This document shows, piece after piece, positions 1 to 64,000 of a stretch of DNA of 64,000 bases (position 1 is the first letter of the stretch; each line of letters begins with the position of its first letter). The DNA lies in assembly GCF_020283565.1 (NCBI RefSeq), contig NC_060065.1, positions 29,252,409-29,316,408 on the forward strand, given 5' to 3'. The position numbers and the translations under genes were made by a program. The DNA is from Trifolium pratense. Lineage: Eukaryota > Streptophyta > Magnoliopsida > Fabales > Fabaceae. A model generated the notes under the pieces. That model worked only from the letters and a program-made list of their open reading frames with translations. It made no database searches and had not been told where the DNA came from.

Positions 1-1440
1 ATCTAGCTCCTTACAGTTTGCTTCCAGCATAGCAATCATCTCCTTCCTTGTCATAGGAGTGTCAGCAGCAGCATTTGATGGTCCAACAATATCTGGAGCA
101 TGCTGTTTACTGTACAGCTTCTGATGAATGGCCAGAGGAGTTGCCCTTTTCTTAGCAGACTCACCCTCATGCCTTATATTAGGATGTTGGGACAAGATGA
201 TGTCACAGATCAAAGTTGGGAATGCAATGGGTTGCTTGGTGACAGAGGTCTTAGCATGCTGCACAACTTGATTGAAAATATATAGACCAGCATTAAATTT
301 TGTACCAGTACCAATCATATAAATGATCTTACCCAGATTTGTTGCAATGTCAGATGCATGTGTAGTAGGAACCCAGTTGACAGATGCAATACGATTTAAA
401 ATGGCATACTTTTGGGTTAGCTTGACTGCAGGTACCTTCTCCTTCTTGGGCCAGGTTTTCACTTTTTCAGCTGTGATAGTTTTGCAGACCACATTGTCAG
501 ATACCTCTATGTCAGGATGAGGATCATCAGCATTACCCAACACCTTGTTGATCACACTTGGAGAGAATGTCACACATTTTCCTCGAACATATACCTTCTG
601 AAATTCTTTGTCCAAGGGATTGTCACAACCTATAGGAATGTTGACAACAAACTCCCTAACCAGCTTCTCATAGCAAGACCCTAAGCCCCACACAGTTTTG
701 ATCAATCCAGCATCATTGATCAAGTTCACAATCTCTTCACACTCTAGAATATCCTTGCCTAGTTCCCTTTCCAAGGCCAATCTTCTTCTGCATATTATTC
801 CCCATCGTTGAGCATAAGATGGAAGATGAAATGAGACATTGTCACAAGGGAAATCTTCAGTGTCAGGAGCAGCAGCTTGAGACATGGCCTTCTTAGCAGA
901 CATAGCCTTCTTAGCAGGAGGCTTGATGCTTGAGTCATCCTTTTCAGCTTCAAAATCAGAGTCACTTGATGGTGCACTCTTCCTTTTCAGCACACCCTTT
1001 TTCTTTTCAGGAGGAGGTATAGGCTTGCTCCATCCTTTCTTAGGACCATACTTAACAGGCTTCAGAGTAGTGTCCTTTGTTTTCTTGGTGACAACAGGGG
1101 TAGTGGTAACAGCAGGTGCAGGTGTAGTGGTCCTGCTTCTCAGTCTTCTTCCAATTCCCTTCTGAGTAGGTGGAGGTTGCAGATCTTCTTCAGAAGGAAC
1201 TTCATCAACATCCACTATGTTCTGTTCTTCATTGGTGGTTTTCTCAGAATCCTCACCAGCTTCACTCTCTGGCTCAGAATCAGCCACATGTTCAGGAGTA
1301 CTTTCTTTGTTTACTTCCTCTTCAGTGGAAGCTTCAGTATTAGATCCACTACCAAACGACCCAGTGGCAGTGTTAGCATGTGGGCTAGACCCTCCTTTGG
1401 ATGCTTCAACATCCTTCTCAGCATCAGTTGGTATAGAGGG
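1..1440 (-). CDS. Third ORF (env-like position) of copia element B, C-terminal piece, runs off window
   Basis: Read on the minus strand this stretch is open from 1440 to base 1, although it has no start of its own. The frame continues from 13647-14227 once element A and one copy of its GAGGG target duplication are discounted. The N-terminal half is acidic and Ser/Thr/Pro rich with basic KKK/KR runs. It is followed by a folded-looking segment with PSYAQRWGIICRRRLALERE, YEKLVREFVVNIP and VRGKCVTFSPSVINKVLG. Such segments are typical of the putative plant transposon protein domain found downstream of pol in legume SIRE/Maximus elements. No signal peptide or membrane segment is visible, so env-like describes position only. 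The end lies outside the window. Confidence 0.7.
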
Positions 1441-2557
1441 TGAAGGTGTGAAAACACAAGAAGGGGGGGTTGAATTGTGTTTTAGCTAAGTTAAAACTTT
1501 TTCAAGTTCTTAACTCAACTACGTTAGCAGCGGATAAATAACACAAATAATAACAAGAGAGAGAGAGAGAGATCACACAAGCAATTTATACTGGTTCCTC
1601 TCACAAAACGAGAGTAGTCCAGTCCCCTTGCACTTCCAAGGGATTTCACTATAATCACACAAGATTACACCTGCTCAAGCACACAAGCAAGAGACTTCTC
1701 AACAATGCTCAAGCACACAAGCTTAAGACTTCACACTTAAGCACACAAGCTTAAGAATTCACACTTAAGCACACAAGCTTAAGTTTCCTCAAGTAATAGT
1801 AAAGTATATGAAAATATACAAATGCTCTTAGATGAACCTAAAGAGAGCAAATACGAATAGTACAGAGTATTTGACTAAAGTGCAAAAACACTTAACAGAG
1901 GTTCAGAGCTTGTATATCACAAAGTTCAGAGGTTGTTCAGCACACGTTCAATCCTTAATAAAATTGTATATGTTGTAGCTGATTCTTCTAGTATATATAC
2001 CACTAGAAAAGAGTCGTTGCAAAAAGAACCGTTGGAGTTGATAAACTTTTGTCTTCAAGCAGTCTGTCTTGATGCAGATTGGTTGTATCCAAAACTAAGA
2101 AAGAGTTTCAGGTACTTTGACTACTGCAGAGAAGACTTTCCTTATTCAGCTAACAAGTCTGAAGACCCACGTTCTCAAAAGAGAACAGACAAAACAAGAG
2201 TAGCTGAACTGATCAGGCTTGAAAGGTCCTTTTCTTCATTGGTAGAAGAGTTGACTTGCAAAGGGAATCTTTACAGCTTTCAAAAAGATCTTCAGAGGTT
2301 GATGAAGCTTTAGTCACTTAAGAAGTTCTGAAGACTTCATCATCTGAAGGTTGTAACTTCTGAAGTCCAACATCTTCTGAGCGCTTATGAACTTCTGAAT
2401 TCACATCCTCTGAGCTTCACTCAGAGCTTATCTGATGCTTATATCTGCGCACTTAAAATAAATTTTTAGTCCTTCCAATTGTTTATTAATACTTTGTTAT
2501 CATCAAAACCTTTATAGATTTAGGGGCAAACATTTTTAAATCAATTTTGTTCCAACA
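1441..2557 (-). repeat. 3' LTR of element A
   Basis: Nearly identical to 12530-13646. It holds a (GA)n tract near 1555-1570 and a short tandem array at about 1670-1790 built on AAGCACACAAGCTTAAG. A TATA-like stretch TATATATA near 1993-2001 sits inside the quasi-palindrome CTAGTATATATACCACTAG. The TCTGA/TCAGA pentamer is very dense at 2320-2440. A 126-codon plus-strand reading frame (1933-2313) lies antisense in both LTRs; I do not call it a gene. Confidence 0.93.
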
Positions 2558-3147
2558 ATCTCCCCCTTTTTGATGATGACAAACATCAGTATTAATTGAC
2601 AATTGTTGTTAAATTAACTTATCATGTTTCTCTTAGGTTTATGAGGTTTGCAAGCTCCCCCTAAGATTGATACTCCTTAAAGCCAAGGCTTTAAGTTTTA
2701 TCCATGATATTTTAATTTAGTATAAGATTAAGATAATTTGAAATAAAACAAATTCCATATTTTTCTTCAGAGTGAGAGGTTTGCAAGCTCTCCCCCTAAG
2801 TCTCATAAGGCTAAGTTAAAATTGCACTCTTAACTTATCCTTACTTATGAAATTTATTTCAGTTTCAACTAACTTAGTCTCCACCTTGAAATACGTAAAA
2901 CAACTTAAAAGTAACAACTTTTTAATTTAATGGATAAAAGCGAGATAAAAGGCGTGGTTTCAGTTTTGAAACTTATCACTTATCAATTAATGCGTAACTA
3001 CTCCCCCTTTTGTCATTATCAAAAAGTAAAAAAAATTTATATAATCAAGACAGTCAAAGAAGAAGAGTGGTTGTTACAGAGGTGAATTAATTTCAAAAAC
3101 AGAAAAACAACACGCTAAAGAGTTTATAAAAAGGTAAACGAGTTAAC
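2558..3147 (-). promoter_or_regulatory. Polypurine tract and 3' untranslated region of element A
   Basis: The tract directly abutting the LTR (2558-2575; AAAAAGGGGGAGAT on the element strand) is the expected plus-strand primer. Three more G-runs of the same type occur near 2655, 2790 and 3001. The last, followed by TTGTCATTATCAAAAAG, closely mimics the functional tract and its flank. No element-strand gene is seen here. Confidence 0.7.
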
Positions 3148-3513
3148 ATGCCTTCTTCAAGTAAAAACAAGAATAAACGAGTAAATCAAGAGAGATTAGG
3201 AAGAATGAGAAGGTTCAGTTCACGCATTGCAGAGTTTAGGAGAAAGAAAGAAAACGAAAAACGCGAAGAAGAGGAGAAAAATAAAGAAGACAACAAGAAA
3301 CCACAAGATGCGGAGATAATAATCATCTCATCAGATTCTGAAGCTGAAGAGAATGAAGATGATGCTGACTATGTTGAGTTCTTGGCTAGCTATGTTCCAG
3401 AAGAAGAACAAGAAGAAGAAGAAGAAGAACCAAACCCAGATCCCATAGAAATTTCATCAGAGGATGCTGAGGAGAAATCTGAGATTTCTTCTGAGTATTA
3501 TCCATCTGATTAG
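3148..3513 (+). CDS. Antisense ORF of element A, 121-residue charged protein
   Basis: This frame lies on the strand opposite to the element's other genes, between the third ORF and the polypurine tract. The predicted protein starts MPSSSKNKNKR and has a strongly basic first third, then Glu/Asp-rich blocks containing IIIISSDSEAEENEDD and runs of E. It ends in SSEYYPSD. Patches such as IIIISSDSE resemble SUMO-interacting motifs (hydrophobic run next to Ser/Asp/Glu), but that is inference. A TATAAAAA string lies about 20 bases upstream of the ATG, too close to be an ordinary promoter. I do not recognise the protein. It could be a real antisense ORF of the kind seen in some plant LTR elements, or a by-product of low-complexity sequence. 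Confidence 0.4.
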   Translation: MPSSSKNKNKRVNQERLGRMRRFSSRIAEFRRKKENEKREEEEKNKEDNKKPQDAEIIIISSDSEAEENEDDADYVEFLASYVPEEEQEEEEEEPNPDPIEISSEDAEEKSEISSEYYPSD

Positions 3514-3773
3514 GATTAGGTTGTCTTTTTCTTTTTCTTTTTACCAATGTACTCAACATGGTTAGAGCATTCATAAAAGTTTTCGTTTTAAAAGCATCTT
3601 GTGTTCTTATGGTCTTATTTAACAGAGAAAGTTTGCACAAAAAATAATACCAAATCACATAACTAACAAAAGAAATTGTTTAGACAAAATATGAATAACA
3701 AGTTCAGAAAACAAACAACAAAAAAGTATAATCAAGCAAAACATAAAAACATAAAGAAAATGTGCATAGAATC

Positions 3774-6455
3774 CTAGGGTTTCTTAAGGAAAGCTAAGAG
3801 TTGGTCAAATTTGTCATTCAAGGATCCCACATTGGAAACTAAACCATCCACCTTGGTTTCCAATGTTTGGTGAGCAGCTCTTTGCCTTTCCAAACCTTCC
3901 TGCTGTTCCCTCAGGGCTTCTTGAAAGATCTGCAACTGATCAACAACCACAGGAGCTTGATCTTGAACCAAAGACGCTTGTTCTTCAACCAAAGGTGCCT
4001 TGCCTTTATCAGAGGGTTCACCTTCCTCTGGATAGTCAATCATCAGCACATCCTCTTGATTCTGAAAAGCAAGCACATCATCCTCTGAAATGTCCTCTGG
4101 TTGCAACTCATTTGCCAACTGGGCAACTCTTGCAGCAGCTTCTTCTAACCTTTCAGACTCAGACCTCTGAGCTTCAAGACTCTGAAACAGCTTGGAGTCT
4201 ATCCAGATGACTTTAAAAGCGTTCAGACGTTGTTCAGCAGCAGCAAGTGCTTCCAGCTTAGCACGTTCAGATTCAGCATGATTAAAAGTGGTTAACCTTT
4301 TCAATTCAGCCCTAGCCAGACTTTCCCTCATGAAGCTTATCACATCCAAGTCTCTTCTTCCAACCACAGCCTTAATTTCCTCAGCAGCACCATCCAAAGC
4401 ATTGCAAATTCTTGCCTTAATGCTTGAAACTTCCAAATCCACATCAGAAGGACAAACTAGAAACCTGTCCTTTAGCAAAGATAATCTAACCAAGTCTTTA
4501 TGCAATTGAGTGGATAGATTATTGAATGGGTTAGATGATGAGGGTGAAGGATTGGGAATGGTAGAGAGGTTGGTTGATTCATTAGCAGGATTGTCAATAA
4601 TGACAACTTCTGCCTCTGAAGGCTTGGGGGCACAAGTATGAATACGCTCAGGAGAAGCATATTCAGCACTTGGTTGAGGTTCAGGAATTGTTTCAGGAAT
4701 TGGATTATCTGTTGGTTCAGGGTTAGATGGTTCAGGATTTTGATGTTGTGGGGATGCAGGTTCAGATGATTGAATTGGAGATGGTTGTTTAGTGGGAGAA
4801 GCTTTGTCAGGGTTTGGAGTGTGTGATATAGGTTCAGATGGTGATATGATAGGTGTTTCTTTTTGTGGTTGAGTTTGAGGTGAATTAGGTTTGGGAGGTG
4901 ATGAAGGTTTCTGGGTGAAGGTTTGGTTATTCAGAGGGTCTGGACTAAGATGTTTTTCTAATTCTGATAGGGGGTTATCAGAGGTTGGAGTTTCAGAGGC
5001 TGGTAAAACAGTTCTGAGAGGTTTGGTGTAACCTATTCCAATCTCTTTTGCATTAAAGACATACTTAGTAGACTTACCTTTATCTTTAGGAGTAGGAGCA
5101 GGTCTTTTCCTCAAACTTGCAGCCAGAGTCTCTTCATCAGATTCAGTCTCATCTTCTGACTCAGACTCTTCAGATGAGCTGGATACTTCAACAGCAACAG
5201 GCTCTTTTGAAGCTTCTTCAGTAGCCTTGGTAGCAGATTCTTCATGTTTTCTCTTAGTCCTTTGCTCAGCCATAGATTGTTCAACTTTAACTTTCTTTTG
5301 AGCCAAAAGATCTGGCTTAGGTAGATCATCTTGAGCTTCAGCCTTTCTCTTTTGCTTCCTAGAAGGGTTATACTGGTTTGCAGGAGCCTTTGGAACCATA
5401 CTCCTATCAACAATAAAACCTTCTCCTCTGAGCACTTCTAAGTAGTCCTGAATCACATGCTCAGCATCAGCTTCAGAAATAACTGGGTAGCCTTCTATGT
5501 ACAGACGATCTTCAAGCCTAACAGAGAATTCTTGAGGAGGAGCAACAGGCTTAGATGCAATCAACCGCATCTTGGACAGAAAACTAGCATTCAGAATCTC
5601 AGGATAGAACTTCTTCTGAACCAGTTCTGGGTGGAACTTCTGCAGGTTCTGAACCACGTGACCTTGATATAGAAGGTCTGACAACAACCTGGGATAAACT
5701 ATAGTAGTTTTCCTCTGAGCCTTACTTGCAAAAATTGCTTCACAAATCCGTTCAAAAAAATAATCTCCAAGATTAACTCTCTTCCTTGTCAGAAGGAAAT
5801 ATAACAAATGACGATGCGTCCAGGAGATTGTATCAGTCCCTCCAACTCTTGGACTGATAGAAGCAAGGATTATCTTGAACATAACTCTGCACTCGTCAGT
5901 CAATCCTTTGACTTTGCCTTTCAGATTCAAATCAGTGCAGATGAGATGCAGAAGATCATCTCTATATCTGGTATCCTTTTCAAAAGCATCTAACTCTATC
6001 CCAGACTTAGGTAGACCAAGGAGAGCATTGAAATGAATTGGTGAGAAAGCCATATTCATCCCACAGATGTTAGACCTAATCTGAACACCTGTAAATTCCA
6101 GCAAGCCCATTTCCTTCCTAGTTTTACCCTTCAGACTAGGATTCCTCTCAATAGCAGCAATCTCTTCCTTCTTTGCTTCATGTTTATCAAACACTCTTGC
6201 TTTCATCCAAAATTTCTTAAGCAAGTCTGGGTAGATAGGACCGTTAAGCATGTCGAAGTACTTATCCCATCTTTGTGATGTAAAGTACTGCTTAACTTCA
6301 AAACCATTAGCAGACAAACTATCAAAGTCCACAATCTTCTCAGACAGAAAGCAGAGTTCAGATTCAGGAAACTCCATTTCGTTCCCAACGATCTGAAGAT
6401 TCTTGAACATGAATGGTGGAATCTTTGATGAAGAAGATGACGAAGGTCCGGCCAT
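3774..6455 (-). CDS. Third ORF (env-like position) of element A, 893 residues
   Basis: A single open frame downstream of RT-RH. Residues about 45-270 form a folded-looking segment with FDSLSANGFEVKQYFTSQRW, LLEFTGVQIRSNICG, FNALLGLP and WTHRHLLYFLLTRKRVNLG. This matches the putative plant transposon protein domain. Residues about 380-650 are low-complexity Ser/Glu then Pro/Asn/Ser rich (repeats like NPEPSNPEPTDNPIPE). The C-terminal 200 residues are Glu/Gln/Leu rich and probably coiled coil, ending FDQLLAFLKKP. No signal peptide or membrane helix is visible, so envelope function is not supported. It is intact in this copy while pol is not. Its role in the element's life cycle is unknown. Confidence 0.8.
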   Translation of the reverse strand: MAGPSSSSSSKIPPFMFKNLQIVGNEMEFPESELCFLSEKIVDFDSLSANGFEVKQYFTSQRWDKYFDMLNGPIYPDLLKKFWMKARVFDKHEAKKEEIAAIERNPSLKGKTRKEMGLLEFTGVQIRSNICGMNMAFSPIHFNALLGLPKSGIELDAFEKDTRYRDDLLHLICTDLNLKGKVKGLTDECRVMFKIILASISPRVGGTDTISWTHRHLLYFLLTRKRVNLGDYFFERICEAIFASKAQRKTTIVYPRLLSDLLYQGHVVQNLQKFHPELVQKKFYPEILNASFLSKMRLIASKPVAPPQEFSVRLEDRLYIEGYPVISEADAEHVIQDYLEVLRGEGFIVDRSMVPKAPANQYNPSRKQKRKAEAQDDLPKPDLLAQKKVKVEQSMAEQRTKRKHEESATKATEEASKEPVAVEVSSSSEESESEDETESDEETLAASLRKRPAPTPKDKGKSTKYVFNAKEIGIGYTKPLRTVLPASETPTSDNPLSELEKHLSPDPLNNQTFTQKPSSPPKPNSPQTQPQKETPIISPSEPISHTPNPDKASPTKQPSPIQSSEPASPQHQNPEPSNPEPTDNPIPETIPEPQPSAEYASPERIHTCAPKPSEAEVVIIDNPANESTNLSTIPNPSPSSSNPFNNLSTQLHKDLVRLSLLKDRFLVCPSDVDLEVSSIKARICNALDGAAEEIKAVVGRRDLDVISFMRESLARAELKRLTTFNHAESERAKLEALAAAEQRLNAFKVIWIDSKLFQSLEAQRSESERLEEAAARVAQLANELQPEDISEDDVLAFQNQEDVLMIDYPEEGEPSDKGKAPLVEEQASLVQDQAPVVVDQLQIFQEALREQQEGLERQRAAHQTLETKVDGLVSNVGSLNDKFDQLLAFLKKP

Positions 6456-6906
6456 TGTTGGAGATTAGGGTAGGGTTTGGAAAACTAACGAGAGAGAAAG
6501 AAAGTGTGTTGGAGGTTTAGAGAGAATATGAAAGTGTAGGTTGTGAAAGTGAATAGTGTGCAAGTGTATTGTGTAAGTTTATTTAAATGAGTACAGTTAA
6601 CACAAAAATGGCAAATTTGGGAAGTTACGCTAATTGACAGAAAGTTGAATACCAAAAATCATCATTAACCACCCACTACCTGACACACGTAGACCACGTG
6701 CAGAAATTTACTCGGTAACTGCTATTTTAATGGACAACTGTTCAGCAGTGAATACTAAACGTTTCCCACTTAAATATTTCAGAGCCTCTGAGATATTTAA
6801 AATTCTCTATCAGAGTTAGGTACTTCAGAGCTTGTGTTTCAGATGATCTGAATCATAAGTTCTGGTGTACATAACCTCTTACACTTTAAAAGCCCAAAAA
6901 TAATTT
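6456..6906 (-). other. Non-coding spacer between pol and third ORF of element A
   Basis: About 450 bases with no gene. The stretch 6780-6860 is again rich in TCAGA/TCTGA pentamers, as in the LTR. The segment just upstream of the third ORF (6470-6600) is AG/GT rich and could be its leader. Confidence 0.5.
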
Positions 6907-8812
6907 TCATTCAGAGATTGAAAACATGTTCAGATGTTTCTTTATAAAATCAAATCTTTCAACAGGTAAGGCTTTAGTAAATATGTCAGCCCATTGATTT
7001 TCAGTATCAACAAACTTAATATCTATAATGCCTCTCTGAACATAATCTCTGATAAAATGGTGTTTAATTTCAATATGTTTGGCTCTAGAGTGTAGGATAG
7101 GATTTTTAGATAAATGAATGGCTGCAGTATTGTCACAATATAAAGGAATATTGTTACTGCTTACCTGATAATCTTCTAACTGATATTTTAACCAGAGTAG
7201 TTGTGTACAACACTTAGCTGCTGAAATGTATTCTGCTTCTGCTGTAGACAAAGCTATAGTAGTTTGTCTTTTACTAGCCCAGGAGATAAGGTTTTCACCA
7301 ACAAATTGACAATTGCCACTTGTGGATTTTCTTTCAATTTTATCTCCAGCATAGTCAGCATCACAGAATCCATTCAGTACATAATCATTGGATTTCTTAT
7401 AAAGAAGTCCAAGATTAGTTGTTCCTTTCAGATACCTGAAGATTCTCTTTACAGCTGTAAGATGAGATTCTCTAGGATCTGACTGGAATCTTGCACATAA
7501 GCATACACTGAATAAAATATCTGGTCTAGAGGCTGTCAGATAGAGTAAAGAACCAATCATACCTCTGTAGACCTTTTGATCTACTTTTCCTTCATCATCT
7601 GACTTGCTCATGTTGGTAGTTGAGTGCATAGGAGTGTTCATTATCTTGCAGTCATCTAGATTGAATTTCTTCAGAAGTTCTTTAGTGTATTTTGATTGAT
7701 GAACATAAGTTCCTTCCTTCTTCTGATTAATTTGAATTCCAAGAAAGAACTTCAACTCTCCCATCATGCTCATTTCAAATTCATCCTGCATTATCTTAGA
7801 AAAACTCTTGCACAAAGAAGCATTAGTTGAACCAAAAATAATATCATCAACATAAATTTGAATGATTAAAATGTCTTCTTTGGTTGTTTTTCTAAAGAGT
7901 GTGCAGTCAACCTTTCCTTTCTCAAAACCCTTTTCAAGAAGGAAATTACTGAGTCTATCATACCAAGCTCTTGGAGCTTGTTTCAGACCATACAGTGATT
8001 TCTTCAGTTTAAAAACATGTTCTGGGTTTGAGACATCTTCAAAACCAGGAGGTTGCTTAACATACACTTCTTCAGAAATGAAACCATTTAAGAAGGCACT
8101 CTTCACATCCATCTGATATAAGGTTATTCCATGATTAACAGCATAAGATAGAAGTAACCTGATTGCTTCAAGTCTAGCAACTGGTGCAAAGGTTTCAGTA
8201 TAGTCAATCCCCTCTTGTTGACTATAACCTTGTGCAACCAATCTAGCCTTGTTTCTTACCACTTCACCTTGTTCATTCAGCTTGTTTCAGAATACCCATT
8301 TTGTTCCAATAATGTTCTTGTGTGAAGGTTTAGGCACTAAAGTCCAGACATCATTTCTTTGAAATTGATTCAGCTCTTCTTGCATTGCTACAATCCAAGC
8401 ATCATCCTTCAGAGCTTCATCAATCTTTGAAGGTTCCATCATTGAGATAAGACCAACTAAAGATTCTTCATTTCTCAGTTGAGATCTTGTCTTCCTTGGA
8501 CTATCCTTGTTGCCTAATATCAGTTCCTCTGGATGTGATGATTTGTATTTGAAGGTATTTCTTGGGGGCTCATCATCTTCAGACTCATCAACATCAGGTT
8601 CAGCGGTTGCTTCAGTTCTTTGTTGTTCAGAGTCAGTAGAAACTGTTGTGTTCAGAGGTTCTTCAGAGAATGGATGTTCTGAGTAGTTTGGAATATCTGA
8701 ATATTGATCCTCTGATACCTGAAATCTAGACAAACCTTCCACAAGCTCTGACACTTGGTCAGGCTCTTTGTCATCAAATTTGACATGCATACTTTCTTCC
8801 ACAGTATGTGTT
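6907..8812 (-). pseudogene. Element A reverse transcriptase-RNase H part of pol, broken
   Basis: The frame from about 8802 carries the acidic linker between integrase and RT, then NIIGTKWVF. It is cut by an in-frame TGA at 8289-8287 and continues open to 6907 with [28 protein letters not shown] and [12 protein letters not shown]. The catalytic YVDD motif lies near 7850. RNase H follows with [33 protein letters not shown] and the usual tail DIFTKALP. This is canonical Ty1-copia RT-RH. The frame is also shifted relative to the upstream PR-INT frame, with the break at about 8813-8820. Outside these lesions the coding sequence looks well preserved, consistent with a young element. Confidence 0.93.
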
Positions 8813-10063
8813 TCAGAAATACAGTCTGTATGCTTTTGAGCGTTCAGAGTATCCTATAAAAATACCCTTATAACCTCTAGCATCAAATTTCTTTAGATGG
8901 ACTTTGTTGTTTAAGATGTAACATGTACATCCAAACTGATGAAAATAAGAAATATCAGGTTTTCTTCCTTTGAACAATTCATAAGCAGTTTTGTTCAACT
9001 TAGATCTGATATAGATTCTATTTTGAACATAACATGCTGTGTTTACAGCTTCTGCCCATAAAAACTTTGCTACATTTGTTTCATGCATCATGGTTCTGGC
9101 CATTTCTTGCAGAGTTCTATTCTTCCTTTCTACAACCCCATTTTGTTGAGGAGTTCTAGGAGAAGAGAATTCATGCAGAATGCCATATTTTTCACAAAAG
9201 TTTTCAAAGGGTTCATTTTCAAATTCTCCACCATGATCACTTCTAACTTTTAAAATAGTGTAGCCTTTTTCATTTTGAATTTGTTTGCAGAAGATGCTAA
9301 ACTCATCATAAGCTTCATCTTTTGTTCTTAGGGATTTTACCCAAGTCCATCTACTGTAATCATCAACAATTACTAATCCATACTTCTTTCCATTGATAGA
9401 GGCAGTGTGAACTGGCCCAAAAAGATCAATGTGAAGAAGTTCCAATGGTCTTGAGGTAGAGACAATGTTCTTAGGTTTAAAAGATGATTTTGTAATTTTT
9501 CCTTTTTGACAAGAACCACAAAGTGTGTTTGAGTGATATTTGATTTTAGGTAAGCCTCTGACAAGGTCAAGCTTGCTAAGCTTAGAGATTAACCTCCAGT
9601 TAGCATGGCCTAACCTCTTATGCCAGATCCATTTTTCCTCACTCAAGGTCAAAAGACACATCACTTTTTGTTCATTCAAATCAGAAAGATTAATTTTATA
9701 AACATTGTTCTTTCTCAGACCTTTGAATATAATGGAGTTATCAGATTGTTTAGATACAGTACATGATTCCTTATTAAAGACAACTACATAACCATTGTCG
9801 CAAAATTGACTTATGCTCAATAGGTTATGTTTGAGTCCATCTACTAACCAAACATCATTAATAGATAGGGAAGAATTACCTACTGTACCTGTACCTATTA
9901 TCTTTCCTTTTTGATTGCCTCCAAAGCCAACAGATCCTCCTTCTTTCATAGTCAGCTTAGAAAATAGTTGTTTGTCACCAGTCATATGCCTTGAACATCC
10001 ACTATCCAGATACCATGAGTGTTTCATGATATTTCTTTGAGTGGCAGGCTGTATGAGAAACAA
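8813..10063 (-). pseudogene. Element A protease-integrase part of pol, out of frame with its neighbours
   Basis: The copia aspartic protease motif WYLDSGCSRHMTG lies at residues about 17-29. The integrase HHCC zinc finger (WHKRLGHANW ... LCGSCQKGK) is at about 148-190. The DDE core has HIDLFGPV, RSDHGGEFEN and the Glu of VVERKNRTLQ, at about 212, 275 and 312. The frame opens immediately after gag's stop but is offset from gag; upstream it is closed by a TGA overlapping the gag C-terminus. It ends at a TGA (8815-8813) just after AYRLYF, where family members read on into the RT linker. A frameshift there separates it from RT. Confidence 0.92.
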
Positions 10064-10065
10064 CT

Positions 10066-12459
10066 TTAATCATTGCGATAGAACTCTTCATCAAGGTTAA
10101 TGATAAAGTCATCCCAATATTCTTCCTCTTCATTTATCAAGTTCTGATTGTTAACTTGAGAACTTGTCAGCCATTGGTCTAGGACATAAGCCCTTCTTCC
10201 TTTGCATAGGACTTGTTTCCACACTCTAGGTAGGACATATCCTTTCCTAGTTGGTAAATCTGAATGATACATTATTTCAGCTTTTGGTACCCATCTTCTG
10301 GGTCCACGCTTGTTAGTCCATACATGCTTATTATGTTGTCTAGTGTTAGAAAAAGATCTTGGTTTGGAATAATGACCTTTTTGAAACCTTTTCTTTTGAA
10401 ATCTGTTATTATTCCAGGATTTGGATTGTTTATGATTCCATGGTTTGTATTTATTACCAATCCCATGTTCTGATTGATTATATCTACTGACTCTAGAATC
10501 ATAAATAATCTGAGTCCTGTACTCCATCTGAGATTTAGAATTTTTTCTTTTAAAAACTTCTGATCTTTTAGATTGACTAGCTTCAGGTACTGAAGTTCCT
10601 TTGGATCCAGAATTTGAAGTCTCAGATGTTGAAGCTTTCAGAACTTCTGAACTGATGTTCTCAGGTTCTGAACAACTTCTATCTTCTGAACTTCTTTCTC
10701 CAGATCCTGAGGAACTGGGTTCCTCTGAGCTGTCAGCTTCTAAATCACTCAGATCATCTTTGTCATTTTCAACACTACCAGAATTCTTTCCCTCTTCACT
10801 TTGTGGAACAACATAATAAACCCAAGATTTTCCAACCTTTTTGGCAGAGGTCTTCAGCTTTGAATATGTTCTACCATATTCATAGCCAAGTCCCTCTCCT
10901 CTATGTCTCATGACATTATAAACAAGATTAGCAGCTTTGCTCTTACCAAGGTTGAGATGCACAAACTGTTGAAGAGCTATTTCCTGCTCATCAATAGGTT
11001 TGTGACAAACAGCACAACCCTTTTCAAAGTCATTTACTCTATTCAGAGTTTCTTGATATAGACTTTGAAAATGTTCTGCTTGTTCAGTCAGAGTATTAAG
11101 CTTTTCTTGTAAAACTTTTTGTTTACTTAACACTCTGAGATGTTTCTCAATGACCTTGTTAAGTGCAGTTATAAGTTGAGATTTAGAGCAGTCAGAAAAT
11201 ACCTCATCAGTTACTTCTGAATCTGATTCTGATTCATCGTCTGAGTCTGCATCTGAGTCAGTTGAAGCCATCAGGGCTAGATTTGCCTCTTCTTCTTCCT
11301 CAACTTCTTCCTCAGATGATAGCTCTTCAAAGGTAGCCATCAGACTCTTTCTCAATTTGCTCTTGAATTGTTGCTTCTTTGAGCTGTATCTTTTGCTTTT
11401 GTCTTTAGCAGACATTTCTGGACAATCAGCAATAAAGTGTCCTGGCTTCTTACAGTTGAAGCAGTTCTTCTGATCATCCTTTTTGCTGACAACATTTCTG
11501 GAGCTGTTACCTCTGAAATTTCTTTTGTTAAATCTGTTCCATTGCTGAAACTTGGTGAATAAAGCAAACTCATCCTCATTCATCTCATCCTCTTGACCAT
11601 CAGCAGAAGATTCTTCTTCAATATCAAGAAGCTGAGTCTTAAGAGCCTTAGAAGTAGTCCTAGTTGACTGTAAAGCCACTGACTTGGACTTCTTCTTAGT
11701 TTCTGAGTCAGCATCCAGAACCATCTCATGGCTTCTGAGATTGCTTATCAGAGCTTCAAGACTCAGAGTCTTGAGATTTTGAGCTTCCTCTATTGCAGTG
11801 ACCTTGGGTCTCCAAGCAATAGGAAGACTTCTCAGAATCTTCTGAACATGGTCATAGGTGGAATAACTTCTCTTAAGAGCTTTAAGACCAGATACAAGGA
11901 TTTGAAACCTTGTAAACATAGTCTCAATGTTTTCATCTTGTTGCATAGTGAATAGTTCATATTGCCTTATCAAAAGACTAGCTTTAGCCTCTTGAACCTT
12001 TTCATTACCATCATAGGTAGCACACATAGAATCAAAGATAGATTTAGCAGTAGACTTGTTCTCTATTCTGACATAATCCTCATGTCTAATAGCACCAACA
12101 ACAATGTCCTTTACTCTATGATGCTTAGTGTAGGTTTTTAAGTTAGCTGGTGTGCGTAACTTTCTATGCTCAATGGACAATCTTCCATGTTCATTTAAGT
12201 TTTCAAAAGTTACTCCCAGCTCAACCAAATCCCACAACTCATGATCAATAGCAGTAATATTGCTATACAATCTTTCCTTCCACCACTCAAATAATGATGC
12301 ATCACCATTGAATATAGGGGTTTTTCTATTGCCACTATGTTCATGTGATTCATTACTTAAGTAGTCAAAACCAAAAGCATTTCTAGGACCACCACCAGCA
12401 CCACTGGCCTCACCGGCTTCACCGGTTGTTCTAGTACTACTATCGTCTCCTCCAGACAT
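10066..12459 (-). CDS. gag: Gag of element A, 797 residues
   Basis: The first ATG after the PBS leader gives MSGGDDSST. Residues about 45-240 form a UBN2/copia-type gag domain (IFNGDASLFEWWKERLYSNI ... FTMQQDENIETMFTRFQILV ... LRSLPIAWRPKVTAIEEA). A single CCHC zinc knuckle, CFNCKKPGHFIADC, is at about 331-344. It is followed by an acidic Glu/Asp block and a coiled-coil-like Leu/Gln/Lys segment at about 430-490. The long C-terminal extension is Ser/Glu rich, then Arg/Lys/Asn rich. Gag should form the virus-like particle in the cytoplasm and package the element RNA. The frame is uninterrupted and ends with TAA two bases before the pol frame opens. Confidence 0.92.
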   Translation of the reverse strand: MSGGDDSSTRTTGEAGEASGAGGGPRNAFGFDYLSNESHEHSGNRKTPIFNGDASLFEWWKERLYSNITAIDHELWDLVELGVTFENLNEHGRLSIEHRKLRTPANLKTYTKHHRVKDIVVGAIRHEDYVRIENKSTAKSIFDSMCATYDGNEKVQEAKASLLIRQYELFTMQQDENIETMFTRFQILVSGLKALKRSYSTYDHVQKILRSLPIAWRPKVTAIEEAQNLKTLSLEALISNLRSHEMVLDADSETKKKSKSVALQSTRTTSKALKTQLLDIEEESSADGQEDEMNEDEFALFTKFQQWNRFNKRNFRGNSSRNVVSKKDDQKNCFNCKKPGHFIADCPEMSAKDKSKRYSSKKQQFKSKLRKSLMATFEELSSEEEVEEEEEANLALMASTDSDADSDDESESDSEVTDEVFSDCSKSQLITALNKVIEKHLRVLSKQKVLQEKLNTLTEQAEHFQSLYQETLNRVNDFEKGCAVCHKPIDEQEIALQQFVHLNLGKSKAANLVYNVMRHRGEGLGYEYGRTYSKLKTSAKKVGKSWVYYVVPQSEEGKNSGSVENDKDDLSDLEADSSEEPSSSGSGERSSEDRSCSEPENISSEVLKASTSETSNSGSKGTSVPEASQSKRSEVFKRKNSKSQMEYRTQIIYDSRVSRYNQSEHGIGNKYKPWNHKQSKSWNNNRFQKKRFQKGHYSKPRSFSNTRQHNKHVWTNKRGPRRWVPKAEIMYHSDLPTRKGYVLPRVWKQVLCKGRRAYVLDQWLTSSQVNNQNLINEEEEYWDDFIINLDEEFYRND

Positions 12460-12511
12460 AGTGTTCTCACAAGATCTTTACTGTCTCACTGTTAAGTGAA
12501 AGTAACAGACC

Positions 12512-12529
12512 AGAGCTCTAGATACCAAT
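12512..12529 (-). promoter_or_regulatory. Primer binding site of element A (initiator tRNA-Met type)
   Basis: Directly inside the 5' LTR the element strand reads TTGGTATCTAGAGCTC. This is the usual copia complement to the 3' end of initiator tRNA-Met (TGGTATC-AGAGC) with a small change in the middle. Confidence 0.8.
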
Positions 12530-13646
12530 TGAAGGTGTGAAAACACAAGAAGGGGGGGTTGAATTGTGTTTTAGCTAAGTTAAAACTTTTTCAAGTTCTT
12601 AACTCAACTACGTTAGCAGCGGATAAATAACACAAATAATAACAAGAGAGAGAGAGAGAGATCACACAAGCAATTTATACTGGTTCCTCTCACAAAACGA
12701 GAGTAGTCCAGTCCCCTTGCACTTCCAAGGGATTTCACTATAATCACACAAGATTACACCTGCTCAAGCACACAAGCAAGAGACTTCTCAACAATGCTCA
12801 AGCACACAAGCTTAAGACTTCACACTTAAGCACACAAGCTTAAGAATTCACACTTAAGCACACAAGCTTAAGTTTCCTCAAGTAATAGTAAAGTATATGA
12901 AAATATACAAATGCTCTTAGATGAACCTAAAGAGAGCAAATACGAATAGTACAGAGTATTTGACTAAAGTGCAAAAACACTTAACAGAGGTTCAGAGCTT
13001 GTATATCACAAAGTTCAGAGGTTGTTCAGCGCACGTTCAATCCTTAATAAAATTGTATATGTTGTAGCTGATTCTTCTAGTATATATACCACTAGAAAAG
13101 AGTCGTTGCAAAAAGAACCGTTGGAGTTGATAAACTTTTGTCTTCAAGCAGTCTGTCTTGATGCAGATTGGTTGTATCCAAAACTAAGAAAGAGTTGCAG
13201 GTACTTTGACTACTGCAGAGAAGACTTTCCTTATTCAGCTAACAAGTCTGAAGACCCACGTTCTCAAAAGAGAACAGACAAAACAAGAGTAGCTGAACTG
13301 ATCAGGCTTGAAAGGTCCTTTTCTTCATTGGTAGAAGAGTTGACTTGCAAAGGGAATCTTTACAGCTTTCAAAAAGATCTTCAGAGGTTGATGAAGCTTT
13401 AGTCACTTAAGAAGTTCTGAAGACTTCATCATCTGAAGGTTGTAACTTCTGAAGTCCAACATCTTCTGAGCGCTTATGAACTTCTGAATTCACATCCTCT
13501 GAGCTTCACTCAGAGCTTATCTGATGCTTATATCTGCGCACTTAAAATAAATTTTTAGTCCTTCCAATTGTTTATTAATACTTTGTTATCATCAAAACCT
13601 TTATAGATTTAGGGGCAAACATTTTTAAATCAATTTTGTTCCAACA
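12530..13646 (-). repeat. 5' LTR of element A
   Basis: Same length (1117 bp) and, by eye, all but two bases identical to 1441-2557. It contains the same AAGCACACAAGCTTAAG tandem block and TATA-like quasi-palindrome. It is followed by the GAGGG target duplication and the interrupted third ORF of element B. Confidence 0.93.
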
Positions 13647-14227
13647 GAGGGTGGCTCAACACCGGTTGGCACATCGGTTACAACAGCCTTTTCTTCAGGT
13701 TTTTCAGCAACATCAGTTATGACATTCGTGGGAACTGCCATATTCTCAGGACCACTAGGATTATTGGTCACAAAAACATTCTCAGCAACATTTTGAGTTT
13801 TTCCTAGGGTTTCAACAGAAATAGGGTTTTCCTTTGCAGAAAGAGTTTCTTGATTTACCTTTTCAGAAACAGACTTAGCACTTTCTTCATTAGCTTTATT
13901 AGACGATTCAACATTCGCATTTTTGCCGGAGGCAACATCATGCGATTCCACATTCGCAGTTTCAGAGGGATTCTTACTCAAATATAGATCAGACATACTC
14001 AAACCCCTTTTTACGGGAGATTGGGGTTTCTTCTTCTTAGACTTAACAGTATCAGACTTAATAGAAATTGAAGGGGACGATTCACTTACTTTCTTAGTGG
14101 ATTTTGCAGATTTCTTCTTCTTAGAACTAGTTGCAGGGATACTTGATATAGGCATCGCATCGACCACAACAGTTGTTCCTTCCTTCTTCGATTTTGATCT
14201 TGTTTTTGATCTTCGATTTTGAGACAT
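13647..14227 (-). CDS. Third ORF of element B, N-terminal piece interrupted by element A
   Basis: The likely start is ATG at 14227-14225, giving MSQNRRSKTRSKSKKEG. The basic Ser/Lys-rich head is followed by a Val/Asn/Glu-rich low-complexity stretch. An open frame also runs further upstream to 14458, but that part is leader-like. At 13651 the frame meets the element A target duplication and resumes in frame at 1435 on the far side. Element A therefore split an ORF that was open when it landed. It lies just downstream of B's RT-RH, as in SIRE/Maximus elements. Confidence 0.65.
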
Positions 14228-14473
14228 TTTCACAGAGAAATTGTTGAAGTTTTTGAAGTTTTTGATGATTTGAGATGATGATTTTAGGTTGCAGATCGCA
14301 GCAAGAAGTTTAGTGGAAGTTGAAGGTTTTGAGAAGAAATAATGATGACATGAGAGTTGATAGCGTGTAATTGAGAAGTTATGGAAAGTATTTTTTGTCT
14401 TTCCTTGAATTACGTGCGCCAATAGTTGAAATTTGGAGAACAAAACGGTTGCGCGCACATACTGCCTTAACTG
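14228..14473 (-). other. Spacer between pol and third ORF of element B
   Basis: A 246-base gap in element B. It can be read as an in-frame upstream extension of the third ORF (to 14458), but it lacks the composition of the protein that follows. I see no other feature. Confidence 0.4.
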
Positions 14474-15908
14474 CTATAATTCCTCATGTAGGCAAATTCC
14501 TAATTTGCCCCTAAGCCTTTCAAACTGATTAGCATCTAAAGCCTTAGTAAAGATATCAGCTACCTGCTCTTCAGTTGCAACATGCTCTAACTTCACAACA
14601 TTTTCTTCTACTAAATCCCTGATGAAGTGATGACGAATGTCAATATGCTTGGTTCTACTGTGCTGTATTGGATTTTTTGAAATATTTATGGCGCTTAAAT
14701 TGTCACAGTACAATGTTAGAGCATCCTGTTCAACATTGTATTCCTTAAGCATCTGCTTCATCCACAAAAGTTGGGAGCAACTACTTCCAGCTGCAATGTA
14801 CTCAGCTTCTGCAGTGGATAGAGAAACACAGTTTTGTTTCTTGCTAAACCATGAGATAAGATTCTCTCCTAGGTAAAAACATCCACCAGAGGTGCTTTTT
14901 CTGTCATCAGCACATCCAGCCCAGTCTGCATCACAATATCCCATCAACCTAGCATTGTTGGTGTGGGAATACATTATCCCATAATCAGAAGTTCCATTGA
15001 CATACTTCAAAATTCTTTTTACTTGTATAAGATGGCTCATCTTTGGCTCAGCTTGGTACCTTGCACATACACCAACAGCAAAGGTGATGTCAGGTCTGCT
15101 TGCTGTGAGGTATAGTAGGCTCCCTATCATACTTCTGTACAAGCTTTGGTCTACATCTACACCTTTCTCATCCTTGGTTAATTTTAGATGTGTGGCAGCA
15201 GGTGTTCTTTTGTGAGCAGCATTTTCCATGCCAAATTTCTTTATGATATTTTTGGCATACTTGCTTTGCGACACAAATATTGTGTCTTCCATCTGTTTTA
15301 CCTGTAATCCAAGAAAGTAGGTTAGTTCACCTACCAAGCTCATCTCAAATTCAGACTGCATCTGTCTCACAAAGTGTTGGACCATCGGTTCCGCCATCCC
15401 TCCAAAGACTATGTCATCAACATATATCTGTGCTATCAACAAGTTTCCATTCATTTCTTTGACAAATAAGGTCTTGTCATTTCCACCTTTCTTGTATCCT
15501 TGGTTGATCAGGAATTCAGTTAGCCTTTCATACCAAGCCCTTGGTGCTTGTTTCAAGCCATACAAAGCCTTTTTCAGTTTGTAGACATGATCCGGATGAT
15601 TTGGATCTATGAAACCTTTGGGCTGTTCAACAAACACTTCTTCATGAAGATACCCATTTAGAAAGGCGCTCTTGACATCCATTTGGTAGAGTTTGAGTTT
15701 GAGGATGCAAGTTACACCAAGAAGCAGCCTTATGGATTCTAGTCTTGCTACGGGGGCAAAGGTCTCATCAAAGTCAATTCCCTCCACCTGAGTGTAGCCT
15801 TAAGCTACCAGTCTTGCCTTATTCCTTGTTACTGTACCCTTCTCATCAGACTTATTCTTGTATATCCATTTAGTACCTATGACATTTACTCCATGTGGTC
15901 TTGGAACA
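14474..15908 (-). pseudogene. Element B reverse transcriptase-RNase H, with a premature stop and split by element C
   Basis: From 15908 the frame begins with GVNVIGTKWIYKNKSDE. It has an in-frame TAA at 15802-15800, where the family has the Gln of the conserved LVAQGY motif. It is then open to 14474: [38 protein letters not shown] near 15420, [31 protein letters not shown] and DIFTKALDANQF. The frame joins the gag-PR-INT frame ending at 23987 once element C and one GAACA copy are discounted. Only this one nonsense change was seen, so B is damaged but not ancient. The ORF ends LGICLHEEL. Confidence 0.92.
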
Positions 15909-17788
15909 TGATGCACCTAAAAATATGCTATTTATTTAGTTAATTTACTATTATATTTTAATTATTTTTATTTTGATTCCGAAGTTTTATATTATGAATT
16001 GTTACTTATTTCTCGTATTTTAAATAAACAGATAAAAATTGCACGAGTTGAAGAAAGGAGCGAAAACGGACCAGAAAGGAGCAAAACCGGACAAAAAGGG
16101 CCACACACGTGCAACCAATTGGGCCACACGTGTGCAGCCCACTCAAAAGCAATGCTGCCCGCCAGCAAGAAGCAAATGGCGCCCGCCACATGCACACATG
16201 GCGCCAGCCATGTGTTTCTTCACCCTCGCCACTTCCTTTTCATCATGGCCGTCCATCAGATCAAACGGTGACGCGCTATTCAGCTAAAAGTCCCACATCG
16301 GCCAAATTCTGTCTTTTCCTCCTTGTATTTTAGTATAAATAGGCTAGTTCTCTTCACTCAAAAAAAGATAACACTTGACTTGGAGAATTGAGAACTAGGC
16401 TTAGTACCACAAGGTTTTCTTCTCTAAAGTTGAGAGTTTAGTATTATTTTATTCTCCGTTGAGAATAAAATAAGTTTTTTTTTATTTTCCTACCGTTACG
16501 CTGTCGGATTCTGTACTCAAGATTTCTTTTTAATTCAGGTTCTTATTTTATTTTATGGTCTTATTTATTTCTTGTCTTTATTTTATTGCTTTTATTTTAT
16601 GCTTTTAATTTCTGCTTTTATTTTTATTATGTCTTTTTATTTATTTGCTTATTTTATTTTTATGTCTTTAGTTTTAGTTATGTCTAGCTAAATTAGCGTT
16701 GCTAGGATGTGTAGTTAGTAGCTAATAGGGGTTCGGTAGTTAATTCGTGCTTAATAGTTTTCAACCACCAGTTTTAAATAAATACGTTATCAAATAATTC
16801 GTCACGAGAGTGAGGATTGTTTCAAAGGCAATAAACCAACATTGACGAGAGTTGAGGTTTAGGGTCGGATAGTTAAAACTGACCGTTAGTTCTAAAGTCC
16901 GCGAGAGCTATTTAGGATTAATGAGTTTTATATTGGTTTTCAAAGGTACTTAAATAGGTAAGTGAGTGTGTGAGAGCTGAGCATTTATTTTATCTAAGTA
17001 TAACGCTAGTCAAGATTTGCGAGAGCTGAGATTAGTGTTTTTAAACCAAATATAATTCTTGAAAACTGACAACGGTTTTATTTTCTTAAGCAGTTTTTAA
17101 TTAAGCGTTGATTATAATTCGTCACGAGAGTGAGAATTAATTAAAGTAAAAATCAATAGAGCGAGAGCGTGAGATTTCTACTAGATAGTAAAAACTGAAC
17201 ATTAAATCTAATTCGCAACGAGAGTTGGGATTAGAGTTAATTAAATTATATTGTTTTTCAAAAAGTATTTTATTAGCGGGTGTGAGGACGAGAGTTAAGC
17301 ACCACCTTTATAATTTATAATACGATCTGAATTGTATTTTTAAAACAATATAGTTTCGAAAATTTAATTGTTTACACCACTAAAATCTAGAAGTAATGCA
17401 ACTACTTTGTAAAGTATTTTATTAATTTCATGATGAGAGTTGTGAGAGCTGGAAGTGAGAACGGCTTTTCGCCTGGAGCATCGATTTTATTAAAATACGA
17501 CGATTAGATGTGGTAGTAATTTTGTCTAGCGCGAATTAGGTATTGAACCCTCTGAAGCAACTAATAGCACGTCCTAGCAATATTTTATTTACATATTAAA
17601 AATCTAAAAAATATTTATTTCTCTTATTTTAGTTATTCATTTAATCATAACCCTTTAAATCATTAGCCTTAGATTTACAAAGCAACACTAGAATACGGTA
17701 GGTCGATTATTGGTCCTTTGGGTTCGATATCTTTTAAAACTACACGACACGACTGTATACTTGCGGTCATTGTCGCGTCACACGATCA
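15909..17788 (+). repeat. 5' LTR of element C
   Basis: 1880 bp, apparently identical to 22107-23986. The first 450 bases hold an 8-bp-stem palindrome around CACATGGCGCCAGCCATGTG (16196-16215), and CACACGTG motifs lie just upstream. From about 16800 to 17460 it carries a loose array of about ten CGAGAG/TGAGAG motifs. Confidence 0.95.
16290..16341 (+). promoter_or_regulatory. Candidate promoter in element C LTR: USE-like box plus TATA box
   Basis: GTCCCACATCG at 16290-16300 exactly fits the plant snRNA upstream sequence element (RTCCCACATCG). It is followed 33 bases later by TATAAATA at 16334-16341. The same pair recurs in the right LTR near 22488-22539. That TATA is the transcription signal is inference from position. 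Confidence 0.6.
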
Positions 17789-17794
17789 AGTTTT

Positions 17795-17812
17795 TGGCGC
17801 CGTTGCCGGGGA
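17795..17812 (+). promoter_or_regulatory. Primer binding site of element C (tRNA-Asp type)
   Basis: TGGCGCCGTTGCCGGGGA, six bases inside the LTR, is the complement of the 3' end of plant tRNA-Asp(GTC). This primer is typical of Athila-group elements. Confidence 0.85.
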
Positions 17813-17912
17813 CCAATTTAGTCGATATCGTAACTCCAGTGTTACACCGTAGAGACTAAGGCAATTTTATTTTATTTTCATTTTTATTTTCCCTTATTAG
17901 TTCGTTTGTTGC

Positions 17913-20534
17913 ATGCCAAGCACTCGCTCTAGAGGCGAAAGATTGGCGCAACTAGTTAGCGAACCCGAACGTCTTTTAAGACGTAGAAATTTAGAAAATC
18001 AATTAGAGATTCCTCTTCCCGTTATAGTTAACGAACCAGATATGGCTGAAGGACCGCAAAACCGTCCACTTAAGTCATACGCTATTCCTTCGCAAGCTGA
18101 ACCTCACAATAGCATCGCTGCCCCCGCTATTGAGGCAAATAACTTTGAGCTCAAACCTTCGTTGTTGTCGGCCGTACAACAAAACCAATTCTCCGGAAAC
18201 CCCACGGACGACCCCAATTTACATTTGTCCATATTCTTGCAATACGCGGATACCGTGAAGGCAAATGGTGTCAGTCCCGAAGCTATAAGACTTCGTTTAT
18301 TCCCTTTCTCGTTAAGAGATAAAGCTAGAGCCTGGCTCCAGTCTCTACCATCCAACTCAGTCGCAACATGGGACGAGTTGAAGAAAGTCTTTTTAGCAAG
18401 ATATTTCCCGCCTAGCAAAACTGCTATGCTAAGAGCCCAAATCAATGGATTTAGACAAAGAGACAACGAATCTCTTTTCGAAGCATGGGAAAGATATAAA
18501 GAAATGATTAGGATATGTCCTCATCATGGGCTCGAAGAATGGTTAATCATCCATACCTTTTACAATGGTCTCTTGTACAATACAAGAATGACAATAGACG
18601 CCGCAGCTGGTGGCGCACTTATGGATAAACCATACAACCAAGCCTATCAGCTTATCGAGAGCATGGCTCAAAATCACTATCAATGGGGAAGCGAGAGAAC
18701 ACCAGTAGAGAAAACTCAAACGAAAGGTGGAATGTACGAAATCAGCAACATGGACCACATCAACGCCAAGTTGGATGCCTTGACTCAAAAGATAGAAACT
18801 CTAACCAACGCACCCAAAGCCACCGTGGCAGCAACAACACAAAATTGCGAGTTGTGCGGAGTTCAAGGTCATGCTATCGCTGAATGTCAACTTCTAACGG
18901 AAGTCTCCCCAGACCAAGTGAACTATACTCAAGGAAATCCATACAACCAAGGTCCAAGGAACAATCCATACCTTTCGTACAAAAGTAACAACGCTCTATA
19001 CGCACCTGGCCAAGCACCTACTCCTTCACCACCAGGATTCCAAAATACTACATACCCTGTTCCTAGGAAGTCTAACCTTGAACTATTAATGGAAAACTTC
19101 ATAACTACCCAAGTTCAAACCAACCTTCAAACTAGTGAGCAAATTAAGCAAATAACAAGCAAGTTAGATGTCTTGACCACTCACAAAAAGATGTTAGAGA
19201 CACAAATCGCACAAGTGGCACAACAACAAGCATCTACTTCTGCTCCCGCAGGCATATTTCCTGGCCAGCCTCAGCCAAACCCTAGGGGACATGTGAATGC
19301 TGTTATATTACAAAGTGGGACACAATACGATGGACCGGCTGATCCTAGAACTAAAAATCCTGCCATGCAACCCAATTCTGATAAGACAACCGAGAAGGAG
19401 AGTGAACCAAAAGAAAAGGAGGATAGTGGAGAGGAAACCCAAGAGAAAGAGAAACCTTACGTTCCTCCCCCACCATATAAACCACCCATCCCGTATCCTC
19501 AAAGATTAGTACAATCCAAAAACGTAGGGCAGTTTAAGAAATTTGTAGAGCTTCTACAAAAACTAAACATCACAATACCTTTTACGGAAGCTATCACACG
19601 AATGCCCTCGTACGCTAAATTTCTTAAAGATATCTTAACTAATAAGAAAAAGATCGAGGAAGAAGAAACCGTTATGCTTACTGCCGAGTGTAGCTCCATA
19701 CTTCAAAATAATATGCCTCCTAAGCTAAAAGACCCAGGAAGTTTTTCCATACCATGTGTCATTGGAAAACATGTCATAGATAGAGCACTATGCGATTTAG
19801 GAGCCAGTATAAGCTTAATGCCTATGCCCATATATGAAAAACTTAAGTTAGGAGAATTGAGACCAACTAAAATGTCAATACAATTCGCTGACCGTTCTGT
19901 CAAATACCCCCTAGGTATACTTGAAAACGTGCCAGTACGTATAGGTCAATTCTTTATCCCAACTGATTTTATAGTCATGGACATTAGGGAAGATTCCAAT
20001 ACACCCATAATTTTAGGAAGGCCATTCTTAGCAACCGCCGGTGCCATAATAGATGTGAAAAAAGGAAAGCTCACCTTTGAAGTAGGTGAAGAAAAAGTTG
20101 AATTTATCTTAACACAATTCATGAACGCATCGGCCATTGAAGATAGTTGCTATATGTTAGACGTCGTCAAAGAATGTGGAAAAGAGATGGAGAAAGATAA
20201 AACCAAAAATTCTGAAATTCTAAAAACTCTCATCCCTCTGACTCACAAAAATGGTAATGACGACCTAGCTAAATGTTTAAAGAAAAGCTCTTGCTATAGA
20301 CTCGACATAGCTGAATCAAATGTCGATAACACACCCTTTAAACGAGTACCTCCCGACATACTAAAAGCCCACCCAGAAAGTAATATCTTCCAAAATAAAA
20401 CATCTTTGTTTGCCTCCAAGAAAAAGAAAAGAAAAAGGAAAACACCTATGAGATGGTTTGACATGTTTAAATGGAGACCTAAGGATGTTGGACATAATTT
20501 TAAGGACGTGAGTTTGGAAGAGGCACCATACTAA
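17913..20534 (+). CDS. Gag-protease polyprotein of element C, 873 residues
   Basis: Residues about 95-215 form a Ty3-gypsy Retrotrans_gag domain (LSIFLQYADTVKANGV, RLFPFSLRDKARAWLQSLP, LKKVFLARYFPPSKTA, FEAWERYKEMIRICPHHG). A CCHC knuckle, CELCGVQGHAIAEC, is at about 311-324. Then come a Pro/Gln-rich linker and a Glu/Lys block. The aspartic protease has CDLGASISLMP at about 626 (DLG in place of DTG, as in Athila relatives) and the flap/hydrophobic follow-up FIVMDIREDSNTPIILGRPFL. The C-terminus is Lys/Arg rich. The ORF is intact and stops at TAA without entering an RT domain. Gag would assemble particles and the protease would mature them; RT and integrase must come in trans. Confidence 0.93.
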   Translation: MPSTRSRGERLAQLVSEPERLLRRRNLENQLEIPLPVIVNEPDMAEGPQNRPLKSYAIPSQAEPHNSIAAPAIEANNFELKPSLLSAVQQNQFSGNPTDDPNLHLSIFLQYADTVKANGVSPEAIRLRLFPFSLRDKARAWLQSLPSNSVATWDELKKVFLARYFPPSKTAMLRAQINGFRQRDNESLFEAWERYKEMIRICPHHGLEEWLIIHTFYNGLLYNTRMTIDAAAGGALMDKPYNQAYQLIESMAQNHYQWGSERTPVEKTQTKGGMYEISNMDHINAKLDALTQKIETLTNAPKATVAATTQNCELCGVQGHAIAECQLLTEVSPDQVNYTQGNPYNQGPRNNPYLSYKSNNALYAPGQAPTPSPPGFQNTTYPVPRKSNLELLMENFITTQVQTNLQTSEQIKQITSKLDVLTTHKKMLETQIAQVAQQQASTSAPAGIFPGQPQPNPRGHVNAVILQSGTQYDGPADPRTKNPAMQPNSDKTTEKESEPKEKEDSGEETQEKEKPYVPPPPYKPPIPYPQRLVQSKNVGQFKKFVELLQKLNITIPFTEAITRMPSYAKFLKDILTNKKKIEEEETVMLTAECSSILQNNMPPKLKDPGSFSIPCVIGKHVIDRALCDLGASISLMPMPIYEKLKLGELRPTKMSIQFADRSVKYPLGILENVPVRIGQFFIPTDFIVMDIREDSNTPIILGRPFLATAGAIIDVKKGKLTFEVGEEKVEFILTQFMNASAIEDSCYMLDVVKECGKEMEKDKTKNSEILKTLIPLTHKNGNDDLAKCLKKSSCYRLDIAESNVDNTPFKRVPPDILKAHPESNIFQNKTSLFASKKKKRKRKTPMRWFDMFKWRPKDVGHNFKDVSLEEAPY

Positions 20535-20870
20535 TCTAAAGGGTTAAGAAGTCGAGCTAACCGACGTTAAACAAAGCGCTGCATGGGAGGCAACCCATGA
20601 GTTTTCTTTAATTCTTGTTTAATTTTTGCTTTCTTTTATTTTTGATTTTTTTATGATGATCCTGTGACTAATAGAGCTCCCACGCACATTTCTCAAAACG
20701 TTGCTGCTGGTGGGGGCGCAAGCATTGTTCCACCTGCACACACTACACATTTTTCTAACACTTTTGCAGGTAGTTCCTCCTCATAAAGGCAAAGCTCCAT
20801 CGATGATGTACTCCATGAGATACGCACCCAAAATGCATTAAATCAAGAGCGCGATGGATTATTTTATGCC
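20535..20870 (+). other. Post-pol linker of element C
   Basis: Right after the stop comes GTCGAGCTAACCGACGTTAA followed by the small hairpin ATGGG-AGGCAA-CCCAT (20583-20598). As I recall, this block normally sits after integrase in autonomous Athila elements. Its position directly behind protease suggests that RT-RH-INT were removed as a block. The rest of the stretch shows decayed coding-like sequence without a usable frame. Confidence 0.6.
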
Positions 20871-21089
20871 ATGCACCAACAACAACAGGAGATGATGGAA
20901 CAAATGACATTCATGCAAGCCCAGCAAAACCAAATTCTTCAAAACCAACACGAGATGCAGGGCTATTATCATAGATGGGAGAGCTCAGAAGAGCACCGTC
21001 AGCGACAGCTTGACAATGTCATACAAGAACTAGGCGGTTTGAGGCTTCAGTTCTGCAATTTCCAAAATTATCAACAGCCTCCCCCATGA
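20871..21089 (+). CDS. Small Gln/Met-rich ORF of element C, 72 residues
   Basis: The frame reads MHQQQQEMMEQMTFMQAQQNQ, then heptad-like Gln/Glu/Arg sequence to LQFCNFQNYQQPPP. It resembles the coiled-coil C-terminal tails seen in the second ORF region of Athila-type elements. It may be the remnant of a longer frame that reads in from about 20780. No function can be assigned. Confidence 0.35.
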   Translation: MHQQQQEMMEQMTFMQAQQNQILQNQHEMQGYYHRWESSEEHRQRQLDNVIQELGGLRLQFCNFQNYQQPPP

Positions 21090-22106
21090 TCTACCACAGG
21101 TTTTACGCTCCAAAGCTACTCTTGAGTCACAGCAGTGAGGACACTGTTGGATTTAAGTTTAGGGGAGTATTCTACTATCTCTATTTACTTTTAATTTTTA
21201 GTTATTTGAATTTTTATTTCCTTTCGCATAATAAAAAATTGAATTTATAGTATATTCTTTGGTTTTTCTAAATTTTTCCTTTTCTTGAGCCAAATTAAAA
21301 TTTTTTCCAAAGACTTAGGATAATAGCTCACTTAGAAAGTATATAGGTTAAGAAAAGATGAGAGGCTAAGTTAAGGAAATTAGGGAATTTTACAACAAAA
21401 TCGGTATTTTTCCAACACCCAGAAGTCTCCCTAGTATAGATATCAATTTGAATAACCATTGTGCCAAAATCTCCTGATTTAAATTTGTGGAATCCTTTAG
21501 TAGTTTATCTATCCAGTCGGACACCATCTATAAAGTCACACATTAAGTAGGTTTGTCGATGAATATAAGCGAATCATCTAAGCAAATTCTTAAGGTCATA
21601 CTGTGGTAATACGGTTAAACCTTAAAGGAGAAAAATAATATAAGGTCATACTGTGGTAATACGGTTAAACCTTGGAAAACAAATATTTATATGATTACTC
21701 ATACAAAAAATTGTATCATCAAACTAATTGCGAATTGAAAAAGATGAATAAAGACGCTAACCGGCTTTCTTACCATGTGTGTGACATAGATAAAGGGGCT
21801 TAATGTGACTGTCTAGAATGAAAAAGGATGAAATAAAGGAGAAGATTTAGATTTTAGTACAACGGCATGATCCAAATTCGATATGTATAAGAGGGAGAAC
21901 TTTGTGTGTCGTTGAAATACCCTTCTTGATTGTGTAAAGAACCTAACTAATTAATCTTAGCCGATTTGAATTTCTGACCACGTATGAGTACTTGTGATGT
22001 TATTTTCCTCTAAGTCTGTGTGTGTGAGTTGCTTCGCATTTTACATGTTTTCTACATGCAAGCTAAATTGCTTGAGGACAAGCAATGGTTCAAGTTTAGG
22101 GGAGTT
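21090..22106 (+). other. 3' untranslated region and polypurine tract of element C
   Basis: No gene. The tract AAGTTTAGGGGAGTT (22092-22106) abuts the right LTR and is the expected plus-strand primer. A near-identical AAGTTTAGGGGAGT lies about 940 bases upstream (near 21155). A 33-base segment beginning AAGGTCATACTGTGGTAAT is present twice, near 21591 and 21642. Confidence 0.7.
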
Positions 22107-23986
22107 TGATGCACCTAAAAATATGCTATTTATTTAGTTAATTTACTATTATATTTTAATTATTTTTATTTTGATTCCGAAGTTTTATATTATGAATTGT
22201 TACTTATTTCTCGTATTTTAAATAAACAGATAAAAATTGCACGAGTTGAAGAAAGGAGCGAAAACGGACCAGAAAGGAGCAAAACCGGACAAAAAGGGCC
22301 ACACACGTGCAACCAATTGGGCCACACGTGTGCAGCCCACTCAAAAGCAATGCTGCCCGCCAGCAAGAAGCAAATGGCGCCCGCCACATGCACACATGGC
22401 GCCAGCCATGTGTTTCTTCACCCTCGCCACTTCCTTTTCATCATGGCCGTCCATCAGATCAAACGGTGACGCGCTATTCAGCTAAAAGTCCCACATCGGC
22501 CAAATTCTGTCTTTTCCTCCTTGTATTTTAGTATAAATAGGCTAGTTCTCTTCACTCAAAAAAAGATAACACTTGACTTGGAGAATTGAGAACTAGGCTT
22601 AGTACCACAAGGTTTTCTTCTCTAAAGTTGAGAGTTTAGTATTATTTTATTCTCCGTTGAGAATAAAATAAGTTTTTTTTTATTTTCCTACCGTTACGCT
22701 GTCGGATTCTGTACTCAAGATTTCTTTTTAATTCAGGTTCTTATTTTATTTTATGGTCTTATTTATTTCTTGTCTTTATTTTATTGCTTTTATTTTATGC
22801 TTTTAATTTCTGCTTTTATTTTTATTATGTCTTTTTATTTATTTGCTTATTTTATTTTTATGTCTTTAGTTTTAGTTATGTCTAGCTAAATTAGCGTTGC
22901 TAGGATGTGTAGTTAGTAGCTAATAGGGGTTCGGTAGTTAATTCGTGCTTAATAGTTTTCAACCACCAGTTTTAAATAAATACGTTATCAAATAATTCGT
23001 CACGAGAGTGAGGATTGTTTCAAAGGCAATAAACCAACATTGACGAGAGTTGAGGTTTAGGGTCGGATAGTTAAAACTGACCGTTAGTTCTAAAGTCCGC
23101 GAGAGCTATTTAGGATTAATGAGTTTTATATTGGTTTTCAAAGGTACTTAAATAGGTAAGTGAGTGTGTGAGAGCTGAGCATTTATTTTATCTAAGTATA
23201 ACGCTAGTCAAGATTTGCGAGAGCTGAGATTAGTGTTTTTAAACCAAATATAATTCTTGAAAACTGACAACGGTTTTATTTTCTTAAGCAGTTTTTAATT
23301 AAGCGTTGATTATAATTCGTCACGAGAGTGAGAATTAATTAAAGTAAAAATCAATAGAGCGAGAGCGTGAGATTTCTACTAGATAGTAAAAACTGAACAT
23401 TAAATCTAATTCGCAACGAGAGTTGGGATTAGAGTTAATTAAATTATATTGTTTTTCAAAAAGTATTTTATTAGCGGGTGTGAGGACGAGAGTTAAGCAC
23501 CACCTTTATAATTTATAATACGATCTGAATTGTATTTTTAAAACAATATAGTTTCGAAAATTTAATTGTTTACACCACTAAAATCTAGAAGTAATGCAAC
23601 TACTTTGTAAAGTATTTTATTAATTTCATGATGAGAGTTGTGAGAGCTGGAAGTGAGAACGGCTTTTCGCCTGGAGCATCGATTTTATTAAAATACGACG
23701 ATTAGATGTGGTAGTAATTTTGTCTAGCGCGAATTAGGTATTGAACCCTCTGAAGCAACTAATAGCACGTCCTAGCAATATTTTATTTACATATTAAAAA
23801 TCTAAAAAATATTTATTTCTCTTATTTTAGTTATTCATTTAATCATAACCCTTTAAATCATTAGCCTTAGATTTACAAAGCAACACTAGAATACGGTAGG
23901 TCGATTATTGGTCCTTTGGGTTCGATATCTTTTAAAACTACACGACACGACTGTATACTTGCGGTCATTGTCGCGTCACACGATCA
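22107..23986 (+). repeat. 3' LTR of element C
   Basis: Same 1880 bases as 15909-17788, with no difference noticed. It is followed by the GAACA target duplication and then element B's integrase coding sequence. Confidence 0.95.
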
Positions 23987-26900
23987 GAACAAGATCCCAG
24001 ACTTCATTTCTCTTGAATTGATTCAATTCTTCTTGCATTGCTCCAATCCAGAACTCATCAGTAAGAGCCTCTTTTATGTTTTTAGGCTCAAATTTTGATA
24101 CAAAACAAGTGTTTGAGATAGCATCAATCTTTCTTCTGGTAGCAATGCCCTGGTCTGGATCACCTATGATTAGATCTTTAGGGTGATTCTTCTGTGTCCT
24201 AATAGATGGTGCTTTTGCTGGGGCAGGTACAGAGTCTTGATCAGATTCCTCACCTTTTAATTCAGACTTTTCACTTTGTGTCATCTCATCAGAATTGTCA
24301 GGGGATGGTTCAACATCTGTTTCCACATCCTGTGATTGAGTGGATGGTGCATCATCAATCACAACATTGATCGTTTCCATAATGACTTTGGTTTTTGAGT
24401 TATAGACCCTGTAGGCTCTGCTATTCAAAGAGTATCCCAGAAATATACCTTCTTCACTTTTAGGATCAAGTTTTCGTCTTGGTTCTCTGTCAGCAAGAAT
24501 GTAGCATTTACTCCCAAAAATGTGAAAGTGTTTCACAGTTGGCTTTCTTCCCTTCCATAATTCATATAAGGTTGCATATGTTCCCTTTTTAAGTGTTACA
24601 CGGTTGTGTATGTAGCAGACTGTACTCATAGCCTCTGCCCAGAATTGATATGGAAGACCCTTGGCATGAAGCATTACCCTAGCAGACTCTTGAATGGTTC
24701 TATTCTTTCTCTCTACTACACCATTTTGTTGTGGTGTTATGGGAGCAGAGAATTCATGTTGGATACCTTCTGCTGCACAGAAATCATAGAATTTGCTATT
24801 CTCAAATTCCTTTCCATGATCACTTCTGACCCTTATGATGACAGACTCTTTTTCTCTTTGAAGTTGTACACATAAGTTTCTAAATGTTTCAAAACTATCT
24901 GATTTTTCTCTAAGGAAGTCTATCCATGTAAATCTAGAGAAATCATCCACCATAACAAAAGCATACCTTTTTCCTCCAAGACTTTCAGTCTGCATAGGTC
25001 CCATCAAATCCATATGTAACAATTCAAGTGTTCTGGTAGTAGTTTGATGTTGAAGCCTTGGGTGCGCCACCTTGGTTTGTTTGCCTATCTGACATTCTCC
25101 ACATATTGTTCTTTCGTCTATCTTTAGCTTGGGTAATCCTCTGATTGCTTCTTCAGCTATGGCCTTTTTCATTCCTCTCAGGTGTAGATGACCCAACTTT
25201 TGATGCCAGAGTTTGACTTCCTCATTTTTGCTTATGAGACAAGTAGACATATAATTTCCTTCTTCAGATACCCACAAGTAACAATTGTCTTTGGACCTTA
25301 CTCCCTTCATTATCAGTCTTCCTTCTCCATCTGTAACAAGACATTCTGATTGTGTGAAGTTCACCTTCATGCCTTGGTCACACAATTGACTGATGCTAAT
25401 CAAATTTGCTGTAAGTCCTTTAACTAACAGAACATTGTCTAAGTTTGGTAGCCCATTGTCAATTAGGTTCCCAATTCCTTTTATTTCTCCCTTAGCTCCA
25501 TCTCCAAAAGTTACAAAACTTGTGGCATAGGATCTTAGATTGGCTAGATATCCTTCCACTCCAGTCATGTGTCTAGAGCATCCACTGTCAAAATACCAAT
25601 CTTGTCTAGATGATGCCCGCAGAGATGTATGAGCTATCAAGCTTACACAATCTTCCTTTTTCTTCCACTCTTTCTTGACATTCACGTTCTCAGATTTGGG
25701 TTCAAGTGACCGTGAATTCTGTGGATAGCCATACAGCTTGTAGCAGTAAGGTCTGATGTGCCCTTTCCTACCACAGTAATGACACCTCCAATTCCTTCTT
25801 TTAGTCCTAAATCTTGACCCGTTGTATCGCTGGTGAGGTGGATGTTGAGGCATCGAGTTAGTCTGGACATGCTGCTTGGGTTTCAACCATGTGTCAGTTC
25901 CCTGATGTGTGGGAGGATGAGGAGGTAGTAACCCACCACTAACAGGAAAAGTTTTATCAATGGGGGTAGTGATAGTAGCTTTGTTATAACCCATTTCTTG
26001 ATCCACTATCTCATAGTCAAAGCCAATAGGTTTCTTACCTGCACTTTGTTTTAACAACATGGCTTGAAACTTTTCTTCTCCTGATGCAAAGACTCTAACT
26101 TGTTTTCTAGCATGCTCCAAGTCTTCATTCAGCTTTTCAATCTCTTTATTGAGAGTCTTAATTATATCCAGACATTCATTCTTCTCAGCCTGTAGTTGGC
26201 AATTCGCCTTCTTTTGTTTTTCCAAGGCTTTGCAGAATTCATTGCTCCTGATGAATAGGTCCTTGTAGGTAGCTAGTAGTTCTTCATAGGATGTTTCATC
26301 ACATGATTCAGCATCAGATTCACAGACACCTGTCAATGCATTGACAAGTTTAGCAGATTCACCTTCATCTTCTTCTTCTGAATCATCCTCATCTGTCCAA
26401 GTAACAGCAAGACTCTTCTTCTTCTTCAGGAAAGTAGGGCATTCAGATTTGATATGACCAAATCCTTCGCACTCATGACACTGAACTCCTCTAGATGAAG
26501 TACTTTTGTCATCACTTCTGGTCCTCCTTTGACTAGATACAGGTTTGTTGAAGTCAGATTTGGTGCTTGGACCATTGAACTTATTGTTGAAGTCAGACTT
26601 GGTGCTTGGACCATTGAATTTATTTCTTTTGTCCATCCTCTTCATGATACGGTTGAACTGTCTCCCAAGTAACACCATGGCTTCAGATAAGCTTTCATCA
26701 CTCTCCATCTCTATCTCTTCATCTTCTGCAGTATTAGAAGTAAAAACCAAATTTTTGTTTTTCTTCTCTTTTCTTTGGTTTATGCTCATCTCATATGTTT
26801 GAAGTGAGCCTATTAGTTCATCCACTTGAATGTTGGCCAGATCCTGAGATTCTTCTATTGCTGTTACTTTCATGTCAAACCTCTTAGGTAGAGATCTGAG

Positions 26901-27422
26901 GATTTTGCTCACCAGCTTTTCATCTGATATGGGTTCTCCCAAGGCATCAAATGAATTAGCAAATTCTAAAATATTCATGTGAAAGTCATGAATATTCTCT
27001 TCTTCCTTCATACTCAGATTTTTAAAGTTCGTGCGTAGCATCTGAAGTTTGGACAGCTTTACCTTGTTGGTTCCTTCATGTGCTTTCCTGAGTATTTCCC
27101 ACGCCTGTTTGGCCACAGTGCATCGTTTAACAAGTCTGAACATGTTGATGTCCACCCCATTGAATATGGCATTTAAGGCCTTTGAGTTTCCCAGAGCTAA
27201 GTCATCCTCATCTTTAGAATAGTCTTTTGTAGGCTTGATTTCAATGGTTACCTTTCCATCCTTATCAATAACCATTGGGGGTTCCCATCCATTTTCTACA
27301 GCTTTCCATGTTCTGCTATCAATGGATTTAAGAAAAACCATCATCTTAGCTTTCCAGTAGTCATAGTTCTCAGGCCTAGTTAGCAGTGGTGGTTTAGAAA
27401 CCGTTCCTCCTTCCTTGTCCAT
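23987..27422 (-). CDS. Element B gag-protease-integrase, single 1148-residue frame cut by element C
   Basis: The start is ATG at 27422, just inside the PBS leader. Gag, residues about 20-230, has ENYDYWKAKMMVFLKSID, LGNSKALNAIFNGV and MKVTAIEESQDLA. There are two CCHC knuckles: CHECEGFGHIKSEC at about 311 and CHYCGRKGHIRPYC at about 545, the second unusually close to the protease. Protease WYFDSGCSRHMTG is at about 607. The integrase zinc finger (LWHQKLGHLHLRG ... ICGECQIGK) is at about 735-775, and the DDE core has LLHMDLMGP, RSDHGKEFEN and VVERKNRTIQ. Gag and pol share one frame, unlike element A. The ORF ends artificially at the element C junction; pol continues at 15908. Confidence 0.92.
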
Positions 27423-27473
27423 CTCACCAGAAATTTCCGTCCCTGAAGCTCACCCTGAGTTTCGAGCAGGGTG

Positions 27474-27490
27474 CCTGCTCTGATGCCAAT
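27474..27490 (-). promoter_or_regulatory. Primer binding site of element B
   Basis: Abutting the LTR, the element strand reads ATTGGCATCAGAGCAGG. This is one base off the initiator tRNA-Met complement TGGTATCAGAGC. Confidence 0.75.
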
Positions 27491-28501
27491 TGAAATTCTG
27501 GCACACTAGTGTTAAGATGTTGTACTCAACGCTTCACCACTATAATACACTTTTAATGCGTGAATCAATGATCCAACATCCAATAGCGCATACACAAGGA
27601 ATAATAAACTAAACAAACTGAAAGAAAATTAACACAGTAATTTGTTAACCCAGTTCAGCATAAGCCTACTCTGGGGGATACCAATCCAGGAGTGAATCCA
27701 CTATGATAGTATTAGTTTGAAGCCCTCAATAAACTTCCCGTTTATGACTTCTCACCTAATCACCACCCGTGCTATATTCTACCTAAGACACACCTAGGTA
27801 TGAAAACCTCCGCTCACCTCCTCTTGACCACAGCCACTGTGATCGTACAATACTAGATTTAATAAGTGAAGACACAATTCATAAAACACTCACACCACTT
27901 CCGTGCTTAAAAGCTTTGGAATGGTATACACACACTATCTCCTTGCTTAGAAGCTCCAGAGATATTACAATGCACAAACACACAGTTCCTAGTCTAGTGG
28001 AAAATCAACACAAGACTTAGAACACAATAGACACAATACTAAAACCTAAACTCACGCTTTGTAAGACTCAATTCTGGTTTCAGTGACTTGAACAATGGTG
28101 TTAACATTCTTTAAATAACCTTCACTAGCACAGGCTAGGTCTTCAATTAGGCTTCAATAGCACAGCATGATTAAAGGTTCCTTCAAGGAATAATCTTCAA
28201 TTAAAATGTTTTGTTTCCTTAACTTGAAGATCTGATTAGCAACCAAAACTTGATCACGAGATCCATTATTAATTATACGTGACAGCGCTCCTTATCACAA
28301 ACGAACATTTATTATGGATTCCATATTTAGAACTTAGGCGCGAGATCTCAACATACACAAGTCCGGCCTACTGGATGTGGTATCCAATGTTGAAGCATTG
28401 TACCGAACATCTTGCTTATACTGGATGGTGGAAGCGTGTAGTTCCACATCAAGAAGAATCACATGTTTTAGCAAAATGAGGCCAACCATACAACGCCAAC
28501 A
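27491..28501 (-). repeat. 5' LTR of element B
   Basis: Inferred as 1011 bp: on the element strand it starts TGTTGGCGTTG and ends GAATTTCA directly before the PBS. The start resembles element A's TGTTGGAAC. The outer boundary is set where sequence resembling another LTR begins (28502). The partner LTR lies left of the window, so the boundary is not confirmed by a second copy. ATATA at 28502-28506 is the expected position of a target duplication. Confidence 0.65.
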
Positions 28502-29858
28502 ATATAGTAGTAAGTTATCGTCTCCACAGGGATTGCACCAAGGTTATCAGCTTTGATTAGGAATTTATGCTTTTAAGAGTAAAAGGAGTTTTGCATTCGC
28601 TTTGTTTGATTGAATAGGGTTTTTGACATATAACAATAAATAGCAATTAAAGTAAGAGCAATTGTAATAAAGAGTTGAGTTTCAGATGAGAACAAGTGGT
28701 TAAGTACTTTTCGAATTCCTCACATATTTCTGCTTGGTAACTGGCGCTATATCTGCTTACTATCGAAGTATTATCTGGAGATTAATTTCTATTAAAGTAA
28801 GCTTAGTTTAACTATACTTACTTCTATTGTAATCTTCTTAGGGTGAATCAATTAAACTAGGTTTATCCTTCGTTATTTCTTGTCCTTACCCTTAACGGGA
28901 TCAGCCTGCAATAGGCATCCCTACCTTTCGAGGTTCCTAATTTAACAAGTTCTCTAGCATAACTGGTTCCCTAATATCAGTACATAATTTAATAGTCTCA
29001 TGTAAGTAGGTTATAGTATCCCTTTGTTTCTGAAGTCTTAGATGTGTCACGATATCCACTTCGACCCTAATTACTAACAGAATATGCGTACATTCATATA
29101 TGCTAGTGTATAAAACGATAAATACAAATACTAACGAATAATAAATGAATAGCAATTTGTATATAGACTTGGAAAATAACCAGATTATATGTTTTCAAGC
29201 ATTTGTATGGGAGTTCATCTACTTGACCTAACCCTGAAGGGGTTTAGCTACTAAACACCATAACAAAACAATAATGAAAAGGAAGCATAAAGGTTACCCT
29301 TATGCCCTTGGAGCACCTGAGCCTCATTGCCTCCTCCTTAGAGTTCTCCTAACTCTCTTGTGAATATTGAATTGTTCTCAATATTTCTAAATGAATAATA
29401 GTGGAGGAGGAAGGCTCTATTTATAGCTTTTCAGCTAGGTTTGGCCTTTTTCTGCACATCCATTGCACCCATCGTGGCCACGATGACGTGTATTTTCGAC
29501 TCATCGTGCCACAATGGATCATATCGTGGTGCGATGGAAGATTTCCTCAGATTCTCTGCGTGCTTTTCAAGTCTTCATCGTGCCACGATGGCAAGCCATC
29601 GTGGTACGATGGAAAAGATTTTTTTGCAGATTTCTTCAAATTAACCATCTTCTCATCGCGCCACGCCGGATCTCATTGTGGGTACGATGGGTTGCGCTGT
29701 TTATTACGTTTTTGCCCTTTTTTGATGCTTTTTCCACTTTTCTTGCTTCCGGGCCAAGTAACTCCACTTTTTCGGGTATTTGCTTGCTTATGGGCTTCAA
29801 TTGCTATTAAAACTATACTAATTTATTACTAAAAATACCATCTAATTGACTGTCATCA
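28502..29858 (-). repeat. Old LTR fragment (minus strand), truncated by element B
   Basis: On the minus strand it starts TGATGACAG (29858) and contains GCTATAAATAG near 29418-29428, a likely TATA box. It runs to GCAATCCCTGTGGAGACGAT, a phrase common near the 3' end of plant gypsy LTRs, before being cut at 28502. The stretch 29470-29690 holds several copies of a CATCGTGG/CCACGATG palindrome. No internal coding region adjoins its outer side, so it may be a solo or split LTR. Confidence 0.5.
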
Positions 29859-30235
29859 CCCTGCTAAAAAACCTAAAAAAAATACAGGATTGGCGGGCCA
29901 GCCCATTCATACTAACCCATTTTGAGAGCTCTGCATAAAGCTCTAAGGGAGCTATACTAGGTGTGCTTAAAATAAAAAGGAATAAAGTAACAGTGTTAAA
30001 AAGGAGAAAATTCCATTGATGATAGAAACAAAAATCAAGTAATCCTAATTCCAAGCTAAAGGATTCTCCAAGCCAATGATAAGATTATAATGTAACATTT
30101 ATATTGAAAAGAGTTACATTTTTTTTTGTTAAAAGTGAAAATTGTGAATTCGAACTTGCACCCAACACATCAAATATCCCTGCACGTTGCCGCTACAATT
30201 TGTGGGAAGAGAGCTACTTTGCTCGCATTAAATAT
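29859..30235. other. Intergenic, no feature recognised
   Basis: About 380 bases of AT-rich sequence with no recognisable coding or repeat structure. Confidence 0.4.
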
Positions 30236-30682
30236 TGTTTTGGATATACCAAAATAGTCTCACATCGCTTGGTAATCGAGGCTAAGGAGTGTTTATATAC
30301 AACATCCACACTTTTCAAATCACCGAGGCGCCTTTTCTACAAAGGACAAAACTGTGACGGGTTAACCCCAAAGCGGACAATCTCTCGGAGATGTGGACTT
30401 AAGGTAACATCTTAATGTTGGTGCCGTCTGTGGGAAACGAAACTACGAATTCTCGCGGTTCGACACATGGTAGCCCCTTAGCCTCGACTGGGGGGCTACA
30501 GTTCTAGATACACCAAAATAATCTCACATCGCTTGGTAATCAAGGCTAAGGAGTGTTTATATACAACACCCACATCTTTTCAAACTACCGAGATGCCTTT
30601 TCTACAAAGAACAAAATCGTGACGGGTTAACCCCAAAGCGGACAAGCTCTCCGAGATGTGGACTTGATGTAACATCGGAACA
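30236..30682 (+). mobile_element. TRIM (terminal-repeat retrotransposon in miniature), 447 bp
   Basis: Two similar direct repeats of about 182 bp (30236-30417 and 30500-30682) flank an 82-bp interior. The interior begins with a PBS-like TGGTGCCGTCTGTGGGAA and ends with a polypurine tract CTGGGGGGCTAC. Target duplications AATAT occur at 30231-30235 and 30683-30687. Each LTR has CTCACATCGCTTGG followed by TTTATATACAA, a USE-like box and TATA-like pair. LTR1 starts TGTTTTGG; the second LTR's first base has mutated to A. The two LTRs differ at many positions, so this is an older insertion. It has no coding capacity. Confidence 0.75.
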
Positions 30683-30687
30683 AATAT

Positions 30688-31150
30688 GATTTCTCTTAAA
30701 ATAATTGGAATATAACCAACAAAATTAAATTGGAGTTTCTATGATGCAGTCCTGTTTTGGTGCAATCATTTTAATTGACAAATAGAATATCAATTAATTC
30801 TTTACCAAAAAAAAAAAAAAGAATATCAATTAATTCCACATCAGCGCAAGTCTATGGTGAACTCTATGACACTTTTATTTATTGCACATGAATCCCTCAT
30901 TAATTTTTTTTATACAATCCCTCATTAAGTTAATATTAAGTTTATAACTTTATATTATATTATTATAATTATAATACTTTGCTGTATATTCATGCCTCTC
31001 TATTTCAACTTTGTTTCCGGAAAATTTTACTAAATTCATAAGATTTGTATACCAAAAAAAAATTCATAAGATTTGAAACAAATCGAGTAATAAAATCGAG
31101 TAGTATTAATGGATTTAATTCATCTAAATCCATTGGTATCCATTAGTATT
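30688..31150. other. AT-rich intergenic stretch with three tiny poly-A insertions
   Basis: No gene. Three sites show a short A- or T-rich insert bounded by direct repeats: 30784-30836, 30891-30928 and 31032-31075. They are described under findings. Confidence 0.6.
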
Positions 31151-32030
31151 AGAATTCGAATATGGGCAAAATTATCATTACCATATATAACATAAAACTT
31201 CTCCGCCGATTCTTTCTAATCTAGCCTCTCGATCTGTCATTATACCCCTAGAAGTAGAAAGAATTACAATTCCCATTCCTCCTAAAACTCTCGGAATTTG
31301 TTGATAGTTAGAATAGATTCGTAGACCTGGTGTACTGATCCTTTTTAAATTTAAAAAAGTTTTATACGATCTTTTCCTATTTCTTCTATACCGTAGAGTT
31401 AAAACATAAAAGTCTTTTTTGCTTTCTCGATGTTTTCTGACGTTTTCAACAAGACCCTCTTGTACAAGAATTCTCACAATGAGTTCGATAATATTAGTAC
31501 GTGGTAGTTGAACTATTCTTTTTCCATTCCTGTCAGCATTGCGTATCAAGGTTAGTATATCAGCGATAGTATCTTTACACATGATCGATTATTGCTCCTT
31601 ACTTTCGATATAATCAACGTGCTCGCGTTTTTTTTTTTGATTTTTTATTTTTTGATTCAATAAAATATCTAATATTGAATAGGAGAATATAATAATACTC
31701 TAGTCTGTATAGAAAATATTATTCTAATTAGGATAATGTAAATATATAATATAGAATATTAAAAAACAAAAAAAAAAAGATAGAAAGAAAATGAACGAAT
31801 GACCTATTATCATAGTTCTAATACTTTAAGAATCTATTTCTTTTCTATATTCCATGCTCCAGATACTCGAATAAATATCTGACGGGGTAAAGCCATCTCT
31901 ATCAAGAGAAGATGACGTATCTATTTTATGTTCTGTACTATCAATAGGATCAATTATAACAAGTCACACACTCATATTCCGGAAATACAGAAACAAAGAA
32001 GTTTCGCGGTCGAACTACCAAATCAAAAAT
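31150..32030 (-). other. Nuclear insertion of plastid DNA (NUPT) around rps8
   Basis: The segment contains a plastid-type rps8 frame, and its upstream spacer also reads like plastid DNA (for example AAGTCACACACTCATATTCC near 31960). Borders are approximate; I could not place the right-hand part on a plastid map. No tRNA or second ribosomal protein gene is evident. Confidence 0.6.
31178..31582 (-). CDS. rps8: Plastid 30S ribosomal protein S8-like ORF in the nucleus, 134 residues
   Basis: The frame is full length for plastid S8 and keeps its hallmarks: [14 protein letters not shown] at the N-terminus, [23 protein letters not shown] in the middle, and [19 protein letters not shown] then [20 protein letters not shown] at the C-terminus. 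S8 binds 16S rRNA in the plastid small subunit. The start reads MCKDT where plastid copies usually have MGKDT, and the middle is fairly divergent. No transit peptide or nuclear promoter is seen, so this is most likely a silent plastid fragment that has not yet acquired a stop, not a functional transferred gene. Confidence 0.85.
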
Positions 32031-32276
32031 AGTGGTGGAAAGATCTCGTTTTCAAGTTTCTAAAAATTTTAAGTTTAGGTATTTTGTTTTAGACCATTTG
32101 AATTAAAATTAAAATCATAAATGTATTGCAAATGGTTTTGTGATTTTTTCTGGATAAAAAATTGTTATTTTCGACGTTTAAATGACCTAAAATCGTCGGG
32201 TCTTACAATGAAAATCGCGGGTCTGAAACCGGGTCGAATTGACCTGGATGAAGGTTGAAGATGAAGATTAATTTAA
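32031..32276. other. Short intergenic stretch
   Basis: I see no feature. It separates the plastid insertion from the MITE. Confidence 0.4.
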
Positions 32277-32278
32277 TA

Positions 32279-32584
32279 CTCCCTCCGTCCCAAATTATAA
32301 GGGAAAAAACAAAAATCACACTTATTAAGAAAAATTAAAACATGATAATTTGAATTATGTTTTTGTGGGTTTTCCTTGGAATAAGTTGCATGGAAAGATG
32401 TAAAAACAATTTTTATTGGTTGTTGTTTATTGAGAAAATGAGAGAGAAGGAAAATTAAATGCAATTTGCATTTATTTTTATGAGATTAAGGAAAAAAACA
32501 TTCTTGAAAATGGTTTTTCTTTTATAATTTGGGACAAAAAAAGGGATTTTTTCTCTTATATATTATAAATTGGGACGGAGGGAG
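32279..32584. mobile_element. Stowaway-type MITE, 306 bp
   Basis: Terminal inverted repeats CTCCCTCCGTCCCAAATTATAA and, at the right end, its complement (ATAAATTGGGACGGAGGGAG with small changes) are bounded by TA on both sides (32277-32278 and 32585-32586). This terminus and the TA duplication mark Tc1/mariner-derived Stowaway MITEs. No coding capacity. Confidence 0.88.
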
Positions 32585-32644
32585 TATATTTTTATCATGA
32601 CTTGCTTATAAATTCAACATAACGCATTTAAATTAACGAATGAT

Positions 32645-32720
32645 TCATCTGTCCTAGCGGCGTATTGTTGCATCTGGTGGTTTGATGTGGTGGGTTCGAA
32701 CCCTTGTTGCTACTTTTTGT
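32645..32720 (+). repeat. tRNA-related (SINE-like) head
   Basis: GTCCTAGCGGC resembles an A box. About 40 bases later comes a perfect B box, GGTTCGAACCC. It does not fold as a complete tRNA by eye, so a SINE remnant is more likely than a tRNA gene. The 3' tail is not clear. Confidence 0.4.
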
Positions 32721-32751
32721 GATATATTTTGTTTAAAATAAGAAGGCTTAA

Positions 32752-32870
32752 ATGCAGTTTTACCCCCCTGTTTTGATTAAATCGGAATTTTACCCCCCTG
32801 TTTTAAAACGCAGACTTTTACCCCCCCTGTTTTATAATTTTTTGGATTTTGCCCCGCCTAAAATTCTGTT
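32752..32870 (+). repeat. Short tandem block of TTTTACCCCCCTGTTTT units
   Basis: Four degenerate units, each a T-run, a C-run and CTGTTTT, spaced about 28-34 bases, preceded by AAGGCTTAAATGCAG. Such a start is common at the ends of dispersed legume repeats. I saw no matching inverted end nearby. Confidence 0.55.
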
Positions 32871-33225
32871 TTCGAGTCATAACTTCAAAGCGTCGCACAT
32901 AACTCAATTTGGATCAATAATTCACCAAATGTATACCGAAATGACCGTAATCGAGTTATCTTTCCACAGAATCAAACCTCACTAAATTTGGAGTTACAAA
33001 GAGAGATTAATTACCGTTTTAGTGAAGGTATGTCCCCCAAAATTCTGCACAAAATCTGCTTTCGAGTCACAACTTCAAAACTTCGCACATAATTCCATTT
33101 GGATCCATAATTCACCAAACTAGTACCGAAATGACTGAAATCGAGTTAGTTTTCCATAGAATCAAACTCCACTAAATTTGGAGTTACAGAGAGAGAGATT
33201 AATTATCATTTTAGTGAAGGTTTGT
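32866..33225. repeat. Direct segmental duplication, two copies of about 175-185 bp
   Basis: Copy 1 starts CTGTTTTCGAGTCATAACTT and copy 2 (near 33055) starts CTGCTTTCGAGTCACAACTT. Both run through ATTCACCAAA, CGAAATGAC, AATCGAGTTA and TAAATTTGGAGTTACA to TTTAGTGAAGGT. Many point differences show an old duplication. The function of the unit is unknown. Confidence 0.75.
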
Positions 33226-33850
33226 TCGAATCAATTATTGTATGGAACTACTACTGGTATTTTTGTCATGTCTCTCCCCCTGTAGCTCATTTTTCAATAG
33301 TATTTACATGTCCGGAAAACTAACGAAATTACCCTTGTTATCATTTAAATTTCGTCAAATTTGAAGTTACGATGTGTTTGGTAGACGATGTTGAATTTGA
33401 AGGTCATAAAAATAAATGATTAGAAGTTTCATATTTTCCACAACCACTTGAATAAAGTAACAAGTCCAAATGGAACATCTCACAACGAATCAAATTATCC
33501 TTTGTCGATAACTTGTTACGAAGCAACTTCCAAACAAAATGAGACTTTCAAAGGAGCTAATTTATTTAAAATGATTTCTTTATGCATCGAAGTAACAACC
33601 TTAATCACATGTGTTAGGAAGTGGTAGACTCCCTTAACAGAGAACCCTTCCAATATAGCACAACACTCCACAGCTTGTTCTTCTTCAACCTGCTACTTCT
33701 TATATTCTTATGTCGGTTAAAATATCTTATGTATATGTGTGATTCCACTTTTGCAAAGACAATGTTGATTCAAGATGTGTAAAACTTATTTTTACATGTT
33801 TGGATGTTTTCATGTAGAATTGATTGTTTTAATATTATTAGAGAGTTCTT
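33226..33850. other. Intergenic, nothing recognised
   Basis: About 620 bases without a credible frame, repeat pair or RNA gene. Confidence 0.4.
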
Positions 33851-33853
33851 TTA

Positions 33854-34074
33854 GGTTCCGTTTGGCCCTACATATTTTTTATTTTTTTACTTCTTCTTAA
33901 AAGAACAGAGAAGTAGAAAATTGTATTTGATCCTATTTCTCCTTAAAAGAATTACAGAAATAAAGTAAAGAAGTAGAAAATAAGAAGAAATTAGGTCAAA
34001 CACAATTTTTTACCTCTTTACTACTTTTAAGGAGAAGAAAAAATGTAGAAAAAAAAGTAGGGTCAAACGGACCC
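33854..34074. mobile_element. Tourist/PIF-Harbinger-type MITE, 221 bp
   Basis: Inverted ends GGTTCCGTTTGGCCCTAC and GTAGGGTCAAACGGACCC are bounded by TTA on both sides (33851-33853 and 34075-34077). The TTA duplication and the GGKYCCGTTTG end are typical of PIF/Harbinger-derived MITEs. The interior is purine/pyrimidine-rich with near-palindromic stretches. Confidence 0.8.
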
Positions 34075-34077
34075 TTA

Positions 34078-35920
34078 GATTTTGTTTCATCAAGGAATGC
34101 TATTCTAGGCTTCCAAGAAAATTTCTAAGCACTCAAACGAAAAATGAGAGATGTTGTGTGTGTGTTTTATTTTAAACATAAAACCAAATATTATAATTAA
34201 AGAGAAAGATATATACAACAAAAAATGTTGTGTGTTTAATGGTGTATTATCTAATAAAGTTTTGTGTTAAAATAAGATTGGGGGTATTGAATATTAAATT
34301 GAAATGATTTTTCAACGTTCAAATTTAAAATAATTTTTTGTCAAAAAAATATTAAAAATAATTTTAGTCAATGGACACGAGCACAATTTTAAAAATTGTG
34401 TCCAAGTTATGGAAGTGGGTATGTTTTTCTGTCTATATACAAAAATTAAACCTGTACTTTTGCAATTACTTTATGGTTTTTACGCAAGAATTTTGGCCAA
34501 GAACTATACATCAATCTGCAATTCTGCATCGATGCTATTTGTCCTAGCCATATCAAATAAGATATAAATGTAGAACAATTCTCTAACCGATTGTGAGATT
34601 GCAATTGCCATTTTTATTTTCTGGTAATTCTCGTGGTCTCTTTTGCTTCATATATGAAGATAAACCATATTGATCAAAGTTGCTAGAAAATAAGATTTCG
34701 AATTGAAAGTTGAACCTAACTGAATCCTATAAAACTGACTTGTAAGATGATGGATGATATGGACACATTGTTAACTATAAACCTTTATCCAGACCAACTC
34801 ACATTCGATGTGAAAATTCTTAACACACCTCCTCACGCTCAGCGCTATTGGATTTGGAGCGCAGATACCGGTCAGCATGTCCCTTGTTTTTTTTCTTCGG
34901 GGATATACAGATTTTATGGTAGTGCATCCATACACAATCACTCTATCTTCTTCCATTTCTTACATTTTACTCCTATCTTTATTTTATTTTTCATCAAAAT
35001 TTAGTGACGAATAATTTTTTTTGGGAAAATACTAAACAGTGCCGTATGACACTATTTTAGGACGCAAATATTGGAATTTGTGCAGTCAAATCCTAAAAAG
35101 TCTAGCACCAGAGGCTGTGGCTATTTTGAAAAGAGTTCAAAAAGTCATGCATAGCAATGTGGTGTCTCCTAGGTGTCAGGATGTAGTGTTTAACAAAATT
35201 TGTTTTGCCATCAAAAAGGGGTAGCGGCGCAGCTTGTTGTTCGTTTGCCTTTCATTCAAGTGTAATTATCTTATATATATATATATATAAAAAAAATTTC
35301 TCTTTTTGGTTTCCTTAACCAGAGCCCCGGGGCACCGGTCAGCATGTCCCTTGTTTTTTTTTTTCTTCATCTGCATTAAAAAGAATAACTTTTTTCTTCC
35401 TCCATGAAACCCATTTCATAGTCATATTCCTCGCACTGCATATTAAATCTCATTTTGTTTGTAAACAAAAAAAAAACTTGTATTATCAAAATGGGTGGAA
35501 AGACATTCATTTATTTTTATTCATCTACCCATAAGCATATAAATGTTGAAAATGGTTGGAAAGAGAGATTAACACTCATTTTTTTAAAAGGGAAAACCAA
35601 ACCACTTTCACTAATTTGTGTTAACTTATAGTAAATTGGAGATTTTCTTCTTAAATTGCAACTAAATCAACACTTCATTTTGTCTATGAACACTTCATTT
35701 CTCACAAAATCAAACATATGGGGTTTGGAAATTGAGATTAGGATGGACAGTGGGTGAGTGGAGGAGGTGGATTTCGGTCTTCCATGATTGAGTTTGTGGA
35801 AGTGAGAAATTGTTGAGTTATTATAATTGAAACGGTGGGTGGAGAAAGACAAGAAGAGAAGAGAGTGATCTTGATATTGGTAATGCAATCTTATTATGTC
35901 TATCTCCATTTCTATAGGAA
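34078..35920. other. Repeat debris; no gene called
   Basis: The stretch 34690-34860 belongs to a dispersed repeat that recurs near 53085-53165 (shared CTTGTAAGATG, CCAACTCACATT, GATGT). A segment containing ACCGGTCAGCATGTCCCTTG plus a T-run occurs twice, near 34869 and 35336. There is a (TA)n run near 35275-35290. No coding frame has family resemblance. Confidence 0.5.
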
Positions 35921-35925
35921 AGTTG

Positions 35926-36270
35926 GTCAATATATCATATCTCAAAGTTACATGACAATCAACTTTTTGGCCACATTCCTCGTGAAATTGGAAATTTGGT
36001 CAACCTCGAGCAACTATATCTTGGATCTAATAGTCTTTCCGGCCCCTTTCCTCGTGAAATTGGATTTCTAAAACTTATTGAACTTGATATGTCTGATAAC
36101 TATATTGTTGGCACAATCCCTTCTTCAATAGGAAACTTGAGCAAATTACTTTACCTTTATAATAATAATCTTAGTGGTAGCATTCCTAATGAAGTCGTAC
36201 AACTTCGTTGTCTTAAAACGATCCAATTACATGCAAGACCCTGCTACAACCTAGTGAAACAGTCATACTA
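35926..36270 (+). pseudogene. Leucine-rich-repeat receptor kinase fragment
   Basis: One frame reads about four plant-type LRRs: LHDNQLFGHIPREIGNLVNL, LYLGSNSLSGPFPREIGFLK, LDMSDNYIVGTIPSSIGNLS and LYNNNLSGSIPNEV. These have the LxxNxLxGxIP consensus of LRR-RLK class XI/XII ectodomains. It has no start, signal peptide, membrane segment or kinase. It runs into unrelated sequence after LKTIQLHARPC. It is a dispersed shard of a receptor gene, not a gene. Confidence 0.85.
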
Positions 36271-36518
36271 ATGTATTGTAAAATAGTCGAAACAGAACAG
36301 TATGTATTTCATGTGTTTCAACTCAAAATATACATTCCAAGTCCTACTAATGTATTGTAAAATCGTCGAAACAACTCATTACTTTTATAAGTTCTTATTG
36401 AAGCCACTTCATTCACAATCCAAATTATAAATACACATTGAACAAGGGCATGAACAAGCAAGTATAATTAAAATTTTGTTCAAAGTAAGATAGTTTCTAA
36501 ATTCTCAATCTATAGTAT
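36271..36518. repeat. Duplicated short segment beside the LRR fragment
   Basis: ACTAATGTATTGTAAAAT followed by A/C and GTCGAAACA occurs twice, near 36267 and 36345, showing a local tandem duplication of about 78 bases. Confidence 0.5.
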
Positions 36519-36871
36519 CTAAAGATTAAACATGACCTTAATAGCATTACCACCACGAGCACTTGTTTCAAAGGTTTCTTCCACTTCCTTTTGTGAAAAT
36601 CCAAACGTATGAGTTATAAGTGGTTTTACATCAATTTTGCCACTCTTTATAAACTCAAGGCATAGAGGCCATGTATTCTTATAGCGGAAAATGCCAACCA
36701 CATCAACTTCCCTGTATTATGCATAACAATACATTATTAATAAACAATGCTTCATTGTAGAAAACATTTAGGTAGTCAAAATAATATAACTTAAGGTGAA
36801 TGTATTTTTCTTAGTTTATGACATGAAGAAGAGCCTAGTAAACTTGAATGAATATATTATTTTTGTACTTA

Positions 36872-36925
36872 AATATAAGCTTTTATTTTTATTTTTATTT
36901 TTATTTTTATTTTTATTTTTATTTT
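36872..36925 (+). repeat. (TTTTTA)n microsatellite in SDH copy 1 intron 5
   Basis: About eight TTTTTA units in a row, in the intron between exons 5 and 6. Confidence 0.9.
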
Positions 36926-39911
36926 TAAATATACTCATAATTAATAGGATTTAAAAGATATGCACGGTCAGTGTAAAACAGTTTTACACTGACATAGTGA
37001 TACATAGACCAAGTCTGATTACCTTGCAGCAGCTGGTGTGAGTGGCACAGTCATTTCGGAATGACCCATTCCGACTAGACAAACTTTGCCACCTGGTTGA
37101 GTAGCATTAAATGTTGTAGTCATGGTTTTGTTAAAACCAGCACAATCAAAGGTAACATCTACACCAGCTCCCATAACATTATGAATCTGCTTAACTTCTT
37201 CCGCTACATCCTGTAATAAAGAAGTGTATTTGAAATTTAGTTAAACCAGTATTTGTTTATAGAAACACATTTCAATTTGGTTGGCACATGACATGTCATA
37301 AACTGTTGAATGTACATTATGTAAGTTTGTTGACACGTTACATGTCATAAACTGTTTACGTAAACTAGATGATATAGATGACATAAACTAGATGATAAAC
37401 TGTTGACAGTTGACACTATTTAAAAGCTAATTTCAAGTTAAGGGAGAAAATATAGATGATATTAAGAATCTTCTGATTGAAAATACCTGAATGTTTGTTG
37501 AAACTTTAACAATGTCATCTGCACCAAGACTTTTTGCAACAGATAAACGATGGTCATCTACATCCACAACGACAATCCTAGGTGCACCAAAAGCACGTGC
37601 CGAAAGCATTGTAACAAGTCTGATAGGTCCTACTCCCATAATCATAACATTTGTTTCCGGTCCGATATTAGCTCGCCTACACGCATGAAAACCGACACTT
37701 AATGGTTCACACATTGCCCCTTCCTCCAAGCTCACATTGTCTGGTAGTTTAAAGCATAGGTCTGCCGGATGAACTATCTGAACAGAGAAAAGTTTAACTC
37801 AAGCATGGTTTTATTTAAGATGATCGATTTAATCACAGAAAAATATTGTTAGACAGTGAGTATGTGACATGCATATATACAAGTACTAGCATATGAGACC
37901 CATGCTCAACACATGTGTGAAAACCAGTTGGTATGAGGGTTTCTTTTTTCTTATATATAAATATAGATAGCTGAAAACTCTAACACGTGGACTGATGTGG
38001 ATATGTGTTATGACTGACACATTTGAGTAGAACAGACAACTCAACATGGAACTTAAACGGCTCCGGAAAGGGTGTCTATAGGCTGAATTAAGGTTCACGG
38101 CAGAATACTAATTGATGAGTGAAACTGCCAAAGAGTAAAAGGCTACCACCGGGTTAGTGCCAATGGAGTGAAAGCTGTATGCGTAAAACTATCTTTGTTA
38201 ATTATAATATTTCTCATCAGTCTTATTCTGTTCAGATTTTCTAGCAGAAAGTAAATCATCCTAGAGCACACTCATCCACTGACTATATGTTTAATGTATA
38301 GCACAATTGTAGAATCAAGTGCTAAGATGAACACTGCTACTATTTAGTTGACGTGTGAATCAATATGAAGAAAGAGACATTATGTAAAACAACAAAGAGA
38401 AGAAATCTTAGAACAAGAACGAAGATGGAATGGAATTCTATATTATCATTTTCATCAATTAGATATTTGTTGAGTATCGCTCATATTTGCTGGGGACACT
38501 TGAGTGGGGTGTAACGGAGCAAGTGGAGCTAAAAGTGCAACAAGAGTACCAGAATGTCATCATAGTATTTATTTATGAAGCATGGACACTTCTCCGATTA
38601 GGCGTGTCCCGGTGTCGGACACCGACGCATATGATTACATTGAATTGCCATTTTCTCAAACTATTATTGGTGTCGCCGCGCTTCATTTCATTCTCTGTAA
38701 CACAAAAAGGTACAGAATATAAAAGTACAACAGTCATTCTGTTGTCGGAGACATAAGCATAGTTGGCAAACTTTCCTATCAATTGTTGTCTTCTATAGCG
38801 TTTATTTATCTACTTCTGTTAGTATTCTTCAGATAAAGATAATGGTGTTCTGTTTACTGTTGATACTATGCTTGTATCAGACTTTTAACTTCATATTGTC
38901 ATTGTTCCTTGACAATCCTTATATCTAGAAATGCAAAGTAGACTTCAAATTGGACATAACAAAGACATGTGGTTTTAAATTGCGGTCAGCAACCGCAATT
39001 GCGATTGCAATATAAGGTTTTTTGTGGTGTCTGCAACAATATCACAACCGCAATTTCACCAACATCAATCGCATTTTCTGCAATAGAAAGGTTTGCAGCA
39101 TAACCACAACCATGGATGCAACCATGCAAAGGAAATACTTTGAGAAGTTGTGAATTTTTTCAACAAACCTGATTAGCCAAGGAACCATGAACTGGTTGAG
39201 TAGCAAAAAACTTCATCTCAGGGAAAAGATTATATCGACCAAGTTTGAAATGGTCACATCGCCCAACAACTGATCCCAGGCTCGATTGCCACACGGTCAC
39301 CAGGCACCAAAGTCTGTACCTGACTACAGACTTCTTCTATTAGCCCAGCACACTCATGACCAATAACCATCGGTTCTTTAACTATAAAATCTGCACATCT
39401 CATTGTCTAAAAGTAATACAAATAATCCAATAAAAATTGAAACTGTTTACTAGACAGAACATAGATAAATGCAGGAAATAACAGAATAAAGATTATGTTG
39501 GAAATTGAAATCGGATTTATAGTTTTTTGTCGAATATTGAAATCGGATGTAACAGTAACAATATCTACCTTGAGGTAGTGAACATCACTCCCACAGATTC
39601 CAACAGCTTTCATTCTAATTCTGACATCATGGGGTCCTTCAAACATAAAAAATGAAGTAAGCCAATGATTTAACATAAATATTACATTTGGATTCTCTGC
39701 GATTGATTAATGACAATGTTTGCACAATCAATCTAAACCGTACTCAGAGTCTGTGTTGTTAAATACGGGAGATGGCGCCACTGTAGTGTGACAGATTTTT
39801 GGTCAAACGCTATAGGCACGTTGGTTTGTTCGGCAGATTTTTGGCCTTCGGCAATCTGCCGTCGACGAAATTTCCTACAGTTCAAGTTTCAATTTGAGTT
39901 TAATGGATATG

Positions 39912-40060
39912 CTCTGTTAGTGTAAATTACTTTTACACTGTCATCCAATAGTAATCAACCATTTCTCCACGTCATACCATTAAAGTGGGATGTAGTGAGG
40001 TGATTTGGCAGAATACATGGTTGCTATTAGAAGACACTGTAAAATAATTTTACAGTATCC
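39912..40060. mobile_element. Small MITE in intron 1 of SDH copy 1
   Basis: Inverted ends of about 45 bases: GTTAGTGTAAATTACTTTTACACTG on the left, and the complement of ACACTGTAAAATAATTTTACAG on the right. CCAATAGTAATCAACCAT and ATGGTTGCTATTAG form the inner arms. A truncated copy lies at 44640-44759 in the duplicated segment, and a half-copy occurs near 36970 (CAGTGTAAAACAGTTTTACA). Confidence 0.65.
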
Positions 40061-40730
40061 TATTTTCTCTTTGAATTTGAATCGGTATATTTATTGATCC
40101 AAAGTTATGAATTGCTTGACTGTGTAAACATCATCATTTTTTATCAACTAAAGAGAATCCAAATCCTAAATTTTTTAACAATGAACTTAATCCGAAAACG
40201 AAAACCATTCCCAAATTTCAAATCCAATTTATTAATTAATTCAAAGTTCAGAATCACTTGACTGTGTAAACTCTTGATTCATTTTTCAATAACAGAAAAT
40301 ACAAATCCCAAATTTTTAACAATGAACTTAATCCAAACCAAGCTATAGAATGTTGAATCATATATTTTAATCAATCCAATAACAACAATAATAATAGTAA
40401 TAGAATGAAATTTATATGGGAAAATTAAGAAGAATACCAAGAGAAGGAAGATTGAAAGGTTGAATCTTGAGAGTGTTTAAACCAACAAGCCAAGCAGCCA
40501 TGTTCTGTTGATAAACATGATCATCATCAACTGACATTCCACCTTTACCCATTTTTCTGACTCAAACTCTTCTCCAACCTCTAATTTAGAACCTTGATAT
40601 TAGAGAAGTGAGGTTTTTGCACAAACTAGCTTTCATATTCAGGGACTAGGGTCATTAAGTTCATCCAACATTTCCAACGGATGTAACATTTGGGACAAGG
40701 GTCATTATGTTCATAATGCAAAATCAATTC

Positions 40731-42330
40731 TGTTGAGTTATTGTTATTTATTGTAGTATGATTTGTTAGTATCTTTTGGAGTTATGACAGGATAGCATTC
40801 CTATTTAGATATGCTCCATCTCTTGCGTATATAATTAGTGGTTTCAACCTTTTTCAAGTAATGAGAAATATTCATATTCAAGTTGGTATACAGAGCAGGT
40901 TTCTATCATCTGGGTTCAGCCGCCGTCAAGGCTAACCCTAATTTTCACAAAACATTGTTCACTCCGCACGCACTGTTCATCACGCCGTCGTTACAGAAGT
41001 TGCGCTACTCTCCGGCTACCTGTTTTTGCCGTTGTTAGTCTCGTCTGACTCGATTTTCTTTCCTGGTTCTGTTGGGACAACTTTCAGTGTGTGGGTCCCA
41101 CGTTTGACACATGTTTTGTTGTTTTTCTCTGCTGTTTTATCGCCTAGAACACTATTACAACAATATTTTTGGTCTATCATCATTGTGATTGCACTCCAAT
41201 GCCTACTAGTTAAACTTTATAGACCCTTGGACACATTGTGATTACGGGTGATGATAATGACAGTATCAAGGCATTAAAACAACACCTATTTCAAAACTTT
41301 CAGACTAAAGACTTGGGTCCTCTACGTTACTTTCTCGGGATTGAGGTGGCTCAATCAAAGTAAGGCATTGCTATCTCTCAGAGGAAGTATGCCCTTGATA
41401 TTTTGGAGGAGACAGGTCTTATAGATTGCAAACCAGTCGACACTCCTATGGATCCTAACGTAAAGTTGCTTCCTGACCAGGGGGAGCCATATTCTGATCC
41501 TGGTAGATACCGAAGACTAGTGGGAAAATTGAGTTATCTCACCCTAACCAGACCAGACATATCGTTTCCAGTTAGCGTCGTAAGTCAGTTCCTTAACTCA
41601 CCTTGTGACAGTCATTGGAATGCAGTTGTTCGAATTCTAAAGTACATCAAAAGAGCACCTGGAAAAGGACTTGTTTTCACTGATAACGGTCACACTAATA
41701 TTGTTGGGTATTCAGATGCCGATTGGGCAGGAGATCCGAGTGATAGACGGTCTACTTCTGGTTATTGCATTTTTGTAGGTGGAAATCTTATCTCGTGGAA
41801 AAGCAAAAAGCAGACTGTTGTTTCTCGGTCGAGTACAGAAGCCGAGTATCGAGCTATGGCTCATGCTACATGTGAGCTTGTGTGGTTGAAACATTTATTG
41901 CAAGAATTGCATTTTTGTGAGGTTGGTCAAATGGAACTTGTATGTGATAATCAATCAGCTTTACACCTCTCTTCCAACCCAGTTTTTCATGAGAGGACAA
42001 AGCATATAGAAGTCGATTGTCATTTCATTAGGGAAAAGATTATCTTTGGAGTCATCAGAACTTCATTTGTCAATTCTAAGGATCAACTTGCTGATATCTT
42101 TACTAAGTCTCTACGAAGTCCTCGTATAACTTACATATGTGACAAGATGGATGCATATGATATATATGCTCCACCTTGAGGGGGAGTGTTGAGATATTGT
42201 TATTTATTGTAGTATGATTTGTTAGTATCTTTTGAAGTTATGACAGGATAGCATTCCTATTTAGATATGCTCCATCTCTTATGTATATAAATAGTGGTTT
42301 CAACCTTTTTCAAGTAATGAGAAATATTCA
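40731..42330 (+). mobile_element. Small internally deleted Ty1-copia element with 144-bp LTRs
   Basis: LTRs at 40731-40874 and 42187-42330 start TGTTGAG and end AATATTCA; they differ at a few bases (for example TATATAATTAG versus TATATAAATAG). TTGGTATACAGAGCAGG near 40884 is a copia-type PBS and GAGGGGGAG before the right LTR is the polypurine tract. The interior keeps only the RT tail and RNase H. No target duplication: AATTC on the left, TTTAG on the right. Both flanks are copies of the SDH exon 1 region, so recombination has reshaped the site. Confidence 0.85.
41239..42179 (+). pseudogene. RT tail and RNase H of the small copia element
   Basis: The frame begins at VITGDD, just after where the catalytic YVDD should be, and passes a TAA at 41361-41363. 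It then reads ISQRKYALDILEETGL, RRLVGKLSYLTLTRPDIS, YSDADWAGDPSDRRSTSGY, SSTEAEYRAMAHATCELVWL, CDNQSALHLSSNPVFHERTK and DIFTKSL. This is a copia RT thumb/RNase H typical of short-LTR lineages such as Ale/Retrofit-like elements. Gag, protease, integrase and the RT active site are gone. The upstream interior (40885-41238) has no recognisable domain. Confidence 0.9.
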
Positions 42331-42560
42331 TTTAGAGAAGTGATAAACATGATCATCATCAACTGACATTCCACCTTTACCCATTTTTCTTAATCACTCA
42401 AACTATTCTCCAACCTCTAATTTAGAAGCTTGATATTAGAGAAGTGAGGTTTTTGCACAAACTAGCTTTCATATTCAGGGACTAGGGTCATTAAGTTCAT
42501 CCAACATTTCCAACGTATGTAACATTTGGGACAAGGGTCATTAAATTCATAATGCAAAAT
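42331..42560 (-). pseudogene. Second copy of the SDH exon 1 start and 5' flank
   Basis: ATAAACATGATCATCATCAA through CCCATTTTTCTTA matches the start of SDH exon 1 (40511-40555). The following 5' flank (AACCTCTAATTTAGAA, AACTAGCTTTCATATTCAG) matches 40575-40730. It is truncated at its exon end by the copia LTR. It has a few small differences, so it is a duplicate and not the same copy. Confidence 0.8.
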
Positions 42561-45500
42561 CAATTCTAAAGCCACCATCCTATTTTTCTATTATGAATAA
42601 AGAATTCATAATGCATTTTTCTCAAAGGTCACTGAGGCATCCAACCCTTACAAAACTTTTCCATTAATTGCAGTTGCATAATTGAATTTAGGAACTAAGG
42701 GTCATCAAAGCAGAATCTGTACCCATTCATGCATTAATATTGATAAAAATTCAGAATATTTTTAATAGAAAAGCGGAAACCTATATAGACAATTGCTTGA
42801 GTAGCAATTAAGGCAACAACTAGCTTTCACATTCAGGAACTAGGGTCATTAAGAATATGTCTCCATTCATCCATCTCTATGAATAAAAAAAAATTAATAG
42901 AAAAGTGGACACCAATTGAGACAATTGCTTGTGTAGCAATTAAGGCAACAACTAGTTTTCATATTCAGGGACTAGGGTCATTAAGAATATATATTCATTC
43001 ATGCATCACTATGAATAAAAATTCATAGTTTTTTTTAATAGAAAAGAGGACATTGATCGAGAAAATTGCTTGAGTAGCAATTAAAGCAACAACTAGCTTT
43101 CATATTCAGGGACTAGGGTCATTAAGCTCATCCAACATTTCCAACGTATGTAACATTTGGGACAAGGATCATTAAGTTCATAATGCAAAATCAATTCTAA
43201 AGCCACCATCCTATTTTTTCATTATGAATAAAGAATTCATAATGGATTTTTCTAAAAGGTCATTGAGGCATCCAACCCTTACAAAACTTTTACATTAATC
43301 GCAGTTGCATAATTGAATTTAGGGACTAAGGGTCATCAATGCAGAATATATACCCATTCATGCATTACTACGAATAAAAATTCATAATTTTTTAATAGAA
43401 AAATAGGCACCGATAGAGACAATAGCTAGAGTAGCAATTAAGGCAACAACTAGCTTTCACATTCAGGGACTAGGGTCAATAAGTAATTTATCCAACATTT
43501 TTTAGGCATCAAGACATCCAATCCATTAAAAAATTTGAAATTTCACTTTTTATTGATGCAGAAATTTGGAAGTATTTGAATAATCAAGAATGAAAAAATC
43601 GAAAACCCTTCATTGATCATTTCCAATAAGTATTGATTATAAACCAATAGGCAGAAGATTGAAAGTTTTTGGGACAAAACGCGTTTCTTGAATTAAAGTT
43701 TCCTGTTTTCAAGCAGAAGATTGAATGCTCTTCCAATTTAACAAAATTGTGTCCACAACCATATCACAACCACAATTGCACCGGCACCTGTCACATTTTT
43801 CTGCAGTACAAAGGTTTGCAGCATAACCGCAACCTTGAACGTAACCATGCAAAGGATATACTTTGAGAAGTTGTGAATTTTTCAACAAACCTGATTAGCC
43901 AAGGAACCATAAACTGGTGGAGTAGCAAAAACCATCATCTCAGGGCAAAGATTATATCGACTAAGTTTGCAATGTTCACAAGGCCAACAGTTGATCCCAG
44001 GCTCGACGGCCACACGGTCACCAGGCACCAAAGTCTGTACCTGACTACCGACTTCTTCTATGATCCCAGCACACTCGTGACCAATAGCCATCGGTTCTTT
44101 AACCATAAAATCTGCACATCTCATTGTCTTAAAGTAATACAAATAATCCAATAAAAATTGAAACTGTTTACTAGACAGAACATGGATAAGTGCAGGAAAT
44201 AACAGAATACAGATTATGTTGGAAACTGAAATCGGATTTATATTTTTTTGTCGAATATTGAAATCGGATGTAACGGTAACAATATCTACCTTGAGGTACT
44301 GAATATCACTCCCACAGATTCCAACAGCTATCATTCTAATTCTGACATCATGCATGGGGTCCTTCAAACATAAAAAATTTAGTAAGCCAATGATTTAACG
44401 TAAATATTACATTTGGATTCTTTGCAGTCGATTAATGACAAAGTTGGCACAATCAATGTACTCGGAGTCAGTGTTGTTGAATACGGCCGATGGCACCACC
44501 ATAGCGTGACAGATTTTTGGTCAACCGCTATAGGTGACGTTGCCACATTGGTGTGGTTGGCAGATTTTTGGCCTTCGGCAATCTGCCGCCGATGAAAATT
44601 CCCAAAGTTCAACTTTCAATTTGAGTTTATTGGATATGTTTTGTCAGTGTAAATTAATGTTACACCGACATCCAATAAGAATCAACCAGTTCTCCACATC
44701 ATATCATTAAAATGGGATGTAGTCGGGTAATTTGGTAGAATACATGGTTGCTATTAGAATCTTGAACATGTATATCATACCAGTAGTGACAGTTTCACAA
44801 TTACGGTCATAAAAAGACAACTGACACCATCCACATTTTGAGTAAAATTTCATATTAAAATTGCTTTGCTTTGAAAGCTAACATCGAACTTTTCCATTAT
44901 GAATAAAGAATTCATAATGCATTTTCCAGAAAGGTCATTGAGGCACATACCCTGCAAAACTTATGTAACATTTGGGACAAAGGTCATTAAGTCCATAATG
45001 CAAAATCACTTCTAAAGCCACCATCGAACTTTTCCATTATGAATAAATAATTCATAATGCATTTTCCTCAATGGTCATTGAGGCATCCATCCCTTACAAA
45101 ACTTATGTAACATTTGGGACAGGGGTCGTTAAGTCAATAATGCAAAATCACTTCTAAAGCCACCATCCAACTTTTCTATTATGAATAAAGAATTCATAAT
45201 GCATTTTCCTCAATGGTCATTGAGGCATCCATCCCTTACAAAACTTATGTAACATTTGGGACAAGGGTCATTAAGTCAATAATGCAAAATCACTTCTAAA
45301 GCCACCATCCAACTTTTCAATTATGAATAAAGAATTCATAATGCATTTTCTTCAACGGTCATTGAGGCATCCATCCCTACAAAACTTATGTAACATTTGG
45401 GACAAGGGTCATTAAGTTCATAATGCAAAATCACTTCTAAAGCCATCATCAATTAAGAATTCATGATGCATTTTCCTCAAAGGTCGTTGAGGCATGCATC

Positions 45501-48500
45501 CCTTACAAAACTTATTTAACATTAGGGACAAGGGTCATTAAGTTCATAATGCAAAATTACAATTGCAGTTGCAAAATTGAATTTAGGGACTAAGGGTCAT
45601 CAAAGCAGAATATATATCCATTCATGCATCACTATGAATAAAAATTCATAATTTTTTTTAATACAAAAGCTGACACCGATCGAGACAATTGCTTGAGTAG
45701 TAATTAAGGCAACAACTAGCTTTCATATTTAGGGAATAGGGTCATTAAGAATATATATCCATTCATGCATCACTATAAATAAAAATTCATAATTTTTTTA
45801 ATACAAAAGCAGACACCGATCGACACCATTGCTTGAGTAGCAATTAAGGCAACAACTAGCTTTCACATTCGGGGACTAGGGTCATTAAGAATATATATCC
45901 ATTCATGCATCACTATGAATAACAATTCATAATTTTTTTAATAGAAAAGCGGACACCAATCGAGACAATTGCTTGAGTAGCAATTAAGGCAACAACTAGC
46001 TTTTATATACGGGACTAGGGTCATTAAGAATATATATCCATTCATGCATCTTTATGAATAAAAATTCATAATTTTTTTTAATAGAAAAGCCGACACCGAT
46101 CGAGACAATTGCTTGAGTCGCAATTAAGGCAACAACTAGCTTTCATATTCAGGGACTAGAGTGATTAAGTTCATTCAACATTTCCAACATATGTAACATT
46201 TGGGACAAGGGTCATTAAGCTCATAATGTAAAATCAATTCTAAAGCCACCATCCTATTTTTCCATTATCAATAAAGATTCATATTGCATTTTTCTCAAAG
46301 GTCATTGAGGCATCCAACCCTTCAAAACTTTTCCATTAATTGCAGTTGCATAATTGAATTTAGGGACTAAGGGTCATCAAAGGAGAATCTGTACCCATTC
46401 ATGCAATATTATGGATAAAAAATCAGAATATTTTTTAATAGAAACGCGGACACCTATAGAGACAATTGCTTGAGTAGCAAATAAGGCAACAACTAGCTGT
46501 CACATTCAGGGACTAGGGTCATTAAGAATATGTCTCCATTCAAGCATCACTATGAATAAAAATTCATAATTTTTTTAATAGAAAAGCGGACACCAATCGA
46601 GATAATTGCTTGAGTAGCAATTAAGGCAACCACTAGCTTTCATATTCAGGGACTAGGGTCATTAAGAATATATATCCATTCATGCATCACTACGAATAAA
46701 AATTCATAATTTTTTTTAATAGAAGAGCAAACACCGATCGAGACAATTGCTTGAGTAGCAATTAAGGCAACAACTAACTTTCACATTCAGGGACTAGGGT
46801 CATTATGAATATGTCTCCATTCATGCATCACTATGAATAAAAATTCATAATATTTTTTAATAGAAAAGCGGACACCAATCGAGACAATTGCTTGAGTAGC
46901 AATTAAGGCAACAACTAGCTTTCATATTCAGGGACTAGGGTCATTAAGTTCATTCAACATTTCCAACATATGTAACATTTGGGACAAGGGTCATTAAGCT
47001 CATAATGTAAAATCAATTCTAAAGCCACCATCCTATTTTTCCATTATGAATAAAGAATTCATATTGCATTTTTCTCAAAGGTCATTGAGGCATCCAACCC
47101 TTACAAAACTTTTCCATTAATTGCAGTTGCATAATTGAATTTAGGGACTAAGGGTCATCAAAGGAGAATCTGTACCCATTCATGCATTATTATGGATAAA
47201 AAATCATAATATTTTTTAATAGAAACGCGGACACCTATAGAGACAATTGCTTGAGTAGCAATTAAGGCAACAACTAGCTGTCACATTCAGGACTAGGGTC
47301 ATTAAGAATATGTCTCCATTCAAGCATCACTATGAATAAAAATTCATAATTTTTTTTAATTGAAAAACGGACACCAATCGAGATAATTGCTTGAGTAGCA
47401 ATTAAGGCAACCACTAGCTTTTCATATTCAAGGACTAGGGTCATTAAGAATATATATCCATTCATGCATCACTACGAATAAAAATTCATAATTTTTTTGT
47501 ATAGATGAGCAGACACCGATCGAGACAATTGCTTGAGTAGCAATTAAGGCAACAACTAGCTTTCACATTCAAGGACTAGGGTCATTAAGAATATGTCTCC
47601 TTTCATGCATCACTATGAATAAAAATTCATAATATTTTTTAATAGAAAAGCGAACACCAATCGAGACAATTGCTTGAGTAGCAATTAAGGCAACAACTAG
47701 CTTTCATATGAGGGACTAGGGTCATTAAGAATATATATCCATTCATGCATCTTTATGAATAAAAATTCATAATTTTTTTTAATAGAAAAGTTGACACCGA
47801 TCGAGACAATTGCTTAAGTCGCAATTAAGGCAACAACTAGCTTTCATATTCAGGGACTAGGGTGATTAAGTTCATTCAACATTTCCAACATATGTAACAT
47901 TTGGGACAAGGGTCATTAAGCTCATAATGTAAAATCAATTCTAAAGCCACCATCCTATTTTTCCATTATCAATAAAGAATTCATAATGTAAAATCAATTC
48001 TAAGGCAACAACTAGCTTTCATATTCAGGGACTAGGGTCATTAAGAATATATATATATATATATATCCATTCATGTGTCACTATGAATAAAAATTCATAA
48101 TTTCTTTTAATAGAAAAGCAGACACCGATCAAGACAATTGCTTGAGTAGCAATTAAGGCAACAATTAGCTTTCATATTCAGGGACTAGGGTCATTAAGTT
48201 CTTCCAACATTTCCAATTGGTATATAACATTTGGGACAAGGGTCATTAAGTTCATAATGCAAAGTCAATTCTAAAGCCACCATCCTGTTTTCCCATTATG
48301 AATAAGGAATTCATAATGCATTTTTCTCAAAGGTCATTGAGGCATCCAACCCTTACAAAACTTTTCTATTAATCACAGTTGCATAATTGAATTTAGGGAC
48401 TAAGGGTCATCAAAGCAGAATATATATACATTCATGCATCACTATGAATAAAAATTCATAATTTTTTTAATATAAAAGCAGACACCGATCTAGACAATTG

Positions 48501-48610
48501 CTTGAGTAGCAGCTTGAGTAGCAATTAAGGCAACAACTAACTTTCATATTCAGGGACTAGGGTCATTAAGATTATATATCCATTCATGCATCACTATGAA
48601 TAATCACATT
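42440..48610. repeat. 140-bp tandem repeat array with a higher-order period of about 780 bp
   Basis: The phrase TTGAGTAGCAATTAAGGCAAC recurs about 19 times. From 45691 successive copies are spaced 140, 140, 140, 357, 140, 141, 141, 359, 140, 142, 141, 140, 328 and 360 bases. A related monomer (CTTCTAAAGCCACCATC) repeats every 140-142 bases at 45009-45433. Most monomers carry a short hairpin such as ATTATGAAT-AAAGA-ATTCATAAT. The monomer matches the 5' flank of SDH exon 1, so it may have expanded from there. Two SDH fragments are embedded or adjacent. It is not coding. Confidence 0.9.
43891..44363 (-). pseudogene. SDH copy 2: exons 2 and 3 only
   Basis: Exon 3 (44127-43891, 237 nt) is intact: TMRCADFMVKEP, GHECAGIIEEVGSQV, GDRVAVEPGINCW, then Cys-rich CEHCKLSRYNLCPE as expected for the structural zinc. 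Exon 2 (about 44363-44292) carries a CATG duplication near its start that shifts frame. The copied segment runs from about 43745 to 44760, parallel to 39020-40030 of copy 1. It ends inside the small MITE. Exons 1, 4, 5 and 6 are absent at this site. Confidence 0.9.
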
Positions 48611-48818
48611 ATATACACACATACTTATTTTTCTTAATTTATGTAAATATTTTAAAGGGGTCTATAATATAGTCACATTATATACATTTTGTCAATATAT
48701 AACATTTTATTTAATTTTGGTTTAAATATGATATGATGTTAGTCCCTGGTAATATAACATTTTAGTTTTAGTCCCTATAAGTATCTTTGGTACATACTTT
48801 TGGACAAAGTCTGATTAC

Positions 48819-49006
48819 CTTGCAGCAGCTGGTGTGAGTGGCACAGTCATTTCGGAATGTCCCATTCCAACTAGACAAACTTTGCCACCTGGTTGAGTAG
48901 CATTCAATGCTGTAGTAATGGTTTTGTTAAAACCAGCACAATCAAAGGTAACATCTACACCAGCTCCCATAACATTATGAATCTGCTTAAGTTCTTCAGC
49001 TACATC
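48819..49006 (-). pseudogene. SDH copy 3: exon 5 only
   Basis: The 188 bases have the same splice borders and length as exon 5 of copy 1 (37210-37023). They read VTFDCAGFNKT, GGKVCLVGMGHSEMTVPL and TPAAA. The frame is open, with a few substitutions. About 20-40 bases of flanking intron are also shared on each side. With copy 2 it may derive from one duplicated SDH gene whose other parts were replaced by the tandem array. Confidence 0.9.
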
Positions 49007-49059
49007 CTGTAAAGAAGTGTATTTGAAATTTAGTTAAACCAGTATTTACTCACTTGGGT

Positions 49060-50940
49060 CTGTCTAGATATATGTTTTATTTCATAAGATATCAGCATTG
49101 AGATAGATATAGCTATGACACTAACACGGAAATGTCGACACCGGTAATAATTTGGAATAATTGAATGTAAATTATGTAATTATATGTGTCAGCACTAGTA
49201 CAGAAAGGGGTTTTAACTACTGGTAAAAATGACTTTTCATCCTAAACATAGCTTAATTCCATCCTTAATGTCAATATATTGTGTCCCTTGTGGCTGCATA
49301 TAAAGAGAAACATCTTTCATTACATTCTTTTCACTTTGTACCATACAAACATCATATTCTTTTAATAAAAAAAATCAAACGGCATTACAAAATTCTAAAC
49401 TTTGCTTACACCATTGTATTCTAGATACCCTTGACAGTCTTAGAAAAAGTTAAATTTTGAGCTCAAAGTAGCAACATGTATAGCCTTATGTTATTTTATT
49501 TATGTTTGCACCAAATAACATAACAAATTATACACTACCACATAAATCTCCTGAGTATTTTTACCCAAGACCCTAAAGTTAATTAATAAGTAATCACACA
49601 CTAATTTATATTTTATACAAATTGGAATTCTAATTAAAGTAAAATGTGAATTTGAATACATACCTTATGCAAGAAACTTTCACTGATAGTCCTAAACTTT
49701 TGAGAGATCCTTTCTGAAACAAAAAGTCCATGTTTATAACCTCTAACACTACTACAAGAAAAAGAAGCTGCTAGTTCCTAAAATCACATTTCACTTTTAA
49801 AAAACCTTGAGACACGAACATAAAACTAACAAAATGTTATTTGTTCTAAAGAATCAACTATAAGACAATTAAATCGATCTTTACCTCGTTGATATGTGGA
49901 ATGGCAGACTGTTCAATGAAAGCGGATAGCTGTACCAACACCAACACAAGACCAAGAAAAGCTTTGTCACCTTGATATCCCTCTATCAAACTCTGATTTT
50001 GAATAACAAAATGAACTATCAACTCTCTTGATTAATTTAGGATCTTTACTTTGTCGTCAAGAATTTTGCAGACATCCTGAAATGATTAATGGATACAAAG
50101 GGAGATTAAAACTAAATAAAACTACATAAATCATAAATAGTAGAATTTATATAAAAAAAAATTAAAACTAGAATAGATACACAATGACAGCTACCACCAA
50201 AAACTTAATGAGAATTGAATGAAAATCTTATAACCAGTAGGATACCACGGTAATGGAAATACCTCAACTGATTAGAAAAGCTCTACATATTCTTAATGTT
50301 GAAGAAGACCCATGAATGAATATAGGAATATAAAGCAAAGCATACCATAAGGTTCACAGTACATGTTCTTCAATCATGGAACGAAATAAAGATCCAATTT
50401 CCCAGCACAGTGTTCATATTGTTCCATGGCCAATCCTCGCTTTGCTTAATTTCCTCAGCATCTGCATATTACATGAAATAATCAAAATCAAAGACAAGAA
50501 TTCAGATTACAATCAACCAAAATATGAGTTGTTTAACAAAAACCCTAAAAATGGCATAAACCATCCAAATCATAATCAAAGACTCTAAACATATCACAGT
50601 CAAAGGAAAAAAAGAACAAATGCTTAATAGAACAGAACCAAGAACTGAACATAACACGAAGCTTCAAAACTCAGCATACCAGCACGAAACTTCGTTCAAT
50701 CGCAAACATAACAAACCCAAAATTTCATTCAACCGCAAATATCCTAATTGAATGGATTTTGATTTAGGGTTTATACCCTAATTTTCATAAAAAAAGAAAA
50801 GAAAAAAGGGTTTTGAATTTATGAAGCAGAAGATTGAATATTGTTGTGTTAATGAAGAATCAAAATGCAAATATATGGAAAGAAAGTTGAAAAAATTACC
50901 GTAGCAAACGATCGAGCATAAAATAGAAAACCCTAGCAAC
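49060..50940 (-). other. Possible unrecognised gene remnant, minus strand
   Basis: Two exon-like segments have good splice signals. 49992-49885 is open for 36 codons (SLIEGYQGDKAFLGLVLVLV, then QLSAFIEQSAIPHINE), with CAG before and GTAAAG after. About 49715-49664 has CAG before and GTATGT after. I do not recognise the protein and found no convincing start; ATGCTCGATCGTTTGCTACG-GTAATT near 50920 could be a first exon. The rest is AT rich without features. Confidence 0.2.
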
Positions 50941-54760
<3,820 letters not shown>

Positions 54761-54839
54761 GGGCTGCTAACCTTTTCAGTTAGACCAAAATACCCATTCT
54801 TTTTATTTTTGACAAAGTATAGCAACAGGGACATATATG

Positions 54840-55200
54840 TAATTTACATGATAAAAACACGCGCCCCCCATACCATTTCACCAAATCAGTTTCACGCGCC
54901 CCAAAATAATCTAATCAACGCGCCCCCAAAATAAACTCATCGCAGATCCAACGAAAACCACCATCATCATCGCAACCACCGTCCACCGTCACGATTCAAC
55001 GAAACCATCATCATCATCATCGCAACCACCATCGTTCTCTTTAATTTCAGAGAATCAACGATTCAACGAAACCATCATCATCATCATCATCATCGCAACC
55101 ACCATCAACATCACAATTCAACGATTCAACGAAAACACCATCAACATCATCATCGCAAACACCAGAAACGACCATCACGATTCATTCAATCTCCTCCAGA
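54840..55200 (+). repeat. GC-rich CGCGCCCC repeats and CAT-rich tandem block
   Basis: ACGCGCCCC occurs three times at 54858-54926. Then three or four units of about 55 bases follow, built on ATTCAACGAAACCATCATC and CGCAACCACCATC with variable (CAT)n runs. Position and composition suit a MULE subterminal/promoter-proximal region; this is inference. Confidence 0.7.
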
Positions 55201-55432
55201 CAACATACGGTATCCCTTCCATCTCTTGTATCTGTAATTCTATTTCATTTTTGTTCTGAATCTGAACTTTAATTGTGCGTTTTTTATTTTATTTATGAAA
55301 TTGTGTTTGTGTCTTACTATGAAACCATTTTGCTAATATAATGGTTTCATTCAATTGGGTTTACCTATGGTTTGGATTACGGTTTTGAAGAATTAACAAA
55401 AGTCAGGGATGAATAAATACTAGTCACTGATA

Positions 55433-56300
55433 TTTGGATGAAACCATTGTGAATGTAGAATGGTTTCACTGATATTTGGATAAAATTATATAATAAATAA
55501 TCACTGATATTTGGAGTCCTAATGGCTTTTTGACTAAGTTGTGAATATTTTATACTGATATTTGGATGAAACCATTGTGAATGTAGAATGGTTTCAGAGA
55601 GTTGTACTCTGAAACCATTATACCAGCAAAATGGTTTCTGAAACCATTATACCAGCAAAATGGTTTCAGATAGTTTTTCACTTGTGTTTTGCTTCATCAA
55701 TAGTAAACTAGATGCATATTCAGTTCATATTATTTTATCCTCTTTTATCATTTTTAGTTGTATCTTTATTTTTCCAGGGCAGTTCATGGTGATGTTGTTG
55801 TTTTTTATTTGATAATCTGTTCACAAGAGACTAGAATTTGTTATAATAATTGTTGGTCAAATATGATCATGCTATTTGAGAATAATTTCAATATCTTTAG
55901 TAGAATAAGTTTGGCTTACAGCAACTGGATTTTTGGGTCTTGTCAGGCTGTAGATTTTGTGTCTTAGAGAGTACTCAGGCACCACAATCCCACTTTTTTC
56001 CTGAGAAATTCATAAGAGCCTAAAACTGAAGCTTAAATCAAAAGACCACAAAAACAACATAATCTATTAACTACTGTGGAGTTGGATGAAACCATTGTGA
56101 ATGTAGAATGGTTTCACTGATATTTGGATAAAATTATATAATAAATAATCACTGATATTTGGAGTCCTAATGGCTTTTTGACTAAATTGTGAATATTTTA
56201 TACTGATATTTGGATGAAACAATTGTGAATGTAGAATGGTTTCAGAGATTTGTACTCTGAAACCATTATACCAGCAAAATGGTTTCAGATAGTTGATACA
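55433..56300 (+). repeat. Direct duplication upstream of the Ulp1-like gene
   Basis: About 210 bases at 55433-55640 (GATATTTGGATGAAACCATT, then TAATAAATAATCACTGATAT and GGAGTCCTAATGGCTTTTTG) recur at 56083-56290 with few changes. Each copy includes three of the inverted motifs. Confidence 0.85.
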
Positions 56301-56315
56301 GCAAAATGGTTTCAG

Positions 56316-56397
56316 ATAGTTGATACATTTTATTTGTTCTGTTTTATGCTTTTTTTTGTGATGATTTTTGTGATGGTATAATGGTTGAGTTCTTATT
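56316..56397 (+). repeat. 82-bp segment shared with intron 2 of the Ulp1-like gene
   Basis: Sequence running from GATAGTTGATACATTTTATT through GATGGTATAATGGTTGAGTT is repeated almost unchanged at 58514-58597. One copy is upstream of exon 1 and one is in intron 2. Confidence 0.85.
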
Positions 56398-56439
56398 AAT
56401 TTGTTATGTTTTAGGGTGAAAACATTTAAGTACCTAGAG

Positions 56440-59400
56440 ATGGTAGATCCACCAACCTTCAGTCTCGGGTTGACAGCTTCGGATGAGGAGAAAGGGAATG
56501 CTTCATCATCTGGTGCTGAGGCAAATGTAAAGCATAAAGGAAAGCAAAAAAAGATGAGAAGAAAGTAAGTGATAAAGTGAGGAAAGATAACGATGCCGAT
56601 CCAAGATTGAGGCACAAGCTTAGCATACCTAAGGTGTACGACATTATGCAATTGATAGAAGGAAAAACAAGGAAAGATGAGATAGTTAAGGAACTTACCG
56701 AATGTGGCTTTGGAGGAATGAGGTATATATGTAATTGGACAAAGATTCCTACCTTCTTTGTGGATTGGATAGTAAAAAGCTTTGAAAAAGAGCACATGTG
56801 GATTAGACTGACAAAGACAAAGGTACTCCCTTTGAGAGATGATGATGTACATCGAGTGTATGAGCTACCAATGGCGGGGAAGGAAATTAACTTGGATCTT
56901 TGTTCTGATGGAGCTATAAGGAGACTAAGAAGAGAACTAGGATTGGGTGGGGATAGTTCTCCACATGTGAAGGTGAGTGATTTGGAAAGCAAATTGAAGA
57001 CGATCGAGCATCCAAAAGCATGGGTTAAAGGGGCAATCTGTTATATCATTCACAATATTTTGTGCCCCACTAATCATAGTGGTGTATCACTACAATATGC
57101 ACAAATATTGGAGGATCCAGCCGGCGTGTCATCGTACAATTGGTGTTCATATGTTCTTCAATATATGAAAGAAGGTTTGCAAAATCCGATTGTTGCAAAT
57201 CCATTAGCCGACTTCCATTTCCTCATGGTAATATTTCTATACCTTACTACTTATATTTTTTTTGGATAACAATTAACAACTTGAACATTTTTGGACCACT
57301 ATAGTTAGTTTTACACTCAATACTGTGATTAGGAAGATGGTTTTGAATTCAACAAGTGTAAATTGATATGATAGTGATAATGGTAGTCCTAGTCTAGTAA
57401 TGTAAACACAAATAGGAAAAATGGTTTTGAATTCAACAAAACATTACTCAGATATTATACTCATTCATAAACTTTGTTGATTTTGTAACAAACTCATGAG
57501 CTTCTAAATAGTATGATTCAGATGCAATTTTACCAAGTTTATGATGAATTCCTTTGTTTAAAATTGGATGACACTGACTATGAAACCATTTAATTGTGAT
57601 AATGGTTTCAGTGTATAACGCTATGAAACCATTTAACAAGAAAAATGGTTTCATTAAAATAATAGATTTGTTGTTGTGACTGTTGTGATGTTTTTACACA
57701 TTTTGACGCTGTAAAAGATCTCGACACAGTTGATTTGAAATCAGACGGTTATGGCACGAAAACTCATTCCCTCAGTTCATAGTAATTTTTTTATAAGTTT
57801 ACTTATTTTTTATTCACTAGATAGAGAAAATCTAGTGATACATACATTCTTGTTTTGCTTATTTCCGACGACTGTTAATGTCTCTATCTTTTAAACATTA
57901 AACTGGCTATGAAACCAATTAACTGTGATAATGGTTTCAGTGTATAACGCTATGAAACCATTTAACTAGAAAAATGGTTTCATTAAATTAATAGTTAAAA
58001 GCTAGGATGTAGGATTCCTAATATCTCTTTTAAATCATCCTATAAACAAACATAAAAAGAAAGATATAAGGCTAATTTTTTAAATTATGTATGCGATTTA
58101 TTGTGTATTCCCAAATCAGTCTCTTTTTATTGTTGATGTTTTTATCATGCTAATTTATTGTGCAGATTAATTATATGGAAAAGATGGGGAAGAAAAGCCC
58201 ATTTCTGACCGGGAGATACAAACGACCCTCACTTCGTGATTGGGACGTAAAGACGGCAACCCAAGATATTCAAAAGGTCCACGACGTTATGGGACTCGAG
58301 TATGGATTGACAGCCGGTGTAACCACATTGAACAACACTGATGAAGTGCCACTCGTGCTATGCTTTGATACAGATACTTGTCCATTGTCTGCGGTGAGTG
58401 AAAAATAAAGATAGAAATTAAACAATTAAGGAATATTAATGTGGAAACCATTAATCTTGCTAAATGGTTTCAATAAGCTATACTCTGAAACCATTATACC
58501 AGCAAAATGGTTTCAAATAGTTGATACATTTTATTTGTTCTGTTTTATGCTTTTTTTTGTGATGATTTTTGTGATGGTATAATGGTTGAGTTCTTATGAT
58601 TTTGTATAATTATTAGTATTGTGAACCCAGTTATGTTAATAATTATTTGTATACAGGCACCGATGCATCTTAATCACTGTAGGTCCTGTATAATGGTCTA
58701 CAATAGAGCTGCTGAAATATTGGAAAGAAGGTTAGCTGAGGGTAAAGATGGGGCAGATGAACAAAAAGTTGGAAATGAGCAGGCAAATATTGATGCAGGG
58801 TAAGTAATGACTAGTATTTTGTTTCAGTTTTTTTTTTAAATATAAGTAGTTTCAGTAAGTTATATACTGAAACCATTAGTCTTGATAAATGGTAGAATAT
58901 TAAGGAATATTATAAAATTTATATTTTGTAGAATATCCTTAGATAATATTCTAACATCTTATACCATATCTTTAACACTTGTTTCAGGATGGAGAAAAAT
59001 GATGAAAATGCCGATGAGAAGAAGGGTGAGAAAAATGATGAAAAGAAGGATGAGAAGGATGACAAGAAGGATGACAAGAAGGATGTCAGATGTGGAGCTG
59101 ATGAGGGAAATGTTGGTAAAAAAAGTCTAAGGTATAAAGCATCAGTTAAAAGAAGAAACAATACTGCAGATGATGAGGAAGCAGATGATGGGCAAGGACC
59201 ACAACCACCACTCTCTGTTACACAAGAAACAATACTGCAGTATCCACAGTATTTTGATGCATCATCAGAATACTATAAAGAAGTTGTTGTAGAGTAAGAA
59301 GCAACAGTTGCTTTATATGAAATGATTTCATTATACTAATAGATTTTTTTGAAACAGATATACACAAGACCAACTTTTAAACATTAAAATAGCTCTGAAA

Positions 59401-61524
59401 CCATTTAACTATGATAATGGTTTCGGTGTATAACGCTATGAAACCATTTAACTAGAAAAATGGTTTCATTAATTAAATTCTCCACAATTCTGCAAAATAA
59501 CAGCTATGACATTTATTTGGCAGGGCAACTCCGTTAAGGACGGTGTTGGTTGATGAAATCATTGACTTGAGTCAAGAGGACACTGTTAAGCCAACTAGAG
59601 TGAAGAGGAAGAATGAAAAGGAGGATCGCACATATCCTGAACGTAGACGAGCTGTGAAGAAATCAAAGTACCTTACAAGCCCATATGATACTACTATCTA
59701 CGAGTCAACTGCAACTAAATTGCAGAAGGATATATGCACCTATGCATGGAGCAGTTCAATTGATGAGTAAGTCAAAATCATTTTAAAATATTGTGATTAG
59801 AATAGGTGACTACAAATCCTAACTGCTTAATAATTATATAGGGAGGAAATTCTCTACTACTCCAAATCACATGACTTCTCTCTACAACGGAAAGAGTTAT
59901 GGACTCTAAACAAAGATGAATGGATCAGTTGCTTTGTTGTAAATAGTTGGGTAAATTACTTGAATTGGAGGCAACGAAAAGGACAAATGACAAGGCTTGT
60001 TACACGATATATCAATCATGTACGGATTATATTCCATGAATATTAATAGTTTACTTACTTTTAAGTTTTTTTGGAATTGATTTTACTCATTTCATATAAA
60101 CAGCAATACATGGAAAGACCGGATGCACTGGAAATAGAGCAACCAGCTGCTTTCAATAACTTCATTGCAAGACTGAAATGGTTCAAGTACATGGATTGGA
60201 AGAAAATTGACCCTACAAGTCTGGAATACGTAAGTCCTTCCCCGACTATTAGTTGCTTTAATTATGAAAAAGTCTATTAAATGTCAATTGTGTATAATTA
60301 ACCAAACTAATGGGTTAATTATTGAAGTCATTTAACAACACTAGTGGTTTCGTTGGATATACTAGTGGTTTCATTGGATATGTTATACAATAAAACCATT
60401 AATCTTGTTAAATGGTTTCAATAAGTTATACATTGAAACCATTAGTCTTATTAAATGGTTTCAATATCTTACGGTTTAATCTTATGGTTAATTAAAGGTA
60501 ATCTTTACCAAGTTCTAATTAATACATTTAAGTAATCAGTTCTGGTTATGCATCTAGTTTAGTTAAACACTTGCAATTGTAGTACCTTCTAATTAAAATT
60601 ACAGTTTAGATGTGGCAATAAGTAAGTACATAAATCATTGCTAATAAACCTTAGATTTAGGGGCTAGCTGTGAGTCTTCTGATTCAGGGAAAAAAAAGAT
60701 GTTTATTCTTGTTTCTAGTATGATATATTTTAGTTTACATGTCTTAGATTTTACATGTTATTTGTACTTTGTTAACTCAAACTACGCCACTTTTAGGGTG
60801 CAAGACCCAACCTAATATATTAAACTATTAGGTTCAAACTTCCATTTTGTTCCTTTTTTTTAAGTTACTAAAATATATCATACTAGAAACTTCCAGTTTT
60901 GTGATTCTTTCAGTGTTTAAAAAGTTCAGGCAAACTTCCAGTTTGAGTTATCTGCTCAATTTTGTTCCATTTTTTTAAGCATCCTAATATATTTTGTGTG
61001 CTTTTAAACAGATCATGACGCCCGTATTGATTGGCAATCCAGGGAGTCATTATGTGTGCTTTGTTGTCAATTTGAAAAGCCACAGATTCCAATTCCTAAA
61101 CAGCATGTATGGAGATAAGTTGGATTTGGACCCACCAAATATATACAAAAAGATGTTTGATGTATGGTTGAAGGAGGTGAATGCATTTCTTATAGGATTG
61201 TATACTCATAAAAAAATGCCATTGCCTTTCCACTTTAGCAAATTTAGTTGGGAATCTCCAAGAATGCCAACTCAAATTGATAAAGACAATTGTGGAGTCT
61301 TCTGCATGAAGTTCCTTGAAGAATGGCAAGGTGACCATTACACCCAAATGGAGTCTTTCAAAAATTGGAGCCAACTCGGAAAGCGAGACAAAATTGCAAG
61401 GGTGATGGACTTCAGAATTGGGATATTGTCCACAATTTTAACCGACTCCAGCAATTCAATAAGACAAAAAGTGGAAAAGAATGCAACTTCTTACTGTGAA
61501 GAACTGACTCAAAAGCTAGGATGA
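56440..61524 (+). CDS. Ulp1/C48 cysteine protease-like gene, eight exons, likely MULE-borne
   Basis: Exons: 56440-57227, 58166-58393, 58657-58799, 58988-59293, 59524-59766, 59842-60019, 60104-60229 and 61012-61524. All introns are GT-AG and phases match. The N-terminal part (KLSIPKVYDIMQLIEGKTR, ADFHFLM) resembles the head of transposon-borne plant Ulp-like proteins. Exon 4 is Lys/Asp/Glu rich. The catalytic domain spans exons 6-8: WISCFVVNSWVNYLN, then His in GSHYVCFVVNL, Asn in FLNSM where Ulp1 has Asp, Gln in TQIDKD and Cys in DNCGVF. Ulp1 enzymes remove SUMO-type modifiers. A7 at about 56541-56547 breaks the frame between the first ATG (56440) and the long frame; a later start is possible. 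Confidence 0.8.
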
Positions 61525-62542
61525 TGTCTGAATTTCTGAATTTGAATTTCTGGATTATGTATAACTAATGTAGTTGTTTAAAGGTTGTTGGAGGCTGCAA
61601 TGTGTTGCTTTAGTAAAGGTTGTTTGAATTTCTTACTAATGTAGTTGTTTCAGATTGAGGTTGTTTGTGTTTGTGTCGGGGACTGCCGTCTGTCACACAC
61701 ATAGTTTCAATGGTCAAATTTGAGCATGTCTTTTTTTTTTACTAAAGTTTGGGGGTGGTATTTACTGGTTTTGGAATAAGTGCACTTTGTTACAACTCTT
61801 GATAGTTGCTTGCTTAACAGAATTTACTATTATTTTTTGCCACTTATAATTAGTATTTTCGCTCTTTTTGATATATTCTGAACCTCTTATATCTTCTCTC
61901 TTTTCTGTCATTAAAATATATAACTCTTTCTTTTTAACTATTAGGTTAATGAAACCATTTTTCTAGTTAAATGGTTTCATAGCGTTATACACTGAAACCA
62001 TTATTACAGTTAAATGGTTTCATAGCATTATACATAATTTTAGTATTTATTTTAGCTACAACCATTATTACAGTTAAATGGTTTCATAGCTAGTTTAATG
62101 TTTAAAAGCTAGTCATGCTAGTCATGGGTATATCTGTTTCAAGAAAAACGTATTACTTTAATGAAACCATTTTTCTAGTTAAATGGTTTCATAGCGTTAT
62201 ACACTGAAACCATTATTACAGTTAAATGGTTTCATAACATTATACAAAATTTAACAGCATACCAAAACATTAACATCATATTCATATTCGGCCAATTAAA
62301 AAAATAACACTTGAACATATTATGATACCAATAAAACAAACTTTAACATCTCATTACATCAATTAAAGAGAACTATAAGACTAGTTAATGAAAAGCAACT
62401 TAGTACTTTTATCCAATGATATAGTCAACACTATATCATTGTATTATAGCTACTACTCCCACACCAGAAAACATGAAACACATCTCTGTTGAATTACTAT
62501 CATCACTTTTATCCATTACATCCTCGAAGCCTTTTTTGACTA
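61525..62542. other. Convergent 3' region between protease and transposase genes
   Basis: Both genes end toward this 1-kb gap. It holds the inverted-motif cluster at 61949-62240 in the opposite orientation to the copies in the protease introns. No frame is visible. Poly-A signals such as AATAAA-like strings are present but not diagnostic. Confidence 0.6.
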
Positions 62543-64000
62543 TTAATTAGATGAATTTCTCCAACCCTTTTTGAACCTATCATAAGAAAAACAAACAGTC
62601 AATATTAGCATTGAAAAAAAACAACAATTCATTATTTTCATTCAAGTAAAACTTACTCATTAGGTGATTCATTAGGCAATATGTCATTATGTTTCCTTTT
62701 GTTTGGACAATTCCGTGTGTCATGGCCGGTTGCACCACAATTCGGAATATGACAATGGCGAATCTTGGTTGCAGCTTCAACTCCTCCTTTTGGCCTTGAT
62801 CGTTTTGGTCGACCTTTGCTTTTGGTTCTAACTGGATTTCCAACATCACATTCATCATTATTTGAAACAACTTCAACTACTACTTTTGCCTTTGAACCTT
62901 TTGGTCGACCTTTGCTTCTAGTTCTAACTGGAATTCCAACATCACATTCATCATTATTTGGAACAACTTCCAAACCAATTTGATCTTCATGACTTTCGGA
63001 CATTCCTTTTATCTCTCGGATAAGATCCTCCAACCCTTTAGTAGCAATTTGTTTCCGTTCTTTTGTTTTTAAAGATTCATATTCAATACATTGAATCAGA
63101 GAATGAAACTCAGCAGAGGAGACATCATTGTTGTTTACTATGTGACTAGATTTTGGGATCAATGAACTTTCACGTCTCCATCGAAAAGGAAGATACTTTG
63201 AAGGTATGTGAAAATAATTTTTCATTAGAAGCACTCGAATAGCATGCCTGCACAATATTCCAGAAAACTCAAATTCCTTACAAGAGCAACGAATTGATTC
63301 TTGACCTTCTATCCAAGTTACAAGACGACCTCCATCATCTTTGGTGTGATGCTTCACAATAAAAGAGCCACTGTTTGTTTCAGTTGCAGCGTATTTTGTA
63401 GATAACTCAATCTCAATTTGAATCAACCCAAAAGCATAAGGTGTGAGTATAGATGCAACATGTTCCTCCATTGGAAAACTTGTTTTAAGTAGATGATTAT
63501 GATACTTTTGACGCATTCTTGCTTCCTCTCCAGCTTGATTCCTAATTTGGACAGCAACACCAACCTACCAAAAATACAACAATAGTTGAGTAAGATCATA
63601 ACTTAGTAGGATCATTACTTTAACACCAATTCAGTACTTTTATCCAATGATATAGTCAATACTGAAACAGAGTACTTGAGTAAGATCATAACTTGCATAA
63701 AAAAAAAAGTTAAGTTCATACCCTAGTAATAAAATCAGTCAAACTTGTTTTGGCATCCAAGAAGTGTTTTATATATGAATTTATCGATTCCGAACGTCCA
63801 GTTGTTGTCATCCCAGCAAAAAAAAAGTCCTTCAAATAAGCTAGAGCCCAACGTTGGCGAAGAGAATACAACAATTTAATATGTATATCGTTACTTAGAC
63901 CAAATTGTGCAACCATGGATTTCCAATATTGTTCAAAATCATCTTCACAATCTAAATGGTACACCTTGAAAAACTCAGATTTAAAGTCATTATATCTTGC
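62543..64000 (-). CDS. FAR1/mudrA-type MULE transposase, C-terminal part, runs off window
   Basis: Visible exons on the minus strand: beyond 64000 to 63722 (FGLSNDIHIKLLYSLRQRWA, FFFAGMTTTGRSESINSYIK), 63564-62657, and 62576-62543 (FKKGWRNSSN, stop). The first is the end of the MULE transposase domain, with the TTTGRSESINSYIK signature. The second contains NQAGEEARMRQ, a SWIM zinc finger CSCKEFEFSGILCRHA, LPFRWRRES, two copies of NNDECDVG-PVRT-SKGRPK (AT-hook-like) and a CCHC-type knuckle CHIPNCGATGHDTRNC. Splice phases agree. FAR1-related host proteins share this layout, but nearby MULE-like features favour a transposase. No stop or frameshift was seen in the visible part. Confidence 0.85.

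Follow-up and report, generated by a model that had tools for sequence, protein, structure and literature searches.

In the portions of the literature compared here, VANC proteins of the Arabidopsis VANDAL transposons are described as carrying a DUF1985 domain, binding short motifs within their own element and causing loss of methylation (PMC5735166). The same source places VANC motifs in introns as well as in intergenic and terminal non-coding DNA, with tandem repeats as the means of their spread, and describes tandem peptide repeats within a variable part of the proteins; for VANC21, the removal of silent marks is argued for over activation (PMC5735166). The published motifs of VANC21 and VANC6 are YAGTATTAY and AGTTGTCC/AGTTGTAC, respectively, where the VANC21 site is a non-palindromic 9-mer found in arrays of one orientation (PMC5735166). 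The KIU proteins, which are VANCs bearing an Ulp1 domain, reportedly target motifs of their own that lie in non-coding DNA (PMC13317346). The KIU/KAONASHI MULEs are described as VANDAL-type, non-TIR elements with a VANC gene that captured an Ulp1 domain (PMC13317346, PMC2528002), and in KI-MULEs the ULP domain is opposite in orientation to the transposase (PMC2528002). VANDAL is treated as a group separate from the FAR1/Jittery MULEs, whose transposase combines an N-terminal FAR1 domain with a C-terminal SWIM or CCHC domain and whose table row lists one ORF, without a DUF, PMD or Ulp1 partner (PMC6446971).

We analyzed a 64-kb window of Trifolium pratense, meaning the whole stretch of 64,000 nucleotides, in which an array of palindromes lies within and around a gene of the DUF1985/Ulp1 type next to a transposase gene. 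We read the palindromes, with a probability of roughly 0.6, as putative recognition sites for the VANC-like anti-silencing factor encoded by this very gene, on a FAR1-type Mutator-like transposon. This reading is drawn from the likeness of the clover element to VANC and KIU systems: it resembles them in which genes it carries and how these are oriented, in where its motifs lie and in how its repeats spread.

The Ulp1/DUF1985 gene and the adjoining transposase gene

The two genes and the presumed left end of the element were delineated as follows:

54759..54941, + strand: presumed left end of the element, after an (AT)51 tract
56440..61524, + strand: VANC-like gene with eight coding exons (splice signals; tblastn with the red clover homologue P0002)
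56440-57227, 58166-58393, 58657-58799, 58988-59293, + strand: exons 1–4 of the VANC-like gene
59524-59766, 59842-60019, 60104-60229, 61012-61524, + strand: exons 5–8 of the VANC-like gene
62653..64000, − strand: 3' portion of a MULE transposase gene of the FAR1 type, running off the window (SWIM, E 6.9e-10)

The first exon of the VANC-like gene gave a weak match to DUF1985 (E 2.1e-4; 21.7 bits versus a Pfam cut-off of 35.1), and the last exon encodes a Peptidase_C48 (Ulp1 protease) domain on the + strand (E 6.1e-8). Among the relatives, DUF1985 was detected at E ≤ 0.01 in 17 of 41 (best 3.7e-4) and Ulp1 in 11 of 41. All ten matches with E ≤ 0.001 in a structure search with the modelled Ulp1 part were to Ulp1 (yeast) or SENP proteases. 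This part is the only confident one of the full-protein model, which has a mean pLDDT of 46 and low values before residue 520, the corresponding mean for the P0171 model being 38. For the DUF1985 part, these models revealed no DNA-binding fold, a point against the VANC-like reading. A profile search of solved structures returned three matches (E 0.036–0.35), the top two of low complexity. The middle of the relatives' proteins is rich in Lys, Glu and Asp, and tandem repeats are located at 58986-59085 inside exon 4 of the window gene. The closest named relatives are the red clover proteins P0001 (95% identity over 53% of the query) and P0002 (89% over 99%), both with an unbroken frame; the window copy itself carries a frame shift near 56565 as indicated by tblastn, which counts against the VANC-like reading.

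The transposase gene was assigned to the FAR1 type by its domains, with SWIM seen in the window and FAR1 and MULE supplied by P0051, as the window gene's own FAR1 part lies beyond the window. P0051 is 95–99% identical to the transposase piece and contains FAR1, MULE and SWIM domains as well as a weak zinc knuckle, resembling in this respect the FAR1/Jittery group. The FAR1 domain is likewise present in the relatives P0062 and P0052, the latter a red clover protein with 95% identity over 87%. The Ulp1 gene (+) and the transposase gene (−) are convergent and lie tail-to-tail, the transposase gene lying 420 bp past the last palindrome. The red clover gene model P0003, in which exons of the Ulp1 gene are joined to 179 residues 97% identical to the window transposase, suggests that the Ulp1-type and transposase genes travel together, and both would belong to one element. 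The two parts of P0003 would lie on one strand, unlike the convergent window genes, and this gene model may alternatively bridge two separate elements. No terminal inverted repeat partner of the presumed left end was found within the window; the right end would lie beyond it.

With a DUF1985-like gene that ends in an Ulp1 domain and is opposite to the transposase gene, the clover element resembles KIU, but it differs from the KIU and VANDAL elements as described (PMC13317346, PMC2528002) in its transposase, which by domains is of the FAR1 type and not of the VANDAL group; this difference weighs against the VANC-like reading. Its difference from the FAR1/Jittery group is the added DUF1985/Ulp1 gene partner, absent from the table row for that group (PMC6446971). 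In our reading, the clover element is not filed as a VANDAL and would nevertheless act like a VANC system.

Geometry and non-coding placement of the palindromes

Scanning the whole 64-kb window for GAAACCATT-N10-AATGGTTTC with a tolerance of up to 3 mismatches yielded 25 matches between 55321 and 62233, compared to a mean of 0.08 and a maximum of 2 when the whole window was dinucleotide-shuffled 100 times. Nineteen matches were exact, three had one mismatch, one had two and two had three. Allowing one mismatch at most, a scan of the entire window for half-sites gave 22 convergent pairs at a gap of 10 and none at gaps of 0–9 or 11–36. The larger convergent gaps observed were 37 (n = 1), 39 (n = 1) and 53 (n = 9), the latter reflecting the outer half-sites of two adjoining palindromes. 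Divergent half-sites up to 60 apart were separated by 15 bp in nine cases and by 1, 19, 40 and 44 bp in one case each. Nine double modules, consisting of two palindromes and a 15-bp linker, take in 18 of the 25 sites, and three of these nine are inverted. The initial annotation had proposed about 24 copies of a strictly spaced inverted motif with an invariant spacer length of 10 and a recurrent 15-base linker giving a 43-base period, which the counts confirm. Its 9-base arm has to be extended, as 24 of the 25 palindromes have a T 5' of their left arm and 22 have an A 3' of their right arm. The conserved arm comprises ten bases, TGAAACCATT, and the palindrome is written with these arms as TGAAACCATT-N(k)-AATGGTTTCA, where k = 10 in the window. 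The half-sites are spaced by 19 bp and the dyads by 43 bp, corresponding to about two and four helical turns. Helical periodicity reportedly matters for VANC targets.

The sites, listed with the scan or the scan and gene model on which each assignment is based, are:

55321..55348, no strand: single palindrome, exact, 5' non-coding stretch (palindrome scan)
55440..55467, no strand: single palindrome, exact (palindrome scan)
55568..55638, + strand: double module, 15-bp linker (scan)
55640..55667, no strand: third palindrome, 1 bp past the module 55568..55638, a 29-bp tandem copy (scan)
56088..56115, no strand: single palindrome, exact (palindrome scan)
56216..56286, + strand: double module, first palindrome with 1 mismatch (scan)
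57582..57652, − strand: double module, inverted, intron 1 (scan and gene model)
57911..57981, − strand: double module, inverted, intron 1, first palindrome with 1 mismatch (scan and gene model)
58444..58514, + strand: double module, intron 2 (scan and gene model)
58869..58896, no strand: single palindrome with decayed right arm (3 mismatches), intron 3 (scan and gene model)
59397..59467, − strand: double module, inverted, intron 4 (scan and gene model)
60324..60351, no strand: single decayed palindrome (3 mismatches), intron 7 (scan and gene model)
60392..60462, + strand: double module, intron 7, first palindrome with 1 mismatch (scan and gene model)
61951..62021, + strand: double module between the convergent genes (scan and gene model)
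62058..62085, no strand: single palindrome (2 mismatches) between the convergent genes (scan)
62163..62233, + strand: double module between the convergent genes (scan and gene model)

The VANC6 motif AGTTGTAC occurs in one linker (55596-55610); the other linkers examined lack it, and we regard this occurrence as a coincidence.

Eight sites are located in the 5' non-coding stretch, whose start was set at a presumed position (55204), four, two, one and two in introns 1–4, respectively, three in intron 7 and five in the intergenic DNA, and no palindrome was found in introns 5 and 6 (75 and 84 bp). All seven non-coding stretches of at least 188 bp contain at least one palindrome (seven of nine non-coding stretches overall). 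None of the eight coding exons of the gene model used is overlapped by a palindrome, in agreement with the earlier statement that no copy falls in an exon of the Ulp1-like gene.

This distribution would in part suit a conventional enhancer of transcription or a regulatory array in introns, bound by a host factor or by the DUF1985/Ulp1 protein and acting without anti-silencing, since the 5' non-coding stretch contains eight of the sites and a palindrome works in either orientation; the conservation of the arms described below is silent on what the bound protein does. We consider such an array unlikely, as five sites lie downstream, between the two convergent genes, and the domain layout is that of VANC and KIU, with VANC21 itself being the case for which mark removal was argued over activation (PMC5735166). 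Similarly unlikely is that the palindromes serve as internal binding sites of the element's own FAR1-type transposase, for transposition or self-regulation, even with its gene so close to the last site and with dimers being reported for FHY3 and FAR1 (PMC6000157). The sites are spread over introns and intergenic DNA instead of being confined to the vicinity of the ends, and the motif reported to be bound by FHY3/FAR1, CACGCGC (PMC6000157), is absent from the palindrome, an argument carried over from FHY3/FAR1 and not taken from this transposase. Within the window, CACGCGC is found only at the presumed left end (54858 and 54893).

Copying, arm conservation and relatives

Self-comparison of the window revealed copied blocks, mostly of 75–105 bp and in both orientations, together with a direct duplication of 242 bp (55434-55675 and 56082-56321, 96%), bearing out the earlier suggestion of a copied small unit. 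The spacers, initially described as free, are so only in part: they comprise 15 distinct ones among the 25 palindromes, and several are related or mutual reverse complements, with modules copied as blocks. Duplication of one segment as the source of the copies, which had been named as a finding that would speak against the motif, holds in part, but leaves fixed arms with drifting spacers and linkers unexplained. The mean identity over the nine modules was 98% for the arms, 75% for the linkers and 63% for the spacers. Along a minimum spanning tree of the modules, which is a simple tree, changes affected 6 of 288 arm positions versus 42 of 280 others (Fisher p 1.2e-8, a test assuming independent positions), indicating a large contrast between the arms and the spacers and linkers.

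Compensated arm changes were observed in none of the six sites with altered arms, and the spacers inside modules pair at 3.3 of 10 positions versus 4.2 of 10 for random spacer pairs. The lack of compensation and the poor spacer pairing argue for base-specific DNA recognition over an RNA stem, so that a protein-bound DNA site, with putative binding, is favored over an RNA hairpin. From the options offered by the initial annotation, a dimeric DNA-binding site fits best, whereas a foldback RNA is disfavored. A hairpin or foldback unit, either a passively copied miniature repeat or a small-RNA-producing stem, is improbable despite the copying in both orientations and an RNA folding stability far above shuffles for the five modules, of nine, that were folded (z −4.7 to −7.9), because any palindrome folds so and because passive copying would lead to equal drift everywhere while the arms are far better kept.

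The same geometry is encountered in white clover (T. repens), where four gene models run on beyond the exon that closes with ...SLEL and into the intron after it, which in the window contains the sites 60324-60462. A search for translated palindromes in three frames with gaps of 0–30 among 55 relatives identified five in four of them (P0022 twice, P0042, P0043 and P0045), all with a gap of 10 and all following the same exon, and none at the other 30 gaps; P0022 contains a whole double module including the 15-base linker. None was present in 120 FAR1-family proteins, and shuffled proteins gave 0.003 per shuffle. As the endings of P0042, P0043 and P0045 are nearly one, no more than two of these sequences are independent, and codons, not bases, are what a protein sequence reveals. 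The Medicago protein P0015 runs out past the same exon as ...SLEYDGFE, too short for counting, and the proteins added by a second relative search, part of the 55, gave no gap-10 match. The four white clover proteins are 40–61% identical to the window protein over 29–50% of the query. Related Arabidopsis VANCs differ in their motif, whereas the clover arms are the same across relatives of this divergence, which counts against the VANC-like reading.

A putative VANC-like target array

Returning to the palindromes as targets of a VANC-like factor, the likeness to VANC21 and VANC6 consists of the many non-coding motif copies, the repeat-driven spread of the motif and the tandem peptide repeats, with the DUF1985 match, which is below the cut-off, as a tentative addition. 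In contrast to VANC21, and as a point against the reading, the clover sites are inverted dyads with modules in both orientations, where the one-orientation trait is possibly specific to VANC21. Binding and demethylation were shown for VANC21 and VANC6 and are putative for the clover protein. The initial annotation knew of no named family with this layout. The VANC anti-silencing systems share its architecture, but for the dyad geometry no named match was found in the literature passages compared, and a dyad may also occur among the KIU motifs. Judged by title, a literature search on VANC in Trifolium found nothing relevant, and one on AATGGTTTC with palindromes and transposons gave bacterial work only among the matches listed. 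The paired dyad layout may be new among VANC-like systems.

In the proposed mechanism, the VANC-like protein would bind as a dimer with one subunit per TGAAACCATT half-site, the half-sites being 19 bp apart. Two dyads at a distance of 43 bp, about four helical turns, would place four subunits on each module, roughly on one face of the helix. Bulk binding over the introns and the intergenic DNA could then lead to removal of silencing marks along the element, and silencing proteins may lose SUMO or a similar tag through the Ulp1 domain. The modules would multiply by local copying, and selection would preserve the arms together with the gap of 10 bp as the spacers drift.

A more far-reaching version, to which we give somewhat less than an even chance, describes a clover FAR1/Jittery-type transposon with VANC-type anti-silencing, whose protein would read a dyad of invariant 10-bp gap. 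The geometry of the dimer would set recognition, copying would proceed by double dyads, and clover species would have the site in common while the spacers turn over. Anti-silencing would then have moved to, or re-arisen in, a second Mutator branch.

Transposon anti-silencing of the sequence-specific kind is understood from the VANDALs of Arabidopsis. If true, the strategy would not be tied to that group, as a legume element from another branch of Mutator, with a stringent dyad as its site, would use it too. The spacing of half-sites and dyads would provide a clean geometry for how a VANC-like protein reads DNA, and the module would offer a compact target for epigenome editing.

Repeats in the window

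The window contains the following direct repeats:

15909-17788 and 22107-23986, direct repeat pair of 1880 bp, 100% identical
1441-2557 and 12530-13646, direct repeat pair of 1117 bp, 99.8% identical

Separated by about 6.2 kb, the 1880-bp repeats resemble the LTRs (long terminal repeats) of a very young retrotransposon, and the 1117-bp repeats, which lie about 11 kb apart, are probably those of another young retrotransposon. Several blocks of tandem repeats at 42460-48603, with a unit of roughly 140 bp and copies 75-92% alike, are satellite-like.

Left end and module linker

A perfect (AT)51 tract (54657-54758) immediately precedes the putative transposon carrying the Ulp1 gene, at the element's presumed left end. 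The linker between the two palindromes of one module (55596-55610) contains AGTTGTAC, the AC-type motif reported for the Arabidopsis anti-silencing protein VANC6 (PMC5735166). The presence of this VANC6-type word in the linker is probably a coincidence.

Relatives of the element's proteins

Many white clover relatives of the transposon protein (P0008, P0010, P0011, P0013 and others) are labelled in public records as '1-aminocyclopropane-1-carboxylate synthase'; this label is apparently an annotation error that has been propagated. The red clover gene model P0003 exhibits the Ulp1 gene fused to the C-terminal half of the transposase on one strand, in contrast to the convergent order of the two genes in the window, and represents either a rearranged copy or a gene model bridging two elements.
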